Source: an uncultured Chitinophagales bacterium (GTDB lineage: Bacteria > Bacteroidota > Bacteroidia > Chitinophagales > UBA2359). Taken from it: a stretch of DNA of 64,000 nucleotides. Location of the stretch: the NCBI GenBank assembly GCA_937927195.1, contig CALBCY010000094.1, forward strand, positions 1-64,000. The letters run 5' to 3'. The stretch's first letter is position 1. Each line of letters opens with the position of its first letter. Positions 1 through 64,000 of the stretch are shown here, piece by piece. The notes under the pieces were generated by a model, which had not been told where the DNA came from, ran no database searches, and saw only the letters and a list, made by a program, of their open reading frames with translations. The position numbers and the translations under genes are program-made.

Positions 1-73
1 CGTTTTCTTTTGTTTTAAGCCCAATAATCATTAAATTATATCGAAATTTTGCTAATGTGTAAAGGCATAGACT

Positions 74-1924
74 ATGTTAAGAATGTTTTCGTTTATTATA
101 GCCATTTTGTTCTGTTTTGGCTGCTTGGGGCTTCAAGCCCAACAATATCAGGACTATGTTGGTGATGGTCACCAACTTGGCGTTATAGTTACTTCAAGTA
201 GCAATCATGAATCGGCAGTAGGCTTTAATACCATCAATGGTGTTGGAAAGCTTCCTGATGAAGCAGCAGCTTCAAGATTCTTGGCCCAAGCAACTTTGGG
301 TTCCAATGCAACAGCCATCGAAAATTTAACATTGAGTAATTATTCTCAATGGTTAGAAGATCAGTTCAATGAGCCTCAATTCGGCCTGTTGAATCACATG
401 GACAATGTCTTGATTCCAGCCGCTCTTCAAGCCCACATCGATAGGGGAGAGCCTGAAGAAGATTTTGGACCATGGGGCTTTTTTCACCTTGTTTGGTGGC
501 AAGCTACAATGACCGGAAACGATGTGCTCAGGGACAAAGTTGCATTGGCCTTGTCTGAAATATTTGTTATTTCAGAAAAATCCGATCTTGCAGATTACCC
601 AGAAGGATTGTGCGACTATTATGATTTACTAAGTGAAAATGCTTTCGGAAACTTTAGAGATTTGCTATTTGATGTGACCATGCATCCAACAATGGGCAAT
701 TACCTCAGCCATCTAGACAATCCTAAAGCCGACTTTTTGGCAAATATTTATCCAGATGAGAATTACGCTCGTGAAATTATGCAGCTTTTTTCCATCGGAC
801 TCTATGAATTAAACAATGATGGTACACACAAACTAGATGCTCAAGGAAATTCGATTCCAACCTATGACAATCAAGTAATAGGCGAATTTGCAAAAATTTT
901 TACCGGATTAGGAGCAGAAGATTGGTCAAGACATGCCGAAGGTCCTGCTGCAATGTATGGCTGGGGACCAGTTGACTTTGGTGTTGGTGTTTGGGGAACA
1001 GATTTAACGCAGCCAATGAAAATGTATGAAGAATGGCATCAGCTTGGGGTGAAATATCTGTTGAACGGGGCTGTAGTCCCAGCTGGTCAAAGCGGAATGG
1101 ATGACATCAATGACGCTATAGACAACCTTTTTAACCATCCAAATGTAGGACCATTTATTGGCAGGAGATTGATTCAGAGAATGGTGAAATCAAATCCTTC
1201 TGCTGCTTACATCAATAGAGTTGCCAATGCATTTAACGACAACGGTCAAGGTATCCGTGGTGATATGAAATCAGTTATTAGAGCTATTTTGTTAGACCCA
1301 GAGGCGAGAGATTGTTCTTGGATCCCTGTCAGTGTCGGAGGAATGTTGCGGGAACCAATTCAACGTTACACCCACATGCTGCGTGCATTGAATTCTGGAA
1401 ACGCTCACGGACACTATTACCAATATGCTTGGTATTTTAATGAAGAACAAAGACAATTGCCTTTGTCTTCGCCAAGTGTTTTCAATTTTTTCCTTCCAGA
1501 TTATCAACCACTAGGTCCTGTTGCTGATTTAGGTCTAGTAGCTCCAGAATTTCAAATTTTCAATTCTGCCAGCTCTATTGGTTATGTTAATTTGGTTCAT
1601 GCTGTTACCTTATGGGATTATGTTTATGATGATTACAGAGGTTTAGAATTGGACCCTGATAATTTACCTGATTCTTGGTTTTCAGGTTTGGATATGAGTT
1701 ATGAGGAAAGCTTGATTACTTCACAAATAGAGTCAGTTCTTGAAGATGAAATTGATGTTCTGTTGGATTATTTGGATGTATTGCTGACCCATGGGCAATT
1801 GAGCGACGGGACAAGGCAAATTATACATGAATTGGCAATAGAGACAACTACTGATCCATATTGGATTGTAAGGTTTTGCCTGTACGGTATTTTAATTTCA
1901 CCAGATTATGCAATTTTAAAATAA
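74..1924 (+). CDS. DUF1800 domain-containing secreted protein
   Basis: A 616-residue protein with a hydrophobic N-terminal signal peptide ending near 'LGLQAQ' (residues 1-23). The body matches the DUF1800 family: an early 'ASRFLAQATLG' segment, and the hallmark 'NYAREIMQLFSIGLYELN' at about residues 230-247, followed by the 'FTGLGAEDW' and 'GRRLIQRMV' segments. The biochemical role of DUF1800 is not established. The family is almost always encoded next to a DUF1501 gene, as here (7 bp gap), so the two probably form an operon and work together in the envelope or outside the cell. The ATG at 74 is the first in frame and gives a sensible signal peptide. Length is typical. The family call is firm and the function unknown. 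Confidence 0.93.
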   Translation: MLRMFSFIIAILFCFGCLGLQAQQYQDYVGDGHQLGVIVTSSSNHESAVGFNTINGVGKLPDEAAASRFLAQATLGSNATAIENLTLSNYSQWLEDQFNEPQFGLLNHMDNVLIPAALQAHIDRGEPEEDFGPWGFFHLVWWQATMTGNDVLRDKVALALSEIFVISEKSDLADYPEGLCDYYDLLSENAFGNFRDLLFDVTMHPTMGNYLSHLDNPKADFLANIYPDENYAREIMQLFSIGLYELNNDGTHKLDAQGNSIPTYDNQVIGEFAKIFTGLGAEDWSRHAEGPAAMYGWGPVDFGVGVWGTDLTQPMKMYEEWHQLGVKYLLNGAVVPAGQSGMDDINDAIDNLFNHPNVGPFIGRRLIQRMVKSNPSAAYINRVANAFNDNGQGIRGDMKSVIRAILLDPEARDCSWIPVSVGGMLREPIQRYTHMLRALNSGNAHGHYYQYAWYFNEEQRQLPLSSPSVFNFFLPDYQPLGPVADLGLVAPEFQIFNSASSIGYVNLVHAVTLWDYVYDDYRGLELDPDNLPDSWFSGLDMSYEESLITSQIESVLEDEIDVLLDYLDVLLTHGQLSDGTRQIIHELAIETTTDPYWIVRFCLYGILISPDYAILK

Positions 1925-1931
1925 AGGGACA

Positions 1932-3347
1932 ATGGGAAAGAACCACAATCATAAAAAACTCAGTAGAAGAAAATTTCTTGGTCAGGCCTCTTGTGCTGCT
2001 TTAGGTAGTACAGCGATGTTGTCCAGTTTACTCGATATGAAATTGCTAAATGCAATGGCTGTTTCAAACATTCGTCCACTCAATGATTACAAGGCTTTGG
2101 TCTGTATCTTGCTCGCTGGAGGAAACGATTCCTACAATATGTTGGTGCCTAGAGGCAACAATGAATATTTGGATTACCAAACAATACGATCGACCTTGGC
2201 ATTGCCTCAAGGCAGTTTATTGCCTATTACCCCCAATACCTCTGATGGCAAGGAATATGGAGTGCATCCATCCATGCCAGAAGTACAAGGGATGTTTGAA
2301 GATGGCAACCTTGCCTTCATTTCCAATGTTGGGACCTTGGTTGAACCGACCAATAAAAATCAATACGAAAATGGTTTGGTGAACCTTCCTTTGGGTTTGT
2401 ATTCTCATGCTGATCAAATTCAGCAATGGCAAACTTCTGTGCCGCATGATCGATCTCCGTATGGATGGGGTGGTAAAGTTGCTGATATTTTACAGAGCAT
2501 GAATACCAACCAGCAAGTATCGATGAGTATTTCAATGTCCGGAAACAATGTTTTCCAATCGGGAAATACAACGACTGCTTACAGTGTTGATCCTTTTGCA
2601 GGAGAGGGGAAAACTATCAGAGGCTATGGCGACAATGATGATTATTGGAACATGCTTCGAACCACTGCCATCGACAATATGATGGCGGAGGTTTATCAAA
2701 ATATTTTAGAAGAAACATACAAAGGAACCATTGTTAGTTCTCAGGCTGCTGCTGACATGTTCAATGATGCTTTGGGTCAAGTAGCCCCATTGACAACCAC
2801 CTTTTCAGAGAATCAACTTTCTACAAGTTTACAAATGGTTGCAAATACAATTGCTGCCAGAACAGCCTTAGGCGCTTGCCGACAAACTTTTTATGTGGTC
2901 ATCGGAGGTTGGGACCACCACGATGAGGTCATTGAAACGCAAGAAGTAATGTTGGGAGTTGTTAGTGCTGCAATGAAACAATTTTATGATGCCACTGTCG
3001 AGTTGGGGATTGAAAACGATGTAACCACATTTACCATTTCAGATTTTAGTCGGACACTTACTTCCAATGGAAATGGATCTGATCACGCATGGGGTGGAAA
3101 TACAATGGTAATGGGCGGTGCAGTAAATGGAAAAGAAATTTACGGAACCTATCCAGACTTGTATTCTGACAATAATCTGGATGTGGGACGAGGGGTACTA
3201 ATTCCAACTACTTCTGCAGATGAATATTTTGCCGAATTGGCCTTATGGTTTGGCGTTTCTCCGAGTGATCTGCCTTTGATTTTTCCAAATATCGGAAATT
3301 TCTATTCTATAGGCTCTGGAGTTAACCCAATTGGATTTTTATCCTAG
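1932..3347 (+). CDS. DUF1501 domain-containing protein, Tat-type signal
   Basis: A 471-residue protein. The N-terminus carries a twin-arginine-like motif ('SRRKFLGQASCAALGS', residues 11-26), suggesting export in folded form by Tat. DUF1501 features follow: 'LLAGGNDSYNMLVP' near residue 60, 'GGWDHHDE' near residue 327, and 'FTISDFSRTLTSNG' followed by 'DHAWGG'. The family belongs to the alkaline-phosphatase/sulfatase-like fold (family knowledge), with metal ligands among these D/H residues, but its substrate is unknown. The gene starts 7 bp after the DUF1800 stop and is almost certainly cotranscribed. A weak hairpin (AGTCTTT at 3346-3352 with AAAGACT at 3384-3390) surrounds two tandem copies of an 11-bp unit just after the stop. 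Confidence 0.93.
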   Translation: MGKNHNHKKLSRRKFLGQASCAALGSTAMLSSLLDMKLLNAMAVSNIRPLNDYKALVCILLAGGNDSYNMLVPRGNNEYLDYQTIRSTLALPQGSLLPITPNTSDGKEYGVHPSMPEVQGMFEDGNLAFISNVGTLVEPTNKNQYENGLVNLPLGLYSHADQIQQWQTSVPHDRSPYGWGGKVADILQSMNTNQQVSMSISMSGNNVFQSGNTTTAYSVDPFAGEGKTIRGYGDNDDYWNMLRTTAIDNMMAEVYQNILEETYKGTIVSSQAAADMFNDALGQVAPLTTTFSENQLSTSLQMVANTIAARTALGACRQTFYVVIGGWDHHDEVIETQEVMLGVVSAAMKQFYDATVELGIENDVTTFTISDFSRTLTSNGNGSDHAWGGNTMVMGGAVNGKEIYGTYPDLYSDNNLDVGRGVLIPTTSADEYFAELALWFGVSPSDLPLIFPNIGNFYSIGSGVNPIGFLS

Positions 3348-3428
3348 TCTTTTAAGTTTTCTGAAAAGTTTTCTGAAAAGTCTAAAGACTGGGTTTAAGA
3401 TTGAATGTTTATATAAAAATTAAAAAAA

Positions 3429-4577
3429 ATGAGGAGTTTAAAATCTCTAATTCTTGCCATAATACTTTTGCTTGCTTTTGGTACCGATACCAATGCTCAA
3501 TGTACTACTGATGGTCATTCCAATGTTTGGAACGATGGTTGGATTTCTTGCCAGACGAGTCCCAGTCCCAATTCGGCCAGAGGAACGGGGCATTGGATAG
3601 CATACGAATTTGATGTAGCCTATAGTTTGGGAACAATGGATTTTTGGAATTCTAATGAAACAGGTCAAACCAATCGGGGAATCAGAGATGTTATCATCGA
3701 TTATTCTTTAGATGGGGTGAACTGGATAGAGTGGGGTGTCCATCAATTTCCAGAAGCTCCGGGAACCAATGATTATCAAGGGGTGCCTGGCCCAGATTTG
3801 GCCAATGTTTTGGCAAAGCATGTTTTGATTACTATTGTCAATACTTGGGGAGATGCTAATTGTGCGGGTATTGCAGAAGTACGATTTAATTTGACTCCAA
3901 CTGTTCGGGCAGATTTGGACTTTTTCGTTTTTCTTGAAGGTCCATATAATCCAAATACAGGAACAATGAATACGCTTCCTGCTGCGCTGATTCCAATTCA
4001 GCAACCTTATTCAGGTGCTCCATACAATTACGCAGGCGGAGAATATATTAGCAATATTCCAACAGGAATGGTTGATTGGGTTTTGGTGGAAGCCAGACGA
4101 GGAACGCCTAGTCAAACAGGAAGTGCTGGAACCGTTCCTACTCAAATTAAAGCTGGAATATTAATGGACAACGGGCAAATTCTTGACATAGATGGCAGCT
4201 TAATCACTTTTGATTTAGTACAGAATGAAAGCTATCACTTTCTTATAAGACATAGAAACCATTTGGATATTATAAGCAATGAAGCCTTTACTGGTCAATT
4301 GCTGATCAGCAATGATTTTGGAGCTTCTATTAATGAAGCATTTGGTCCACAGCAATTGAAAATGGCTTCTGATGGAAAAGCGGTCATGTATGCGGGAGAT
4401 TTCAATCAAGATGGTCAGGTTCAAACGACCGATTATGACAAGTGGAAATATGCTCCGGCTCAGTTAAACACCTACAGTAATACAGATGCCAATTTAGATG
4501 GAACCATTCAGGTGACTGATTATGACCGTTGGTACAATAATAGAGCGAAGAATGGGATTATTGAAATATCGTTCTAG
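3429..4577 (+). CDS. Secreted protein with discoidin-like domain and dockerin-like C-terminal module
   Basis: A 382-residue protein with signal peptide ('LILAIILLLAFGTDTNAQ'). Residues 25-155 look like an F5/8 type C (discoidin-like) carbohydrate- or surface-binding domain ('GHWIAYEFDVAYSLGTMDFW'). From about residue 165 it carries a module shared with the protein at 9907-11670: 'FLEGPYNPNTGTMNT', 'IPIQQPYSGAPYNYAG', 'GMVDWVLVEAR', 'KAGILMDNGQI', 'IRHRNHLDI'. It ends in two calcium-loop-like repeats ('DFNQDGQVQTTDYDKW', 'DANLDGTIQVTDYDRW') resembling dockerin type I. Function is not known. Binding or anchoring at the cell surface is inferred. It follows the DUF1800/DUF1501 pair by 81 bp and may be cotranscribed with it. 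Confidence 0.8.
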   Translation: MRSLKSLILAIILLLAFGTDTNAQCTTDGHSNVWNDGWISCQTSPSPNSARGTGHWIAYEFDVAYSLGTMDFWNSNETGQTNRGIRDVIIDYSLDGVNWIEWGVHQFPEAPGTNDYQGVPGPDLANVLAKHVLITIVNTWGDANCAGIAEVRFNLTPTVRADLDFFVFLEGPYNPNTGTMNTLPAALIPIQQPYSGAPYNYAGGEYISNIPTGMVDWVLVEARRGTPSQTGSAGTVPTQIKAGILMDNGQILDIDGSLITFDLVQNESYHFLIRHRNHLDIISNEAFTGQLLISNDFGASINEAFGPQQLKMASDGKAVMYAGDFNQDGQVQTTDYDKWKYAPAQLNTYSNTDANLDGTIQVTDYDRWYNNRAKNGIIEISF

Positions 4578-4685
4578 AAAGAGAGGTGCTGGACCCTGTC
4601 ATCGCTGCAAACGCTGACAGCCTTAATCGCATTAAATTGAAAAATTATACAATTTGTACTATAAACTGTCTGACTGGATATGAAA

Positions 4686-4775
4686 GAAAAATCATTCAAG
4701 CCCAAGGCAAAAAACGTAGGCATAGCCATATGCTACGGCGAGGCTTTTTAACGAAGGTATTGGATGATTTTTTTC
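4686..4775. repeat. Long imperfect inverted repeat
   Basis: The sequence folds into one long interrupted hairpin. The outer arms, AAAAATCATTCAA (4687-4699) and TTGGATGATTTTT (4760-4772), pair with one G-U. The inner arms, CGTAGGCATA (4715-4724) and TATGCTACG (4729-4737), pair around a GCCA loop with one bulged G. It lies between the dockerin-like gene and the glycosyltransferase gene. It may terminate the upstream transcript or be a dispersed palindromic element. A short open frame across it (4586-4837) has no support as a gene. Confidence 0.55.
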
Positions 4776-4829
4776 ATTTATGTCGGACATTTGGTGGTTT
4801 AAATTGTATTATTGTTATTTTTCCGTTCA

Positions 4830-6398
4830 ATGTTTAAAACATACTTCTCAATTGAACAATTGACATTTCTTGTTCCGGGATTTGTTCTACTTGCTTTAAG
4901 TACTCTTTTTTTCTTGCAAGCAAGAAAAAAAACAGCCCTGACAATACTGAGTTTGAGTGCGCTTTGTTTCTTTCTATTTGCTGCTTTACTCGATCCTTTC
5001 CTCAATACATGGGATGAGCGTTTTCATGCCTTGGTTGCTAAAAACTTGTTGGCCAATCCCTGGCAACCTTCTCTTTATCCGGAATTGTTGATTCCCTTGG
5101 AATACCGTTGGGATCGAGCCTATATTTGGTTGCACAAACAACCTTTGTTTCTCTATCAAATAGCATTGAGCTTTAAAATTTTTGGTGTCAATGAAATGGC
5201 ATTGAGAATTCCCAGTGCATTGCTTTGTGCCTTCGCAGTTCCTATGGTTTATAGGTCTGGTAAAATTTTAGTCAATGATCGAGTAGGTTTTCTTGCAGCC
5301 GTCTTGTGGGCCACTTCTTTTTATTTAATTGAAATGATCTCTGGCCGGCAAGGGATGGATCACAATGACATTGCTTTCGTGTTTTATGTTTCGGCCAGCA
5401 TTTGGGCTTGTCTTGAATATCTTCAATCAAAAAATAAAGCTTGGCTGTTATTGATCGCAATATTTTCGGCTTGTGCGATTTTGTGCAAGTGGCTGGTTGG
5501 TCTGTTGGTTTATTGGTTTTGGGGGATTTATAAAATACTGCAATCCAAACTCAAGCTCAAGGAGTATTTTGATTTCATCATCGCTCTTGCAATTACCTGC
5601 TTGCTTGTTTTACCTTGGCAAATCTATATTTTCAAACAGTTCCCATTTGAAGCATTGTTTGAATATGAATTCAACACAAGACATTTTACGGAAGTGCTTT
5701 CTGGCCATAGCGGTGACTGGTGGTTTCATTTTGGTAAAATAAAAGCATTGTTTGGTTCGGTTGTTTATTATTTGTTCCCCTTACTTTGGATCGTCCTTTT
5801 TTGGGGAATAAAAGACAGGAAGTTAAAATGGGCAACCTTGTCCGTACCCTTCATTGTTTATTTGTTTTTTAGTCTTGCACAAACAAAGATTCAAGGATTT
5901 ACTTTTGTAATTGCCATGATGGTCTTTATCGCCATCGCCAATCTTTTGGAGGCAATCATTAAGGGCATTTTATCAAAAAAAATAGAAACGAATGATTGGC
6001 TGTTTAAAGTCGTATTTTGTTTAGTCGTAGTAGCAATGGCTTACTTTAATATCAACATTGAAAATCGACAAGCCATTCATACCAAATGGAAAAAAGATCG
6101 GACCTCAGAGATCCTAAAAGTAAATGCAGACATTTTTAAATCTTGGTCAAATTTGTTAAAGGAGGATGCGGTCGTTTTTAACATCCCTGGACGATTCTAT
6201 GTTGATGCCATGTTTTACAATGACTGTGTGGCCTATAATTTTATTCCAACAATGGAACAATATCAATTGGTAAAATCTGCAGGCAGACAGATTGCTGTTT
6301 TAAGGATGAAAGCTGAAATGAAAACTGCAATGCCGGCTTTTTTAACTGACGATCCCGAAATTGTCTGGCTGGACGATCATGTCTACAAACATGAATAG
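4830..6398 (+). CDS. Glycosyltransferase family 39 / ArnT-like membrane protein
   Basis: A 522-residue polytopic membrane protein. The N-terminal transmembrane segment is followed by 'TWDERFHALVAKNLL' (about residues 60-74), the acidic D-E motif in the first periplasmic loop typical of the GT39/PMT_2 and ArnT class, then 'WLHKQPLFLYQIALSFKIFG' and many hydrophobic segments. Such enzymes move a sugar from a polyprenyl-phosphate donor to protein, lipid A or another acceptor on the outer face of the inner membrane. The acceptor here is unknown. The ATG at 4830 is preferred over an upstream TTG at 4812 because it gives the usual short N-terminus. No neighbours reveal the pathway. Confidence 0.85.
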   Translation: MFKTYFSIEQLTFLVPGFVLLALSTLFFLQARKKTALTILSLSALCFFLFAALLDPFLNTWDERFHALVAKNLLANPWQPSLYPELLIPLEYRWDRAYIWLHKQPLFLYQIALSFKIFGVNEMALRIPSALLCAFAVPMVYRSGKILVNDRVGFLAAVLWATSFYLIEMISGRQGMDHNDIAFVFYVSASIWACLEYLQSKNKAWLLLIAIFSACAILCKWLVGLLVYWFWGIYKILQSKLKLKEYFDFIIALAITCLLVLPWQIYIFKQFPFEALFEYEFNTRHFTEVLSGHSGDWWFHFGKIKALFGSVVYYLFPLLWIVLFWGIKDRKLKWATLSVPFIVYLFFSLAQTKIQGFTFVIAMMVFIAIANLLEAIIKGILSKKIETNDWLFKVVFCLVVVAMAYFNINIENRQAIHTKWKKDRTSEILKVNADIFKSWSNLLKEDAVVFNIPGRFYVDAMFYNDCVAYNFIPTMEQYQLVKSAGRQIAVLRMKAEMKTAMPAFLTDDPEIVWLDDHVYKHE

Positions 6399-6522
6399 TT
6401 TTTTTTTGCTACTCTGAAGGAATTAGAACCTGTATCAGCTGTTTGTGGGATAAAATAAAAGATAGGTTGAAGAGGTCTACTTTAGATTTTTATAAACTAT
6501 AAAAACAACTACAAAAACAAAA

Positions 6523-6568
6523 AAAACCAGTTCTCGAATACTCGAGAACTGGTTTTCCTATTTTTTTT
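6523..6568. terminator. Bidirectional rho-independent terminator
   Basis: Perfect 15-bp stem (AAAACCAGTTCTCGA, 6523-6537; TCGAGAACTGGTTTT, 6542-6556) with a 4-nt loop. A T-run follows on the plus strand (6561-6568) and an A-run precedes it, so it can stop both the glycosyltransferase transcript and the convergent GH3 transcript. Confidence 0.85.
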
Positions 6569-6680
6569 GTAAAGTTCTTTCGACCGCAGGGAAAAAACTG
6601 AAAGTTTAAAAGCCATTGGCCTTTCGCAGATCTAAAAGTCTAAACATTTAAAAGTCTAAACATCCAAATATCCCCAAAGC

Positions 6681-8981
6681 CTACTTCAAACTGAAAGTCA
6701 TTTTTTGAACATCTCTTGAATTTCCTCCAACAAAAACTTCGAAGTCTCCTTCCTCTGCTTTGAATGTTCCATCTGCTCCGTAAAAGGCCAAATCTTCTTG
6801 CTTCAATTCAAAGCTGACAGTTTTGGTTTCGCCTGCTTTTATCTGCACTTTCTCAAAGCCTTTTAATTCCTTAACAGGACGGGTAATGGTACCAATCAAA
6901 TCGCGAATATACAGTTGAACAACTTCAGCTCCATCAACAGCACCTTTGTTGCTGACCTCGACGGAAATTTTTACACTGCCGTTCATGGACATATTGTTAG
7001 AACTAATAGTAGGTTTTGAATAATCAAATTTACTGTAACTCAAACCATAACCAAATGGATACAATGGTGTGTTTTCTTCATCGGTAAAATGCGACCAGAA
7101 TACCATTCCTTCGGGATGTTTGTCTGGACGGCCAGTGTTCTTGTAATTGTAATACAATGGCAACTGTCCAACTGCTCTTGGGAACGAAACTGGCAATTTT
7201 CCAGAAGGATTGTAATCTCCGAAAAGAACATCTGCAATAGCATTGCCCGCTTCAGATCCTAATTGCCAAGTTTCAACAATGGCTGGAACATTCTCTTCTT
7301 CCCAATTAAGTGTTAAAGGCCTGCCATTCATTAATACAATGACAATGTTTTTGTTGATTTTATGAATCTCCTTTAACAAATCCATTTGCGAACCAGGAAG
7401 TCCAATTTCTGTTTGGCTTCTTCCTTCTCCTGTTTGCCAGCAATCTTCTCCCAAGGCCATAATCACAACATCAGATTCGACGGCCAATTTCTTTGCTTCG
7501 GCAAAACCACTTTTGTCTTCCTCAATTAAGTCTACCTCAAAAAGGAAATTTCTTTTCCCTTGACTTAGTCCACAACCTTGAGCATATTTCACTTCAACAT
7601 CTTCCCCAACTTTGTTTTTGATGCCTTCCAATAAAGATACAGCTGAGTTTTCAATGGCTTTTGCACGCCAAGAGCCTAAAGGCGCATCTTTGTGGTTTCC
7701 AAGAGGTCCGATCACCGCAATTTTCTTTCCAGATTTTTTTAATGGTAAAATGTCCATTTCATTTTTCAACAAAACAATAGACTTACGAGCAACATCTCTT
7801 GCGATCTCCAAGTTCTCTTTGGAATAAACATCCGTTTTCTCTCTTTCAAGATCACAATATAAATAAGGGTTTTCAAAAAGCCCCAATTTGTATTTCACTC
7901 TAAGTATTCTTCTTACTGCATCATCAATGGTGCTTTCTTCTACCTTGCCCTCTTCAACCAACTGCTTGAGCGAATTAATGTAACAGTAAGATTCCATGTC
8001 CATGTCACTTCCTGCGTTTACTGCTTGTTCGGATGCTTGCATGCAGTCTTTAGAATAACCATGAGCGATCATTTCACCAATAGAACCCCAATCAGAAATA
8101 ACAAAGCCATCGAAGCCCCATTCTTCTTTTAAGATGTCTCTTTGTAAGTATTTATTGCCAGTTGCTGGAATTCCACCAATTTCATTAAAAGCATTCATGA
8201 CAGTTGCAACACCAGCGTCGATGCAAGCCTTGAATGGTGGTAAAATAACATTTCTCAAAGTGTGTTCGCCAACATCGGCAGTATTGTAATCTCTGCCACT
8301 TTCTGCAAAACCATAAGCCGCAAAATGTTTAGCGCAAGCCGCAATCGATTCGCCATCTGACAAATCATTGCCCTGAAAACCATTTACTCTGGCAACAGCG
8401 ATTTTTGATCCCAAATATGGATCTTCACCCGCTCCTTCCATAACCCTGCCCCAACGTGCGTCTCTGTTTATATCAACCATTGGCGCAAAAGTCCAACTGA
8501 TTCCAGAAGCGGAAGATTCCTTGGCAGCCACTTTAGCAGACAATTCTATGGCCTCTAAATCCCAACTGGCCGATTCACCCAAAGGAACTGGAAAGATGGT
8601 TTGAAAACCATGAATAACATCGTATCCAAAAATAAGAGGAATGCCTAAACGGCTGTTCTCAACAGCTAACTTTTGAGCTTCACGAACGGCATTGGCACCA
8701 ACAACATTCAACATCGATCCCACCATGCCACTTTTGAGTTGGTCGTACTTCTCTCGATTGTTGCCATCTGGAGCTGGACCAGTAACATCCCAGCTACCAT
8801 TGTACTGGTTCATCTGGCCAATCTTTTCTTCCAGCGTCATTTTTTTCAGTAGCTTTTCTACTTTCTTTTCAATATCAATGTCCAAATTCATTGATTTACT
8901 TGTTTGTTTCGATGATTCCATGCCAAACCCCAAAAGGAAAACGGATAGAATGAAAACTGTACTTACTGCTTTAAATTTCAT
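6681..8981 (-). CDS. bglX: Glycoside hydrolase family 3 beta-glucosidase
   Basis: A 766-residue exported GH3 enzyme that should release terminal beta-linked glucose (or related sugars) from oligosaccharides in the periplasm or at the surface. It has a signal peptide ('FKAVSTVFILSVFLLGFG'), an N-terminal TIM barrel with 'GYDVIHGFQTIFPVPLGES', 'ARWGRVMEGAGEDPYLGS' and 'AKHFAAYG', and the nucleophile Asp in 'GFVISDWGS' (about residue 297). A C-terminal alpha/beta domain ('MALGEDCWQTGEGRSQTEIGL') and a fibronectin-III-like tail complete the BglX architecture and length. The ATG at 8981 is chosen over one 15 codons upstream because it starts directly at the signal peptide. It is convergent with the glycosyltransferase gene and shares its terminator. 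No polysaccharide-utilisation genes flank it. The bglX symbol is by similarity. Confidence 0.93.
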   Translation of the reverse strand: MKFKAVSTVFILSVFLLGFGMESSKQTSKSMNLDIDIEKKVEKLLKKMTLEEKIGQMNQYNGSWDVTGPAPDGNNREKYDQLKSGMVGSMLNVVGANAVREAQKLAVENSRLGIPLIFGYDVIHGFQTIFPVPLGESASWDLEAIELSAKVAAKESSASGISWTFAPMVDINRDARWGRVMEGAGEDPYLGSKIAVARVNGFQGNDLSDGESIAACAKHFAAYGFAESGRDYNTADVGEHTLRNVILPPFKACIDAGVATVMNAFNEIGGIPATGNKYLQRDILKEEWGFDGFVISDWGSIGEMIAHGYSKDCMQASEQAVNAGSDMDMESYCYINSLKQLVEEGKVEESTIDDAVRRILRVKYKLGLFENPYLYCDLEREKTDVYSKENLEIARDVARKSIVLLKNEMDILPLKKSGKKIAVIGPLGNHKDAPLGSWRAKAIENSAVSLLEGIKNKVGEDVEVKYAQGCGLSQGKRNFLFEVDLIEEDKSGFAEAKKLAVESDVVIMALGEDCWQTGEGRSQTEIGLPGSQMDLLKEIHKINKNIVIVLMNGRPLTLNWEEENVPAIVETWQLGSEAGNAIADVLFGDYNPSGKLPVSFPRAVGQLPLYYNYKNTGRPDKHPEGMVFWSHFTDEENTPLYPFGYGLSYSKFDYSKPTISSNNMSMNGSVKISVEVSNKGAVDGAEVVQLYIRDLIGTITRPVKELKGFEKVQIKAGETKTVSFELKQEDLAFYGADGTFKAEEGDFEVFVGGNSRDVQKMTFSLK

Positions 8982-9127
8982 AATAAGTGTGTATGATTGA
9001 AATGGAATTATTCTATACAAATTCAATATAAAAAGCTATTTGCTTTATGATTAGGAATCAATGTTAGATTAAATGCATTGTGGGCTTTGAGCTTTGCAAA
9101 TCAAAAGGAAGTATTTTATCCAAATCG

Positions 9128-9178
9128 GACCGACGGCTCGGTCAACTCATTTCAAGATTAATAGCACTGCTATTGATC
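9128..9178. promoter_or_regulatory. Two short palindromes, possible operators
   Basis: GACCGA-cggc-TCGGTC (9128-9143) and AATAGCA-c-TGCTATT (9160-9174), the latter extendable by GAT/ATC with a mismatch. They lie about 150-195 bp upstream of the GH3 start codon and could be binding sites or RNA hairpins. There is no regulator gene beside them. Confidence 0.3.
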
Positions 9179-9445
9179 GAAAAATAGCTGAAATTTTTGG
9201 ATAAAAGACGAGTTTTGAGTGTAAATCGTTAAATCCCAACATGCTCTAACTAATCAATTCCCGAATTTTACATGAAATTGAATCATTTTGATAATGAGAA
9301 CTTATCGCACTGATAGTCAAATATATGAATTAAAATCCTCATAGCGTCAATTTGACAATAAGAATTTTGTTGTATGAATACTGAATTGTTTTTAAGATAA
9401 CTAATTTTATTCTACTGACAACTACCAAATAGAAAGGTTTATGCT

Positions 9446-9601
9446 ATGAAACGAGGTGGTTTGTTAATAACAAACATTGCAAGCTTCGTCGTGCTGGAAT
9501 CAAATGCTTTAAACTTGTCCTTGACTCAGATCAGGCTGGCATTCAATCAGGTCAGCGATCCAGGTTTTTCCAATCCATTTGATTTTCAGTATATGTTTTG
9601 A
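9446..9601 (+). CDS. Doubtful 51-residue ORF
   Basis: An open frame from ATG 9446 to TGA 9601 encodes 51 residues starting 'MKRGGLLITNIASFVVLESN'. It is not recognised. It lies alone in a long intergenic region with no clear promoter or ribosome-binding site. It could be a gene fragment or chance. Confidence 0.15.
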   Translation: MKRGGLLITNIASFVVLESNALNLSLTQIRLAFNQVSDPGFSNPFDFQYMF

Positions 9602-9906
9602 CAGCACTAATTTTATAAGAAGATAAATGATCATAGGTGCGCATTTAATTTATTTTACCAAAGTCACTCATTTATTGTTGAAATCTGTTTGATTTCATGG
9701 ATACTGATTCCTAGTATACATAAACATTGATAGCTTAAACAATCAATGAGTATTCTTGTTAGTTTTTCGTAATTATGCACAGAATAAAGGGATATTTTGG
9801 CTTTTTTGTTTCTCACCCCGTCAGAAAATTCAAAATGCGCGCTATGTCGTAAATCCGAGTTTATTGTTTTGCAATTAATACTTACATTTTTCAACCTAAT
9901 ATTGAT

Positions 9907-11670
9907 ATGAAATTTTTCAGTAATCTTTTGGTGGTTTTGCTTTTGGCAAGTGGGGCTAGTTTTGCTCAAATTCCTTTGGATCCCCTAGGAAATCTCGAAT
10001 ACGATCAGCTTTTATCTGATGTTTGGGGCTATGTTGACAATGGCACCGAATACGCTTTGGTTGGTGTTAGAAATGGTACTTCCATTGTAAATGTTTCGGA
10101 TCCTTGTAATCCATTTGAAGTGGATTTTGTGGACGGGCCAAATACCATTTGGAGAGATATAAAAACTTGGGGCAATTATGCCTATGTTACAAACGAGGGG
10201 GATGAGGGCATCAAAATAATTGATTTGAGTAATCTACCAGGACCCGTTTCAAGTTCCAATTGGGATGGCGGCTTGTATGCTAATTCGCAAAATGGCTTTG
10301 TTAGTTTTGAAACTTCTCACAATATTTTTATCGATGAGAATGGCATTGGATACATTGTTGGGGCAAACTTTGGCAATAGAGGTTGCATAATTATTGACAT
10401 TGCGGCAAATCCATTAAATCCACCAATTTTAAATATTTACAATGACAATTATGTTCACGATGTCTTTGTTAGAGGCGACACAATGTGGTTGTCAGAAATT
10501 AATGCTGGAAGAATGGCCATATTTGATGTAAGTGACAAAACAAATCTTCAATTAATAGGCTTGGCCAATACTCCTGATGGAGCTGCTCACAATGCATGGG
10601 TTTCCGATGACAATAATTATATGTTCACTACTGATGAAACTGGTGGAGGGAAAGTAACTTGCTTTAACGTTAGCAATCTATCTAATATATTTATTGAAGA
10701 CGTTTATGTTTCAAGCCTAGGAGGAAACGATGCTGTCCCGCACAATGTTCACGTCTTGGGCGATTACCTGGTTACCTCTCACTACCACGATGGAATTACA
10801 ATTGTCGATATTTCAAACCCATCAAATTTAGTAGAGGTGGATGCTCATGATACCAGCCCAAATTATTCAGGACAAGGATTCGAAGGTTGTTGGGGAGCAT
10901 ATCCTTATTTACCTTCTGGTCGAATGTTGGCAACAGACCAACAAGAAGGGCTTTTCATTTATGGGGATGCCAGCACTGAATGTATTCAAAGATTGGAAGT
11001 GCAATTCAAAGTATTATTGGAAGGCCCATTGGATGGAAATACCATGCAAACCAATTTGGGCAATTTGATTCCTTTGCAACAACCTTATGGTTCAAGCCCA
11101 TTTAATTATGCAGGAACGGAAACCTTAACAAATATTCCTGCCAATATGGTTGATTGGGTTCTGGTTGAAGTTAGAAACAATGTTACACCTAATATTAGTG
11201 GTGCTCGTTCAACCACAACCTTAGCAACAAAAGCTGGAATATTATTGAATGATGGCAGAATCGTAGATCTGGATGGAGTTTCAGCCCTTACCTTTAATAA
11301 CCTAGATCCTTCTGACGCTTATTACTTTTGTATTCGCCATAGAAATCATTTAGACATATTGACATCGATTCCTCTAAACAGTTCTAATGGATCTGTGGTT
11401 TATGACTTCACAGACAATGATTCTAAAGCATTGGGACCATCTCAACTCAAATCAATGGGTTTTGGAAAGTATGCCATGTATGCCGGAGAGTTCAATTCTG
11501 ATGGAAATATTCAAAATACGGACAGAGATTCTTGGAAGTCAGATCCTGCAATACTTAATACATACAATTTAAATGATGGTAATTTGGATGGAACAGTTCA
11601 GGTAACGGATTATGACAGATGGTATGAAAATAGAACCAAAGCCGGAGTTGCAGAAATTGATTTTAATTAG
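9907..11670 (+). CDS. LVIVD-repeat, choice-of-anchor B-type secreted protein
   Basis: A 587-residue protein with signal peptide ('LLVVLLLASGASFAQ'). Residues 25-360 form LVIVD-type beta-propeller repeats ('GTSIVNVSDPCNPFEVDFVD', 'GIKIIDLSNL', 'GITIVDISNPSNLVEVD') and match the choice-of-anchor B family, with conserved 'SHNIFIDENG', 'HDVFVRGD' and 'FTTDETGGG' segments. From about residue 360 it carries the same roughly 220-residue module as the protein at 3429-4577, including 'LQQPYGSSPFNYAG', 'NMVDWVLVEVR', 'KAGILLNDGRIVDLDG' and two dockerin-like loops ('EFNSDGNIQNTDRDSW', 'DGNLDGTVQVTDYDRW'). The propeller probably mediates surface interactions. No enzyme motif is visible. The shared tail suggests a common anchoring or sorting role. 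Confidence 0.85.
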   Translation: MKFFSNLLVVLLLASGASFAQIPLDPLGNLEYDQLLSDVWGYVDNGTEYALVGVRNGTSIVNVSDPCNPFEVDFVDGPNTIWRDIKTWGNYAYVTNEGDEGIKIIDLSNLPGPVSSSNWDGGLYANSQNGFVSFETSHNIFIDENGIGYIVGANFGNRGCIIIDIAANPLNPPILNIYNDNYVHDVFVRGDTMWLSEINAGRMAIFDVSDKTNLQLIGLANTPDGAAHNAWVSDDNNYMFTTDETGGGKVTCFNVSNLSNIFIEDVYVSSLGGNDAVPHNVHVLGDYLVTSHYHDGITIVDISNPSNLVEVDAHDTSPNYSGQGFEGCWGAYPYLPSGRMLATDQQEGLFIYGDASTECIQRLEVQFKVLLEGPLDGNTMQTNLGNLIPLQQPYGSSPFNYAGTETLTNIPANMVDWVLVEVRNNVTPNISGARSTTTLATKAGILLNDGRIVDLDGVSALTFNNLDPSDAYYFCIRHRNHLDILTSIPLNSSNGSVVYDFTDNDSKALGPSQLKSMGFGKYAMYAGEFNSDGNIQNTDRDSWKSDPAILNTYNLNDGNLDGTVQVTDYDRWYENRTKAGVAEIDFN

Positions 11671-11787
11671 TAATGTTTGGGCTTACTTATTTGTAATAGA
11701 CTTGGAACGGATTGGTTTGGGAATATCGATCAATGAAACCAGAGTCATGCCCAATCGGGCTTGGCACATATCCCAGAAACAAATTTT

Positions 11788-12573
11788 TCAGTAATCATCG
11801 TGAGGATAGTGGTTGATCTTTACTTTCCATAAACCTGCTTTTTTTTCCAGCAGGTAATACTGCTGATTAAGTTGGTCATAAATGGTTGGATAATCATTGA
11901 TTTTAGGATCAAACCATCTTAAATACCAATATTCTTTAGAGTTGACCTCGGCTATGTTTTTATCCAATTTGGTAACTTTGCTTTCTATTATTTGATAAGT
12001 AGATGGATTCCATTTGTTGCTAACAATCCATCCTTTAGAGATATGCAATTGGAGGATGTGAAAAATTCGTTTAAATGCAGGACCGTCGGTCGAGAAGTAT
12101 TTTTCAAGTGATTTTGAATCCAGTTCCGGCAATCTTTGATAAGACCTGTATTCTGCAGCGACTGCCTTTTCAACCACTTCTAAAATCGTTTGGTATTCAT
12201 CATTGATGTTGAAATTGACTTCCTGCTTTTTTTGATCGACAAAATCATACCAGTTTATATAATTGCAAAACAAACACAGTTTATTCAGGGTTTTTAATCG
12301 CCTTTGATCCAACTTCGCTGGAATAAGGTATCCATGTTTAAAAATTCGTTCAAGGGTGCTAATACTAATGGTTCTACCAATTTCATTCTTATACCGCTCC
12401 TCAACCAATTTGCTCTGGTCGATTTTGGTTTCGATGAATTTTGACATTAAGCTGAATTGGCTTTGAGTCCAATCTGCTATAATTGGACTGATAGAGTATT
12501 TCTGAAAATCAGCTTTTGCCGATTGAAGCGTTTCAGACTTCAAAAGTTCAAAAAATTCTTTATTTGAGTTCAT
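11788..12573 (-). CDS. Putative HTH-like plus NTF2/IMS-like protein
   Basis: A 261-residue soluble protein. The N-terminal half contains 'IGRTISISTLERIFKHGYL' and 'TLNKLCLFCNYINWYDFV' (about residues 65-115), a helical pattern that recurs at the N-terminus of many Bacteroidetes proteins and may be a DNA-binding domain. The C-terminal 140 residues, with 'KNIAEVNSKEYWYLRWFD', 'YDQLNQQYYLLEKKAGLW' and 'KVKINHY', resemble the NTF2-like fold of IMS/ARC6-type domains. No function is established. Its start lies 14 bp from a cluster of TGTTCAT/ATGAACA half-sites, so autoregulation is plausible but is inference. It converges on the LVIVD gene. Confidence 0.6.
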   Translation of the reverse strand: MNSNKEFFELLKSETLQSAKADFQKYSISPIIADWTQSQFSLMSKFIETKIDQSKLVEERYKNEIGRTISISTLERIFKHGYLIPAKLDQRRLKTLNKLCLFCNYINWYDFVDQKKQEVNFNINDEYQTILEVVEKAVAAEYRSYQRLPELDSKSLEKYFSTDGPAFKRIFHILQLHISKGWIVSNKWNPSTYQIIESKVTKLDKNIAEVNSKEYWYLRWFDPKINDYPTIYDQLNQQYYLLEKKAGLWKVKINHYPHDDY

Positions 12574-12586
12574 TCGTTTTGATCAA

Positions 12587-12634
12587 TTGTTCATAAATTT
12601 AGCTGTTCATAAGTTATGAACAAAATATGAACAG
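12587..12634. promoter_or_regulatory. Operator-like cluster of four half-sites
   Basis: A perfect 19-bp inverted repeat, TGTTCATAA-g-TTATGAACA (12604-12622), is flanked by a further TGTTCATAA to the left (12588-12596) and ATATGAACA to the right (12625-12633). The block sits between the start of the 261-residue protein (leftward) and a rightward promoter whose TTTG element begins at 12641. This is the layout of a regulator-binding site controlling one or both divergent transcripts. Confidence 0.55.
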
Positions 12635-12640
12635 GTACTT

Positions 12641-12673
12641 TTTGTCTAAACATTCTATTAAATATTACTTTCG
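12641..12673 (+). promoter_or_regulatory. Bacteroidetes-type promoter
   Basis: TTTG at 12641-12644, a 21-nt spacer, then TACTTTCG at 12666-12673, one mismatch from TAnnTTTG. The spacing equals that of the promoter at 36178-36210. It directs transcription rightward into a region without a convincing ORF. Confidence 0.5.
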
Positions 12674-12679
12674 TAATCA

Positions 12680-12936
12680 ACGGAAGAATACGTAATTGAA
12701 AATATTAACAATGAATGGCTGTTATAATGGTTTTTAGAGTTTAAAGTCTTCTAATACTTACTTATCAGAATGTTTATACTCATAGCAAATTCACTTACAA
12801 CCCAAAAACTATTAAAGTAGATTTACCCAATAAACGCCGTTAACAGCGGTTTTCAATGTTCCAATGCCATTTAGGAAACCCAATTTCAAGGAACATTTAA
12901 AGCTGCCTCTCTCCCAGGAGGCAGCTTTTTCTTTTT
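12680..12936 (+). ncRNA. Candidate structured small RNA
   Basis: About 250 nt run from the predicted promoter to a strong intrinsic terminator without a credible coding region. The only open frames are three mini-ORFs of 8, 16 and 14 codons (starting at 12712, 12770 and 12857). A stem AATGTTCC (12855-12862) with GGAACATT (12890-12897) lies directly before the terminator hairpin, giving a two-hairpin 3' end as seen in many regulatory RNAs. It does not show tmRNA, RNase P, SRP or 6S hallmarks that I can recognise. The alternative is a long leader with an attenuator for dxr, which begins 171 bp after the terminator. Confidence 0.4.
12899..12936 (+). terminator. Strong rho-independent terminator
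   Basis: 11-bp perfect stem AAAGCTGCCTC (12899-12909) / GAGGCAGCTTT (12918-12928) with an 8-nt loop and a T-rich tail. No annotated gene ends just upstream on this strand. Confidence 0.85.
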
Positions 12937-13107
12937 AATTGATCATTGGTTAAACCTCATCGATGTCAAAATAAGGTTTATGGTTTATATCCATTATTAA
13001 ATAGAATTCTCCAAAGGTTTTTTTATAAGATTCTGTTATTTTACTGGGCTTAAAGCTTTGGCAATTGGTTTTTTGCTATTTTTAGGGTTCATTAGCATTC
13101 CATCATT

Positions 13108-14271
13108 TTGAATAAGAAAAAGATTGCCATTCTCGGTTCCACTGGATCTATTGGAACCCAAGCCCTTGAAGTTATAGAAGAACAAGCTGCCCATTTTGAG
13201 GTAAGCGTCCTTACCGCGAATACCAATTCTGATTTACTAATCGAACAAGCCAAAAAGTTCAATCCCAATGCAGTTGTCATTGTCGATAAGTCCAAGTTTG
13301 CTGCAGTTCGGGATGAATTGTTCGATTTGGGTATTAAAGTCTTTGCTGGTCAAGAAGCTTTAGAGCAAGTTGTTGAAATGGATGGGATAGACATGGTTTT
13401 AACTGCTTTGGTTGGATATTCAGGGCTTAAACCAACAATCAGTGCCATTAAGAGCAGAAAGCCAATAGCTTTAGCGAATAAAGAAACGATGGTTGTTGCT
13501 GGTGAAATGATTACCAAACTGGCAAGAGCAAATGGGGTCAATATTTATCCTGTCGATTCGGAGCATTCTGCTATATTTCAATGTCTGGAGGGAGAATGGG
13601 AAAATCCTGTTGAAAAAATCATTTTGACTGCTTCTGGTGGTCCTTTTCGTGGAATGAAAAGAGCGGAGCTTGAAAAGGTAAGCAAGGCTCAAGCACTTAA
13701 ACATCCAAATTGGGAGATGGGCGCTAAAATAACCATCGATTCTGCTAGTATGATGAACAAAGGCCTTGAAGTTATTGAAGCCAAATGGTTGTTTAATTTA
13801 AAAAGAGAACAAATAGAAGTCATCGTTCATCCTGAATCAATCATCCATTCAATGGTACAGTTTGAAGATTCTTGTATCAAAGCACAAATGGGGCTTCCTG
13901 ATATGAAATTGCCCATACAATATGCACTCGCTTATCCAAAAAGATTAAAATCTAGCTTCAAGAGATTTAACTTTCTCGATTATCCTAGTCTTAACTTTGA
14001 ACAACCAGATTTACAAAACTTTCGTAATTTACAACTGGCTTTTGATGCTTTGGATAAAGGAGGGAACATGCCCTGCATTTTAAATGCAGCGAATGAAATT
14101 GCTGTAGCAGCGTTTTTGAATGATGAAATTGGCTTTTTGCAAATGTCCGATGTTATAGAAAATACCATGCAAAAAGCAGATTTCATAGCAAAACCGAATA
14201 TTGATGATTATCAACTAACTGATGATATGTCCAGAAAATTGACCAGAGAGTTTATCGAAAAAAAATCTTAA
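13108..14271 (+). CDS. dxr: 1-deoxy-D-xylulose-5-phosphate reductoisomerase
   Basis: Converts 1-deoxy-D-xylulose 5-phosphate to 2-C-methyl-D-erythritol 4-phosphate with NADPH and a divalent metal, the first committed step of the MEP isoprenoid pathway in the cytoplasm. The 387-residue protein has the NADPH-binding 'GSTGSIG' (residues 10-16), 'ANKETMVVAGE', the metal and substrate site 'PVDSEHSAIFQCLEG', 'SGGPFRG', 'HPNWEMGAKITIDSASMMNK' and 'VHPESIIHSMVQFEDS'. Length is normal. The start is a TTG at 13108: an in-frame stop lies only a few codons upstream, there is no ATG before the conserved 'KKIAILGSTG', and the TTG start gives the usual N-terminus. It is followed after 3 bp by the double TonB-domain gene, so the two are likely cotranscribed. 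Confidence 0.96.
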   Translation: MNKKKIAILGSTGSIGTQALEVIEEQAAHFEVSVLTANTNSDLLIEQAKKFNPNAVVIVDKSKFAAVRDELFDLGIKVFAGQEALEQVVEMDGIDMVLTALVGYSGLKPTISAIKSRKPIALANKETMVVAGEMITKLARANGVNIYPVDSEHSAIFQCLEGEWENPVEKIILTASGGPFRGMKRAELEKVSKAQALKHPNWEMGAKITIDSASMMNKGLEVIEAKWLFNLKREQIEVIVHPESIIHSMVQFEDSCIKAQMGLPDMKLPIQYALAYPKRLKSSFKRFNFLDYPSLNFEQPDLQNFRNLQLAFDALDKGGNMPCILNAANEIAVAAFLNDEIGFLQMSDVIENTMQKADFIAKPNIDDYQLTDDMSRKLTREFIEKKS

Positions 14272-14274
14272 TAA

Positions 14275-15066
14275 ATGAAAAATTTTGTTTTACTCTTTTG
14301 CTTATGTTTTCCAGCTTTTCTTTTTGCTCAAGACAAAGCTGTCTCAAATGAAAATAACCATAAACCAGAAATGGTAATGGTCGAAAAAATGCCTGAATTT
14401 CCAGGGGGTGTTGATTCTTTGATGAAATTTATTTATTCAAATCTGAAATATCCTGAACAGGCCAATTCCAACAAAACCGAGGGACTCTGCGTAGTTAATT
14501 TCATCGTCATTGAAGATGGAAGCATCATCAATCAAAAATTGGTAGATGACATAGGTTTTGGTTGTGGAGCAGAAGCTTTAAGAGTCGTTGGAATGATGCC
14601 AAATTGGCAACCAGGTATGCAAAAGGGGGAGCCAGTAAAAGTTTCTTACAATTTACCGATAAGATTTACTTTGGACCCCGAGCAAATCAATGAAGAAAAG
14701 AAAGCCATAATCGATGAAGACCCTATTTTTAATGTAGTGGATGAAATGCCAGAATTTCCGGGAGGAGAAGAGGCAATAGCCAGTTTTATTGAATCCAACC
14801 TTCAATATCCTGAAAAGGCATTGAGTATTGGAATTGATGGGATGGTTGTTATTGGAATTGTTATTGATGAAAATGGAATGGTTACAGCGCCAGAGATCAA
14901 ACGAGACATCGGATTGGGCTGCGGAGCAGAAGGCCTTAGAATCGTATCGTTGTTTCCTAATTGGACTCCGGGCAAACAGAAAGGGGAAGCAGTGAAAGTT
15001 CAACGAAATATTATCATCGATTTTAACAAAAAGAAGTATAAAAAATCTTTAAAAAAGAAGAAATAA
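14275..15066 (+). CDS. Exported protein with two tandem TonB C-terminal domains
   Basis: A 263-residue protein with a signal peptide ('FVLLFCLCFPAFLFAQ') and two copies of the TonB C-terminal fold. Copy one (about 38-130) has 'MPEFPGGVDSLMKFI', 'LKYPEQA' and 'GFGCGAEALRVVGMMPNW'. Copy two (about 158-252) has 'MPEFPGGEEAIASFI', 'LQYPEKA' and 'GLGCGAEGLRIVSLFPNW'. There is no N-terminal membrane anchor plus proline-rich spacer as in true TonB, so it is probably a free periplasmic TonB-like protein rather than an energy transducer. Such proteins are common in Bacteroidetes. It ends in a lysine-rich tail. It sits 3 bp after dxr and 36 bp before the MORN lipoprotein. Confidence 0.85.
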   Translation: MKNFVLLFCLCFPAFLFAQDKAVSNENNHKPEMVMVEKMPEFPGGVDSLMKFIYSNLKYPEQANSNKTEGLCVVNFIVIEDGSIINQKLVDDIGFGCGAEALRVVGMMPNWQPGMQKGEPVKVSYNLPIRFTLDPEQINEEKKAIIDEDPIFNVVDEMPEFPGGEEAIASFIESNLQYPEKALSIGIDGMVVIGIVIDENGMVTAPEIKRDIGLGCGAEGLRIVSLFPNWTPGKQKGEAVKVQRNIIIDFNKKKYKKSLKKKK

Positions 15067-15102
15067 ATTATTTTACGATCGTAAATAGAAAATTTTTAGG
15101 AA

Positions 15103-15720
15103 ATGAATAAACTAAACTATGCTGGACTTTTGATTTTTTTCTTTGCAATTACTGCTTCGGTGGTTTCTTGCAAATCTGATACAGCGAATAAAAATTATGT
15201 AAAGTCAAAAAGAGTAGATAAAAGCGCAGCCAATCAGTTTCCAACTGAACCAATAGTAGAATTAGGGAGTTTGAAATATGAAGATGTTAATGGCAAAAGA
15301 GTTGCTCAGTCTGAAGGTAAGCCATTTACTGGAGTAGCCGTTACGAAATTGCCCAATGGAACCGTTTATACCTCCGAAACATTTATGGAAGGCCTGAAAA
15401 AAGGACCTTATAAAATCTGGCATTCAAACGGGAAATTATATCAAGAGGGAACCACTTTAAATGATTTGAATGACGGTCTGTACAAAGAGTATTATGAAGG
15501 TGGACAGATTAAGTACGAATACCATTACAAAAGGGGAAGAAAGGTTGATGTTTGGAAATCTTGGTACGAAAACGGTCAACAATGGACTTCAAGAGATTTT
15601 AAAAATGACAAGCTTGATGGAAAGGTTTTGGTTTGGGATACAGATGGAACCTTGACCAAAGAATATACTTATGTCAATGGTGCTCTTATAGACAAACAAC
15701 TGTACTTTGAAGAAGAATAA
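15103..15720 (+). CDS. MORN-repeat lipoprotein (YwqK-like)
   Basis: A 205-residue lipoprotein with lipobox 'SVVSC' (Cys near residue 23). Residues 60-200 consist of MORN-variant repeats: 'GKPFTGVAVTKLPNGTVY', 'KGPYKIWHSNGKLYQEG', 'DGLYKEYYEGGQIKYEY', 'VDVWKSWYENGQQW' and 'DGKVLVWDTDGTLTKEY'. Proteins of this type are often auto-annotated as YwqK-family antitoxins, but there is no toxin gene next to it, so that label should not be taken as function. It is probably the third gene of a dxr transcript, closed by the terminator at 15762. Confidence 0.85.
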   Translation: MNKLNYAGLLIFFFAITASVVSCKSDTANKNYVKSKRVDKSAANQFPTEPIVELGSLKYEDVNGKRVAQSEGKPFTGVAVTKLPNGTVYTSETFMEGLKKGPYKIWHSNGKLYQEGTTLNDLNDGLYKEYYEGGQIKYEYHYKRGRKVDVWKSWYENGQQWTSRDFKNDKLDGKVLVWDTDGTLTKEYTYVNGALIDKQLYFEEE

Positions 15721-15761
15721 ATACTGTCAATAAGTAAAAAAAGTTTTACGCAAAAGAAATA

Positions 15762-15820
15762 AAAGCCCCCACATCGAAAATAAATTTTCTATGTGGGGGC
15801 TTTCTATGTGGGGGCTTTTA
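15762..15820 (+). terminator. Terminator with duplicated downstream arm
   Basis: AAAGCCCCCACAT (15762-15774) pairs perfectly with ATGTGGGGGCTTT (15791-15803). The 15-bp unit TTCTATGTGGGGGCT occurs twice in tandem (15788-15802 and 15803-15817), so either copy can close the hairpin. A third degenerate 'GTGAGGGCTTTTTTTT' follows. Confidence 0.8.
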
Positions 15821-15956
15821 TTTTGAGGTATTGTGAGGGCTTTTTTTTCTTTTAAAGGAGATTGATCATTTTAACTCATCTAATGAGGCGATTACGAGGG
15901 GCAAATTTTCATTTTTCAAATACTGTTTGAAAGGCCATTCATTGAATGCTACATCC

Positions 15957-16664
15957 CTAAAACAATTCCGTTGTATGCATCACTTTCAGGGATAGCTTTT
16001 CTTTCATTATGTATTTTTTAAAATAACTCACCGCTACAACATCAGCATCCACAAAATATTCAGCATCAGATTTGAAGGCAATCTCTTGGTAAAAATCTGA
16101 AATAATTTTCTCACTTAATTCATTATAAAACAAGGTTTGAATACTATTGGCGCTAAGAATTCTGTTGTCTTGAATTTCAGTAAATATAGAAGCAGATTGA
16201 TAATCAATAATATGTTTTAAGGCTTTAAAAGTTTTATTGCGGTAGACATTGGATGGATAATCACAAATTGAAAAATTACCGGTGCAGCTGAGTGGAATGA
16301 TAGATTTGTCTAAGATATTCACCATAAAATCTGTTAACTCCAATAGTTTCGATTTTATAATTCTTACCCTGCTTTGCATGATCGGTTTCCATTCATGATT
16401 GGCTAAATTTTCTTGAACGAATTCCAGGCAAGAGACATCTGGGCAAACAATGTAATCGTGATTGAAATGGTCATGGATGAATTTTTCCAAGACCATGCCT
16501 TCCAAGTTGAATCGGCCAATTCGATTTAGCCATCGGCCACAGCATGTTTGATTTTGATTGTAAGAAACTTCGCATCCTTCCCGCTCCAAAATTTGTAATG
16601 TCCTGATTCCAATTTCAGGAAAAAACAAATCAACGGAGCATGGAATGAATAGCGCTACTTTCAT
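15957..16664 (-). CDS. LutA-like CCG-domain protein with degenerate second half
   Basis: A 235-residue protein aligned to the (Fe-S)-binding/LutA (YkgE) family, whose members act with LutB and LutC in lactate oxidation. The N-terminal half keeps the family pattern: 'LFIPCSVDLFFPEIGIRTL', then 'QTCCGRWLNRIGR' and 'CPDVSC'. In the second half the usual Cys-Cys-Gly motif is absent ('NRILSANSIQTLF' at that place) and only 'SCTGN' remains, although the C-terminal 'LKVMHTTELF' is conserved. There is no LutB or LutC neighbour. Ten bp upstream lies the glutathione peroxidase gene, so the pair is probably an operon. The protein may have lost or changed cofactor binding. Confidence 0.7.
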   Translation of the reverse strand: MKVALFIPCSVDLFFPEIGIRTLQILEREGCEVSYNQNQTCCGRWLNRIGRFNLEGMVLEKFIHDHFNHDYIVCPDVSCLEFVQENLANHEWKPIMQSRVRIIKSKLLELTDFMVNILDKSIIPLSCTGNFSICDYPSNVYRNKTFKALKHIIDYQSASIFTEIQDNRILSANSIQTLFYNELSEKIISDFYQEIAFKSDAEYFVDADVVAVSYFKKYIMKEKLSLKVMHTTELF

Positions 16665-16674
16665 TGTTTCACCT

Positions 16675-17169
16675 CTATTTTGCCAATAATTTCTCTATCG
16701 CTTTGGCTATTTTCTTTGAAGATGGTTTTGTGGTTGAAAGGTAATAATCGTAAACGTGCCCCTCTTTGTCAATCAGGTATTTTTGAAAATTCCATTTGGG
16801 TGAAATATTGACGCTCCCATTCAGTTTCTTGCTAGAAAGAAATTGAAACAATTCACTGGCATCTTTGCCTTTTACAACTGTTTTTTCAAAAAGTGGAAAT
16901 GTAACACCGTAATTGATTTCACAAAAACTTGTAATTTCATTGGCCTTTAAAGGCTCTTGTCCACCAAAATCATTTGATGGAAATCCCAAGACAGTAAATC
17001 CTTCCTCTTTGTATTTTTGATACAGTTCTTCCAACTCCTTATATTGTGGCGTAAAACCACATTCAGATGCGGTATTTACAATTAAAATAACCTGATCTTT
17101 AAAGCTTGAAAGGTCTGTGTCCTGACCTTTAATATTTTTAACCTTAAATTGATGTATGCTTTTTTCCAT
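16675..17169 (-). CDS. Glutathione peroxidase family (thiol peroxidase)
   Basis: Reduces hydrogen or lipid peroxides. Bacterial enzymes of this type usually use thioredoxin instead of glutathione. The three family motifs are present: 'VNTASECGFTPQY' with the peroxidatic Cys at about residue 37 (a Cys, not selenocysteine), 'GFPSNDFGGQEP', and 'WNFQKYLI'. The 164-residue length is normal. The ATG at 17169 is preferred over a TTG seven codons upstream. It is the first gene of a likely two-gene operon with the LutA-like protein, which suggests an oxidative-stress or redox setting. Confidence 0.93.
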   Translation of the reverse strand: MEKSIHQFKVKNIKGQDTDLSSFKDQVILIVNTASECGFTPQYKELEELYQKYKEEGFTVLGFPSNDFGGQEPLKANEITSFCEINYGVTFPLFEKTVVKGKDASELFQFLSSKKLNGSVNISPKWNFQKYLIDKEGHVYDYYLSTTKPSSKKIAKAIEKLLAK

Positions 17170-17284
17170 TAATTGACGATATTTTATCAAAATTTAATAA
17201 TTTTCACTCTCATAATAAACCATTTTAAAGGTGAAAAGGTCATAATTTTGGGAAGTTTTTTTTAAAATAAAACATTTAATTCAA

Positions 17285-17800
17285 ATGAAGAATTTTTTAG
17301 TGTATATATTATTGGCAAGTAGCTGTTTAGCAATGTCTTGCCAAGCTCAGACAAAGGTTAAAAATCCTAGTTTCGCTTTGATGTTGAAAACATTACTTTC
17401 ACATACGGTAGAGGAAGTCAATGTAAATGACTTGGAAAACCCTGAAGATTATATTTTGTTGGATGCTCGTGAAATGGAAGAGTTTGAAACAAGTCATATA
17501 GAAGGAGCAACATGGGTTGGATACGACGATTTTAATATGGATAGGGTAGCCGAGATCGCTAAAGACAAAAAAATATTGGTTTATTGCTCAGTTGGCTACA
17601 GAAGTGAAAAAGTAAGTGAGCAGTTACTCGATGCAGGTTTTGAAGATGTTGCCAATTTATATGGTGGAATATTTGAATGGGTCAATTCGGGCAATGAAGT
17701 TGTCGCAGATGAAGGAAAGCCAACAACCAAAGTTCATGCCTATGACAAAGTATGGGGCGTTTGGTTGGACATTCCTTATGAATACAAAATGTTTAAGTAA
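17285..17800 (+). CDS. Rhodanese-like lipoprotein
   Basis: A 171-residue protein with signal sequence and lipobox-like 'LAMSC' (Cys 19), so probably a periplasm-facing lipoprotein. It holds a single rhodanese domain: 'YILLDAREMEEFETSHIEGA' and the active-site loop 'VYCSVGYRSEKV' with the sulfur-carrying Cys at about residue 101, then 'LYGGIFEWVNSG'. Such domains move sulfane sulfur or act as redox switches. The acceptor is unknown. It is divergent from the peroxidase gene with a 115-bp gap. Confidence 0.9.
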   Translation: MKNFLVYILLASSCLAMSCQAQTKVKNPSFALMLKTLLSHTVEEVNVNDLENPEDYILLDAREMEEFETSHIEGATWVGYDDFNMDRVAEIAKDKKILVYCSVGYRSEKVSEQLLDAGFEDVANLYGGIFEWVNSGNEVVADEGKPTTKVHAYDKVWGVWLDIPYEYKMFK

Positions 17801-17816
17801 GCTTTTTAAGGCTGAT

Positions 17817-18030
17817 GGCCTTTAGCTTTTGGCCTTTGGCAATTTGTTTTATTTATTTAATTTTGTTAAAATCAATTGCTTTTAAATAAACGCCAAAAGC
17901 TAAAGGCCAAAAGCCAATAGCTTTTAAATCTTTGCCAATAGCTGTTACAAAAACGCCAAAAGCTAAAGGCCAAAAGCCAATAGCTGTTACAAAAAGGCCA
18001 AAAGCCAACAGCTTTTAAAAAAACGCCAAT
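17817..18030. repeat. Tandem and inverted copies of an AAAGGCCAAAAGCC-type repeat
   Basis: A 35-bp stretch occurs identically at 17888-17922 and 17951-17985 (63-bp period), with a partial third copy at 17995-18015. An inverted copy, GGCCTTTAGCTTTTGGC (17817-17833), is perfectly complementary to 17892-17908, so the transcript can form a long hairpin that may terminate the rhodanese gene. A related copy lies at 49148-49186. Confidence 0.75.
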
Positions 18031-18046
18031 AGTTTAAAAATCAAAA

Positions 18047-19561
18047 ATGAGACCACTCGTATTTATAATATCATTACTATTCATTACTGCAGCATTAACC
18101 GCAGGGCCGTCATATAAGATCAAATTGAAAGTCGAGGGCTTTGAAGAGGAGCAACTCAAATTGGGTTATCATTATGGTTTGAAACAGTACATTCAGGATT
18201 CAACGATGGTCGATAAATCTGGCTGGGCAACCTTCGAAGGAGATGAAGCTCTTAAACCAGGGATTTATTTTGCGATACTTGGAAAACAGGGCTATTTTGA
18301 ATTTTTGGTGACGGAAGAGGATCAGGATTTTACCATAGAAACCAATGTCGAAAACTTAATCCAAGATGCGGAAGTAAAAAACTCTGAGGAGAATGAAGCT
18401 TTTTATGAATACATGAAATTTATTTCACAAAAGAAAAAAGAACTCGTCAAACTAAAGGAACAAGAGACAGAAGAAATCAGCGAAAAAGATAAAGAAGCGA
18501 TAAATAAAAAAAGGTCAGAACTTGACAAGGAAGTCAAAAAATTTCAAGAGAAGTTTCAAAAAAAACGACCCAATGCTCGCTATACCAAGTATCTGAAATA
18601 TGTGGAGGAACCTGAAATTCCAGAATCTCCAAAATTGGCTGATGGGACAATAGATTCTACTTTTCGATTCAGGTATTACAAGGAACACTATTTTGATAAC
18701 ATTGACTTTTCAGATAAACTTATTGCTCGTTCCCCTTTGGTTCATACGAAGGTGAACCATTACATTGAAAAAATGACCCGCCCTATTCCAGATTCTGTCA
18801 ATGTTTCCATCGATCATGTTTTGAACTTGGCCAAGGACAATGAGGGGGTTTACCAATTCTTGACAGCCCACTTACTGAATACATACGCCAAATCAAAGAT
18901 CATGGGAATGGACGCTGTCTATGTCCACATTGTTGACAATTATTATGCCGCAGGAGAAACGCCTTGGGTTGATTCAACTCAGTTGTTTAAAATTAAAAAC
19001 AGAGCTGATTTGATTAGACCAAATCTAATTGGCAAGAAGGGCAGAAACTTTAAACTTAAAGATGCAGCCGGTACTTACCATACCTTGAGTAAAATCATCA
19101 GTCCCTATGTTGTTTTGTATTTTTGGGATCCAGATTGTGGGCATTGTAAAAAGTCTACTCCGAAAGTGATCGATTTCAATGAAAATTACAAAGACAAAGG
19201 TGTAAAAGTTATAGCAATTTCCACAGAGCATGAAGAAGATAAGTGGAGAAAATACCTCGAAGACAATCCGACTGAAATATTGCATCTAGCAGATTTGGAA
19301 TACAAATCCAATTTTAGAAGAGACTATGACATCAGTGGGACACCAAGAATATTCATCTTAGATGAAAATAAAATCATCAAAGCGAAACGAATTGGCGCAG
19401 ATCAACTTCCTGGTTTCATGGACAGACTGCTGGCCAATGATAAAGCTGAAGAAAAGAAAAAAGAAAGCCAGACCAAAGAAAGCCAGGCCAAAGAAAGCCA
19501 GAGCAAAGAGAAAGAAGGAAATTCAAAAGTGAAGGAGAACCTTAAGTCGAACAATAAATAA
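18047..19561 (+). CDS. TlpA-like thioredoxin-fold protein with DUF4369/DUF5106-type N-terminus
   Basis: A 504-residue exported protein. The signal peptide ('IISLLFITAALTAG') is followed by a beta-rich DUF4369-like region ('GFEEEQLKLGYHYGLKQYI'), a charged helical stretch (about 110-190), and a C-terminal AhpC/TSA-TlpA thioredoxin domain. The redox motif is 'DPDCGHCKKSTP' (CGHC near residues 364-367), with the cis-Pro loop in 'SGTPRIFIL'. It should act as a periplasmic thiol-disulfide reductase. The last 35 residues are a low-complexity Lys/Glu/Ser tail with repeats of 'KESQ' ('TKESQAKESQSKE'), probably flexible. It stands alone between the repeat cluster and pabB. Confidence 0.85.
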   Translation: MRPLVFIISLLFITAALTAGPSYKIKLKVEGFEEEQLKLGYHYGLKQYIQDSTMVDKSGWATFEGDEALKPGIYFAILGKQGYFEFLVTEEDQDFTIETNVENLIQDAEVKNSEENEAFYEYMKFISQKKKELVKLKEQETEEISEKDKEAINKKRSELDKEVKKFQEKFQKKRPNARYTKYLKYVEEPEIPESPKLADGTIDSTFRFRYYKEHYFDNIDFSDKLIARSPLVHTKVNHYIEKMTRPIPDSVNVSIDHVLNLAKDNEGVYQFLTAHLLNTYAKSKIMGMDAVYVHIVDNYYAAGETPWVDSTQLFKIKNRADLIRPNLIGKKGRNFKLKDAAGTYHTLSKIISPYVVLYFWDPDCGHCKKSTPKVIDFNENYKDKGVKVIAISTEHEEDKWRKYLEDNPTEILHLADLEYKSNFRRDYDISGTPRIFILDENKIIKAKRIGADQLPGFMDRLLANDKAEEKKKESQTKESQAKESQSKEKEGNSKVKENLKSNNK

Positions 19562-19710
19562 GAGTGCCCGACTGTCGATTTCTTTTTTATTGAAATTTAG
19601 TAGGCGAGCATCAAAATGACAATCCCTTTATGTTTGAGCCAATGCAATTTACGAGCCATAATTATTCCAGTTAATACAAAATTCAAGGGCTATCTCATGC
19701 CCTGAAATCC

Positions 19711-21018
19711 ATGGCCATTTACCGAAATAAATTTCATTTCAGTCTTGAAATAGATTCCAAATTCAAGCAACAGTTAGCTGTTTGGGCCAATGGGTTTAAG
19801 TATTGTTCCGTCTTGGACAGCAATGACAATGATCAAGACATTTATCAGTCTTTCGAATTTATTGTTGCTGTTTCCAATAGCAGTAATTGGAAACAAAAAA
19901 ATAATGAATCTTTCGATCAACTCAGGCGATTTTACGATAAAAAAAAGGATTGGCTGTTTGGCTTTCTCTCTTATGATTTGAAGAATGAAATTGAAGATCT
20001 TCAATCTAATAACCCAGATTCAGTTGGTTTTCCTGAAATGTTTTTCTTTCAGCCTGAAATACTTATTAGATACAAACACAATCAGCTGATTGTTGAATGC
20101 CCAATAGAAATTGATCCTTTAGAATTGAAGCGGGAAATTTTACAAATAAAAATACCAGCCTTCAAGGAATTGGCTAAAAATGCCGATTTGAAAAGGAAAC
20201 TTTCCAAGAAGCAATACCTAAAAAAAATAAAACAAATTCTAGAGGAGATAAAGAGGGGAGAGGTGTATGAACTGAATATGTGCCAGGAGTTTTATGTTGA
20301 AAACTTGAAAATCGATCCGCTCAATAGTTATTTGAGATTGCAGGAAGTTTCACCAGCACCTTTTGCTTGTTTTTTTAAAATGAATGAGCATTATTTGATC
20401 TGCTCCAGCCCTGAGCGTTTCATGAAAAAACATGGGCAACAGTTAATTTCACAACCAATAAAAGGAACTATTCATCGAGGAGAAAATTTGAGAGCAGACA
20501 AACGATTGAAGAAGCAATTGTTGAATGATCCGAAGGAGCGCTCAGAAAATGTGATGATCGTTGATTTGGTAAGAAATGATTTGACGCGCAGCTCTGAGTA
20601 TGGTAGTATAGAAGTTGCAGAACTTTTTGGAATTTACTCATTTAAATACGTTCATCAGATGATCTCTACGGTCAGTTCCAAATTGCGCAGTGATGTTCAT
20701 TTCATCGATGCGATTAAAAACACCTTCCCAATGGGATCGATGACTGGCTGTCCCAAAATAAGAGCGATGGAACTGATTGAGCACTACGAAGAGAGTAAAA
20801 GAGGCTTGTACAGCGGAGCAGTTGGCTATCTCTGCCCTCAAGAGGATTTTGATTTCAATGTGGTTATCCGAAGCCTACTTTACAACAAAAAAAGTAAATA
20901 CCTTTCATTCCAAATTGGTGGTGCCATAACGATAGATTCTGATCCTGAAAAGGAATACGAAGAATGCCTGCTTAAAGCGAAAGGAATCTTAAAGGCCTTT
21001 ACCAATGATCCTGCTTGA
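19711..21018 (+). CDS. pabB: Aminodeoxychorismate synthase component I
   Basis: Adds ammonia to chorismate to give 4-amino-4-deoxychorismate for p-aminobenzoate and folate. The 435-residue protein has the chorismate-binding core: 'RGEVYELNMCQEF', 'SSPERFM', 'NVMIVDLVRNDL' and 'FPMGSMTGCPKIRAMELIE'. The motif 'QPIKGT' (Lys near residue 251) is the feature that separates PabB, which uses that lysine, from anthranilate synthase TrpE, which has PIAGT. No glutamine amidotransferase (PabA) is encoded beside it. The class IV aminotransferase at 42806-43705 could in principle serve as PabC, but that is not shown. Confidence 0.9.
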   Translation: MAIYRNKFHFSLEIDSKFKQQLAVWANGFKYCSVLDSNDNDQDIYQSFEFIVAVSNSSNWKQKNNESFDQLRRFYDKKKDWLFGFLSYDLKNEIEDLQSNNPDSVGFPEMFFFQPEILIRYKHNQLIVECPIEIDPLELKREILQIKIPAFKELAKNADLKRKLSKKQYLKKIKQILEEIKRGEVYELNMCQEFYVENLKIDPLNSYLRLQEVSPAPFACFFKMNEHYLICSSPERFMKKHGQQLISQPIKGTIHRGENLRADKRLKKQLLNDPKERSENVMIVDLVRNDLTRSSEYGSIEVAELFGIYSFKYVHQMISTVSSKLRSDVHFIDAIKNTFPMGSMTGCPKIRAMELIEHYEESKRGLYSGAVGYLCPQEDFDFNVVIRSLLYNKKSKYLSFQIGGAITIDSDPEKEYEECLLKAKGILKAFTNDPA

Positions 21019-21226
21019 GAGTTAACCTGCTTGAAAGACCCAGTCCATTCCACAAAACTCCATTCCACTCAAGGTCCCCAATTCAATTTTTTATTAAAGG
21101 ATCTTGTTGAATGCCCAAATCCTTCTGAACATCAATAAGCGGCTTGAAATCTATGAAAAATAGGGACTTGTGCTTATTCTTTTTTTATTTCTTTTAATTT
21201 TTTACCCTATTGGAAAACTTTTTTCT

Positions 21227-21270
21227 GGAACGAGCGTTCTGTTATTGATTGTTTTTGGAACGATCGTTCT
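21227..21270. promoter_or_regulatory. Two TetR-type palindromic operators
   Basis: GGAACGAGCGTTCT (21227-21240) and GGAACGATCGTTCT (21257-21270), 30 bp apart (about three helical turns). The core GAACGATCGTTC is the classic palindrome bound by many TetR-family repressors. The sites lie 35-78 bp upstream of the SDR start, and the TetR gene is the next gene, so repression of the pair by its own regulator is likely. Confidence 0.75.
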
Positions 21271-21304
21271 AAAACGGATTTTATTAACAATAAATAAATG
21301 ATAA

Positions 21305-22054
21305 ATGAGTAAGTTAAATGGAAAAGTAGCAATTGTAACAGGTGCAACCAGTGGAATGGGATTGGACACAGCAAAATTGTTTTTGGAAGAAGGGGCCAAA
21401 GTTGTTTTGACAGGAAGGACGCTGGAAAAGCTGAAAGCCATAGAGGATCAACTAAGTGGAGATTATCTATTGCAGCCTGCAGAGGCCTCAAGTATTGAAG
21501 CCAGTAAAGAATTGATCCAAAAAACGGTCAATCATTTTGGTAAAATTGATGTCCTGTTCTTAAATGCTGGAATTTTTAGATTGGAAGGAATTGGCGGCTT
21601 GACGGAGGAAATATTTGATGAAGTCTACGCGGTGAATGTAAAAGGACCACTTTTTACTGTCAATGAAGCCAGTTCGTCTTTGAATGAAGGAGCGAGTGTA
21701 ATTTTTAACACCTCCATAACGAATGTAAAAGGTTTTCCTGCCATGGCTGCTTATGCCTCTAGCAAGGCAGCCCTCCGTTCCATCACAAAAACTTTGGCAG
21801 CAGAGCTCGGTGGACGTGGAATCAGAGTCAATTCACTAAGTCCTGGTCCTATCAACACCCCAATTTATGGGAAACACAATGTTGATCAACAGCAAATTGA
21901 TGACATGGCTGGATCATTTCCTTCCATGGTACCACTTGGCCGATTTGGAGAAGGAAAAGAAGTTGCCTCTGTTGCCCTGTTTTTGGCCTCTGAGGATGCT
22001 TCTTACATTACTGGTGCGGAAATTCCGGTGGATGGAGGTTTTGCACAAGTCTAA
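21305..22054 (+). CDS. SDR family NAD(P)-dependent oxidoreductase
   Basis: A classical short-chain dehydrogenase/reductase of 249 residues: nucleotide-binding 'TGATSGMGL' (residues 12-20), 'LNAGI', and the active-site 'YASSK' with Tyr150 and Lys154. A Ser in 'FNTSIT' supplies the third catalytic residue, and 'SPGPINTP' and 'ITGAEIPVDGGF' follow. It reduces or oxidises an unknown carbonyl/alcohol substrate. It is preceded by a double TetR-type operator and followed by a TetR gene, so it is probably induced by a toxic or electrophilic compound. Confidence 0.93.
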   Translation: MSKLNGKVAIVTGATSGMGLDTAKLFLEEGAKVVLTGRTLEKLKAIEDQLSGDYLLQPAEASSIEASKELIQKTVNHFGKIDVLFLNAGIFRLEGIGGLTEEIFDEVYAVNVKGPLFTVNEASSSLNEGASVIFNTSITNVKGFPAMAAYASSKAALRSITKTLAAELGGRGIRVNSLSPGPINTPIYGKHNVDQQQIDDMAGSFPSMVPLGRFGEGKEVASVALFLASEDASYITGAEIPVDGGFAQV

Positions 22055-22062
22055 TTAAACAA

Positions 22063-22102
22063 AAAGATATGTCGAATACTAAAAAGTTCGGCATATCTTT
22101 AT
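22063..22102 (+). terminator. Hairpin between SDR and tetR
   Basis: AAAGATATGTCGAA (22063-22076) pairs with TTCGGCATATCTTT (22087-22100) with one G-U. The T-run is short. It probably reduces read-through from the SDR gene into the repressor gene 8 bp downstream. Confidence 0.6.
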
Positions 22103-22107
22103 AAACT

Positions 22108-22701
22108 ATGGCACGTACCAAAGAATTCAACAAGGCCGAAATCTTGGAAAAAGCAAAACAGTTGTTTTGGAAACAGGGATTTCACGCGACTTCTATTCAG
22201 AATTTAGTGGACCATTTGGGAATTAACAGAGCAAGTATCTACGATACATTTGGAGGAAAAAATGAATTATACGAAGCTGCCTTTTTAGCATACAGAGAAG
22301 AAAATTTGACTTTTATGCAACAGCGATTGTCAAAATTTGATTCAGTAAAGAAAGCCCTTAAAAGTCTATTCAGAGAAATTATAAAAATAGCAATAGACGA
22401 TAAGGACCGAAAGGGTTGTTTTGTTATCAACTGTACAACGGAATATTTGCCAAAGCATGAAAGTATATTGGTGGAATTGGTTTCTAATAAAGGAGCTTTT
22501 CAAGAAATCATTTCTAAAAGTCTTCAAGAGGGCAAAAGTAAGGGTGAAATAGATTCCAAATTAAACATTAAAGATACTTCCGCTTATTTGTTTAGTTTAT
22601 TAAGTGGTTTGCAAATCTCTGCAAAAGTGAAATCCAACAAAACGGAATTGTTTAAATCTATAGATATGGGAATGAAAGTTTTAGATTTGGAACAGCACTA
22701 A
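22108..22701 (+). CDS. TetR/AcrR family transcriptional regulator
   Basis: A 197-residue repressor. The N-terminal helix-turn-helix spans about residues 10-55 with 'AKQLFWKQGFHATSIQNLVD' then 'LGINRASIYDTFGGKNELYE'. The C-terminal ligand domain has 'DRKGCFVINCTTEYLPKHES', typical of the subgroup that often controls oxidoreductases. It is the likely ligand-responsive regulator of the preceding SDR gene through the sites at 21227-21270. Its stop codon overlaps the convergent gene by 4 bp. Confidence 0.93.
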   Translation: MARTKEFNKAEILEKAKQLFWKQGFHATSIQNLVDHLGINRASIYDTFGGKNELYEAAFLAYREENLTFMQQRLSKFDSVKKALKSLFREIIKIAIDDKDRKGCFVINCTTEYLPKHESILVELVSNKGAFQEIISKSLQEGKSKGEIDSKLNIKDTSAYLFSLLSGLQISAKVKSNKTELFKSIDMGMKVLDLEQH

Positions 22702-23609
22702 AATACATGTTCTTCCAAAATTTTCTTAAGCTGTTTCAACTCTTGAACAGTCTCTTTTTGGCCATTCTGAATGACCGCATAATCCAAAATGCATTTCACT
22801 AAAAGCCCAATGGTTTCTACATTATTAAGTGGAGTAAGCGACTCAATTCCAAGGGGACTTTTTCTGTTGTTAAAAAAGCGTCTTTTTACATCCTTGTAAT
22901 TAAGAATGGCACCATTTCTGGAAATGTCAATATAGAATAAAATATCGCTTTCTACCTCTGGTCTGGTTAACATTGGTAAATCTGAATCGCTGCGGTCTAT
23001 ATAACGATCGAAAAAAGCGAAAAGGCATTTGTCGTTTGGAACCCGGATCATATAAATCGGCAGATCAAGGTTGCAGGTTAAAATTGCATAGAGCATCGCA
23101 ATATTAATTACTTCTCCTTTTTTATCCAAAAACAAATTGTTCGGGAAGTAGTTATTGATACTCTGCTTTTCTTTGTTCACGACTTTGAATCCATAATCGC
23201 TAAATATAATTTGATTGATTTTTTTGGTGATTTTAAGAGGTGTGGTCTCTCCTTCAATGGCAAAATCGATGTCTTTGACAATGTTTTTAAAACTAAACTC
23301 TAACATGTCAATGTTCAAATCTTGAAATTGATAGGAACAAATCAAAGTCAGGCCTTTCAAAAGATTTTCACTTTCGAATTCTGCCCAATGTTCCAATTCG
23401 TAAGCAATATGATTGAAATGAATGGCGTGTTTTAATTCTGCTATTCTGGTAAGAATCAGTTCATTGTCTGATTCATCTCCCAAGTCATATAACTCAGGTA
23501 AGATTTCAGAACCGTAGGAGAGTATTTTAGATCTTATTTGGGCATAAACATCCTTGTCTGGATCTTCGAGAAGATATAATAAGGCATCAACTTCAGTACA
23601 TAGCAACAT
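22698..23609 (-). CDS. SirB1/transglutaminase-like family protein
   Basis: A 303-residue cytoplasmic protein. The pattern 'NYFPNNLFLDKKGEVINIAM' followed by 'LYAILTCNLDLPIYMIRVP' (about 160-200) matches the SirB1-type transglutaminase-like superfamily ('NSYLN.VL..R.GIPISLS.LY...A...GLP'). The N-terminal helices resemble its HEAT-like leader. The typical catalytic Cys-His pair is not obvious, as in other SirB1-like proteins. A role is unknown. It is convergent with tetR (4-bp overlap), and its own promoter must lie in 23610-23990. Confidence 0.6.
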   Translation of the reverse strand: MLLCTEVDALLYLLEDPDKDVYAQIRSKILSYGSEILPELYDLGDESDNELILTRIAELKHAIHFNHIAYELEHWAEFESENLLKGLTLICSYQFQDLNIDMLEFSFKNIVKDIDFAIEGETTPLKITKKINQIIFSDYGFKVVNKEKQSINNYFPNNLFLDKKGEVINIAMLYAILTCNLDLPIYMIRVPNDKCLFAFFDRYIDRSDSDLPMLTRPEVESDILFYIDISRNGAILNYKDVKRRFFNNRKSPLGIESLTPLNNVETIGLLVKCILDYAVIQNGQKETVQELKQLKKILEEHVF

Positions 23610-23990
23610 GAAAAAACTGGTTTTAGTTAGATTCTAAGCTTCCTCAAATTGTTCTTCATAACAAGAAAGAAATAAATAAAAAATGTAGTGATTTTGACTC
23701 TTTTCAAGCTATAATTAAATATAAGAAATCTAAGAGAGATTTTAAAAGAAACAATAAATTATGTTTTATTTAATTCATCAATTCTAGAATAACTCGGCGA
23801 TTTGGGATTGCTTACTAAAACTGAAACGAAATTTTCATGAAAAGAATTTCACAAATTGATTTTTTTTTTAAATATTTGAAATATTTCAAATTCAGAACCT
23901 TCAATCAAGGGCTCAACAACAGGTCTAATTTGGTTAACATTCTATTTATGAAATGCACCAGCAAACTGAATAATTATTCAGTTGGGTATC
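23610..23990. other. Intergenic region with perfect 20-bp palindrome
   Basis: About 380 AT-rich bp. The only clear element is the perfect palindrome AACTGAATAATTATTCAGTT (23964-23983), 7 bp after the helicase stop. It could act as a terminator stem for the helicase transcript or as a protein-binding site. The short plus-strand frame at 23837-24070 is not convincing as a gene. Confidence 0.5.
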
Positions 23991-25292
23991 TTAAAGTAAA
24001 TCATTTTGCTGGGCATACTCAACTACAGCTGGATCAACGAAAATGTCTTGTGGTCGAATGGGCTTACTAAGTATAAGCCCTTCCAAGCTGACACACCTAC
24101 TCAATGCCACATAGACCTGTCCTGGAGCGAATGCCCCACTTCCTAAATCAATGTAAACCTGTTGGAAGGTCATACCTTGGCTTTTGTGAATGGTGATCGC
24201 CCAAGCCAGTTTTAGAGGATACTGTGTGAAGCTTCCAATGATTTCACTACTGATCTTTTTATTGCTTTCATCATAGTTGAATTTATGAGCATCCCATTTT
24301 TCTTTTTTGATTTTGTGTCGGCTTTTGCTTCCTGAGCTGTTGACTTCAATTTCAATTTCATCAAAACCAAGCTCGCTAATCGTCCCAATTGTTCCGTTGA
24401 CCCAGCGACCTTCAGGATCGTTTCTAACCATCATTACTTGCGCTCCAATTTTTAGTTGCAGCAACTGATCGCAAGGAAGGTTTTTTTCGTTGAATTGTTT
24501 TTCGAGTTTTCCTTCATAAGAAAACGGACGATGCGGCAATTTATCAAGTTCTCTTTGGTTGATGCTGTGGCTGATTCTATTGGTACTGCACAGTTTTATG
24601 AACGGTATCTCATCAAAATCTTCCAGCTCCTTATTTGCCGTTTCATTGATGATTTCCAATCCTTCAAAGTCAATGCTTTTGTCTCGAATCTGGTTTAGCA
24701 GACTCAGAAATGCCAAATCAGTCTGCCTAAAGACCTTGGTCAGTTCCAAGTGAATCAAATCGACATCGACTAGGGATTGGGCAGAAAAGAAATAGGGCGT
24801 TTCGTAGCCTTGTACTCTCAATAATTCAACATGATCTCTTCGAACGACTGGAGGAAGTTGAAAAAGATCACCAATGTAGACCATTTGAATGCCTCCGAAT
24901 GGAGCAAGGTCGTCTGGGCCATTTTTGCGCAGAAACAAATCTATCGAATCCAACAAATCTGCTCGGACCATCGAAATTTCATCAATGATTATGGTATCGA
25001 GTTTCTGATAAATCTTCCTGTTTTTTCGACGAAATATTTCGCTGGGATCAATGGGACGTGGAGGAAACTTGAAAAAGGAATGGATTGTTTGCCCACCAAC
25101 ATTAACCGCCGCCAAACCTGTTGGTGCAAGGTAGACAGCATTCTTTTTTGTATGCTTTTTGAAATACCGGAGTAAAGTAGACTTTCCTGTTCCTGCTTTT
25201 CCGCTAATAAACAAATGATCTTTAGATTCATTCATTAGTTTATAGGCCAGCTCAAAGTCCGGCGTCAATTCAATCTGATTTTTTTCTTCCAA
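23991..25292 (-). CDS. Pif1-like / RecD2-type DNA helicase
   Basis: A 433-residue superfamily 1B ATPase, expected to unwind DNA 5'-3'. It has Walker A 'FISGKAGTGKSTLLRYF' (about residues 28-44), motif Ia 'APTGLAAVNVGGQTIHSFF', Walker B 'TIIIDEISMVRADL', 'GDLFQLPPVV', 'TKVFRQTD', and the C-terminal 'AITIHKSQGMTFQQVYIDLG' then 'QVYVALSRC'. The length is that of the short bacterial Pif1-like group without an N-terminal nuclease. Bacterial members are linked to replication through obstacles and G-quadruplexes. It stands as a single gene. Confidence 0.9.
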   Translation of the reverse strand: MEEKNQIELTPDFELAYKLMNESKDHLFISGKAGTGKSTLLRYFKKHTKKNAVYLAPTGLAAVNVGGQTIHSFFKFPPRPIDPSEIFRRKNRKIYQKLDTIIIDEISMVRADLLDSIDLFLRKNGPDDLAPFGGIQMVYIGDLFQLPPVVRRDHVELLRVQGYETPYFFSAQSLVDVDLIHLELTKVFRQTDLAFLSLLNQIRDKSIDFEGLEIINETANKELEDFDEIPFIKLCSTNRISHSINQRELDKLPHRPFSYEGKLEKQFNEKNLPCDQLLQLKIGAQVMMVRNDPEGRWVNGTIGTISELGFDEIEIEVNSSGSKSRHKIKKEKWDAHKFNYDESNKKISSEIIGSFTQYPLKLAWAITIHKSQGMTFQQVYIDLGSGAFAPGQVYVALSRCVSLEGLILSKPIRPQDIFVDPAVVEYAQQNDLL

Positions 25293-25573
25293 AGTAAAAT
25301 AAATATTAGATGCTAAATTTTAGATAGTAGACTCGAATGGCAAAAAAATCTAAAATATAACGTCTGGTGGACGCTTCGATAAAATGTAATTGGTATAATG
25401 TCAAGTTTTCAAATACTAGATATTAGAACAACTGTGTAATGTAAGCATTATTTTTAGATAGATTCCATTCTGAAAATCATTCTGAAAATCATTGTCTAAT
25501 TTCCAAGCTTTCATTGCAATGCCTTAAGCCTTGGTGCTTTTAAGCCAATGGAGCCGAAACAAAGGTTAAAATA

Positions 25574-25678
25574 CAAAGCTACTTTTGGTGTTTTACCGAA
25601 AGTAGCTTTGTTTGAGTGCTTTAATTTGTTGTTATCAACAAATTGGTCTGTGCTTTAATTTGATGTCATCATCAAATT
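25574..25678 (-). terminator. Three consecutive hairpins after ilvE
   Basis: Reading leftward from ilvE: AATTTGATG-tcat-CATCAAATT (25657-25678), then AATTTGTTG-ttat-CAACAAATT (25623-25644), then a larger 16-bp stem CAAAGCTACTTTTGGT / ACCGAAAGTAGCTTTG (25574-25610). The two small ones share the flank TGCTTTAATTTG and look like a diverged duplication. Together they should end or stabilise the ilvE transcript. Confidence 0.65.
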
Positions 25679-25685
25679 TATTTTT

Positions 25686-26750
25686 CTATACTTTCACCAA
25701 CCAATTGAATTTATCTTCAGCCAAACCTCTTTTTATGTCGACCAATTGTTTTTTGAATTTTGCTGAAATTGTTCTTTTCTCAACTGGTGGAAGTTGAACC
25801 GTTTTTTCATCATTGCCAATAGATGCAATTGGAATGATAACTGCGGCTGTTCCGCAACCAAAACAATCGTTTAAGATTCCTTTTTCGTGAGCTTCAAATA
25901 TCTCATCTGTTGTAATTGGACGTTCTTCAACTTTCAGCCCTTCGGCCTTCATCATTTCGATCAATGTTTGGCGAGTGGTGCCTGGTAAAATACAATCGTT
26001 TAATTCAGGCGTGACGATGGTTTCTCCAAAGACAAAGAAAACATTCATTGTTCCGATTTCCTGAACGTATTTATGCTCAACAGAATCGGTCCATAATATC
26101 TGATCAAATCCTTTTGGTCCAGCTATTTGAGCAGGTCTCAAAGAGGCTGCATAGTTTCCTGCAGCTTTTGCAAAACCAGTTCCTCCAGCAGCAGCCCTTG
26201 AGTATTTTGTTTCTATATAAACATTAACAGGTTTGCTGTAATAAGGTCCAGACGGGCAAGTGAATATTATGAACTTATAAGTTTGAGAAGGCTTTACTCC
26301 AATAAACTCATCGCTGGCAATCATAAAAGGTCTTAAGTACAGAGAGTAACCTTCTTTCGTAGGAACCCAGTCTTTATCAATTGCGATCAACTCTCTCAGT
26401 TTGTCTAAAAACACCTGTTCAGGGATTTCAGGCATAGCCATTCTGACTGCAGATTTGTTTAGCCTCTGAATGTTCAATTCTGGTCTAAACAAATAGATTT
26501 CTCCATCTTGTCCTTTTTCAGCTTTCATGCCTTCAAAGATGGCCTGGCCATAATGAAGAACCATTGATGCAGGACTCATTCTCAATTTTTCAAAAGGTCG
26601 GATTGTTCCTTGATCCCAAGCTCCGTCTTTGTACTCCATGATCAACATGTGATCGGAGAAAACTCTTCCAAAAGGAATATTATCAAAATCTACTTCAGAA
26701 ATTCTAGATTTGTCAGTTTTGATAACTTTAGTGTTTGTTGTAAGGACCAT
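25686..26750 (-). CDS. ilvE: Branched-chain amino acid aminotransferase
   Basis: Transfers amino groups between glutamate and the 2-keto acids of Leu, Ile and Val with PLP. It is a 354-residue class IV aminotransferase of the longer, eukaryote-like BCAT type: 'LHYGQAIFEGMKAEKG', 'YLRPFMIASDEFIGVKPS', the PLP lysine in 'GGTGFAKAAGNYAAS' (about residue 194), 'QEIGTMNVFFVFG' and 'CFGCGTAAVIIPI'. The ATG at 26750 is preferred over an upstream TTG. No other ilv/leu gene is nearby. A leader of about 250 nt with a short reading frame and an attenuator-like hairpin precedes it. Confidence 0.94.
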   Translation of the reverse strand: MVLTTNTKVIKTDKSRISEVDFDNIPFGRVFSDHMLIMEYKDGAWDQGTIRPFEKLRMSPASMVLHYGQAIFEGMKAEKGQDGEIYLFRPELNIQRLNKSAVRMAMPEIPEQVFLDKLRELIAIDKDWVPTKEGYSLYLRPFMIASDEFIGVKPSQTYKFIIFTCPSGPYYSKPVNVYIETKYSRAAAGGTGFAKAAGNYAASLRPAQIAGPKGFDQILWTDSVEHKYVQEIGTMNVFFVFGETIVTPELNDCILPGTTRQTLIEMMKAEGLKVEERPITTDEIFEAHEKGILNDCFGCGTAAVIIPIASIGNDEKTVQLPPVEKRTISAKFKKQLVDIKRGLAEDKFNWLVKV

Positions 26751-26768
26751 AATTGAATTTTTTCTTTT

Positions 26769-26846
26769 AAAAAATACTAGCCAAAATAGACTCAAAAAAT
26801 ACGAATATGGCTAGGAAATACGAAGGTAAAGCGTTACAGTTTTCAT
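26769..26846 (-). promoter_or_regulatory. Candidate leader-peptide attenuator of ilvE
   Basis: On the minus strand an 11-codon frame (26846 to 26811; MKTVTLYLRIS) contains Val, Leu, Leu and Ile. Its stop codon overlaps the 5' arm of a hairpin CTAGCCA (26814-26808) / TGGCTAG (26783-26777) that is followed by TATTTTTT (26776-26769), ending 19 nt before the ilvE ATG. An upstream GGCTA (26861-26857) could pair with TAGCC of the terminator arm as an antiterminator. The arrangement fits translation-coupled attenuation. The 7-bp stem and 24-nt loop make it modest. Confidence 0.4.
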
Positions 26847-27007
26847 TTGTGTAGCATAGCCGCTATTTAACTGATTTTTACATTTTTTGAAGAGGAAGTT
26901 TTACCTGAAAATCTTTACCATTTTGATAATTAGGCAGTGACGATGGATACAATAATATAAGCAAAATATAAAATCAAAACAATACGTCGACCACGTCAAT
27001 TATGGTG

Positions 27008-27015
27008 CAAAGATA
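27008..27015 (-). promoter_or_regulatory. ilvE promoter -7 box
   Basis: Perfect TATCTTTG (TAnnTTTG) on the minus strand, giving a leader of about 250 nt before the ilvE ATG. No clean TTTG -33 element is seen at the ideal distance. Confidence 0.5.
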
Positions 27016-27246
27016 ACAAAATTGAAAATATTTATCTTTTTGATGGAAAGAAATGTTGCAATATTTAATCAATCAATACTTTACACATTTTAATAAATGC
27101 AAACTTCTAGTCTTTGCGTGAAATGTTAAATTCGGATTGGTGAAAATTAAACCTCTAATTGCCAGTTTTACAAATCAAACAAATTTGCTCAAAAAGAATG
27201 AAATTTGACTGGATTTTGATTGCCGTTTCGCTTATCTTTATAATAG

Positions 27247-27705
27247 ATGATTGAAAAAGACGATATAGGTTTAGCCCTATTTTTAAAGGATGAAAAAATT
27301 TATGATCTTTCTGAGAAAGAAGGGATGGTAGAAAGCTTCCAATCCTTCGAAGGTGATTTGATCATTTTGACTGCCAGTTTGGGTGATCAAGAAAGAGAGA
27401 TGATGGGTAAAACGCTCAAATCTATCAAAAAAGAAAATGCCGATTATATTTTGATTGAAATGGAAGCCAACGAGAAAGTTCGTTTGGGCCAGTTTCTTCA
27501 CAAGGATAAAAAACAAACCATTCTAATCTTCGGCCTTGCGCCATCTAAGTTATTTATGAACATCGAAGCCCAATTGAACATTCCTACTGAATTTTATGGT
27601 CAACAATTCTTATGGACCTTGTCTTTGGCGGACATCAGCAAAGCGGAATACAAGCAATACAAAATGGCTTGGTGGATGGCTATGAAACAAATGTTTGGTG
27701 TTTGA
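27247..27705 (+). CDS. Hypothetical 152-residue protein
   Basis: A cytoplasmic protein of unknown function. It starts 'MIEKDDIGLALFLKDEKIYD', has a central alpha/beta-like segment ('TILIFGLAPSKLFMNIEA'), and ends with 'LSLADISKAEYKQYKMAWWM' and 'AMKQMFGV'. The C-terminal pattern (Leu-Ser-Leu...Tyr-Lys...Trp-Trp...Met-Lys...Phe) recurs in small uncharacterised Bacteroidetes proteins and is weakly reminiscent of replisome-clamp-loader psi-like proteins, but I cannot support that assignment. A TATCTTTA box lies 7 bp before the ATG, so the mRNA may be nearly leaderless. Confidence 0.65.
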   Translation: MIEKDDIGLALFLKDEKIYDLSEKEGMVESFQSFEGDLIILTASLGDQEREMMGKTLKSIKKENADYILIEMEANEKVRLGQFLHKDKKQTILIFGLAPSKLFMNIEAQLNIPTEFYGQQFLWTLSLADISKAEYKQYKMAWWMAMKQMFGV

Positions 27706-27836
27706 TTTTTTTCTTTTTGTGAGTTTTGTTTAAATGTTCGCTGCAATTCAGAATACTAGAATTCATGATGCCTAATTCTATTAAGCTTAGAATCTCACTC
27801 ATTTGTGAAGGACATTTCATGACCTCCTGAAGAATT

Positions 27837-27875
27837 TATTCTCAATCTATTCTCAATCTATTCTCAATTTATTCT
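27837..27875. repeat. 11-bp tandem repeat overlapping gene end
   Basis: Three copies of TATTCTCAATC/T with a partial fourth. The last copies overlap the stop codon of the DUF4249 gene (TGA, 27866-27864), so replication slippage here may have shaped its C-terminus. Confidence 0.7.
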
Positions 27876-29099
27876 TACTTGCTCAGACCAAGTGGAAAGG
27901 TTTCCGGGTTCAATTGACAAGGAAAGCTCAACCTGGTAAGTTCCCGAACTTGTATAAGTATGTTCTGGCTTAGCTTCCGTGGAGGTATTCCCATCTCCAA
28001 AATCCCAATTGTAATTTAATTTTGAACCCCCATCAGTAGAAAATTTTACCGTGCAGGGTGCTGAACAACCTTCATTCTCAATATCAATATTATTCGGTAC
28101 GAGATACTCCGATTTAGGCAAATCTGTTTCAAATTTCACTTCAGTATAAGCGGCAAAAATACCCAGACCAGCATTTACATTTGAATAGATTTGTTCTGGT
28201 TCAGCAAAAATGTTTCCTTGGCCCAAACGATACAATTCAAGTGATTTGTAATACTCATACATTTCCTTGCTAACAGATTTAATGGATAAATGAGCTTTGA
28301 ATTCCGACATTATATCACCAGAAACTTCTTCTTCAAAAAACGCATTGTAAATAGGATCAAACCTAATTCCAAAACGAGTTTGGTAAGTCTGCCCATTAAA
28401 GTTTGCATCAGTAAGGTAAATGCTTCTAAGCGGATAAGTGACTATGTCAAATCCAGCAGAAATGGATTTGTTTTCTGCATTGACATCATTGGTGTAATGG
28501 GCAAATAGCGGTTCGATGTAGCCATTTATTTCTTCTTCAATTCCAAAGAAATATTCCTCATCAAAATGATCATCTAGGACTTCAATTTTACCTTCCAAAA
28601 TATAATAGTTTTCCTGATTGGGATCGTCCTCTATTTCTATGTCAAAAGCCCAGGTCGCTGTTTGATCGATTAGGGCTTCTTCTTTCCCAATATAATTGCA
28701 AACTATTTGCTTGGGGACATTCGATGATCCACTTGCCTTTGCTGGATCGAAACTTGCATGACTTACTTCTATTTGATACAGGCTGTTTTCAGTAATTTGA
28801 ACTTGGGAATTTTGATAAAATCCATTTCCTGTATGTTCCAAGTTAGCCATTGTATGACCATTTGCATCAATTAGACTTACTGTTGCGTCTAAAACGTCCT
28901 TCCGATCACAATCGAGTTCTTGTATGTGACAAGATTCACTGATTTGAACTCGTAAATTTGAATTTGGCGAAAATAGACCATTGATCACCATTTGAGGCTT
29001 TTTCTCAGCGTCTGGGAATGGCAATTCTTTTGTGCATGAAATTGCAGAAATGATCAAAACAAGAGTTAAATAGTATACAGTTAAATTTATGTTTTTCAT
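27864..29099 (-). CDS. DUF4249 lipoprotein with C-terminal PKD domain
   Basis: A 411-residue lipoprotein: lipobox 'ISAISC', then a DUF4249 N-terminal region ('KKPQMVINGLFSPNSNLRV', 'VSLIDANGHTMANLEH', 'YQIEVSHASFDP'). At the C-terminus (about 335-405) is a PKD fold ('YNWDFGDGNTSTEAKPEHTY', 'SSGTYQVELSLS'). DUF4249 proteins are encoded next to TonB-dependent receptors and probably form an outer-membrane accessory lipoprotein with them. The PKD extension is less usual. The ATG at 29099 is 4 bp after the receptor's stop, so it is the fourth gene of the sigma/FecR/receptor operon. Confidence 0.85.
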   Translation of the reverse strand: MKNINLTVYYLTLVLIISAISCTKELPFPDAEKKPQMVINGLFSPNSNLRVQISESCHIQELDCDRKDVLDATVSLIDANGHTMANLEHTGNGFYQNSQVQITENSLYQIEVSHASFDPAKASGSSNVPKQIVCNYIGKEEALIDQTATWAFDIEIEDDPNQENYYILEGKIEVLDDHFDEEYFFGIEEEINGYIEPLFAHYTNDVNAENKSISAGFDIVTYPLRSIYLTDANFNGQTYQTRFGIRFDPIYNAFFEEEVSGDIMSEFKAHLSIKSVSKEMYEYYKSLELYRLGQGNIFAEPEQIYSNVNAGLGIFAAYTEVKFETDLPKSEYLVPNNIDIENEGCSAPCTVKFSTDGGSKLNYNWDFGDGNTSTEAKPEHTYTSSGTYQVELSLSIEPGNLSTWSEQVRIN

Positions 29100-29103
29100 T
29101 TTA

Positions 29104-31800
29104 TTAAAATTTAAACGAATAAGCAATAAATGGAATGACTGGCAAAAGGCTGGTCTGTTTTAAATACAACTGATCGGAGGTTCTCCTCTTTTCAAGGGAA
29201 ATGAGGAATGGGTTTTGTCGACTGTAGGCATTGTAAAGCCCAAAACTCCATGTTCTTTTGCCTCTATTTTTCTCTTTGTGAAGATTGACAGAAAGATCCA
29301 ATCGATGATAGGCTGGAGCCCTTTGATTGTTCCTGTTTTCAATGTGGTTGACTGGTTCAAGTGTCGTATAAATACTTTGATCTGGTGATACTTGTTCGCC
29401 AGCTGTAAGGGCATAATAATTGTTTGTTCCAAGAGTATATGTATTGCCCGTTCCATAAACCCAAATCAATCCAAAATCTACTCGCTCACTTTTTTTATGG
29501 GTAATGGCTATACTTAGATCATGACGACGATCATATTTGTAAGGGAAGGTGTTGCCTTGGTCTAAATCTGGAAAGTTTCTATCTGACTTAGACAAAGTAT
29601 AACCAATCCAGCCCGTTATTTTGCCCTTGGTTTTTTCCAACAACAACTCTAATCCATAACTTTTTCCTGTTCCAACTAATATTTTATCCTGCCAGTTTTG
29701 ACTGCTGCTGAATATGTCAAATCCCGATTTGTATTCCAGTAAATTTTCCATGGTTTTGTAATAAATTTCACCAGTAACTTCATATCCTTTGTTCAGGCTT
29801 TGAGTATAAGCCAATGCATATTGGATAGAATGTTCTGGTTTAACTCTATCTGTACTGGTAACCCAAAGATCGGTTGGGAAACCTAGTCCAGGACTGGCCA
29901 GCAGATGAAGAAACTGTGTCATTTTTGAATAGGACATTTTTATTGAGGATCGCTCGCTCAAAAGGAAACTCAAGGCAGCACGTGGTTGAAGTGAAAAATA
30001 TTCTGAGCTTTCAACCAAATAGCCAGCTAGGTGTAAACCAGCATTAATTTTAAGCCTACTGCCCAAGGAAAAGTCATCTTCAACATAAGCTGTTAACTCA
30101 TTGGATTTGATTTGGGGATCACCAATGCTCTTTTCAACAGGGGCTTGGCTACCTGTTTGAAACTTTTCAGAATTGACACTTGGATTGAACTGATGGTGAA
30201 CCAATCCTAGACCCGCTCTAAAATAATGCTTGGGATTGGGCAAATAATTAAAGTCTAATTTTGCTCCTATATCATTAATGTCGGAACGTGAATTAAATGT
30301 TCTTTTGTAGATAGGATTGTCTGCAGATCCATTTGTCTCTTCATCATTAAAATTAAATTTGTAATTGCTGTTGTAAACCGTTGTATTGGTAAACAGCTTG
30401 GGAGTAATTTGGTAATTCCATCTCAAGGATGAAATTCTGTTTCCCCATTTCAATTTACCATCGAATTTAAAATTAAAAGTGGGATCTTCTTCATTAAATT
30501 CCAACTTGTCATTCCCCAGATAGCTGCTGAAAAACAATCTGCTTTTATCAGAGAATTTATGATTTACTTTAGCATTGAGGTCATAGAAATGATATTTGGT
30601 TACAATTGTTCTGCCACCATCATGTTTGATGCTTTTTTGAATGGGCGTTGTAATAACATCCAGCCAGGTTCTTCTTCCTGAAATATGAAAGGAGGTTTTA
30701 TTTTTTACTATGGGTCCTTCCAAATTAAACTTGCCTGAAACAAGACCTAAAGAGATGTTGCCATGAAAGTTTTCCATGTCTCCTTCTTTCATTCTAATAT
30801 CTAAAATGGATGACAATCTACCGCCATGACGAGCTGGGAATCCTCCTTTAATGACCTCAGCACTTTTGATGGCATCTCCGTTCAGTGTACTTAGGAAACC
30901 GAATAAGTGATTGACATTGTAAATCGGTACGCCATCCAATAAAATTAAGTTTTGGTCCGGACCACCACCACGAACATACAATCCTGTACTGCCTTCAGAT
31001 CCAGACTGAATCCCTGGCATTAATTGCACCAATTTCAAAACATCTCTTTCTCCCATCAAAACTGGCATGGATTCCAGCTTTTCCATGGACAGTTTGTTAC
31101 TGCTCATTTTACTTTCCGCATGCCTTACTTTATTTGTTTCATCTGTTACAACAATTTCATCCAACTGATTCCCAACATAAAGCGCGGCAGTGAATTCCAG
31201 GTTTTTCTTCAATAAAAATTGTTCTATAAGGGTTTGATAGCCGATATAGGAAAAGCTTATTTCATAATCATCTTCTGGTAAGGTTAAACTGTAAAATCCG
31301 TATTCGTTTGTGCTGACACCCAATTTTAATTTGGGAACAAAAACATTCGCTCCTATAAGGGCCTCTTTGCTTTCCGCATCCAAAACATAGCCGCTCAAGG
31401 TGTAATTTTTCACCTTGATTGGTGGGGCAGTCTGAGCTGTTTTTTTCGAAGGAATAGTTGTTTCTTTTTGGACCACAGTATCTTCTTTTTCATATACAGC
31501 AATTGTATTCCCAATGATTTTGTAAGTCAATTTTTTATTGGTCAATAAAGCTTCTAATACCTCACTCAATAATTCTTTGTCAAAGCTTATTGTCAGCTTG
31601 TCGTCATTCAGTTCTTTCTCATTATAGGCTGTTGGGATTCCTAATTCAGATTCAATTTTCTCCAGAGATTCCTTCAAGGAAAGGTTGGTGAAAGTGATGC
31701 TGATTTCCTTATCCAATACGTCGTTCTGTGCTAAGCTCTCATTTGACAAAAACAGCAAGGATAAAAACATCAGGCAAATTGTTTTGTTAATGTAATTCAT
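29104..31800 (-). CDS. TonB-dependent receptor with STN and carboxypeptidase-like domains
   Basis: An 898-residue outer-membrane transporter. It has a signal peptide, then an STN (secretin/TonB N-terminal) domain (about 28-105; 'NLSLKESLEKIESELGIPTA') for signalling to FecR, then a carboxypeptidase-regulatory-like domain ('YVLDAESKEALIGANVFVPK'). The plug follows with 'LMPGIQSGSEGSTGLYVRGG' and 'LLDGVPIYNVNHLFGF', and then a 22-strand barrel. The substrate is not predictable: such FecA-type receptors take up iron chelates, peptides or glycans. Its start overlaps the FecR stop by 14 bp, indicating translational coupling. Confidence 0.94.
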   Translation of the reverse strand: MNYINKTICLMFLSLLFLSNESLAQNDVLDKEISITFTNLSLKESLEKIESELGIPTAYNEKELNDDKLTISFDKELLSEVLEALLTNKKLTYKIIGNTIAVYEKEDTVVQKETTIPSKKTAQTAPPIKVKNYTLSGYVLDAESKEALIGANVFVPKLKLGVSTNEYGFYSLTLPEDDYEISFSYIGYQTLIEQFLLKKNLEFTAALYVGNQLDEIVVTDETNKVRHAESKMSSNKLSMEKLESMPVLMGERDVLKLVQLMPGIQSGSEGSTGLYVRGGGPDQNLILLDGVPIYNVNHLFGFLSTLNGDAIKSAEVIKGGFPARHGGRLSSILDIRMKEGDMENFHGNISLGLVSGKFNLEGPIVKNKTSFHISGRRTWLDVITTPIQKSIKHDGGRTIVTKYHFYDLNAKVNHKFSDKSRLFFSSYLGNDKLEFNEEDPTFNFKFDGKLKWGNRISSLRWNYQITPKLFTNTTVYNSNYKFNFNDEETNGSADNPIYKRTFNSRSDINDIGAKLDFNYLPNPKHYFRAGLGLVHHQFNPSVNSEKFQTGSQAPVEKSIGDPQIKSNELTAYVEDDFSLGSRLKINAGLHLAGYLVESSEYFSLQPRAALSFLLSERSSIKMSYSKMTQFLHLLASPGLGFPTDLWVTSTDRVKPEHSIQYALAYTQSLNKGYEVTGEIYYKTMENLLEYKSGFDIFSSSQNWQDKILVGTGKSYGLELLLEKTKGKITGWIGYTLSKSDRNFPDLDQGNTFPYKYDRRHDLSIAITHKKSERVDFGLIWVYGTGNTYTLGTNNYYALTAGEQVSPDQSIYTTLEPVNHIENRNNQRAPAYHRLDLSVNLHKEKNRGKRTWSFGLYNAYSRQNPFLISLEKRRTSDQLYLKQTSLLPVIPFIAYSFKF

Positions 31801-32755
31801 AATTCCCGTTTTTGGTTTCTAGTTTTAATTTGCAGCTTAGTTGAATAATTTCCAATACATCCTTTAATTCCAATTGATTGAAAGAAGAAGATAGCTGGCA
31901 ATCAGCCTCTTGATTAGAAAGAATAATTTTATTGTTATAAAAACCATTCAGTTCTTTGACAACCTGATTAAGTGAAGCTTTTTCAAAATTGAATATCCCT
32001 GTTTTCCAGGCCAGGTAGTTTTGATCTTTGGTCGCGAATACTTCGAGTTGGTTCTTGTTTAGCAAAGCAGATTGATTGGGTGTCAATATAGCTGATTCGT
32101 CATTTTTCAATGATTTGATCTTGACCTTTCCTGTTGCAACTGAAATTTCGGTTTGATTGGTTTCCGTGTCAATATTAAAGGAGGTTCCCAAGACTTCCAC
32201 CACTGAGTGAACAGTGTTTATTCTGAACGGGCGGTGGGCATCTTTGGCTATTTCGAAAAAGGCCTCGCCCTCTAAAGTAACCTGTCTTTCATCAGATTCG
32301 AACTGGCTAGGATAGTGCAGTTTTGCATTCTTGTTTAAATAAACAGTTGAGCCATCTTCCAAAGCAATTTTTTTCATTTCACCACCATCTGCTACAGCTA
32401 ATTGATTGGAAGCATTGTATTGTTGGTAAAATCTAAGCCCAACGGTAGAGATCAATAAGAACATTGCGGCAATAGAAACGGCGACGGCTAGCTTCCTGTA
32501 AATCGATGGACGTGAAATGCTTGGTTGTATTTTTGGAGCATCGTTTCCATGGATTTTTTGAGCCTTTTTGGTGATGTTTTCCCAAGCCTTGGATTGGTCA
32601 ACATTTTTCATGCTGATCCGATCTTCAGTCCAAAAAACTTTAAAGGCTTGGTATTCTTCTGGGTTTTCCAGCTTGAACTTTGCGATAAGTTTTTCCTCTT
32701 CAGGAAGCGTCTCGCCTGCGAAGTGTTTGGACAATAAATTTTCTATGTTTAACAT
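31787..32755 (-). CDS. FecR family anti-sigma factor
   Basis: A 322-residue inner-membrane protein that should hold the ECF sigma factor until the receptor's STN domain signals. It has a cytoplasmic N-terminus ('LLSKHFAGETLPEEEKL'), a single membrane segment near residues 88-105 ('LAVAVSIAAMFLLISTVG'), the periplasmic FecR domain ('LEDGSTVYLNKNAKLHYPSQ', 'EVLGTSFNIDTE', 'ATGKVKI'), and a C-terminal STN-like tail ('ASLNQVVKELNGFYNNKIIL'). The ATG at 32755 is preferred to a TTG two codons upstream. It sits 79 bp after the sigma gene and overlaps the receptor. Confidence 0.92.
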   Translation of the reverse strand: MLNIENLLSKHFAGETLPEEEKLIAKFKLENPEEYQAFKVFWTEDRISMKNVDQSKAWENITKKAQKIHGNDAPKIQPSISRPSIYRKLAVAVSIAAMFLLISTVGLRFYQQYNASNQLAVADGGEMKKIALEDGSTVYLNKNAKLHYPSQFESDERQVTLEGEAFFEIAKDAHRPFRINTVHSVVEVLGTSFNIDTETNQTEISVATGKVKIKSLKNDESAILTPNQSALLNKNQLEVFATKDQNYLAWKTGIFNFEKASLNQVVKELNGFYNNKIILSNQEADCQLSSSFNQLELKDVLEIIQLSCKLKLETKNGNYELH

Positions 32756-32834
32756 AAGCAATGGATTTCATTTATTCAATCGATCACTTATAACACGGGA
32801 GAATGTAAGCCTACCCCTATTTTATTTTTATTTA

Positions 32835-33356
32835 TTACTGAAATAAAATAATAGCCAAAGGCAGATAATTGTGTTGTTGCAGAAGAATGCGTAATTTTTT
32901 TAAAGCGCTACCCATTTGATTTTCAATGGTTTTATAGGAGAGATTGAGTTCTTCAGCTATTTCTTTGTAAGTCATTTTTTGCTGGCGACTCATCAAAAAC
33001 ACTTTTTGGGTTTTGGGAGGAAGTTTACCAATAAAATAATGGAGCAGCGGTAGAATTTCTTCTTCTTTTAAATTGGAAGGACGGTCTTGGACCTCAATGA
33101 TGAAATCTTCTACCAAGGTTTCATTTTTTCGCTTATGACTTCTCAAATGGTCAATGCATTTGTTTCGAACGCATTTGAGTAAAAAGGCTTCGGGTTTATC
33201 TAGTTGGTTGAATTTGTCTTTTTCCCATAAATGAATAAAGACATCCTGCACAATGTCCTCAGCAAGGTGCTTGTCTTTGGTCATGACGGCCGCATAATTA
33301 CACAATGCTGTGTAATTATTTTGAAATAGGTCTTTAAGAGTTTGAGGCAATTCCAT
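32835..33356 (-). CDS. ECF sigma-70 factor (FecI-like)
   Basis: A 173-residue ECF sigma factor. Region 2 carries 'HLAEDIVQDVFIHLWEK' and 'FLLKCVRNKCIDHLRS', and region 4 carries 'PPKTQKVFLMSRQQKMTYKE' followed by 'IAEELNLSYKTIENQMGSAL'. It should transcribe its own operon (sigma, FecR, receptor, DUF4249) once released. The four genes run without a break from 33356 to 27864. Confidence 0.94.
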   Translation of the reverse strand: MELPQTLKDLFQNNYTALCNYAAVMTKDKHLAEDIVQDVFIHLWEKDKFNQLDKPEAFLLKCVRNKCIDHLRSHKRKNETLVEDFIIEVQDRPSNLKEEEILPLLHYFIGKLPPKTQKVFLMSRQQKMTYKEIAEELNLSYKTIENQMGSALKKLRILLQQHNYLPLAIILFQ

Positions 33357-33518
33357 TTATTTTAAAACGGTGAAGCCATGAATCGCGTTGCCATTGCTTG
33401 TTGATCTTTTAATACTTTTCGTATCAATAGGACATTCGAAGAATCACTTTCCCGCGAAACATTAATCTTCTACTTCACCATAGACTTTTTATCAGGCATT
33501 ATCAGGCATTATTTGTTT

Positions 33519-34529
33519 TTATATTGTAGTTAAAAATTGCATGACATCTTTCTTGTTTTCAAACTCCTCCAACAAATTGTTTCTAGCTGAGCCAAAAGAG
33601 TGATATCCTTTAGGGATTTCAGTTCCATATATTCTTTGAATTTCTTCTGCTTGTTTGCTCAATTTATTTTGCAGATCATCTTCACCTGAATAAAATTCAT
33701 AATGGACCAGACTCGTATGTGATTTTGCATCCGCATTCTCGACGATTGTAAGGGAATTGTTCGTTTTATGTTCAATTAATTTCATCAACAAGATGGAACG
33801 GTAATAATCATAACAGTTGACATAACCGACATGATGTTTGATGTTTTCGAATTGGTCAACGTTGTCCAAAAATGTTATAAAATCATATCCGCTTGGGACA
33901 AATACTTTACTGATGTTGTTGCTGCTTAAACCGAAAAAATCGAAAACGTCATTGGCCATCAATTCCAATTCTTCTTTTGTTTCAGAGCCGTTCAATACCG
34001 CAACTGATGTTCTCCGATTTCTTAGAACATTCGGATATTTTCCGAAGTATTTGGTGAAATAACCAGCGATGTTTTCAGATTCAGTAGCTATTATTCCATC
34101 AAAAGCACTCATTCTATCCACAACCTGGATGCAATCTTTGCAGTCGGGGTTTATTTCAATCATTTTATCGATAAAATAATCAACCAGCACTTTGTCATTT
34201 TCGTGGATTTTGATCTGAGCGATGTTCCCACTCAAAAAGACGGCAATCAGATCGTGAATTCCCTGCAAAGGCTTGTGATCATCGAGAATTAAGCCAATAA
34301 CCTTATTCTTTGGCTCATCAGATAGCTCGTAATTGGCGATCCAAGCCTTTATTTTGGCTTTGTCAAGGTAGTTGTTGCGAATGTTGTTGATGGATTTAAT
34401 TTGGTTGTCTAGCGTGAACCAAGGGTTTTTAACTTTAGCTCTTTCCATCTTTGACAATAAAGGTTCTTCTGCTGGATTTAGCTCCTTTGATAATTTTTCT
34501 AATAAATTTATTCTTTCCTCGAGGTTCAT
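33519..34529 (-). CDS. LuxC-like acyl-CoA reductase lacking the expected cysteine
   Basis: A 336-residue member of the acyl-CoA reductase (LuxC) branch of the aldehyde dehydrogenase superfamily, which reduces acyl-CoA to aldehyde with NADPH. Family features: 'PWFTLDNQIKSINNI', 'LILDDHKPLQGIHDLIAVFL', 'ESENIAGYFTKYFGKYPNVL' and 'RNRRTSVAVLNGSET'. At the position where relatives have a Cys (from memory, '..GLGCRNVSK..VP'), this protein reads 'FGLSSNNISKVFVP', so the acyl-accepting cysteine appears replaced by serine. It may be inactive or changed in function. It is divergent from a ferredoxin gene, a frequent pairing in Bacteroidetes. Confidence 0.85.
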   Translation of the reverse strand: MNLEERINLLEKLSKELNPAEEPLLSKMERAKVKNPWFTLDNQIKSINNIRNNYLDKAKIKAWIANYELSDEPKNKVIGLILDDHKPLQGIHDLIAVFLSGNIAQIKIHENDKVLVDYFIDKMIEINPDCKDCIQVVDRMSAFDGIIATESENIAGYFTKYFGKYPNVLRNRRTSVAVLNGSETKEELELMANDVFDFFGLSSNNISKVFVPSGYDFITFLDNVDQFENIKHHVGYVNCYDYYRSILLMKLIEHKTNNSLTIVENADAKSHTSLVHYEFYSGEDDLQNKLSKQAEEIQRIYGTEIPKGYHSFGSARNNLLEEFENKKDVMQFLTTI

Positions 34530-34673
34530 TCGAAACTTTTTGTGTTGTTAATTGGTTAAATACTTTTATAGACCCATCAATTGCGCCAATTTATGGCATA
34601 ATTTTCTTAAATTTTTGACAAAAGTCTTAAATATCCTGATTAAATCAATAAAAATCGGAGCTAAGAGTGGCAA

Positions 34674-35093
<420 letters not shown>

Positions 35094-35111
35094 CAAATAA
35101 AAATATGTTCA

Positions 35112-35144
35112 AAAAGCCGTCTTAAAAAGACGGCTTTTTTTTTG
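35112..35144 (+). terminator. Rho-independent terminator of ferredoxin gene
   Basis: AAAAGCCGTCTT (35112-35123) / AAGACGGCTTTT (35127-35138), 3-nt loop, long T-run. Confidence 0.92.
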
Positions 35145-35229
35145 TATTAACATTTTGTGTGTTAAATTTCCGCAACTTTTGAAAAAAAGTTGTCGTAAGA
35201 CTGTTCGTACCTTACAAAAGAAATGCGCT

Positions 35230-35766
35230 ATGATTAAATTTCTATCTAAATTGACAGGAGTGGTATGTCTACTTTTGTCGGGGTTGCCCGTTATAGGACA
35301 ACTCGAACTCAGTTTCCAAACTACCCTGGAATCTACCAACGAGTATTGTGCAACGGTTATGATCCATTCTGGTGTCGAAGAAGACATCAAAATTGGAACT
35401 TCCTCCTTTTTTATTGAATACAATAAAGAAGCATTGAAGTTCCGTTCATACACCAGCCAATCTTTTGATGGTAATCTGAAGTGTATAAGCGACGAAGATT
35501 CGCCGTACACACATCATAATTATGATGCCAGTTATGCCGGGGTAATTAATGCAACTATCTTTTTAAAAGATCCAAACCACGCTTGTCCAGAAATTGGCAA
35601 GGATGACACAGAAATCGCTACGATTTGTTTTGACATTCTTGACAAGGAAAAGGAAAGTGGACTTATGTTCAACGAAGAACATACCAACATCGACAAAGCC
35701 TCTTTGAAAGTGGAACTGTTCGATAATTTGGTATTAAAAACTAAAAATGAGCCTCTGAGCCGTTAG
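35230..35766 (+). CDS. Secreted cohesin-like paralogue without sorting domain
   Basis: A 178-residue protein of unknown function with signal peptide ('LTGVVCLLLSGLPVIGQ'). Its body is clearly related to the first 160 residues of the protein at 36376-37188: 'IGTSSFFIEYNKEALKFRSY', 'HHNYDASYAGVINATIFLKD', 'IATICFDILDKE', 'EEHTNID'. The pattern resembles cohesin-like beta-sandwiches. Unlike the paralogue it stops right after this domain and has no T9SS tail. The ATG at 35230 is chosen because it begins the signal peptide. A strong terminator follows 33 bp after the stop. Confidence 0.75.
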   Translation: MIKFLSKLTGVVCLLLSGLPVIGQLELSFQTTLESTNEYCATVMIHSGVEEDIKIGTSSFFIEYNKEALKFRSYTSQSFDGNLKCISDEDSPYTHHNYDASYAGVINATIFLKDPNHACPEIGKDDTEIATICFDILDKEKESGLMFNEEHTNIDKASLKVELFDNLVLKTKNEPLSR

Positions 35767-35798
35767 TTGGATTTTTTTCAAAGATGAAATGTTAAACT

Positions 35799-35830
35799 AA
35801 GCCCCGTCGGATTTTCCGACGGGGCTTTTT
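35799..35830 (+). terminator. Strong rho-independent terminator
   Basis: Perfect 12-bp stem AAGCCCCGTCGG (35799-35810) / CCGACGGGGCTT (35816-35827), ATTTT loop, T-run. Confidence 0.93.
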
Positions 35831-36375
35831 ATTTGTGGTATCTGCATCGTAAAGCCATCTCTAGGCTCAAAGCTAAAGTTTCGCAGATCAAATCAAACTT
35901 TTATGTACACAATGACTCAAAGCTCAAGGTGCTTCGTAATTCATCAGCCACATAGCTATCTGTGAAACAAATGCAAATGATGATTTTTTTTTTAAATAAA
36001 TTTCACCGAAATTGTAAAACGTATTATTCTTAGGCCAGATACTTAATTTACATTTAAAAGAATGAAAGCTTTCAGTGTTTATAAATGTGAATCCTTTGCA
36101 ATCATAAAATAATAGGAACCTTAAATTATACATGCTCAGGTCTTTATCAATTTTATTGACTTTTTATTGAAATTTTATTTGCATCTAATTGGTATTTTAA
36201 TTTATATTTGATTCATTACCACCTTTACCAAACAAGCTTCTTCTCCTTCCAATTTCGTATTTTATTCTCCCTTCCTTTGCCCTTCCTTTGATTGTCAATT
36301 GCATTTTAGTTTGAAACTTTATGTTTTGGGAATCGTAATTTAAGCTAACATTTACAATTTTAAAATATTCTAATT
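35831..36375 (+). other. Intergenic region with promoter and long leader
   Basis: About 545 bp. The first 340 bp show no gene or repeat I can support. The last part holds the promoter at 36178-36210 and a leader of about 160 nt that is rich in pyrimidine runs. Confidence 0.5.
36178..36210 (+). promoter_or_regulatory. Full Bacteroidetes promoter
   Basis: TTTG (36178-36181), 21-nt spacer, TATATTTG (36203-36210). Both elements match consensus. It drives the T9SS paralogue gene through a leader of about 160 nt. Confidence 0.7.
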
Positions 36376-37188
36376 ATGAGAAACAAATTATTTGTTTCTG
36401 CATTCATCCTTATGGGGTTCGTCCCATTGAATGCGGAAGAGGCCGACTTAAGGCTGTCGTCTAATCTCGATTGTTCCAAGCTTGAATACTGTGTTACCAT
36501 TGATTTGAAATCATCAGACCCAATAGGATTTGGTTTGGGGACTTCTTCTGTCATGCTTGAGTACGATAAAAAAGCCATGAAATTTAAATCTTACGAGTCT
36601 TTGAATTTCGACGAGAATGGCAAGTGCTTAGCTGGGGGACACCCGGCATACGCCAAACATCAATACGATGCTTTAACTCCAGGAGTTTTTAATACAACAA
36701 TTACATTGAATTTTACCGACAAGGGTTGTCCTTATGTTCAGGATGAATACATCGAAGTAGCAGAGGTTTGCTTTGCAATTTTAAACCCATCTAGATCTTC
36801 AGATGTTCGTGTTTGTGAGAAACATACCAACTTCAATATTGCCAAAGAAAACAAAGCTGTCGTAGAACACGTCAATACAACTACCTTGGATGAAATTCTA
36901 TATTGCAATGGTTCTGATTTGGGATATGATGAGTCTATTCAGATGTATTTAGATATTAATCCTGTCGATGAAATTGCCAATCTTGGTGTGGTTTCTGATC
37001 ATGACGATGTCATGGAACTTGGGATTTTTGACTTGAATGGCAGGCTGTTAGAAGTGAAAACACTTGAAATTACACAAGGAATCAGAAATGAAGTTCTGCT
37101 GAATGTAGAAGGTCTTCCTTCAGGAATGTATGTACTCAAAAATTTAAACAATATCAGACAGAAAGAATTGAAATTGATTAAAAAATAG
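36376..37188 (+). CDS. Cohesin-like secreted protein with T9SS sorting domain
   Basis: A 270-residue protein of unknown function with a signal peptide ('LFVSAFILMGFVPLNAEEAD'). Residues 25-165 form the domain shared with 35230-35766 ('GLGTSSVMLEYDKKAMKFKS', 'PGVFNTTITLNFTDKGCP', 'VAEVCFAIL'). The last 75 residues are a Por/type A T9SS sorting domain ('LGIFDLNGRLLEVKTLEI', 'LPSGMYVLKNL', 'KELKLIKK'), so it should cross the outer membrane by type IX secretion. Six conserved cysteines suggest disulfides. Own promoter upstream. Confidence 0.85.
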   Translation: MRNKLFVSAFILMGFVPLNAEEADLRLSSNLDCSKLEYCVTIDLKSSDPIGFGLGTSSVMLEYDKKAMKFKSYESLNFDENGKCLAGGHPAYAKHQYDALTPGVFNTTITLNFTDKGCPYVQDEYIEVAEVCFAILNPSRSSDVRVCEKHTNFNIAKENKAVVEHVNTTTLDEILYCNGSDLGYDESIQMYLDINPVDEIANLGVVSDHDDVMELGIFDLNGRLLEVKTLEITQGIRNEVLLNVEGLPSGMYVLKNLNNIRQKELKLIKK

Positions 37189-37632
37189 TGAGGATCATTT
37201 CATTTAAACTGGTGAATACTGAATGTTAAGTGCTTGGAAAAAACCATCGTGAGTAATTTCAATAGGACTGCGCGCTCGATTCTCAAACCACTTAAATGTT
37301 AAGATGTATTAATTTATAATTCAATTTATAATTCAATTTGTAATTCAATTTATACAACATCTTTAACTGCAATTTTTAATAAACAAATCTAAATTTAGAT
37401 TTAAAAAATAGCTTGTTTTTTTGAATTTAGTATCATGCTAAATTCCTTAATTAGAATAGCAGAGGCTGCCAGATAGGCTTGTCTCTGTTTTTCTAGTTAT
37501 AGAAGTTTTACAAACATGCATCTTTGATTGAAATTTCAACAGGAAAAAAATTGATTGCCATAAAATCAATCAATCAATCAATCAATCGTGAAAACCAATG
37601 GCTTGGACGAAGGAACGACAGCTAAGCCTTGC
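37189..37632. repeat. Intergenic region with two simple-sequence tracts
   Basis: A 12-bp tandem repeat of ATTCAATTTATA type (37311-37354, nearly four copies) and six perfect AATC units (37564-37587). The rest has no gene. The AATC tract lies about 45 bp past the stop of the leftward E1 gene, so it is not a promoter-proximal phase switch for that gene. Confidence 0.8.
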
Positions 37633-40089
37633 TTATTTATAATACATAGGATAACTTTCAGGATCACTTTCGTGCATTATTTCATAGATTGCCTCGAAGG
37701 TGTTTTGAGGATTGGGTTTGGTGTAATAATCACCATCAGAGCCAAAGGCGGTTCTGTGGTCTTTTGCGCTTAATGTTCTAGGTGCAGAATCAAGCCATTG
37801 ATAAGCATTTTGCTCTACCATAACTTTTTGCATCATATAGGCAGTTCCTGCTCCAGGTAAATCTTCATCGATAAAGATTACTCGGTTTGTTTTCTTGATT
37901 GATTCCAAGATCAAATGATTGACATCGAAAGGCATTAGGCTTTGAACATCTATTAACTCGCAATTTATATTCAAATCTTCCAATCGGTTCATTGCCTCTT
38001 TCACAATTCTGATAGTAGAACCATAGGTAACGATTGTAATATCCTCTCCTTCTTTCAATATTTCAGGAACGCCAATTGGCACTGTAAACTGATCAACATT
38101 TTCAGGAAGTTTTTCCTTTAATCGGTAACCATTTAAGCATTCAATAACAATGGCTGGTTCATCCGATTGTAATAGTAAATTATAAAAACCTGCAGCTTGT
38201 GTCATGTTTCTAGGAACCAAAAGATGGACTCCTCGGCAAGAACTCAACAGCAAGCCAATTGGCGAACCGGCATGCCAGATTCCCTCAAGTCTATGACCTC
38301 TTGTTCTAATGATCAAGGGCGCTTTCTGCCCTCCTTTTGTTCTGTATTGAAGGGTCGCTAAATCATCTGAAACTGGCTGTAAACCGTAGATGAAATAGTC
38401 TAAATACTGTATTTCAGCAATCGGACGCAAACCTCTTTGAGCAAGTCCAATTCCTTGACCAATGATTGTTGCTTCACGAATTCCAGTATCAAAAATTCTT
38501 TCTTCTCCATATTTTTCTTGCAAGCCTGAAAATCCTTGGTTAACATCTCCGATATAACCAAGGTCTTCTCCAAAGGCCATAACCCTTGGATCACGTGCAA
38601 AGGCTGCATCAAAACAGGCATTCAACAATTGATAACCGTTGACAGTTTTCGAATCAGCCTTATAAATAGGAGCTATTTGAGGAACATTGAAAACATTGTC
38701 ATCTGATTGACTGAAAAGATGAGAACTGTAAAGTTCTTGATGTATTTGTTCTTTGTTTTTAATCCAATTAATCAATCTTTTCTTACCAGCAAAAGTTGGA
38801 AAAATTCGCAATTTGAAAATGGCGTCCTTGGCATTTCTAATGAGGTCTTTTCTGAAAGGAAAACGTTCAGCAGCTAATTCTTTTCTGCTGTCATCCATCA
38901 GTTTTGACTGTTCAATTTCTGTTTTGATTTGGCTGTAAATGTCAAACAGGCTTTCAATTTCATTTTTAATGCCATCTTGAAAAGACCTCCATGCGCTTTG
39001 TTGAGCAGATTTTGCTTCTTGTTTGGTCTCTTCTTCTATTTCATTCAAAGTCTCTACAGTGGCAATACCAGAATCGATGATCCAAGCTTTCATTTTAACC
39101 AAGCAGTCAAATTCTTTTTCCCAATCCAATCTTTTTTTGTCCTTGTAACGTTCGTGCGAACCAGAGGTTGAATGTCCCTGTGGCTGTGTCACTTCTTGAA
39201 TGTGAAATATGCAGGGTTGATGTGTTTCACGAATGATAGGAACGGCCTCTTTGTACATGGCATACAATGCTTCATAATCCCATGCATTGGCTTGGCACAT
39301 TTGGTAGCCATTTCCACTTTCATCTTCCTTGAAACCTTGAAGGGCTTCAAAGATGTTTTCTTTGGTTGTTTGATATTTTGTTGGAACTGAAATACCGTAT
39401 CCATCATCCCAAATATTGACTGCCAAAGGTATTTTCATGACGCCGGCGGCATTGATGGCTTCCCAGAATACGCCCTCACTGGTACTAGCATCTCCAATGG
39501 AGCTAAAAGCAATCTCTCTTCCTTTCACAGAAAAGTCTGTCAAATTTGAAAGAGCAGAAATTTCACGATACTTTTTTGAAGCCAAGGCTAAGCCAACGGC
39601 TCTGACCATTTGTGCGGCCGTAGAGGATAAATCTGCTGAACTATTCTTTTGGCTGGTCAATGACTTCCAATCTCCATTTTCATCAATGCTTCGAGTAGCG
39701 AAATGCGCATTCATTTGTCGGCCACCGCTGCTGGGCTCTTCCTTTAATGAAGGATTGGCATACAATTGAGCAAACAATTCTTGTGGTGTTACTATTCCAG
39801 CTGCAAGCATCCAAGTTTGATCCCTATAATAACCAGATCTGAAATCCCCATTTTCAAAAAATTTGGATAGAATAATTTGGGGCAATTCTTTGCCATCTCC
39901 GAAGATTCCGAATTTGGCTTTGCCAGTAAGTACTTCTTTTCGGCCAATTAGGCTAATGTGACGACTTAACCAGCCAATTTTATAATCATTTAGAATTTCC
40001 TCCTTCGACAATTCCTGATGGGTATTTTTTTTGGCCTTGGAATTGGCCTTTGATTTGGTTTTCTTTGCTTTATGATGGATTGTTGCCAA
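37633..40089 (-). CDS. Fused 2-oxoacid dehydrogenase E1 (alpha-beta) subunit
   Basis: An 818-residue thiamine-diphosphate enzyme joining E1-alpha and E1-beta in one chain, expected to decarboxylate branched-chain 2-oxoacids (or pyruvate-like acids) and pass the acyl group to a lipoyl E2. The alpha half has 'SIGDASTSEGVFWEAINAAG' and 'NIWDDGYGISVPT', the GDG...N ThDP motif with Ala in place of the second Gly. The beta half (from about 480) has 'AFGEDLGYIGDVNQGFSGLQ', 'RIFDTGIREATIIGQGIGLA' and 'FIDEDLPGAGTAY'. The first 25 residues are lysine-rich. The fused form is usual in Bacteroidetes. No E2 or E3 gene is in the window. Substrate is inferred. Confidence 0.9.
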   Translation of the reverse strand: MATIHHKAKKTKSKANSKAKKNTHQELSKEEILNDYKIGWLSRHISLIGRKEVLTGKAKFGIFGDGKELPQIILSKFFENGDFRSGYYRDQTWMLAAGIVTPQELFAQLYANPSLKEEPSSGGRQMNAHFATRSIDENGDWKSLTSQKNSSADLSSTAAQMVRAVGLALASKKYREISALSNLTDFSVKGREIAFSSIGDASTSEGVFWEAINAAGVMKIPLAVNIWDDGYGISVPTKYQTTKENIFEALQGFKEDESGNGYQMCQANAWDYEALYAMYKEAVPIIRETHQPCIFHIQEVTQPQGHSTSGSHERYKDKKRLDWEKEFDCLVKMKAWIIDSGIATVETLNEIEEETKQEAKSAQQSAWRSFQDGIKNEIESLFDIYSQIKTEIEQSKLMDDSRKELAAERFPFRKDLIRNAKDAIFKLRIFPTFAGKKRLINWIKNKEQIHQELYSSHLFSQSDDNVFNVPQIAPIYKADSKTVNGYQLLNACFDAAFARDPRVMAFGEDLGYIGDVNQGFSGLQEKYGEERIFDTGIREATIIGQGIGLAQRGLRPIAEIQYLDYFIYGLQPVSDDLATLQYRTKGGQKAPLIIRTRGHRLEGIWHAGSPIGLLLSSCRGVHLLVPRNMTQAAGFYNLLLQSDEPAIVIECLNGYRLKEKLPENVDQFTVPIGVPEILKEGEDITIVTYGSTIRIVKEAMNRLEDLNINCELIDVQSLMPFDVNHLILESIKKTNRVIFIDEDLPGAGTAYMMQKVMVEQNAYQWLDSAPRTLSAKDHRTAFGSDGDYYTKPNPQNTFEAIYEIMHESDPESYPMYYK

Positions 40090-40179
40090 ACTATATTCGA
40101 TTTGTGTGAGAAAATGTGCAGATTAAAAACAATAGAATTGGAATAGAATTTGCAATACTACTTTCTTAAAAAGGGAATG

Positions 40180-40212
40180 CAAAGGTACTAAAAATCATTT
40201 TACGAGAATCAA
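40180..40212 (-). promoter_or_regulatory. Promoter of the E1 gene
   Basis: Minus-strand TACCTTTG (40187-40180, perfect TAnnTTTG) with TTG at 40212-40210, 22-nt spacer. Leader about 85 nt. Confidence 0.55.
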
Positions 40213-40323
40213 TTAAACCACTAACAAATACATTGGTCAAACAATCGAAATGAGCTAAAAAATCTTAAAATATGATCACTTTAACTCATTTAGCCAGTAT
40301 AATTAAGTAAAGTGGAAAAATAA

Positions 40324-40356
40324 TTGTGCAAATGAATCTAAATATTTGTATTTTTG
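40324..40356 (+). promoter_or_regulatory. Promoter of the DUF1573 gene
   Basis: TTG at 40324-40326 and perfect TATTTTTG at 40349-40356, 22-nt spacer, leader about 60 nt. Confidence 0.55.
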
Positions 40357-40422
40357 TTAGCCATAATATAAGAATAAAAAAGAAAATTATTTAATAAATC
40401 ATTATTGTAAATTTTAACTATC

Positions 40423-40968
40423 ATGAATAAAGTACTATTGATACTTAGCATTTTTATAGGTTCTGTGCTTACGACGCAAGCACAACAAGCAAAAGATGCT
40501 CCAGCTAAGCAGGAAATCAAAGAAGAAAAGAAAGAAGAAATCAAGGCCTTAGATCCTGATGCAAACCTATATGAAGATGAGGAAGGAAATTTCGTTGAAA
40601 CAACGAAGCCTATTTTTAACTTCTTAAGCGAAGAAACACACAATTTTGGTGAGTTAGATGAAGGTCCTAAGTACGATCACGAATTCAAGTTTGAAAACAT
40701 TGGTAAAGAACCTATGATCATTGCAGGAGTTAAAGCTTCATGTGGATGTACAACTCCTGACTGGCCAAAAGAGCCAATCATGCCAGGTGAAGTTGGTGCG
40801 ATCAAAGTTATTTACAATACTAAAGGTAGAAAAGGTAAATTCAACAAAGCGGTTACCATTACTTCGAATTCAGTAACTCCTACAAAGAGACTGTACATCA
40901 AAGGAAATGTTAACGAAGCTGCTCCAGATCAGCCAGTTAAGCCAAAATCATTGATCGAAAATAAATAA
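40423..40968 (+). CDS. DUF1573 domain-containing exported protein
   Basis: A 181-residue protein with signal peptide ('LILSIFIGSVLTTQAQQ'), a short Lys/Glu-rich linker (residues 22-45) and a DUF1573 domain of Ig/ASPM-SPD2-Hydin type: 'ETHNFGELDEGPKYDHEFKF', 'IIAGVKASCGCTTPDWPKEP', 'GAIKVIYNTKGRKGKFNKAV'. The Cys-Gly-Cys is the family hallmark. The role is unknown; it is probably periplasmic. Monocistronic, with its own promoter and a terminator at 41001. Confidence 0.92.
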   Translation: MNKVLLILSIFIGSVLTTQAQQAKDAPAKQEIKEEKKEEIKALDPDANLYEDEEGNFVETTKPIFNFLSEETHNFGELDEGPKYDHEFKFENIGKEPMIIAGVKASCGCTTPDWPKEPIMPGEVGAIKVIYNTKGRKGKFNKAVTITSNSVTPTKRLYIKGNVNEAAPDQPVKPKSLIENK

Positions 40969-41000
40969 GATTTGATCTGATTAAAAAAAAGTAAAATTAT

Positions 41001-41037
41001 AAAAACTCCATTGGAACATTCCAATGGAGTTTTTTTT
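41001..41037 (+). terminator. Terminator overlapping the next promoter
   Basis: AAAAACTCCATTGGA (41001-41015) / TCCAATGGAGTTTTT (41020-41034) with a T-run that runs into the TATTTTTG box (41037-41044) of the following gene. Confidence 0.88.
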
Positions 41038-41044
41038 ATTTTTG
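41037..41044 (+). promoter_or_regulatory. -7 box of the aminotransferase gene
   Basis: Perfect TATTTTTG ending 3 bp before the ATG at 41048, which predicts a leaderless or nearly leaderless mRNA. A TTG at 41011-41013 lies inside the preceding terminator stem, 23 nt upstream. Confidence 0.5.
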
Positions 41045-41047
41045 CGC

Positions 41048-42247
41048 ATGCCTAATGTATCAACCAGGGGTTTGGAAATGCCGGCTTCCCCTATCCGGAA
41101 ATTGGTTCCTTTTGCTGACGAAGCAAAAAAGAAAGGAAAACACATCTTTCACCTAAATATTGGACAACCAGACATCAAAACGCCGAAGGTAATGCTTGAT
41201 GCGGTTCGAAACTTTGATTTGGAGGTTCTCGCTTATCTGCATTCTCAAGGTTCACAGTCCTATCGAGAAAAATTGAGCAAATATTACGCTTCTGTTGGAG
41301 TGGATGTAGGGGCAGATGATATAATGGTCACAACTGGTGGCTCAGAGGCTTTGCTTTTCGGCTTATTCTCTTGTTTGGATGCCAATGATGAGGTGGTGGT
41401 TCCAGAGCCATTTTACGCCAACTACAACGGTTTCTCCCGCTCGGGTGGAATAATAGTGAAACCGATTACAGCCAAGATTGAAAATAATTTTGCCCTTCCG
41501 CCAATCGAGGCCTTTGAGCAAGCGATCGGACCTAAAACGAGGGCCATTTTGATTTGTAACCCAAGCAATCCTACCGGCTATTTGTATTCGGAAGAGGAAT
41601 TGTTGCAATTGCGTGAAATTGTTTTGAAACACGATTTGTTCTTGTTTGCTGATGAGGTTTATAGAGAATTTGTTTACGATGGTAAAAAACACAAATCTGT
41701 TCTCGCATTAAGTGGACTAGATCAACATGCCATTTTGATTGATTCAACTTCTAAAAGATACAGTGCTTGCGGTGCGAGATTGGGTGCTTTGGTTTGTAAG
41801 AATAAAACGGTTATTGCCACTGCGATGAAGTTTGCTCAGGCAAGATTAAGTCCTCCAACCTTTAGTGAAATTGCAGCTGAAGCAGCATTGGAAACGCCGG
41901 CTTCTTACTTTGAAGAAGTGGTGGAAGAATACATTGGGAGGAGGAATTTATTGGTGGAAGGATTGAATAAAATCCCAGGAGTTCTGTGTCCAAATCCTGG
42001 TGGCGCTTTTTATGCTTTGGTCCGACTTCCAGTCGCGGATACCGATCACTTTTGTCAGTGGATGCTCGAAAGTTTTGACTACAATGGCAAGACCGTTATG
42101 ATGGCTCCAGGATCAGGTTTTTATTCAACTCCAGGACTGGGAAAGAATGAGGTCAGAATAGCTTATGTATTGAACAAATCTGATTTGAAAGAGGCCATAG
42201 AATGTATAGCGAAAGCCTTGGAGGTTTATAAGGAAGTTGAAGTTTAA
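41048..42247 (+). CDS. Class I/II PLP-dependent aminotransferase (aspartate-type)
   Basis: A 399-residue fold-type I aminotransferase. Features: 'FHLNIGQPDIKTPKVML', 'TTGGSEALLFGLFSCLD', 'ICNPSNPTGYLYSEEEL', 'FADEVYREFVYDG', the PLP lysine in 'DSTSKRYSACGARLGAL' (about Lys236), and 'VRIAYVLN' with the carboxylate-binding Arg. Substrate cannot be fixed: aspartate, aromatic or alanine-type donors are possible. The ATG at 41048 is chosen. An upstream ATG at 41024 lies inside the terminator hairpin of the previous gene and upstream of the likely promoter. Confidence 0.9.
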   Translation: MPNVSTRGLEMPASPIRKLVPFADEAKKKGKHIFHLNIGQPDIKTPKVMLDAVRNFDLEVLAYLHSQGSQSYREKLSKYYASVGVDVGADDIMVTTGGSEALLFGLFSCLDANDEVVVPEPFYANYNGFSRSGGIIVKPITAKIENNFALPPIEAFEQAIGPKTRAILICNPSNPTGYLYSEEELLQLREIVLKHDLFLFADEVYREFVYDGKKHKSVLALSGLDQHAILIDSTSKRYSACGARLGALVCKNKTVIATAMKFAQARLSPPTFSEIAAEAALETPASYFEEVVEEYIGRRNLLVEGLNKIPGVLCPNPGGAFYALVRLPVADTDHFCQWMLESFDYNGKTVMMAPGSGFYSTPGLGKNEVRIAYVLNKSDLKEAIECIAKALEVYKEVEV

Positions 42248-42300
42248 GAGTAAGTTGAAGTTGAAGAAGAGTAAGTTGAAGAAGAATAAGGATAAGTTTA
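42246..42300 (+). repeat. Purine-rich AAGTTGAAG-type tandem repeat
   Basis: Degenerate tandem units of 'AAGTTGAAGAAGAGT' directly after the aminotransferase stop. Purine-rich on one strand. No function seen. Confidence 0.55.
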
Positions 42301-42420
42301 AACGGTTGGTTTGTGGAGACGAGTTGTATACAGGGGGGCAACCTTTTTTAATTTAATTGCGTTTTGCCAATAGATGATTGATTCTAAATAATACGATTTA
42401 AACAGTTTCAAAAAAAAACT

Positions 42421-42801
42421 ATGAAAACCTTCAGCATTTTATCTTGTCTCTTATTTTTACTTTTGTGCTCTGCTTGTGAAAAAGACATTGATTTGTGTTC
42501 TGAGAATGAAAGTTTTTGCAGTTTTGTAACAGATGAAAACTTTGGTTCTACTGGTGAAATAATCAATGACTTTCTTGCGGGATTAGACGAAGGAAAGAAG
42601 GATGAAAATCTTGAATTGCTAAAGGACTGGTTGGCTTGTAAAAGCTGTGTCAATAATGCTGTGATTTTTTGTAATTCTTGCATTCAAACACTTCCAGAGC
42701 AAAGTGAATTGACTGTGGAATTTGTTATCGATGGAGCATTTGTTTCAAAGACTTTAGACATTTCTATGGGCGAACCACTTACATTTAGGAAATATCATTG
42801 A
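42421..42801 (+). CDS. Small cysteine-rich lipoprotein, hypothetical
   Basis: A 126-residue lipoprotein of unknown function: signal peptide and lipobox 'LLCSAC' (Cys near residue 19). The mature part contains seven further Cys in pairs ('DLCSENESFCSF', 'ACKSCVNNAVIFCNSC'), so disulfide bonds or metal binding are possible. It ends 'MGEPLTFRKYH'. It is convergent with the class IV aminotransferase gene (4-bp gap). Confidence 0.7.
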   Translation: MKTFSILSCLLFLLLCSACEKDIDLCSENESFCSFVTDENFGSTGEIINDFLAGLDEGKKDENLELLKDWLACKSCVNNAVIFCNSCIQTLPEQSELTVEFVIDGAFVSKTLDISMGEPLTFRKYH

Positions 42802-42805
42802 ATAC

Positions 42806-43705
42806 TTAAAATGGCAAAGGTTCTCCAGTAACTTTAATCATTTCATAGAATGCTGCATCTAGTTTTTCTTTAATTTTTAGATTGCTTTTGTCTTTAACTA
42901 CTCGACCATCAATTTCGATTACTCTGCTTAGTTCACCCATTGTTCCTGTGGTAAATGCCTCGTCAGCATTGTAAAATTCTGTTAGTGAAATGTCTTTCTC
43001 TTTTGCAGGAATGCCAATTTTATCAGCCAAGCCCATAACAATCTCGCGTGTTATTCCAGGGAGACAATTGTGGGCGAATGGAGTTAGTAAAACACCATTC
43101 TTAACCATAAAGATATTGGTTGCATTTGTTTCTGAAAGGAATCCTCTTTCATCCAGCATTACGGCCTCATCGGTTCCAGCGAAGTTGGATTGGATTTTTG
43201 CTAAAATATTATTCAATAAGTTATTGTGGTGAATTTTGGAATCCAAAAATTGTGGCCCATTTCTTCTGATGTGGCAACTGGATAAGGTGATCTTTTTGTC
43301 ATAAACTGGTGCTTTCCATTCGGCTAAAACGATCAACAATGGACCTTGGTCATTTAATCTTGGATCCATGCCAGAAGTGTATTTTATTCCACGACTCAAG
43401 CTCAGTCTGATGTGCACTCCATCCTTCATTTCATTGGCCTTTAAAGTAGTAAAAATGGCCTTTTTTATTTCCTCCTTAGTTGGTACTTTTTCAAAATGTA
43501 AGGCATGTGCAGATTCCTGCATTCTATTGAGGTGTTTATCCAGAGAAAATATTTTACCATCGTAAATACGAATGCCTTCCCATACACCATCGCCGCCTTG
43601 AACTAGACTGTCAAAAACAGAGACTTTTGCTTCGTCTCTATGGTATAATTGATCGCCTACCCAAACTTGTAGATCCTTGTTTTTCGGATTAAATTGTTGA
43701 TGCAT
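42806..43705 (-). CDS. Class IV aminotransferase (IlvE/DAAT/PabC-like)
   Basis: A 299-residue fold-type IV PLP enzyme: 'VFDSLVQGGDGVWEGIRIYD', 'HIRRNGPQFLDSKIHHNNLL' with the PLP lysine in 'DSKIHHN', 'DERGFLSETNATNIF' and 'AFTTGTMGELSRVIEIDGR'. Such sequences are annotated as short branched-chain aminotransferases, D-amino-acid transaminases or aminodeoxychorismate lyases, and motifs alone do not separate them. Since a dedicated ilvE (25686-26750) and a pabB (19711-21018) occur in the window, a PabC-like role is a possibility only. A near-consensus TTACTTTG box lies about 10 bp before the ATG. Confidence 0.85.
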   Translation of the reverse strand: MHQQFNPKNKDLQVWVGDQLYHRDEAKVSVFDSLVQGGDGVWEGIRIYDGKIFSLDKHLNRMQESAHALHFEKVPTKEEIKKAIFTTLKANEMKDGVHIRLSLSRGIKYTSGMDPRLNDQGPLLIVLAEWKAPVYDKKITLSSCHIRRNGPQFLDSKIHHNNLLNNILAKIQSNFAGTDEAVMLDERGFLSETNATNIFMVKNGVLLTPFAHNCLPGITREIVMGLADKIGIPAKEKDISLTEFYNADEAFTTGTMGELSRVIEIDGRVVKDKSNLKIKEKLDAAFYEMIKVTGEPLPF

Positions 43706-43869
43706 GAAATTTTTTTTGCAAAGTAAGTGTTTTTAAATAAAACGTAAATAGAAAAATCTCATTATTAATAGAATTCGAGGAGAAATAGAAAGCCTATATA
43801 AAAGAATCTTAAAATTCTCTTTATTTAATCAAGATATTTTATCTTTAACTAAGCGCTAATCAAAATTTT

Positions 43870-45447
43870 ATGGCTGAAAAAAAATCTGAGGGAAAATCCA
43901 AGTCAGGCGGAGGTTTCAAACCTACTGTTCTGCTTTATTGGCTTTTTGGAGGTTTTGTCTTGTTTTTCTTTTATCAAAACATGGACAGAATTTTTAAATC
44001 TTTGCCTGGAAAATGGCGTGGAGATTCAAGCTTAACGGCCAAAAAAGATCCACTTGATGTGGCCATTGATGAATTCAGAAGGCATGATACCGAAACTTAT
44101 ATTCCTGAGCGTGAAATCAGAGAAGGTTATGATAGGAATCGCGAATACATTGATCGCGAATTAGATCGCACAGTAGATCGTTCAGTAGATCGTCAGTTGG
44201 ATAGGGCAGGGGATCGGATTGAGCGTGGTGCGGAATATTTGGAGGATCGTCAAGGGAGAATTGAAGAGCAGGCAGATTTGCGTGAATATCGAGGTGCTTA
44301 TGACAGAGAATCAGCCGATAGATATGAGCAAGCTTATCAGGATTATCAAAGATATAAGGATGAGCGTGGAGATTCTTATGAAGTGAGGGATCAGAAGCGT
44401 TCTACATCGAGAACTTTTGATGATAGGAGTGAATCCCGTGATGCAAACCGAGGAATTTATCAAGGCCAAAGTGAGGATTACAAAACGGACAGAAAAAGCA
44501 GAGAAGAATTTGACCGTTCATTTGATGCTTACAATGAAAGGCGATATGAAGAAAGATCTACTTACAGCAATGAAAGTGTTGAGCGAGAAGCATTGCCATT
44601 GAGAGAAGAAACGCGTCCATCTTATGAAGAAGAGACAAGGAGGCAAAGACCTGGCAGGAATGTAAATGGAGGAATTTTCTCAAAGAAGCCTGTTAAGGAA
44701 GAATTACAAATCCTCAGTTGGAACTTGAATGAATTGGGCAGTAGTAAAGATGATTATGAAATTTCTTTCATAGCCAATTTGCTGAAAGATTTTGACATTG
44801 TTGCCTTGCAAGAAGTAGCCACTTCCCGTTATGGACCAGCAGCTGTCGCTCAATTGAAGAATGAGCTTAGTCGTGATGGTGAACGTTGGGATTATGTTGT
44901 AAGTGATCCAACATCTGGAGTAGCATCTGAACGATACGCCTATTTGTGGAAGAGCCAAAATGTAAAAATGGTGAACCGTGCGGTTTTGTTTGATCAGCTT
45001 GAAAAGGAGATAGATCGTGAACCGTTTGTAGCGCGTTTTGAGCAAAGAGGTAAAAAGGGGAGCGACTTTTTGATTAGTAACTTTCATGCCCGTCCAGCTG
45101 GTGAAAGCCCAGATTATGAAATTGAATTACTGTCCTATATTCATGATTTTTATCCAGAAGATGATGTGATCTTTTTGGGAGATTTTAGTTTGTCTTGGGA
45201 GAATAGGGCCTTCAATCAATTGAGCAGATTTGGTTATAAACCAGCAATTGAAATAAAGAGCTCTCTTAGGAAAAGAGCTTCTGATGGCTTTTTGTCAAAA
45301 GCTTTTGATAATGTATTTTATCGACCGAAGTCTTTTAATCTTCGCCATGGTGGTGTTGTCGATTTCATCAGTGAATTCGATTCTTTAGAGGAGGCTCGTC
45401 GCTTGTCTGATCATTTACCTGTTTGGGTGAGTATTTCCAAGTATTAG
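43870..45447 (+). CDS. Membrane-anchored protein with Asp/Arg-rich linker and EEP nuclease-like domain
   Basis: A 525-residue protein with three parts. Residues 1-40 contain one membrane segment ('VLLYWLFGGFVLFFFYQNM'). Residues 60-270 form a mixed-charge, low-complexity region dominated by Asp, Arg, Glu and Tyr ('DRELDRTVDRSVDRQLDRAG'), probably disordered or coiled. Residues 278-525 match the endonuclease/exonuclease/phosphatase fold: 'LSWNLNELGSS', 'VALQEVATSRYGPAAV', 'ISNFHARP', 'LGDFSLSW' and 'SDHLPVW'. The usual GDFN is GDFS here, so one active-site Asn is changed. The nuclease or phosphodiesterase role is inferred. It is a single gene. Confidence 0.8.
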   Translation: MAEKKSEGKSKSGGGFKPTVLLYWLFGGFVLFFFYQNMDRIFKSLPGKWRGDSSLTAKKDPLDVAIDEFRRHDTETYIPEREIREGYDRNREYIDRELDRTVDRSVDRQLDRAGDRIERGAEYLEDRQGRIEEQADLREYRGAYDRESADRYEQAYQDYQRYKDERGDSYEVRDQKRSTSRTFDDRSESRDANRGIYQGQSEDYKTDRKSREEFDRSFDAYNERRYEERSTYSNESVEREALPLREETRPSYEEETRRQRPGRNVNGGIFSKKPVKEELQILSWNLNELGSSKDDYEISFIANLLKDFDIVALQEVATSRYGPAAVAQLKNELSRDGERWDYVVSDPTSGVASERYAYLWKSQNVKMVNRAVLFDQLEKEIDREPFVARFEQRGKKGSDFLISNFHARPAGESPDYEIELLSYIHDFYPEDDVIFLGDFSLSWENRAFNQLSRFGYKPAIEIKSSLRKRASDGFLSKAFDNVFYRPKSFNLRHGGVVDFISEFDSLEEARRLSDHLPVWVSISKY

Positions 45448-45673
45448 AAGCTTGCAGGATTGGAGGTTTTGGGTTTTCGGACGGCCACAGCCCTTCCTAG
45501 CGCTAGTGCGCCAAGTTCGACCTCAGCTTTTGGGACGGCAATGAATCGCCTATTGGTTTCGTTTGGTTCGTTGGAATGTCGTTTTTTGCTTGATTAATCG
45601 CTTGTGCGATAGTTGCTCATGGTGTTTGTTCTTGAGATAATTTGTTTTCTTCGCTAACAGCTAACAGCCTTTC

Positions 45674-46066
45674 CTAACTTCCAAATCCAATCCTGGTTTG
45701 TCCTTTCACTTCTTCAGATTTGCCCTCTAGCATTTCAAGAATTTTATCCAAAGGGGTTCTTACTTTTTTGATTTCTTTTTTGTCAATTAGTTTCCCTTGT
45801 TCGATCAGTTTTAGCCAATAATCACAAGCTTTTAGAGGTTTCAATGCAGATTGAGCTGCGTTGAATAAAACCTTCGGGCTGCTGTTTTCTTTTATCATAT
45901 TGGCGTGCATGCCAATGGCTGTGGCAGATTTCATGAATTCGCCTAAAATATAATTGTTGCTATCAGGGTCAAGCTTTGTTCTCAAATTTACTGCTGTAAG
46001 TGCAAATTGAAAGGAAATTTCCTGAATATCTTTTATCGTTATCTTCATCTTATTTTTTTTTGACAT
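45674..46066 (-). CDS. Four-helix-bundle protein (IVS-like)
   Basis: A 130-residue protein similar in layout to the four-helix-bundle family named after 23S rRNA intervening-sequence proteins: 'FQFALTAVNLRTKLDPDSNN', 'EFMKSATAIGMHANMI', 'ALKPLKACDYWLKLIEQGKL', 'TPLDKILEMLEG'. These small proteins are widespread and of unclear function. The start is uncertain: ATG at 46066 or 46048. The longer frame to 46135 lacks similarity. It follows the DUF389 gene by about 95 bp. Confidence 0.65.
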   Translation of the reverse strand: MSKKNKMKITIKDIQEISFQFALTAVNLRTKLDPDSNNYILGEFMKSATAIGMHANMIKENSSPKVLFNAAQSALKPLKACDYWLKLIEQGKLIDKKEIKKVRTPLDKILEMLEGKSEEVKGQTRIGFGS

Positions 46067-46160
46067 GAAATGTTTGCTTCTAACTATAAGCCAAGTCTGG
46101 GATTTCTGATTTTGGAAAAGATCAACCAATCCCAAAAAAGGAATACCTAAAACCGATTCA

Positions 46161-47549
46161 TCAGTACCTCAATATTGTTAACCCAGAAATCCCATTTTTA
46201 GTTTGCATCCACTCTTTTAATTTCAATTCTGTCTCCTTTAAATTTTTGTTTTTTAAAGCTGTTTGCGACCAAGAAACCAGCAAAACATTTAAACTGTCGA
46301 TGCTTCCTGTTTTGCTATTTTCCAAAGTGGAGGTCAAGGCATATTTTTCCAATTCAGGAAAAAGGATATTCAATTCTTTAGACATTGTAGATCGGGAGAG
46401 ACTGTCACTTTTTAGTGATTCAATTTCATTTTGCAGAATGAGAATTTCTTCATTTTGGCTGGATTGCAATTCATTTACTTCCTCTTCCAATTTTTTTAAC
46501 TGTATGGTTATTTCATCATTGTTCTTAGGTGGGTCTTTTAATTGAATTATTTTGACATCACAATTTCTGTTGACATTGTATTTGTTGAATTCAGATTTGT
46601 ATTGTTCAATCTTTTCATCAGGAATGTAATCTTGCCCAACGATGGTTACGGTGAGGTGATCAGTGGTGTCAGTATCGGCAAATTTCCAATCTACCACATT
46701 GACTCCTTCTTGGTCAAAAACGGTGTTGACATAAGTAGCCATTTGTCTATTTTGGCTAGCAGTGCTTAAAATTTCAGTCAGTTTGAAAAAGCTTGGAATG
46801 ATCAAAAGAACACTAAAAAAGACCATTATCAAAGTTGTTCTTTGTCTTTCCTTTTTGTTGACATAGGATTTGAATGGAAAGCGCAAAACTCGAACAATGA
46901 TGTAGGTTGCCAAACTTACAAAAGTTGAATTTAGGAAAAATAGATAAAAGGAGCCAAGTGCAATGTCCCACTCCATATTGGCAATGCCAAAGCCTGTCAC
47001 ACAAAGTGGAGGAAGTAGGGCTGTTGCAATGGCAACACCCGGAACGGCATTGATGAGGTCTTTTCTTGAGCCTGCAACAATACCTGCTATTCCACCAAAA
47101 AATGCCACCATTACATCAAGGAAAGTCGGACTGGTTCTAGCAGCCATTTCAGACGTTAAACTTCCCAAAGGAGTCATTCCAAAATATAAGATACTGGTTA
47201 GAAGGCTGACAACAATGGCGATCATAAAATGCCTCAGCGAAAGCCAAAGTGTTTTCCGATCATTGATGCCAATTGACATTCCGATGCCCAAAATAGGAGA
47301 CATTAAGGGGGAAATAAGCATGGCTCCAATAATAACGGCTGGGGAGTTGGTGTCTAGGCCAATAGAAGCAATGAAAATGGCGCTGATAAGCAACCAGACA
47401 TTTGCTCCTTTGGTTTCAATATTTTTGTGGATTTTATCGATGGTCCCTTTTCGATCCAGGCCATCCCGCAAATCCAATATATGAGAAAAGAAATAGGTGG
47501 TACTTTCCCACCAACTTTTCTTCTCAGGTTGTGTTGATTCGTTTGACAT
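46161..47549 (-). CDS. DUF389 family membrane protein
   Basis: A 462-residue integral membrane protein. The DUF389 core (about 45-235) has 'WLLISAIFIASIGLDTNSPA', 'IIGAMLISPLMSPILGIGMS', 'VAFFGGIAGIVAGSRKD' and 'IATALLPPLCVTGFGIA' across six or so membrane segments. It is followed by another membrane helix (about 240-258), a periplasmic or cytosolic domain, and a coiled-coil stretch (about 345-385; 'LKKLEEEVNELQSSQNEEIL'). The molecular function is unknown. No neighbour suggests one. Confidence 0.9.
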   Translation of the reverse strand: MSNESTQPEKKSWWESTTYFFSHILDLRDGLDRKGTIDKIHKNIETKGANVWLLISAIFIASIGLDTNSPAVIIGAMLISPLMSPILGIGMSIGINDRKTLWLSLRHFMIAIVVSLLTSILYFGMTPLGSLTSEMAARTSPTFLDVMVAFFGGIAGIVAGSRKDLINAVPGVAIATALLPPLCVTGFGIANMEWDIALGSFYLFFLNSTFVSLATYIIVRVLRFPFKSYVNKKERQRTTLIMVFFSVLLIIPSFFKLTEILSTASQNRQMATYVNTVFDQEGVNVVDWKFADTDTTDHLTVTIVGQDYIPDEKIEQYKSEFNKYNVNRNCDVKIIQLKDPPKNNDEITIQLKKLEEEVNELQSSQNEEILILQNEIESLKSDSLSRSTMSKELNILFPELEKYALTSTLENSKTGSIDSLNVLLVSWSQTALKNKNLKETELKLKEWMQTKNGISGLTILRY

Positions 47550-47615
47550 TTATGGTTACTAAAAGATAAAATTTAATCTGTAATATAAGAACATAAATGC
47601 TGTTGTCCATAGTTT

Positions 47616-48096
47616 TTATTTTATTAGTTTGTCAAATTCTGAAATCCAATTCCAACTATTCAACTCTATATTTTTGAAAGAGATGCCGACCATTCCTGTT
47701 TTTAGGTTTCCAATTATCCGTGTTTGGTATCCTGGCCAAGAGCCAGTGTGGTCCACCATTTTACCGTCAGTGTACCAACCATATCCATAATATGATTAAC
47801 TTCCATCGTTGAGTTCGGTTTGCGTAAATAACAATTGTTTCGAAGATTCAGATAAAACTTTATTCGAATGAATGGCATTGTACCAAAGAAATAAGTCATT
47901 TATGGTCGTTACAACACTTCCATCTCCTTGTATTCCAGACAGATAATTTACTCTATCTATATATTCTGTTTTATTTGACTCTGCATTTGTTGGTATTCCA
48001 TTTTCAATAACATATCCAATCAGGCAATAATCCATTAAATCGCTTGGGTATGAAATGAAAAATTTGATAAAAATACACAAGCAATTATAGCTGTTG
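47616..48096 (-). pseudogene. Serine hydrolase (beta-lactamase-like) remnant
   Basis: Minus-strand frame from about 48080 encodes the C-terminal part of a class C beta-lactamase-like hydrolase: 'GDGSVVTTINDLFLWYNAI', 'LSESSKQLLFTQTELNDGS', then an in-frame TAA (47798-47796). The same frame continues with 'SYYGYGWYTDGKMVDHTGSW' and 'PGYQTRIIGNLKTGMVGISF' to a stop at 47616. The SxxK and YxN catalytic motifs are missing. In another frame directly after dapB (48109-48037) a hydrophobic signal-peptide-like stretch ('VGILATAIIACVFLSNFSF') is visible, suggesting an internal deletion joined start and end of the gene. The gene is dead in at least two ways. Confidence 0.8.
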
Positions 48097-48822
48097 CTAA
48101 AATCCCAACATGTCTTTCATTTTAAAAACTCCTTTCTTTCCTTGAATCCATTCTGCTGCCATTATGGCTCCATCGGCAAATCCATCTCTGCTTGTTGCTG
48201 AATGTTTGATTTCTATTTCATCAATTTTTGAACTGTATTTTATTTCATGCAAACCTTTTACATCGTCCAAGCGATGAGATTTTATGCCCAATTCATCTGA
48301 ATCATATTGATTGCCTTTTACCCATTTTTCTTTGCGATTGAGATTCCAGATAATGTCTTCTGCCAATGTAATGGCTGTCCCGCTTGGACTGTCTTTTTTA
48401 GTTGTATGATGAGTCTCTTCGATTTTTACTTCGTATTGCTCATACTTGTTCATCTTCTCAGCCAATTCTTTATTGATGTGGAAGAATATATTCATGCCAA
48501 TGCTGAAATTTGAAGCGTAAAGAATGCTTTGATTTTGCTCTTTTGCCATTTCAGAAATATACTTTAGTTTTCCATACCAGCCGGTTGTTCCAACCACAAC
48601 TGGGACATTTGCCTTAAAGCATTTTTCAATATTGGCAACTGCTGTTTCTGGAGTACTAAACTCGATGGCTACATCAGCGGCAGAAAGAGCATCGGCACTA
48701 AAAGTATGCGCATTGGCAGAGTCACCTCTCAATATTATTTCGTGTTTTTTGCTGTATTTCTGTTTGATTAAATCATCGATGGTTTGACCCATTTTACCAT
48801 AACCAATTAGTGCAATTTTCAT
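48097..48822 (-). CDS. dapB: 4-hydroxy-tetrahydrodipicolinate reductase
   Basis: Reduces the dihydrodipicolinate precursor with NAD(P)H in the lysine/diaminopimelate pathway, supplying peptidoglycan. A 241-residue protein with nucleotide-binding 'IALIGYGKMGQ' (residues 3-13), 'FSTPETAVANIE', 'VVVGTTGWYGKL', 'YASNFSIGMNIFFHINKELA', and the active-site 'IEETHHTTKKDSPSGTA' with catalytic His and Lys. Length is normal for the short Bacteroidetes form. It belongs to a conserved parA-parB-DUF5683-dapB order, all leftward. Confidence 0.96.
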   Translation of the reverse strand: MKIALIGYGKMGQTIDDLIKQKYSKKHEIILRGDSANAHTFSADALSAADVAIEFSTPETAVANIEKCFKANVPVVVGTTGWYGKLKYISEMAKEQNQSILYASNFSIGMNIFFHINKELAEKMNKYEQYEVKIEETHHTTKKDSPSGTAITLAEDIIWNLNRKEKWVKGNQYDSDELGIKSHRLDDVKGLHEIKYSSKIDEIEIKHSATSRDGFADGAIMAAEWIQGKKGVFKMKDMLGF

Positions 48823-49187
48823 ATAGGTAGATTTTGATGCTAAATTTTAAAGGACAAAGTAATAAGTACAAAATAAAAAGACAACATGTCTCTTGGTATA
48901 ATAATTCTCTTTTGAGTACCAGACATTTTCTCAAATTAAAAAAATAGTTTTATTTTGGTCTTATGACCAAAATCGTGGTTGTTTTTTATGCCTATTAAAT
49001 TAAGCATTTTTGCTTCGTTTCATAAAAGTTCACTAGGTCCTTTGGTGACAACACCAAAGGAAAGCTGAAAACACCAAAGGAAAGCCATGATTTGTCTAGT
49101 ACTCAAAATTCTCTTATAAATGTATTCTGAATTTCTATCTGAATTTCCAATAGCTAAAAGCTAAAGGCCAGGAGCCAAAAGCCAATG
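48823..49187. repeat. Intergenic region with hairpin and repeat copies
   Basis: TCCTTTGGTG (49038-49047) pairs with CACCAAAGGA (49052-49061). The 15-bp right arm ACACCAAAGGAAAGC is repeated at 49051-49065 and 49071-49085. A copy of the AAAGGCCAAAAGCC-type repeat (49148-49186) abuts the stop of the DUF5683 gene and is related to the cluster at 17817-18030. A near-consensus minus-strand -7 box (TTACTTTG, 48861-48854) serves dapB. Confidence 0.7.
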
Positions 49188-50204
49188 TTAAAACTTCAAA
49201 TTCAAAGATAAGCCAAGTTTGTTTCCGTGAAATTCATTTTGTTCAAAATAGGGATTGATGTTGAAGGATAAATCATCATTCATTTCATCCTCAAACTCAA
49301 AAAGGTGCCCGTCGACAGTGGCATCGAGAATATTGGCAACATACCAGATTGTTGTAACAATTATACCTACTTCGAATTTGTTTCTAGAGTTTTCTCGCCA
49401 TTGTAAAAGTGTGTTTCCATCACGTGTTGGGGAATCTGGAATGACGTTTTCGATTGGATAACTGGGATTGTTCCTGTTGATATAAGCATGCGTAAAGGCA
49501 TTCATTTTTCTATAATTGTCTCTGATGTACCAACCTCCTGCAAGCAGCCCACCATAAACTATTGGGATCTTCCAGTATTTTTTATTGTATGCTTGTCCCC
49601 AACCCGGTATAATGGCGGATCTAAAAGCAGACTTAACGGGAGAATGGGGGCGTTCCCTTTGTTTGATCAAATTACTCGTATATGCGTCAAGCAAATTAAA
49701 ACTGTAAACCAATATTGTTCCAGCCAAGGCCATATTGTATTGTCTCTTTGCCTCAATTCTTTTGGTTAAAATTTGTGCATTCGAATCATCAAATGGACTG
49801 ACATAATTCAAAGGATCATTGATTCTGCTGAGATAATCTTCTCGATACAATTTGAAATCTTTTCTGAATCTAACAGTATAGACCAATCCGGTTGTAAACA
49901 TTCCGGCATAAATCGGTGTCTTCCAATATTGTTTGTTGTAAGCTTGCCCAAAACCCGGATATAGTGCAGACCACATAATGGCCAATTGTGGTTTTCTTCT
50001 GTTTATTTTGGGGGCACTACTCGTATCGGTTGCAAGACTGTCTAGATTAACAATCTGAATGGAATCGGTTGGGGGAATGCTGTCCATTTTGATCAACATG
50101 CTGTCCGTTTCCAAACTTAGACTATCTGTTAGACCATCGGTCTGAGCAGTGAGCGTCAGAAGAAAGCAATTACAAATAAAAAGGATGGAAATTTTTCGAA
50201 GCAT
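49188..50204 (-). CDS. DUF5683 domain-containing membrane protein
   Basis: A 338-residue protein: signal peptide, then a Ser/Asp/Thr-rich linker ('TDSMLIKMDSIPPTDSIQ'), then two repeats of the DUF5683 unit: 'AIMWSALYPGFGQAYNKQYW' with 'KTPIYAGMFTTGLVYTV', and 'SAIIPGWGQAYNKKYWKIPI' with 'VYGGLLAGGWYIRDNYR'. The hydrophobic pairs suggest membrane association. Function is unknown, but the gene is regularly found between parB and dapB in Bacteroidetes, as here (113 bp after parB), hinting at an envelope role. Confidence 0.88.
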   Translation of the reverse strand: MLRKISILFICNCFLLTLTAQTDGLTDSLSLETDSMLIKMDSIPPTDSIQIVNLDSLATDTSSAPKINRRKPQLAIMWSALYPGFGQAYNKQYWKTPIYAGMFTTGLVYTVRFRKDFKLYREDYLSRINDPLNYVSPFDDSNAQILTKRIEAKRQYNMALAGTILVYSFNLLDAYTSNLIKQRERPHSPVKSAFRSAIIPGWGQAYNKKYWKIPIVYGGLLAGGWYIRDNYRKMNAFTHAYINRNNPSYPIENVIPDSPTRDGNTLLQWRENSRNKFEVGIIVTTIWYVANILDATVDGHLFEFEDEMNDDLSFNINPYFEQNEFHGNKLGLSLNLKF

Positions 50205-50317
50205 ACTTAAAGAACGCAGGCTGAAATGTGATGGTCAATCTAATTAGCTGTTTTTTAATTGTTTTTAACGGGAAAATCCAATTTTTACAACAGATTCATC
50301 GGCTTATTTAAGATTTA

Positions 50318-51259
50318 CTACTCGTTTCTGAAGATATCAAGAATTCTATTGAAATCACTCTCAGAAACAAATGGAATTTTAAATTCACCTTTTTTCGAAT
50401 TGGGGTTCAGTTTTATATTGATTTTTGTTTCAAATTGTTCTGATAGTTCCTCTTGTACTCTTTTGTATGCAGAAGGCAATGAATTGACTTTGGCTGCTAT
50501 TCCAATATCATCTGTACTTTTATAAGCTTTCACCCTTTGCTCCGTTTTACGGACAGACAATTTTTGATTGATTACTTCTTTGAAGATTCTCAATTGCCCA
50601 ATTAAATCACCTTCCAGACTTAGCAAAGCTCTCGCGTGGCCCATGCTTATGTCTTGTTTCTTAACAGCCAATTGAATTTCAGGTGGTAATTTTAAAAGGC
50701 GCAAAAAATTGGTTACCGAAGAACGTTCTTTCCCAACACGTTCTGAAAGTTCTTCATGAGTCAAACTACATTCTTCTAGCAATCTTTTATAAGAAAGAGA
50801 GACTTCTATAGCGTTTAAGTTTTCTCTTTGAATATTTTCGATCAGGGCAATTTCGAGCATTTCCTGATCATCAGCTTTTCTGATATAAGCAGGAATTTGT
50901 TCTAATCCAGCCAGCTTTGATGCACGCAATCTTCTTTCACCAGAAATAAGTTGATATTTGCCATCGCCCATGGCACGAACGGTGACAGGTTGAACAACTC
51001 CGTGAATGGAAATGCTGTTAGACAATTCCTGAAGGTGTTCATGATTGAAGTCTTTTCTAGGCTGAAATGGATTGACCTCAATGAGTTTGATGTTAATTTC
51101 ACCGATGCTCAGATTGGGCGGAAGATCCTGTAAAGGTTCTACCTCCTTTCGGACTTTATCTTTCTCCTGATAATCGAATTTGGTCTCCGTATTGAGATTG
51201 CCACCTAGCAGCGCATCCAGTCCTCTTCCAAGACCTCTAGTTACTTTTTTCTTGGACAT
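50318..51259 (-). CDS. parB: Chromosome partitioning protein ParB
   Basis: A 313-residue CTP-dependent DNA clamp that loads at parS and works with ParA in chromosome segregation. It has the N-terminal tail 'GLGRGLDALLGG' (ParA-stimulating peptide region), the ParB/Srx CTPase box 'NPFQPRKDF' and 'GERRLRASKLAGLEQIPAYI', the HTH with 'RVGKERSSVTNFLRLLKLPP' and 'SMGHARALLSLEG', and a short C-terminal dimer domain. Its ATG shares one base with the parA stop (TAATG), so the two are translationally coupled. Confidence 0.95.
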   Translation of the reverse strand: MSKKKVTRGLGRGLDALLGGNLNTETKFDYQEKDKVRKEVEPLQDLPPNLSIGEINIKLIEVNPFQPRKDFNHEHLQELSNSISIHGVVQPVTVRAMGDGKYQLISGERRLRASKLAGLEQIPAYIRKADDQEMLEIALIENIQRENLNAIEVSLSYKRLLEECSLTHEELSERVGKERSSVTNFLRLLKLPPEIQLAVKKQDISMGHARALLSLEGDLIGQLRIFKEVINQKLSVRKTEQRVKAYKSTDDIGIAAKVNSLPSAYKRVQEELSEQFETKINIKLNPNSKKGEFKIPFVSESDFNRILDIFRNE

Positions 51260-52050
51260 TATTGAGTTGTTTCAAGTTTTTCTTTAGGATTATTTTTAAG
51301 CATAAGCTCTTTGGCCAGATTTAAGTGGTTGGCTGCTCCTTTGCTATTAATATCGTACATAATAACTGTTTTTCCAAAACTTGGAGCTTCACTTAATCGA
51401 ACATTTCTATGAATAATGGTATCAAAAACAAGTCCTTTGAAATGTCTTTTCACATCTTCAACAACTTGATTGGACAATCTCAAGCGGCCATCATACATGG
51501 TCAATAAAATCCCTTCGATTACCAACCTCGGGTTCAATCTGGTTTGAACGATGGTAATGGTATTCAAGAGTTTGCCCAAGCCTTCCAATGCAAAATATTC
51601 ACATTGTACAGGAATGATGATTGAATCTGCTGCAGTTAAGGCATTTACCGTTATGATGCCCAATGAAGGAGCACAATCTATGATTATATAATCGTATTCA
51701 TCTCGGATGCTTTCAAAGGCGCTTTTCATTATAAATTCTCGCTGATCGTGGTTGATAAACTCGATTTCAGCTCCTACTAAGTTAATGTGAGAAGGAATTA
51801 AATCGAGATTTGGAGAATCCGTTTCCAAAGCACACTCTTGCGGAGTTGCTTTGTTTATAAGGCATTCATAAATGGTTTTGGTTACGATATTGGGATTGAT
51901 GCCAACACCAGATGTTGAATTGGCCTGAGGATCTGCGTCTACAAGGAGCACCTTGTTTTCGAGTACACCAAGACTTGCGGCAAGATTTACAGAGGTGGTT
52001 GTTTTTCCAACTCCACCTTTTTGATTAACTATAGCTATTATTCGTCCCAT
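51259..52050 (-). CDS. parA: Chromosome partitioning ATPase ParA
   Basis: A 263-residue MinD/ParA-type ATPase: deviant Walker A '[20 protein letters not shown]' (about residues 6-25), '[12 protein letters not shown]', '[11 protein letters not shown]' and '[13 protein letters not shown]'. It forms an ATP-dependent gradient on the nucleoid that moves ParB-parS complexes. The ATG at 52050 is preferred over one six codons upstream because it begins directly with the family N-terminus. First gene of the parAB-DUF5683 group. I found no full parS palindrome in the window. Confidence 0.95.
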
Positions 52051-52218
52051 TCTGTCTATTCTATTCAAGTTTGAGGAAAAGGTAGTATTATATACTGAGC
52101 GAATAAAGATTTGTCCATTACAGCTCAGAAATTCTGCTGTTTATGTGCAAATTAGTACATCCAAAGTCAGTTTTTCCTAATTCCGATATAAATATAAGGT
52201 AATTTGGCCTTTATTGGG

Positions 52219-52902
52219 TCAAACCTCTATGCTATCGCCAATATTAACAAGGATCAGCTCTTTTCCTTTTTCATTAAATGCCTGTTTGGCCTGATTATGG
52301 TCAATTTTTATAAAGCCAAATGTATCATAGTGAACGCCAATAATTTTATTGCATTCTATAAAATCTGAGGCAATAACAGCATCCTCTATTCCCATGGTAA
52401 AATTGTCTCCTATTGGTAAAATTGCAAAATCAAGTTTGCTCCACATTGGAATCAATTTCATATCCCACGTTAAGGCTGTATCTCCAGCAAAATAGAAACA
52501 TCCTTCATCGTTGTCAATGACGAAGCCAACAGGATTTCCACCATAAGTTCCATCGGGTAAAACGCTGGAATGGACGGCATTGACCATTCTCAGTCTTCCA
52601 AAATCGAAGTTCCAAATACCTCCATGATTCATTGGATGGGATTTTTCATATTTGTGAACCTCATTGTACCAAGTTACGATTTCATAATTCGAAACAATGG
52701 TAGCCTCGTTGGATTTTGCCAATTTTAAAGCATCTTCTACATGATCACCATGACCATGCGAAATTAATATATAATCTGCTTTTATTGAATCAAGGTCAAT
52801 ATGTGAGGCCAGTGTATTGCTTGTTATCATTGGATCAAAAAGTAGTGTTTTTCCTTTTGTCTCAATTGTAAAACACGATTGTCCGTAATAGGTAAATTTC
52901 AT
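52219..52902 (-). CDS. UPF0173-type metal-dependent hydrolase
   Basis: A 227-residue metallo-beta-lactamase-fold protein of the YtkL/UPF0173 group: 'MKFTYYGQSCFTIETKGK', the metal motif 'ISHGHGDHVEDAL', 'NHGGIWNFDFGRLRMVNAVH', 'GCFYFAGDTALTWDM', 'LPIGDNFTMGIEDAV' and 'IIGVHYDTFGFI'. All His/Asp ligands of the HxHxDH type are kept. The physiological substrate is unknown. A -7 box lies 13 bp upstream, so the mRNA leader is very short. Confidence 0.92.
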   Translation of the reverse strand: MKFTYYGQSCFTIETKGKTLLFDPMITSNTLASHIDLDSIKADYILISHGHGDHVEDALKLAKSNEATIVSNYEIVTWYNEVHKYEKSHPMNHGGIWNFDFGRLRMVNAVHSSVLPDGTYGGNPVGFVIDNDEGCFYFAGDTALTWDMKLIPMWSKLDFAILPIGDNFTMGIEDAVIASDFIECNKIIGVHYDTFGFIKIDHNQAKQAFNEKGKELILVNIGDSIEV

Positions 52903-52914
52903 TTTTTTTTATTT

Positions 52915-52922
52915 CAAAGATA
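52915..52922 (-). promoter_or_regulatory. -7 box of the hydrolase gene
   Basis: Perfect TATCTTTG on the minus strand, 13 bp from the ATG. Confidence 0.5.
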
Positions 52923-53073
52923 CAAAACTAATGGCATCAAAAATATGGGATTATATATGAAATAAAATGCTTTATGGAAAATATAAAATGCCTGATCGTT
53001 TCAATGATTGGTTTATTCTTGTTTGACAGGGCTTATATTTTACGAACAACTTTATTCTTAGTATAAGAAAGCC

Positions 53074-53081
53074 TATTTTTG
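53074..53081 (+). promoter_or_regulatory. -7 box of the flavin reductase gene
   Basis: Perfect TATTTTTG, 20 bp before the ATG. A clear -33 element is not seen. Confidence 0.45.
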
Positions 53082-53100
53082 TAGACCAAATAAATAAAAT

Positions 53101-53625
53101 ATGATAACAGTCATTTCTGGAACGAACCGTTCCAACAGTAATACGATAAAAGTTGCTAGAAGATATTTCGAATACTTGGAGTTAAAAGGACAGGAAGTCA
53201 AACTATTGGACTTATGTACATTGCCTGCTGACTTTGTGCATTCCAAAATGTATGGTGAGCCAACAGAAGCATTTCACGAGATAGAGAAACAATTTCTGTA
53301 TCCAGCTGAGAAATTTGTCATGGTCATGCCAGAATACAATGGTAGTTTTCCGGGTATTTTGAAATTATTGATCGACGGATCGGACATTAAAAAGGCATTT
53401 TACTTTAAGAAAGTCAGTCTTACTGGTGTTTCTTCGGGAAGAGCTGGTTGTTTGCGTGGATTGGATTCATTGACCAATATGCTCAACTACATCAAAATGG
53501 AAGTGCTATTAAATAAAATACCTATTTCAGGAATCGGTGCTTTGCTCGGCGAAGATGGAAGTTTTGCACATGAAGCAACACTGCAAGTAATGCATGAACA
53601 AATGGATCAGTTCATTGCGTATTAG
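53101..53625 (+). CDS. NAD(P)H-dependent FMN reductase
   Basis: A 174-residue flavodoxin-fold reductase of the NADPH-dependent FMN reductase family: FMN phosphate loop 'ISGTNRSNSNTIKVARRY' (residues 4-21), 'MVMPEYNGSFPGILKLLIDG' and 'TGVSSGRAGCLRGLDSLTN'. It should reduce FMN or quinone/azo/chromate-type acceptors with NAD(P)H. Single gene. The 190 bp after it hold short degenerate repeats ('ATAGTATTCTAAAC'). Confidence 0.92.
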   Translation: MITVISGTNRSNSNTIKVARRYFEYLELKGQEVKLLDLCTLPADFVHSKMYGEPTEAFHEIEKQFLYPAEKFVMVMPEYNGSFPGILKLLIDGSDIKKAFYFKKVSLTGVSSGRAGCLRGLDSLTNMLNYIKMEVLLNKIPISGIGALLGEDGSFAHEATLQVMHEQMDQFIAY

Positions 53626-53812
53626 TAAATATTAAATTGTATCAAGTAGATACTAGAACATAGTATTCTAAACACAGTATTCTAAATTCTAAACATAGTA
53701 CAGGCTATAAAGTATAAGACAGATTTTTGAAGGACGACCTAGAACGAACCAATTAGCAATCTTAATACTTAATAATTGATACTAAAGGTGAAGCGATTTA
53801 AAAAAGAAAGAC

Positions 53813-55042
53813 ATGAAAGATTTGAAAATAGGAATAATTCGTGAAGGGAAGAAACCTGCTGATTCACGTGTTCCATTGGTTCCAGAACAATGCAAATATT
53901 TAATTGATAAATATCCTTCGATTGATATTGTGATTCAGCCAAGTCCTGTTAGAAGTTATAAGGATGAAGAATATTTGGCATTGGGAATTCCTATGAACGA
54001 AGATTTATCTGATCGTGAAATTTTATTAGGGGTAAAAGAAGTTCCTATCGACCAATTGATTCCTAATAAGACTTATTTTTTCTTTTCTCATACTATAAAA
54101 GAACAAGTTTACAATCGCAAGCTGTTAAGGGCTATCTTGGAAAAGAACATCCGAATGATAGATTACGAAACTTTGGTGAATACCATTGGCAATAGAATCA
54201 TTGGATTTGGCAGATATGCCGGAATTGTTGGTGCACACAATGCTGTTCGTGCCTATGGATTAGGAAGTAAAAAGTTTGAATTAGAGGCTGCCTACAAATG
54301 CAAAGATTTTGAGGCAATCAAGGAAATATATAAGGGCATAGAATGGCCTAATTTTAAAATAGTCAGCACTGGAACGGGTAAAGTTGCCAGAGGTGCTCAA
54401 GAGACATTGAAAGCGATGGGTATCCGAGAGGTAAGCCGTGCAGAATTTGAAACAGAAGAGTTTGATGAGGCGGTTTTTGTGCATTTGACTTACGATAAAA
54501 TGTACAAACGAAAGTCAGATGATGCTTATATTCAAACGGACTTTTTTGAAAACCCTGGTAATTATTATTGCGATTTCAGAAGCATAATGCGCGTAGCAGA
54601 TATTTTCATTAATGGCATTTATTGGGACAACAGAGGGCCTGTTTATTTCACCCAAGAAGACATGGCCGACTCAACCTTTAACATCAAGGTGATTTCGGAT
54701 GTAACTTGCGATATCGCACCAGCTTCTTCTGTTCCTTCTACGCTAAGAGCGACAAAGATTGGAAATGACCTATTTGGGTATGATCCTATAACTGGAAGTG
54801 AAGTTGCAACATTTACACCAGGTAGTATTACCGTTATGTCGGTAGATAATTTACCCAACGAATTGCCGAGGGATGCCTCTTTAGACTTTGGTAAAATGTT
54901 AATGGATTCAGTTTTGAAAGAGCTGACCATAGAAGGAAGCCCTGTAATTGAAAAGGCAACAATAACCAAAGATGGAGAATTAACAGAGCTATTTTCCTAT
55001 CTGCAGGATTACGTTGATGGAGGAGGAGCCGAAGAGGAATAA
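53813..55042 (+). CDS. NAD(P)-dependent alanine/saccharopine dehydrogenase-like enzyme
   Basis: A 409-residue protein of the AlaDH/PNT-N family as found in lysine-forming saccharopine dehydrogenases: 'KIGIIREGKKPADSRVPLVP', 'EILLGVKEVPIDQLIPNKTY', 'FFSHTIKEQ', 'DYETLVNTIGNRIIGFGRYA', the nucleotide fold 'VSTGTGKVARGAQETLKAMG' and 'ISDVTCDIAPASSVPSTLRA'. In Bacteroidetes such proteins are usually annotated as NAD(P)-dependent oxidoreductase. A role in lysine breakdown or synthesis is inferred. It ends 'GGGAEEE'. It precedes the L,D-transpeptidase by 178 bp with short AACAAGTACAATT repeats between them. Confidence 0.85.
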   Translation: MKDLKIGIIREGKKPADSRVPLVPEQCKYLIDKYPSIDIVIQPSPVRSYKDEEYLALGIPMNEDLSDREILLGVKEVPIDQLIPNKTYFFFSHTIKEQVYNRKLLRAILEKNIRMIDYETLVNTIGNRIIGFGRYAGIVGAHNAVRAYGLGSKKFELEAAYKCKDFEAIKEIYKGIEWPNFKIVSTGTGKVARGAQETLKAMGIREVSRAEFETEEFDEAVFVHLTYDKMYKRKSDDAYIQTDFFENPGNYYCDFRSIMRVADIFINGIYWDNRGPVYFTQEDMADSTFNIKVISDVTCDIAPASSVPSTLRATKIGNDLFGYDPITGSEVATFTPGSITVMSVDNLPNELPRDASLDFGKMLMDSVLKELTIEGSPVIEKATITKDGELTELFSYLQDYVDGGGAEEE

Positions 55043-55220
55043 TGCATATAGGAGAACAAAGCAGGAAGTAGACAAAAACAAGGACACAGAAGAAAGAAAC
55101 AAGTACAATTAACAAGTACAATTAACAATTGCCAATTGGCAAGTACAGGGTACTGTGAAATCTTTGGACTATATACTTTATACTAAAAACTAAAAGCTAA
55201 GCGATTTAATACTTAAGAAC

Positions 55221-56018
55221 ATGAAATGGAGTCATCAAAGAAATCTATTGTTGCCAGTAGTGGTTTTCTTTGTGTTTCTTTTAGTTCCTTTATCGACCAT
55301 TCCCAATAATCAATATTCGGTAAAATATCAGCTTGATAAATTTGAAAGAGTTCGATTGGCTGAAGAAAGTTCTGCAGAAAATTGTCAGTCAATGTTTGCC
55401 AAGCGAGGCTTGTCGTTTCCTCATTCAAAAGTGTTTGTTCGAATATTTAAGTATGAAAATATTGTGGAGCTTTGGGCTTTTGACTCTAAAAAAAATAAAT
55501 ACCTGAAAATTAAGGAGTATCCAATTTGTTTTATTTCTGGCGATTTGGGGCCCAAAAGGCAAGAAGGAGACGGCCAGGTTCCAGAAGGATTTTATAGAAT
55601 ATCTCATTTTAATCCCAGCAGCAAATACCATCTTTCACTTCAAATTAATTATCCCAATGCTTCTGATAAAATCAGAACAAGCAATCCTGCCAAGCCCGGC
55701 AACCTGATTATGATTCATGGAGATTGTGTATCAGCAGGTTGTGTTTCTATTCAGGATGACCCGATTGAGGAGTTTTATTGGATTTTGTTGAATGCAAGAG
55801 ATGCAGGACAAAGGGATATTCCTGTTCATGTTTTTCCTTGTAAAATGAGCAGCCTTCGATACAAGATAAAATGTTATTTGGAACGGGATAATTCTGGACT
55901 GTTGAGTTTTTGGGAAGAAATAAAAAGGGGATATGAGCATTTTGAAGAGCGCAAACAATTACCATCCATATCCGTAGAATCTGATGGAAGATACATTTTC
56001 GATACCAATAAAAGATAG
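55221..56018 (+). CDS. L,D-transpeptidase (YafK-like)
   Basis: A 265-residue exported enzyme with N-terminal signal-anchor ('LLLPVVVFFVFLLVPLSTIP') and a YkuD-type domain: 'VRIFKYENIVELWAFDSKKN', 'GDGQVPEGFYRISHFNPSS' and the active-site 'LIMIHGDCVSAGCVSIQDD', catalytic Cys at about residue 174. It forms or edits 3-3 peptide crosslinks or links proteins to peptidoglycan in the periplasm. It is followed after 2 bp by a small gene, so they form an operon. Confidence 0.92.
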   Translation: MKWSHQRNLLLPVVVFFVFLLVPLSTIPNNQYSVKYQLDKFERVRLAEESSAENCQSMFAKRGLSFPHSKVFVRIFKYENIVELWAFDSKKNKYLKIKEYPICFISGDLGPKRQEGDGQVPEGFYRISHFNPSSKYHLSLQINYPNASDKIRTSNPAKPGNLIMIHGDCVSAGCVSIQDDPIEEFYWILLNARDAGQRDIPVHVFPCKMSSLRYKIKCYLERDNSGLLSFWEEIKRGYEHFEERKQLPSISVESDGRYIFDTNKR

Positions 56019-56020
56019 TT

Positions 56021-56410
56021 ATGCGCCAAAACGACTATTTCAAAATTGCTATCGTTCTAATTCTTATTGGATGTTGTATGGTAAAATACCTAGGTTGCAA
56101 TGAATTGCCTCCTGTTCAAGAAGAAGAACGTTTGGAAAAAGTGAAAAATACTGTTTTCGTTTTCCTTGAAGCATTGAAAAAAGAAGATATTTCATTAGCA
56201 GCAAGATATTCCTCAGAGAATGCTCTTGAATCTGCAATGGCTATACCAGTAGATCACATCGATCAGTTTTCAATCCATGACATAGACTCTGATAAAAAGA
56301 CGGCTCAGGTTAGTACAATGATCAATGAGCAACATGAAACGGAAGTCTATTTGCTAAGGACCAATGATGGATGGAAAGTGAATGGTTTGATAGGGAAAGA
56401 AAGCCTTTAA
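56021..56410 (+). CDS. Small NTF2-like/DUF4878-like exported protein
   Basis: A 129-residue protein with an N-terminal hydrophobic segment ('IAIVLILIGCCMVKYLGC') and a short alpha+beta domain: 'LEKVKNTVFVFLEALKKEDI', 'ISLAARYSSENAL', 'KKTAQVSTMINEQHETEVYL' and 'NDGWKVNGLIG', as in NTF2-like lipoproteins. The function is unknown. It starts 2 bp after the L,D-transpeptidase and may be its partner. The repeat block at 56409-56820 begins at its stop codon. Confidence 0.75.
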   Translation: MRQNDYFKIAIVLILIGCCMVKYLGCNELPPVQEEERLEKVKNTVFVFLEALKKEDISLAARYSSENALESAMAIPVDHIDQFSIHDIDSDKKTAQVSTMINEQHETEVYLLRTNDGWKVNGLIGKESL

Positions 56411-56820
56411 CAAACAAGTTGTCTTATGTTTTTCTGAGTGGTTTGTAATTTTGAACCACATAGGACACATAGGACACATAGATTTTTTTTTGTACTATAA
56501 ATTTTTGTAGTATTCCACCTTGAGTATTTGCAATTTAATGGAGTAACAAACAAGGTGTCTTATGTTTTTCTGAGTGGTTTGTAATTTTGAACCACATAGG
56601 ACACATAGGACACATAGATTTTTTTTATTGTACTATAAATTTTTGTAGTATTCTACCTTGAGCATTTGCAAATTAACGGAGTAAAAAACTAGGTGTCCTA
56701 TGTTTTTCTGAGTGGTTTGTAATTTTGAACCACATAGGACACATAGGACACATAGATTTTTTTTATTGTACTATAAATTTTTGTACCATTCCACCTTGAG
56801 CATTTGCAACTTTAACGAAG
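56409..56820. repeat. Triplicated 136-138-bp unit containing a T9SS gene end
   Basis: Three tandem copies (starting about 56409, 56545 and 56683; periods 136 and 138 bp). Each holds a GTGGTT...AACCAC hairpin within a longer stem of GTGTCCTAT / ATAGGACAC type (the latter doubled), a poly-T, and a copy of the last roughly 45 bp of the 654-residue T9SS gene. Copy three includes the real gene end. Copies one and two keep degenerate codons for 'ANxQGG/RILQKFIVQ' on the minus strand. Confidence 0.9.
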
Positions 56821-58724
56821 TATAGGCCAGCATTGAAATCTACAACATTTAAGTTCAATCTATTTAAACCAATGTTTTGAAAGTTGGTTGGAATGTTTTG
56901 AACCAATCTTCCGCTTTGATCATAAATGTCAAGGCTAAGTTTTTCTGTTTGGCTTAGTAAGCTGTATTCTATCGTTACAAGATTTTTAGCAAGAGTTGGA
57001 TAGACTTTCAAATTGTTTAACTCATTCAGTTCATCCAAGCCGGTTATAACATCTGTTACCGTTATCGTTTCACAGGCTGTACTTATCGTGTCTACCTCAT
57101 TATTATTTACTTCTAGGCAAATCATAAAAGTTCCATTTTCAGCATAGGTATAAGAGCCTGGTTCTGCAACTGTAACAATTGTTCCATCTCCAAAATTCCA
57201 AGTATAGTTTTGAGCAAAAGTTGAATTATCTTCAATCAAAATGGTTTGATTACTACCAGGAGTTTGAGTAACTGTAAATGCCGCAGTGGCTGAAGTTGGT
57301 TCTTCTGGAAAGGTCACCGCAATCATAACTGTTTCAGTTGTTACCAATCCGTTTGTGCCGGTAGCAGTTACGGTTATGGTGAATTGCCCTTCAGTTCCAT
57401 ATTGGTGCTCTACACTCTGGCCCATGCCAGTGCCACCATCACCGAATGTCCAATCATAACTTGCAACATCGTCTTGGGTTACAACATTTGCTGTAAACAA
57501 TCCCAATCCATTGATATTGGCGACCACTTCAATTTGTGGAGGATTTTGAACAGGTGTTTCAACTTCAAATCCGATTTCAGCAAGCTGTCCAAAATTAGCA
57601 GTAACTGGAATGGTTGTTCCATTGAATGTCAAAGAAATACTTCCAGACCCCGTAAGACCATCACCACCTAAATCTTCCATAATGAATGTGTAGCATCCGT
57701 CATTGGCAAAATTAAAAGTTTCATTGTAATCTGTATTGTTTTGTAAGGTTCCGTTTTGATAAACAATAGAACCCGTTGAATTCTCAACTCTCCAGGTAAA
57801 TTCACTAGAGGAATTGTCTGTTGTTAAATTCATTTCTAAAGACGATGTTCCAATGTTTGGAACAGCTCCAACAGAAACAGTGAATTCATTGTTATCACTG
57901 AACTCATCTGCAACGCCATTAGGAAGACTCAAGACAAGCTTTAAATTTAGGTCGTCATCAGATTCAACTGGATTAAAATCAAGTGTTTCGATCGTATATG
58001 GAGTCATTACTCCAGTCCATTCTAAAACTTGAACGGGACTGTTGTTATTGAAAAGTGTAGCGGTAAAGGAGGTCAGTTGAATGGCAGGCTCAGTTCCTAA
58101 ATTTTGAATCTTAAAGCTAGGAGCAATGGTTTGACAAAAGTCAGCTGCTCCTTCATAAGAGAGCACGCCAATATTATTGGTTCCGGCAGGAACTAAATTA
58201 TTGTAGTTTGCTGGATCTGCAGCTGCTGATATGATCCCGACAGGATCATCTAAAATAGCAACCGCATCTAGTGTGTTTGCGATTCTATTTGGCGTAATCA
58301 CATATACATACGGGAAAGATGCGCCAATAAGAAAATCATTGGCGAAAGTTCCAGAATTGTTAACAATTGGGAAATTGAGCTGGTCCATCCAAGAGGTTCC
58401 AAAAACAGTTGGATCTGTTAAATCCGAATTGGGAACATCTGTCGTTTCGATGGCTAAAAAGAAAACGCTGTTGTCACCATTTTGGCCTAATGCATCATTT
58501 GCTGTATTAAGACCTGGAAGGTAATTCCAACTGCTGACCAAATCAGCAGCGTCAAAAGCAGCTAGAACCACGGTTTTACCTGCATCCAACTCAGAATACA
58601 ATACGTGGTTAACACCAGCAATATCTTGAAGGGCAAAGTTTGGAGAAATACTATTTGGGGCTAATTGAGCTTGTAGTATAAGTCCAAAAAGCATGAAAAG
58701 TAAGCAATTAAATATCTTTTTCAT
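56763..58724 (-). CDS. T9SS-sorted protein with redoxin-like N-terminus and PKD domains
   Basis: A 653-residue secreted protein: signal peptide ('LLFMLFGLILQAQ'), an N-terminal peroxiredoxin/AhpC-TSA-like domain ('SPNFALQDIAGVNHVLYSEL', 'KTVVLAAFDAADLVSSW') lacking the usual active Cys, a CARDB-like middle, two PKD domains ('YDWTFGDGGTGMGQSVEHQY', 'YTWNFGDGTIVTVAEPGSYT') and a type A T9SS sorting domain at the end ('LKVYPTLAKNLVTIEYSL', 'LYFVKVANAQGGMVQKFIVQ'). It is similar in plan to the next protein at 58854-61781. The ATG at 58724 is preferred over an upstream TTG. Its 3' end is triplicated downstream. Confidence 0.88.
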   Translation of the reverse strand: MKKIFNCLLFMLFGLILQAQLAPNSISPNFALQDIAGVNHVLYSELDAGKTVVLAAFDAADLVSSWNYLPGLNTANDALGQNGDNSVFFLAIETTDVPNSDLTDPTVFGTSWMDQLNFPIVNNSGTFANDFLIGASFPYVYVITPNRIANTLDAVAILDDPVGIISAAADPANYNNLVPAGTNNIGVLSYEGAADFCQTIAPSFKIQNLGTEPAIQLTSFTATLFNNNSPVQVLEWTGVMTPYTIETLDFNPVESDDDLNLKLVLSLPNGVADEFSDNNEFTVSVGAVPNIGTSSLEMNLTTDNSSSEFTWRVENSTGSIVYQNGTLQNNTDYNETFNFANDGCYTFIMEDLGGDGLTGSGSISLTFNGTTIPVTANFGQLAEIGFEVETPVQNPPQIEVVANINGLGLFTANVVTQDDVASYDWTFGDGGTGMGQSVEHQYGTEGQFTITVTATGTNGLVTTETVMIAVTFPEEPTSATAAFTVTQTPGSNQTILIEDNSTFAQNYTWNFGDGTIVTVAEPGSYTYAENGTFMICLEVNNNEVDTISTACETITVTDVITGLDELNELNNLKVYPTLAKNLVTIEYSLLSQTEKLSLDIYDQSGRLVQNIPTNFQNIGLNRLNLNVVDFNAGLYFVKVANAQGGMVQKFIVQ

Positions 58725-58801
58725 TTTATTGAGTTTCAATTTGAAAGTAAAAACAATAAATTACAATAACAAAAGTAACATTTAATAGTAATGCAATAAA
58801 A

Positions 58802-58831
58802 AAAGGTGTGCCATTTTTATGGCACACCTTT
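58802..58831 (-). terminator. Rho-independent terminator of the 975-residue gene
   Basis: Perfect 13-bp stem AAAGGTGTGCCAT / ATGGCACACCTTT with a TTTT loop. On the minus strand it is followed by a T-run (58801 leftward). Confidence 0.92.
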
Positions 58832-58853
58832 CAATATTTTTCTATTAGTAAAA

Positions 58854-61781
58854 TTATTTACTAATTACAAAGCGTTGATTGCTTGATTTGTCATTACTGT
58901 TGATCTTAACGAAATAAACTCCATTTGCGAAGTTTCCTGTATCAACCTTAATTTGTTGTTCACCAACTGTTAATTCACTATTGCTAACTAGCGCAACTCT
59001 TTGACCAACGATGTTTAGAATTTCAACATTGAAGTTGTCATTCTCTAAAACGTTGAATCTAATAGTAACTTCGTTAACTGCAGGAACTGGGAATACTTCT
59101 AAAGAATTGATTGAAGTCAATTCACTTATTCCAACATTTGTTGCATTCGTAATAGAAACAGTCTTACATGCTTGATTTTGTCCAACAGTATTTTTAGCGA
59201 CCAAGCAAAGTTGGTATTCACCATTGAATTCATAAGTATGTTCTTCTGGCGCTTGAACGTCAACTGGATCTGAATCATCTCCAAATGACCATGCCCACAA
59301 TGTTGCAAACAATGACATGTCAGTAACTGAAACAGAATTGCCATCCTGAACCATTTCAAAATCCGCCGTTGGAGCTTCTGCAACTGTAACAGTTTGAGTT
59401 ACTTCAGTTGTCCCGAACTCATTTGTCATAATATAAGTAATGGTATAATCTCCATTTGCAGTATAAGAATAATCAGTTGGAATTTCACCACTAATTGTTT
59501 CTGAACCATCACCAAAGTTGATAGCAAAATCTTCTCCAAAAGCTTCAGTTGTACTTACACTAACATCAGCAGTTGTTTCAGTAGATTGAACAACATCCAA
59601 GGTTCCCGATGGAACTTCCGCAACAACAACCTCTTCAGTATAAACACTTTCACCATATTGGTTACTAATTGTGTAGGTAATTGTATAAGTACCATTTTCA
59701 GAATAAGTGTAAGAAGAAATATTGCCACTTACAGGATCAGAACCATCTCCTAAATCAATAATAGTCTCGTCAGGATCTGTACTATTAAAATCAACATTAG
59801 CGTCAATTGAAACATTGGATGAGTTTCCATCAACTTGGCTAACTGAAAGATTTCCAACTGGAGGACCAGGTACAAACACTCTGTTACATGAAGAGGAAAC
59901 CTCACCATTTTCATCAGTAATTGTTAATGTAACAACATAATTTCCAGAACTTTCATAAGTGTAATCATGTGGGCCTTCACCTGAAATAGGATCACTTCCG
60001 TCACCAAAATCCCAACTGTATTCAGCAGCGTTAACTGACTGATCAGTAACTTCAATATTGAATTCATCATTGTTATCTTGATCTAAATCAAAAGCAGAAA
60101 CTGCAAATATTGATTGGTCTAATCTTAAATCTGCTTGAAATGAATTGATTACATTTCTATTTGAAATAGCATCATCATATTTTTGTACGCAACCAATAAC
60201 TCTGATGTGGTTTTCATCGTAACCTGCTGGAAGTGTGTACGCAAATTCATAAGTATATTCTTCATTCTTTTCTATTGCATCAGGTAAGCTACAATCTTTT
60301 CCCCAAGCGGTTCCTAAAATTTTACGTCCAACATGATCGTAAATCATTTGACCTGCTGGAATTGGATCTCCACCTGCTGCATAGTCAACACCACCGCCAC
60401 TTAAAGCGCCAGCACCACCACCACTGTAGTAGTTAACTTGATTATAACCTGAACTTGTTCCTGTTACTTCCATTTCAACAATCATGGCATTCATTCTATA
60501 TTCAGTCGATCTATCCAAGATAAATTCTGAAGATACTTGAATTGTAATTTGACGACTATCAGCATCCCATCCAGAAACAACTCCTACAGATGCTATTGGA
60601 ACATCGTTTGCAATTCTGTTTAAGAATACTGGTTCAAAATCAGCAGGATCTACCTCTAAAGCTCTGTCAGCAACACCACTTGGGTAGCCACCAATATAAT
60701 TTCCGATAGTAGCATCCCATTCAGCATCTTCCATTGGATCATCGTTGTGAACTGCAACAATAATTGCATTTTCATAATTATCTTCCATGTACTCATTGAA
60801 AACGTGCCCTCTTGGACACCATCCACACCATGTACCAGTAGCCTCTTCTAAAAGAACAAACTTTTCAGGAATTTCTCCTACTGCAAAAAACGATGCATTA
60901 GCTGAATTGTTATCAACATTATCATCGTCCCCTCCATTGATGTTTGTAAGCATAAATTCAACTTCATAAGGTCCTTCTGCTGGAACTGGAATGTCCTCAT
61001 CTAATTCAAATGTAAAAGACTCAAACGTCTCCATATTAACATTGAATCCGTCTTCTGATTGAACAATTGTTTCTCCACCATTTACACTGTATTCCAAATC
61101 AAAAGAAGTAATGTTTGAAGATCCTACATTGATTACAGAAATGGAAGCACCCTGTCCGCCAACTACTGCAAGTTCCGGTAATGATGCATTTAACAAAGAT
61201 AAATCTACAGCCAAGAGTTCACCATAAACAGTTACATTGTCAAGAGCTAATCCATAGTTCCAGCCAGTGCCATCTGTGTATTTAAAACGAATGTCAAGCG
61301 TTTGTCCTGACAAACCACTCAATTCAATTGTATAGCCATTAACCCAAGAGGTATTATTAGCTGCTGTAACCAATTCTTCTGCGACCCATTCTCCAGATCC
61401 TGAAGTCTTGTATTCAACAAAAGCTTGTTCGTTATTTCCTTGATAATCCCCATTAAAGAAGAAGAAATCAAAAGAAATTGTAACCGTTCCATCGTAACTT
61501 CCAATATCCATTGTTGGAAGATTCAAATATTCTTGGTTTTTGTCACAATTACAGCCGTCGTCATTTGTCGCAATAACTCCAGTTCGCTCAGGAACAGCAA
61601 AAGCCGCTGAACTAACATCAGTCGATGAGCCAACAATAAATCCTCCATCGCTTGCTGCGGATTCTACAGACCAGCCGCTAGGAAGAGCGCCATCTTCAAA
61701 GAATTCGGCGGCATATTGTGCTTGCAAAGCAAACGGCAGGCACATTAGTAAAAAACAGAAAATAGTAGACTTTTTCATCAT
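58854..61781 (-). CDS. Large T9SS-sorted Omp28-like protein with CxxC and PKD domains
   Basis: A 975-residue secreted protein. In order: signal peptide; a choice-of-anchor-J-like domain (about 25-190; 'SGWSVESAASDGGFIVGSS'); a linker; an Omp28-related thioredoxin-like domain with 'LLEEATGTWCGWCPRGHVFN' (CGWC near 318) and 'IIVAVHNDDPMEDAEWD'; four PKD-type repeats with 'FGDGS.PISGE' motifs (about 595-900); and a type A sorting domain ('LEVFPVPAVNEVTIRFNV', 'GVYFVKINSN'). Exported to the surface by type IX secretion. The redox role of the CxxC is inferred. Confidence 0.88.
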   Translation of the reverse strand: MMKKSTIFCFLLMCLPFALQAQYAAEFFEDGALPSGWSVESAASDGGFIVGSSTDVSSAAFAVPERTGVIATNDDGCNCDKNQEYLNLPTMDIGSYDGTVTISFDFFFFNGDYQGNNEQAFVEYKTSGSGEWVAEELVTAANNTSWVNGYTIELSGLSGQTLDIRFKYTDGTGWNYGLALDNVTVYGELLAVDLSLLNASLPELAVVGGQGASISVINVGSSNITSFDLEYSVNGGETIVQSEDGFNVNMETFESFTFELDEDIPVPAEGPYEVEFMLTNINGGDDDNVDNNSANASFFAVGEIPEKFVLLEEATGTWCGWCPRGHVFNEYMEDNYENAIIVAVHNDDPMEDAEWDATIGNYIGGYPSGVADRALEVDPADFEPVFLNRIANDVPIASVGVVSGWDADSRQITIQVSSEFILDRSTEYRMNAMIVEMEVTGTSSGYNQVNYYSGGGAGALSGGGVDYAAGGDPIPAGQMIYDHVGRKILGTAWGKDCSLPDAIEKNEEYTYEFAYTLPAGYDENHIRVIGCVQKYDDAISNRNVINSFQADLRLDQSIFAVSAFDLDQDNNDEFNIEVTDQSVNAAEYSWDFGDGSDPISGEGPHDYTYESSGNYVVTLTITDENGEVSSSCNRVFVPGPPVGNLSVSQVDGNSSNVSIDANVDFNSTDPDETIIDLGDGSDPVSGNISSYTYSENGTYTITYTISNQYGESVYTEEVVVAEVPSGTLDVVQSTETTADVSVSTTEAFGEDFAINFGDGSETISGEIPTDYSYTANGDYTITYIMTNEFGTTEVTQTVTVAEAPTADFEMVQDGNSVSVTDMSLFATLWAWSFGDDSDPVDVQAPEEHTYEFNGEYQLCLVAKNTVGQNQACKTVSITNATNVGISELTSINSLEVFPVPAVNEVTIRFNVLENDNFNVEILNIVGQRVALVSNSELTVGEQQIKVDTGNFANGVYFVKINSNDKSSNQRFVISK

Positions 61782-61993
61782 ATTAAGTAATTTGGGTGGA
61801 TAAAATTTTGTTTAGATTAATTGTAATAATGAACAATATAAGCAATTCCTTTCTTCCATTTTAATGGCTTTTGAATATTTAATTGAAATGGAAATAATAT
61901 TGATGAAATCTGTATCTTAACGGACATAAAACCACTAATAATGCGGTATTGTGTCGATTTGGTCGAACAATGCGATATTTAATCACAAAATTT

Positions 61994-62377
61994 ATGGAAG
62001 AGGAATATCTTGCACACAACAAAGCTTTTGGCGATCGTGGAGAAGAAATTGCTGTTGAATTTTTATTAAAGGACGGCTATAACATATTACACAAGAATTG
62101 GCGCTTTGGAAGGCTTGAAATGGACATTGTTGCAGAAAAAGATTCCTTGGTGATTTTTGTGGAGGTGAAAACTCGGAAAAACGAACTTTTTGGACTACCA
62201 GAAGATTCAGTTGATCATTTAAAAGAAAAAAAAATAGCCAAATTGGCTGCTAAGTATATGGAAGAATTTCAAATTGAGAAAGAGGTTCGATTTGATATTA
62301 TTTCTATTATTCTAAAAACAGATTACATTAAAATTAAGCAAATAAAAGATGCATTTTTCCCATTTGAGACTTTCTAA
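61994..62377 (+). CDS. YraN/UPF0102 nuclease-fold protein
   Basis: A 127-residue protein of the YraN family, with the PD-(D/E)XK-like core of Holliday-junction-resolvase type: 'GDRGEEIAVEFLLKDGYNIL', 'KNWRFGRLEMDIVAEKDSLV' and 'IFVEVKTRKNELFG', giving E...D...ExK. No activity is proven for the family. The ATG at 61994 is chosen as it leaves the usual short N-terminus. The last 29 bases overlap the start of the next gene. Confidence 0.9.
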   Translation: MEEEYLAHNKAFGDRGEEIAVEFLLKDGYNILHKNWRFGRLEMDIVAEKDSLVIFVEVKTRKNELFGLPEDSVDHLKEKKIAKLAAKYMEEFQIEKEVRFDIISIILKTDYIKIKQIKDAFFPFETF

Positions 62378-64000
62378 AACTTGTTTAACATTGCTTTTGG
62401 CAATTTTTATTTTTGGTGAAATAAACCAAATTCAAGCTCAATCCCCAGTTCACTTACCAAAAGGAATGACGGAGGCTGAAATTCCATTGATGGATGCCTA
62501 TTTAAGAAATGTTCAGGCAACAGGAATTGTCAATTCGCCTACTTCGCCTGTAAGAACAGCAGCTGAATGGGAAGAAGCCGATGCCTTGGTGCTGGCTTGG
62601 CAATCTTATCCAAACATTTTAAGACAAATTGTTCAACATGCCAAAGAGGAAGTTGAAGTAGTTATTGTAACCAATAATCCAACAAGTGTTGTCAACTATC
62701 TTTCAGGTGGAGGAGTGGACACCAGCAATGTTACTTTCATTAATGAAAATACCAATTCTATTTGGATTAGAGATTTTGGACAATGGAATGTCTATACCAA
62801 TGAAGTTGATTCTCTTTTGCTGATTGATTGGATTTATAACCGTCCGCGACCTTTGGATGACAATGTCCCAACCTATGTTGCAGAACTGTTTGATTTACCG
62901 CTTTACCAAACGCTGGAATCTCCCAATAACCTGGTTCATACAGGTGGTAATTTTATGGTGGATGGAATGGGAACAGGATTTAGTTCGAATTTGGTATTGG
63001 ATGAAAATGATGGGAATGGGATATACAACAATGTCGATTACCCTGATCATACAGAAGAAGAGATTGATGAAATAATGTATGATTATATGGGCATTACCCG
63101 ATTTATTAAAATGACCAATTTGCCTTATGATGCGATTCATCACATTGATATGCACATGAAGTTGATAGATGAAGAAACGATTCTAATTAGTGAATATCCT
63201 ACAGGTGTAGCGGATGGACCGCAAATTGAAGAGAACATTGAATACATTCAAAACAATTTTGTCAGTATTTTTGGGGAACCATATGATATTATAAGAATTC
63301 CTGCTCCAGCGGACCAAGATGGAGATTATCCCGATCAAAATGGATATTATAGAACTTTCACAAATAGTATTTTCATCAATAAAACGGTTCTTGTTCCCGT
63401 TTATGGTTCTTCAGATCAAGAGTTTGCCTTAGACCTTTACAGAGAGATACTTCCTGGTTATAATATTATTGGAATTAATTGCAATCAAATAATTCCAGCT
63501 TCAGGAGCACTGCACTGTATTACAAAGCTTGTTCACACAGACGATCCACTTTTGATTGTTCACAATCCATTGGATGATGCGGTCGATTCTTCAAATTTTA
63601 ATGCTTATGATCTGTCTGCGTTTATTCGACATAGGTCCGATATTGCATCGGCAACCATAAGCTATAGAATCCATGCAGATTCAACCTATCAAAGTTTGCC
63701 TATGACTTTTGATGACAACAACAATTGGCTAGCAGGAATTCCTGTCCAATTGGATAGTACAAATGTTCAATATTTCATCGAGGCAACAAGTAATTCTGGA
63801 AAGACGATGGTCCGTCCGATTACAGCTCCTGAAGGTTATTGGGACTTTAATGTATACAATGGTTTAAAACAATTTTCAGATACGATGGCAATAGACACCA
63901 TGATGGTTGATACAATGCAAATTGATACTACCATGGTCGATACAATGATGATCGATAGCATGATCGTTGGAATTTCTCAGCTAGAAGCAACTGGCCTCAT
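62349..64000 (+). CDS. Secreted agmatine/peptidyl-arginine deiminase-like protein (3' cut by window)
   Basis: At least 550 residues, open at the window end. Signal peptide ('LLLAIFIFGEINQIQAQ'), then the agmatine deiminase/PPAD (PAD_porph) fold: 'AEWEEADALVLAWQSYP', 'SIWIRDFGQWNVY' (Asp near 142), 'LVHTGGNFMVDGMG', 'AIHHIDMHMKLID' (His near 265), and 'NQIIPASGALHCITK' with the catalytic Cys near residue 390. From about 513 a linker of 'DTMxV/I' repeats leads to 'VGISQLEATGL', the usual start of a T9SS sorting domain. The enzyme should hydrolyse guanidino groups outside the cell. Agmatine or protein arginine is the open question. ATG 62349 overlaps yraN by 29 bp. Confidence 0.88.
   Translation, partial: MHFSHLRLSKTCLTLLLAIFIFGEINQIQAQSPVHLPKGMTEAEIPLMDAYLRNVQATGIVNSPTSPVRTAAEWEEADALVLAWQSYPNILRQIVQHAKEEVEVVIVTNNPTSVVNYLSGGGVDTSNVTFINENTNSIWIRDFGQWNVYTNEVDSLLLIDWIYNRPRPLDDNVPTYVAELFDLPLYQTLESPNNLVHTGGNFMVDGMGTGFSSNLVLDENDGNGIYNNVDYPDHTEEEIDEIMYDYMGITRFIKMTNLPYDAIHHIDMHMKLIDEETILISEYPTGVADGPQIEENIEYIQNNFVSIFGEPYDIIRIPAPADQDGDYPDQNGYYRTFTNSIFINKTVLVPVYGSSDQEFALDLYREILPGYNIIGINCNQIIPASGALHCITKLVHTDDPLLIVHNPLDDAVDSSNFNAYDLSAFIRHRSDIASATISYRIHADSTYQSLPMTFDDNNNWLAGIPVQLDSTNVQYFIEATSNSGKTMVRPITAPEGYWDFNVYNGLKQFSDTMAIDTMMVDTMQIDTTMVDTMMIDSMIVGISQLEATGL

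Follow-up and report, generated by a model that had tools for sequence, protein, structure and literature searches.

A probable small-RNA gene divergent from a candidate regulator gene, with a shared control region, in an uncultured Chitinophagales bacterium

Positions 12587-12936 of the window, the 64-kb stretch of DNA analysed here, appear to hold a divergent small-RNA gene and a control region shared with the gene for a 261-residue candidate regulator, which would control both itself and the small-RNA gene; we hold this reading with moderate confidence. An ORF-less unit running from promoter to terminator, divergent from the 261-residue gene and with an operator between the two, had been proposed in a preliminary description of the window, and conservation of this arrangement across genera supports the proposal. 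The operator half-sites, a 19-bp inverted repeat, the promoter, a stem and the terminator were all found where that description had placed them. As judged from the comparisons below, the predicted unit has its promoter in a constant register and a terminator of its own, is linked to the regulator gene family and is independent of dxr, the gene downstream of it.

The operator and the two promoters

Four half-sites lie in the control region, as TGTTCAT at 12588-12594 and 12604-12610 and as ATGAACA at 12616-12622 and 12627-12633. The inner part of the operator is a perfect 19-bp palindrome, TGTTCATAAGTTATGAACA (12604-12622, no strand assigned), conserved in the same-genus genome G001 and degenerate in G041. 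Perfect inverted repeats with 9-bp arms are by themselves not rare, as the window has about 20 separate examples. Four of the 12 TGTTCAT copies of the window fall within 46 bp, and the 6.3-Mb genome contains no exact match to TGTTCATN5ATGAACA other than the palindrome; this clustering and the genome-unique site are not due to chance.

We compared the operator across six genomes, namely the window, G001, G318, MAG112 (MAG112/G441), G371 and G041. The deeply conserved core is the direct repeat TGTTCATAnnnTGTTCATAA, read on the minus strand from 12633 to 12615, in which two TGTTCAT half-sites are spaced 11 bp apart. This core is kept in all six genomes with the consensus TGTTCATAnnnTGTTnwTAa, the direct half-sites being one helical turn apart. 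Of the six, only three (window, G001 and G041) retain the third, inverted half-site needed for the palindrome. The parts of the palindromic operator of the preliminary description thus exist, but what is conserved is a direct repeat. The fourth, outermost TGTTCAT (12588-12594, plus strand) is not conserved in relatives and may be fortuitous. In each of the six genomes the operator stands upstream of a homologous regulator gene, even though four of the encoded proteins are only 30-38% identical to that of the window. Between G001 and the window the intergenic region can be convincingly aligned over 29 bp only (90% identity), and these 29 bp are the operator.

To the regulator gene belongs the predicted minus-strand promoter TTTG-N19-TAAATTTA, with its -33 TTTG at 12621-12624, within the operator, and its -7 box at 12594-12601. 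The divergent promoter, TTTG-N21-TACTTTCG, has its -33 TTTG at 12641-12644 and its -7 box at 12666-12673 on the plus strand. The TAnnTTTG -7 box is the sigma-ABfr consensus (PMC7366714) and is located at -12 to -5 relative to the start (PMC9723704); both transcription starts were inferred from the -7 boxes by this spacing, near 12589 for the regulator gene and at 12678 for the RNA. The distance from the TAnnTTTG-type box to where the outer ATGAAC half-site begins is 39, 40, 39, 39, 39 and 38 bp in the window, G001, G318, MAG112, G371 and G041, respectively. Among 100,000 random-window draws none scored as well as this register across the six genomes, the offset range having been fixed after the first cases were seen. 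In G007, the divergent promoter is absent from the expected place and the promoter of the regulator gene lies elsewhere. In G001 (C765, L003, about 1501-1533), about 24 bases are identical to window 12568-12600, within a gp25-like gene that looks like phage tail or T6SS; this match is probably due to chance.

The half-sites are at about -41 and -30 relative to the predicted regulator start and at about -48 and -59 relative to the predicted RNA start, just upstream of the RNA promoter. The core of the operator overlaps the -33 box of the regulator gene's own promoter, the position expected of an autorepressor. Given that operator and gene are conserved together, the 261-residue protein or its dimers may bind the TGTTCAT half-sites and, when bound, would cover its own promoter from about -45 to -15. 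From these positions, the protein most likely represses its own gene and would probably act as an activator in switching the RNA promoter.

The predicted transcript and its neighbours

The predicted transcript extends over about 259 nt of the plus strand (12678-12936) and ends in an intrinsic terminator (12899-12936, plus strand, -21 kcal/mol) that points away from the regulator gene. Immediately upstream of the terminator is a hairpin (12855-12897, plus strand) in which AATGTTCC (12855-12862) pairs with GGAACATT (12890-12897). No ORF of more than 24 residues starts inside the unit, and searches of the window with Rfam at gathering and relaxed thresholds, and of 17 related loci at the gathering threshold, gave no match for it. 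Together with the promoter, these features indicate a stand-alone, terminator-bounded and probably non-coding transcript. A cis-antisense RNA of the DonS type was considered and rejected, as the predicted RNA start lies about 90 bp beyond the predicted regulator start and the RNA would run away from that gene. The unit could instead be a short mRNA for a regulated peptide of fewer than 25 residues, and small ORFs such as MKILTMNGCYNGF and MFILIANSLTTQKLLK are indeed present; as no ATG ORF of at least 8 residues starts inside the G001 unit and no small peptide or ORF common to the six units was found, we judge this very unlikely.

The terminator is also a feature of the related loci. In the window, G001, G007, MAG112/G441 and G318, a scan found terminators oriented away from the regulator gene; that of G371, where the automatic gene start is wrong, was read by eye and has the same orientation, and G041 has only a weaker candidate. 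For comparison, we scanned 62 divergent gene gaps, drawn from the window and the loci together with about 400 kb of sequence from three of the genomes, several of the compared genomes being fragmented and 60-90% complete. Among the 12 gaps adjoining a gene of this family, 8 contain a strong terminator, compared with 3 among the 50 other gaps (Fisher p 2e-5); two of the eight, both in G355, point towards the gene and possibly represent something else. One of these two G355 relatives of the protein (L061, L064) has an upstream promoter-like stretch, TTGACA/TATACT, unlike Bacteroidota promoters. G020 and G232 lack the layout; in both, the regulator gene is close behind a neighbour on the same strand.

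The preliminary description had offered as an alternative that the unit is a leader with an attenuator for dxr (1-deoxy-D-xylulose 5-phosphate reductoisomerase; 13108-14271, plus strand; Pfam PF02670, PF08436, PF13288), that is, a 5' leader whose terminator would allow occasional read-through into dxr. The unit is upstream of dxr and codirectional with it in the window and in G001, which is fully syntenic (GH3, LVIVD, regulator gene, dxr, TonB). However, the unit follows the regulator gene and not dxr. What follows the terminator, with names read from translations rather than by family search, is dxr in both the window and G001; G007 has a TetR-like gene there, MAG112 a methyltransferase, G318 an OmpA-like gene, G371 a peptidase and G041 a convergent gene. 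Such a unit is missing from the dxr loci that were read in relatives lacking the regulator arrangement, and the two terminators seen at relatives' dxr loci sit behind an upstream codirectional gene. Between terminator and dxr, the window has about 170 nt and G001 about 430 nt, enough for a dxr promoter, the best matches to which reach only 8/10. A dxr leader or riboswitch also found no match among Rfam leaders and no conservation with dxr. Because the neighbours differ and dxr relatives without the regulator have no unit, the attenuator reading fails and we consider it highly improbable. Elsewhere in this neighbourhood, a Flavo-1 RNA (RF01705, 51.1 bits) lies between the TonB-like gene and the next one in G001 (L011, 8106-8188), where the window has only 36 bases, and an imperfect tandem repeat of GCCAAAAGCtgtTAaaaAA units with periods of 21, 28 and 63 occupies window positions 17873-18029.

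Conservation does not extend to the RNA itself. When the unit was searched for at the DNA level in 41 relatives, the only matches were chance ones of 31-33 bases in coding sequence, and the k-mers common to the six RNA bodies were not in excess over shuffles. Even in G001, the syntenic unit is retained while its sequence has turned over. Conservation in relatives, which the preliminary description named as a check, was borne out for the operator (in the six genomes compared) but not for the AATGTTCC/GGAACATT stem, which is not conserved in G001. The structured RNA of that description was likewise not upheld: the z of -3.5 for the whole-unit fold in the window is due to the terminator, without which the fold is ordinary (z -0.98 and -0.32, or about -0.3 to -1.0). 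By sequence comparison, only the promoter, operator and terminator are conserved with the regulator gene.

This pattern, together with a predicted RNA length that varies from about 92 to 264 nt across the units, is consistent with a model in which nothing but the divergent promoter and the act of transcribing from it is important, through interference, DNA topology or blocking of read-through onto the neighbour, the RNA being a by-product. On the other hand, three of six RNA bodies taken without their terminators fold better than shuffles (G001 z -5.0, MAG112 -2.9 and G318 -2.6, compared to -0.3 for the window and +1.0 for G041). In addition, the more distant G342 and G501 keep an RNA-like hairpin at the same divergent position next to another member of the protein family, single-copy, 74 nt long, with a T-run and 84% conserved; in this pair the gene is flanked by an operator-like repeat with 91% conservation, and the stretch between repeat and hairpin cannot be aligned. 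We therefore regard a by-product RNA as unlikely. The two hairpins (L060 and L102; G342:C52:22599-22675 and G501:C253:16308-16380) possibly form a pseudoknot in which GAAGC pairs with GCTTC across the main stem. The divergent regions of G562 and G535 also have a terminator-like hairpin in common; in these two, however, the entire flank shows 82% conservation.

Much of the divergent unit of G001 consists of a hairpin with loop GGGAGCCACAGGCGACTG. It is related to a set of long hairpins in G001 (L011, 5065-5165, and L052-L056) with different stems and a common apical loop, GGGAGCGnAGCGAC, a motif with five copies in G001 and none in the 40 other genomes searched. The G001 unit hairpin was considered as a repeat family and rejected, the genome of the window having no copy.

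If the small-RNA gene is real, its product, predicted to span about 12678-12936, would end at its own terminator without being translated and would probably act in trans on mRNAs by base pairing. When the RNA was screened for duplexes with 49 gene starts of the window, no clear candidate emerged; dxr was screened from an internal ATG, whereas its real start is TTG.

The 261-residue candidate regulator

The candidate regulator gene (11788-12573, minus strand) was described at first as encoding a putative HTH plus NTF2-like protein. In the AlphaFold model of the protein (pLDDT 87.7), the N-terminal half is all-helical and the C-terminal half NTF2-like. The second part of the assignment is borne out by the fold, as the closest solved folds found by Foldseek for the C-terminal domain are the ARC6/PARC6 intermembrane-space (IMS) domains (E 4e-5). 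The N-terminal domain, modelled separately, has six helices (pLDDT 93.8) and no fold match among solved PDB structures. Because so confident a model matches no solved fold, its HTH identity is taken here as plausible and no further. The protein has no family match in Pfam, NCBIfam, PADLOC or PDB sequences, and five members of the protein family had no Pfam match above threshold, including to models of the NTF2-like fold. A known anti-phage system with an ncRNA was rejected as an identity for the locus, there being no PADLOC protein match, and no relative was found on viral contigs. Relatives of the protein in other Chitinophagales are 30-50% identical and patchily distributed; they were found in 7 of 150 relatives, in 14 of 398 genomes of the order and, for the family of G318, in 15 of 398.

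With no recognised DNA-binding fold in the N-terminal domain, the operator could serve another regulator, the 261-residue protein not being its binder. The operator site is, however, unique in the genome and tracks this gene across families. The more distant relatives G012 and G016 have a different repeat at the operator position, with the core ATAACTTAT kept in G012 and GGTAATAACTTATTACC present there, the pattern to be expected if binding sites evolve along with their protein. A separate binder thus seems quite unlikely. With the 261-residue protein as the binder, the switch at the RNA promoter would be driven by a signal sensed by the NTF2-like domain.

Relation to known regulator-sRNA pairs

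Regulator-sRNA pairs are well known in enterobacteria. In SgrS-SgrR, OxyS-OxyR and GcvB-GcvA, the sRNA gene lies beside the gene of its own regulator and is transcribed divergently from it (PMC4423775), and SgrR activates sgrS (PMC8743547). The predicted arrangement in the window resembles these pairs in having an sRNA gene with its own promoter and intrinsic terminator, divergent from the regulator and with control sites between the two, and in its linkage, as the pair stays together in related genomes with different neighbours (G020 and G232 excepted). It differs in that the regulator belongs to an unrelated family with no Pfam or NCBIfam match, the phylum is another one and the RNA is not conserved in sequence between genera. 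The predicted RNA is also comparable to Bacteroides GibS (PMC7366714) in its TAnnTTTG/TTTG promoter, intrinsic terminator and AT-rich, partly unfolded body; GibS, in contrast, is a trans-acting sRNA with identified targets, and no sequence relation between the two is known. While the C-terminal domain of the regulator has the fold of the ARC6/PARC6 IMS domain (NTF2-like superfamily), its identity to these proteins is 12-15%, and it is fused to a helical N-terminal domain in a bacterial protein outside any context of plastid division.

Our literature search for a dedicated regulator-sRNA pair of this kind in Bacteroidota found nothing relevant. More tentatively, and as a possibility we would not call likely, the locus may represent a hitherto undescribed Bacteroidota module of an ARC6-IMS-like sensor regulator and a divergent sRNA gene, in which the control parts are under selection and each genus has a different RNA in place, as though the module exchanged its cargo. 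Bacteroides are without obvious Hfq and ProQ homologues (PMC7366714). If real, the pair would provide a genetic handle for sRNA control in the phylum, with one regulator, one operator and one RNA, and would be a case in which the control parts of an RNA gene have outlived its sequence.
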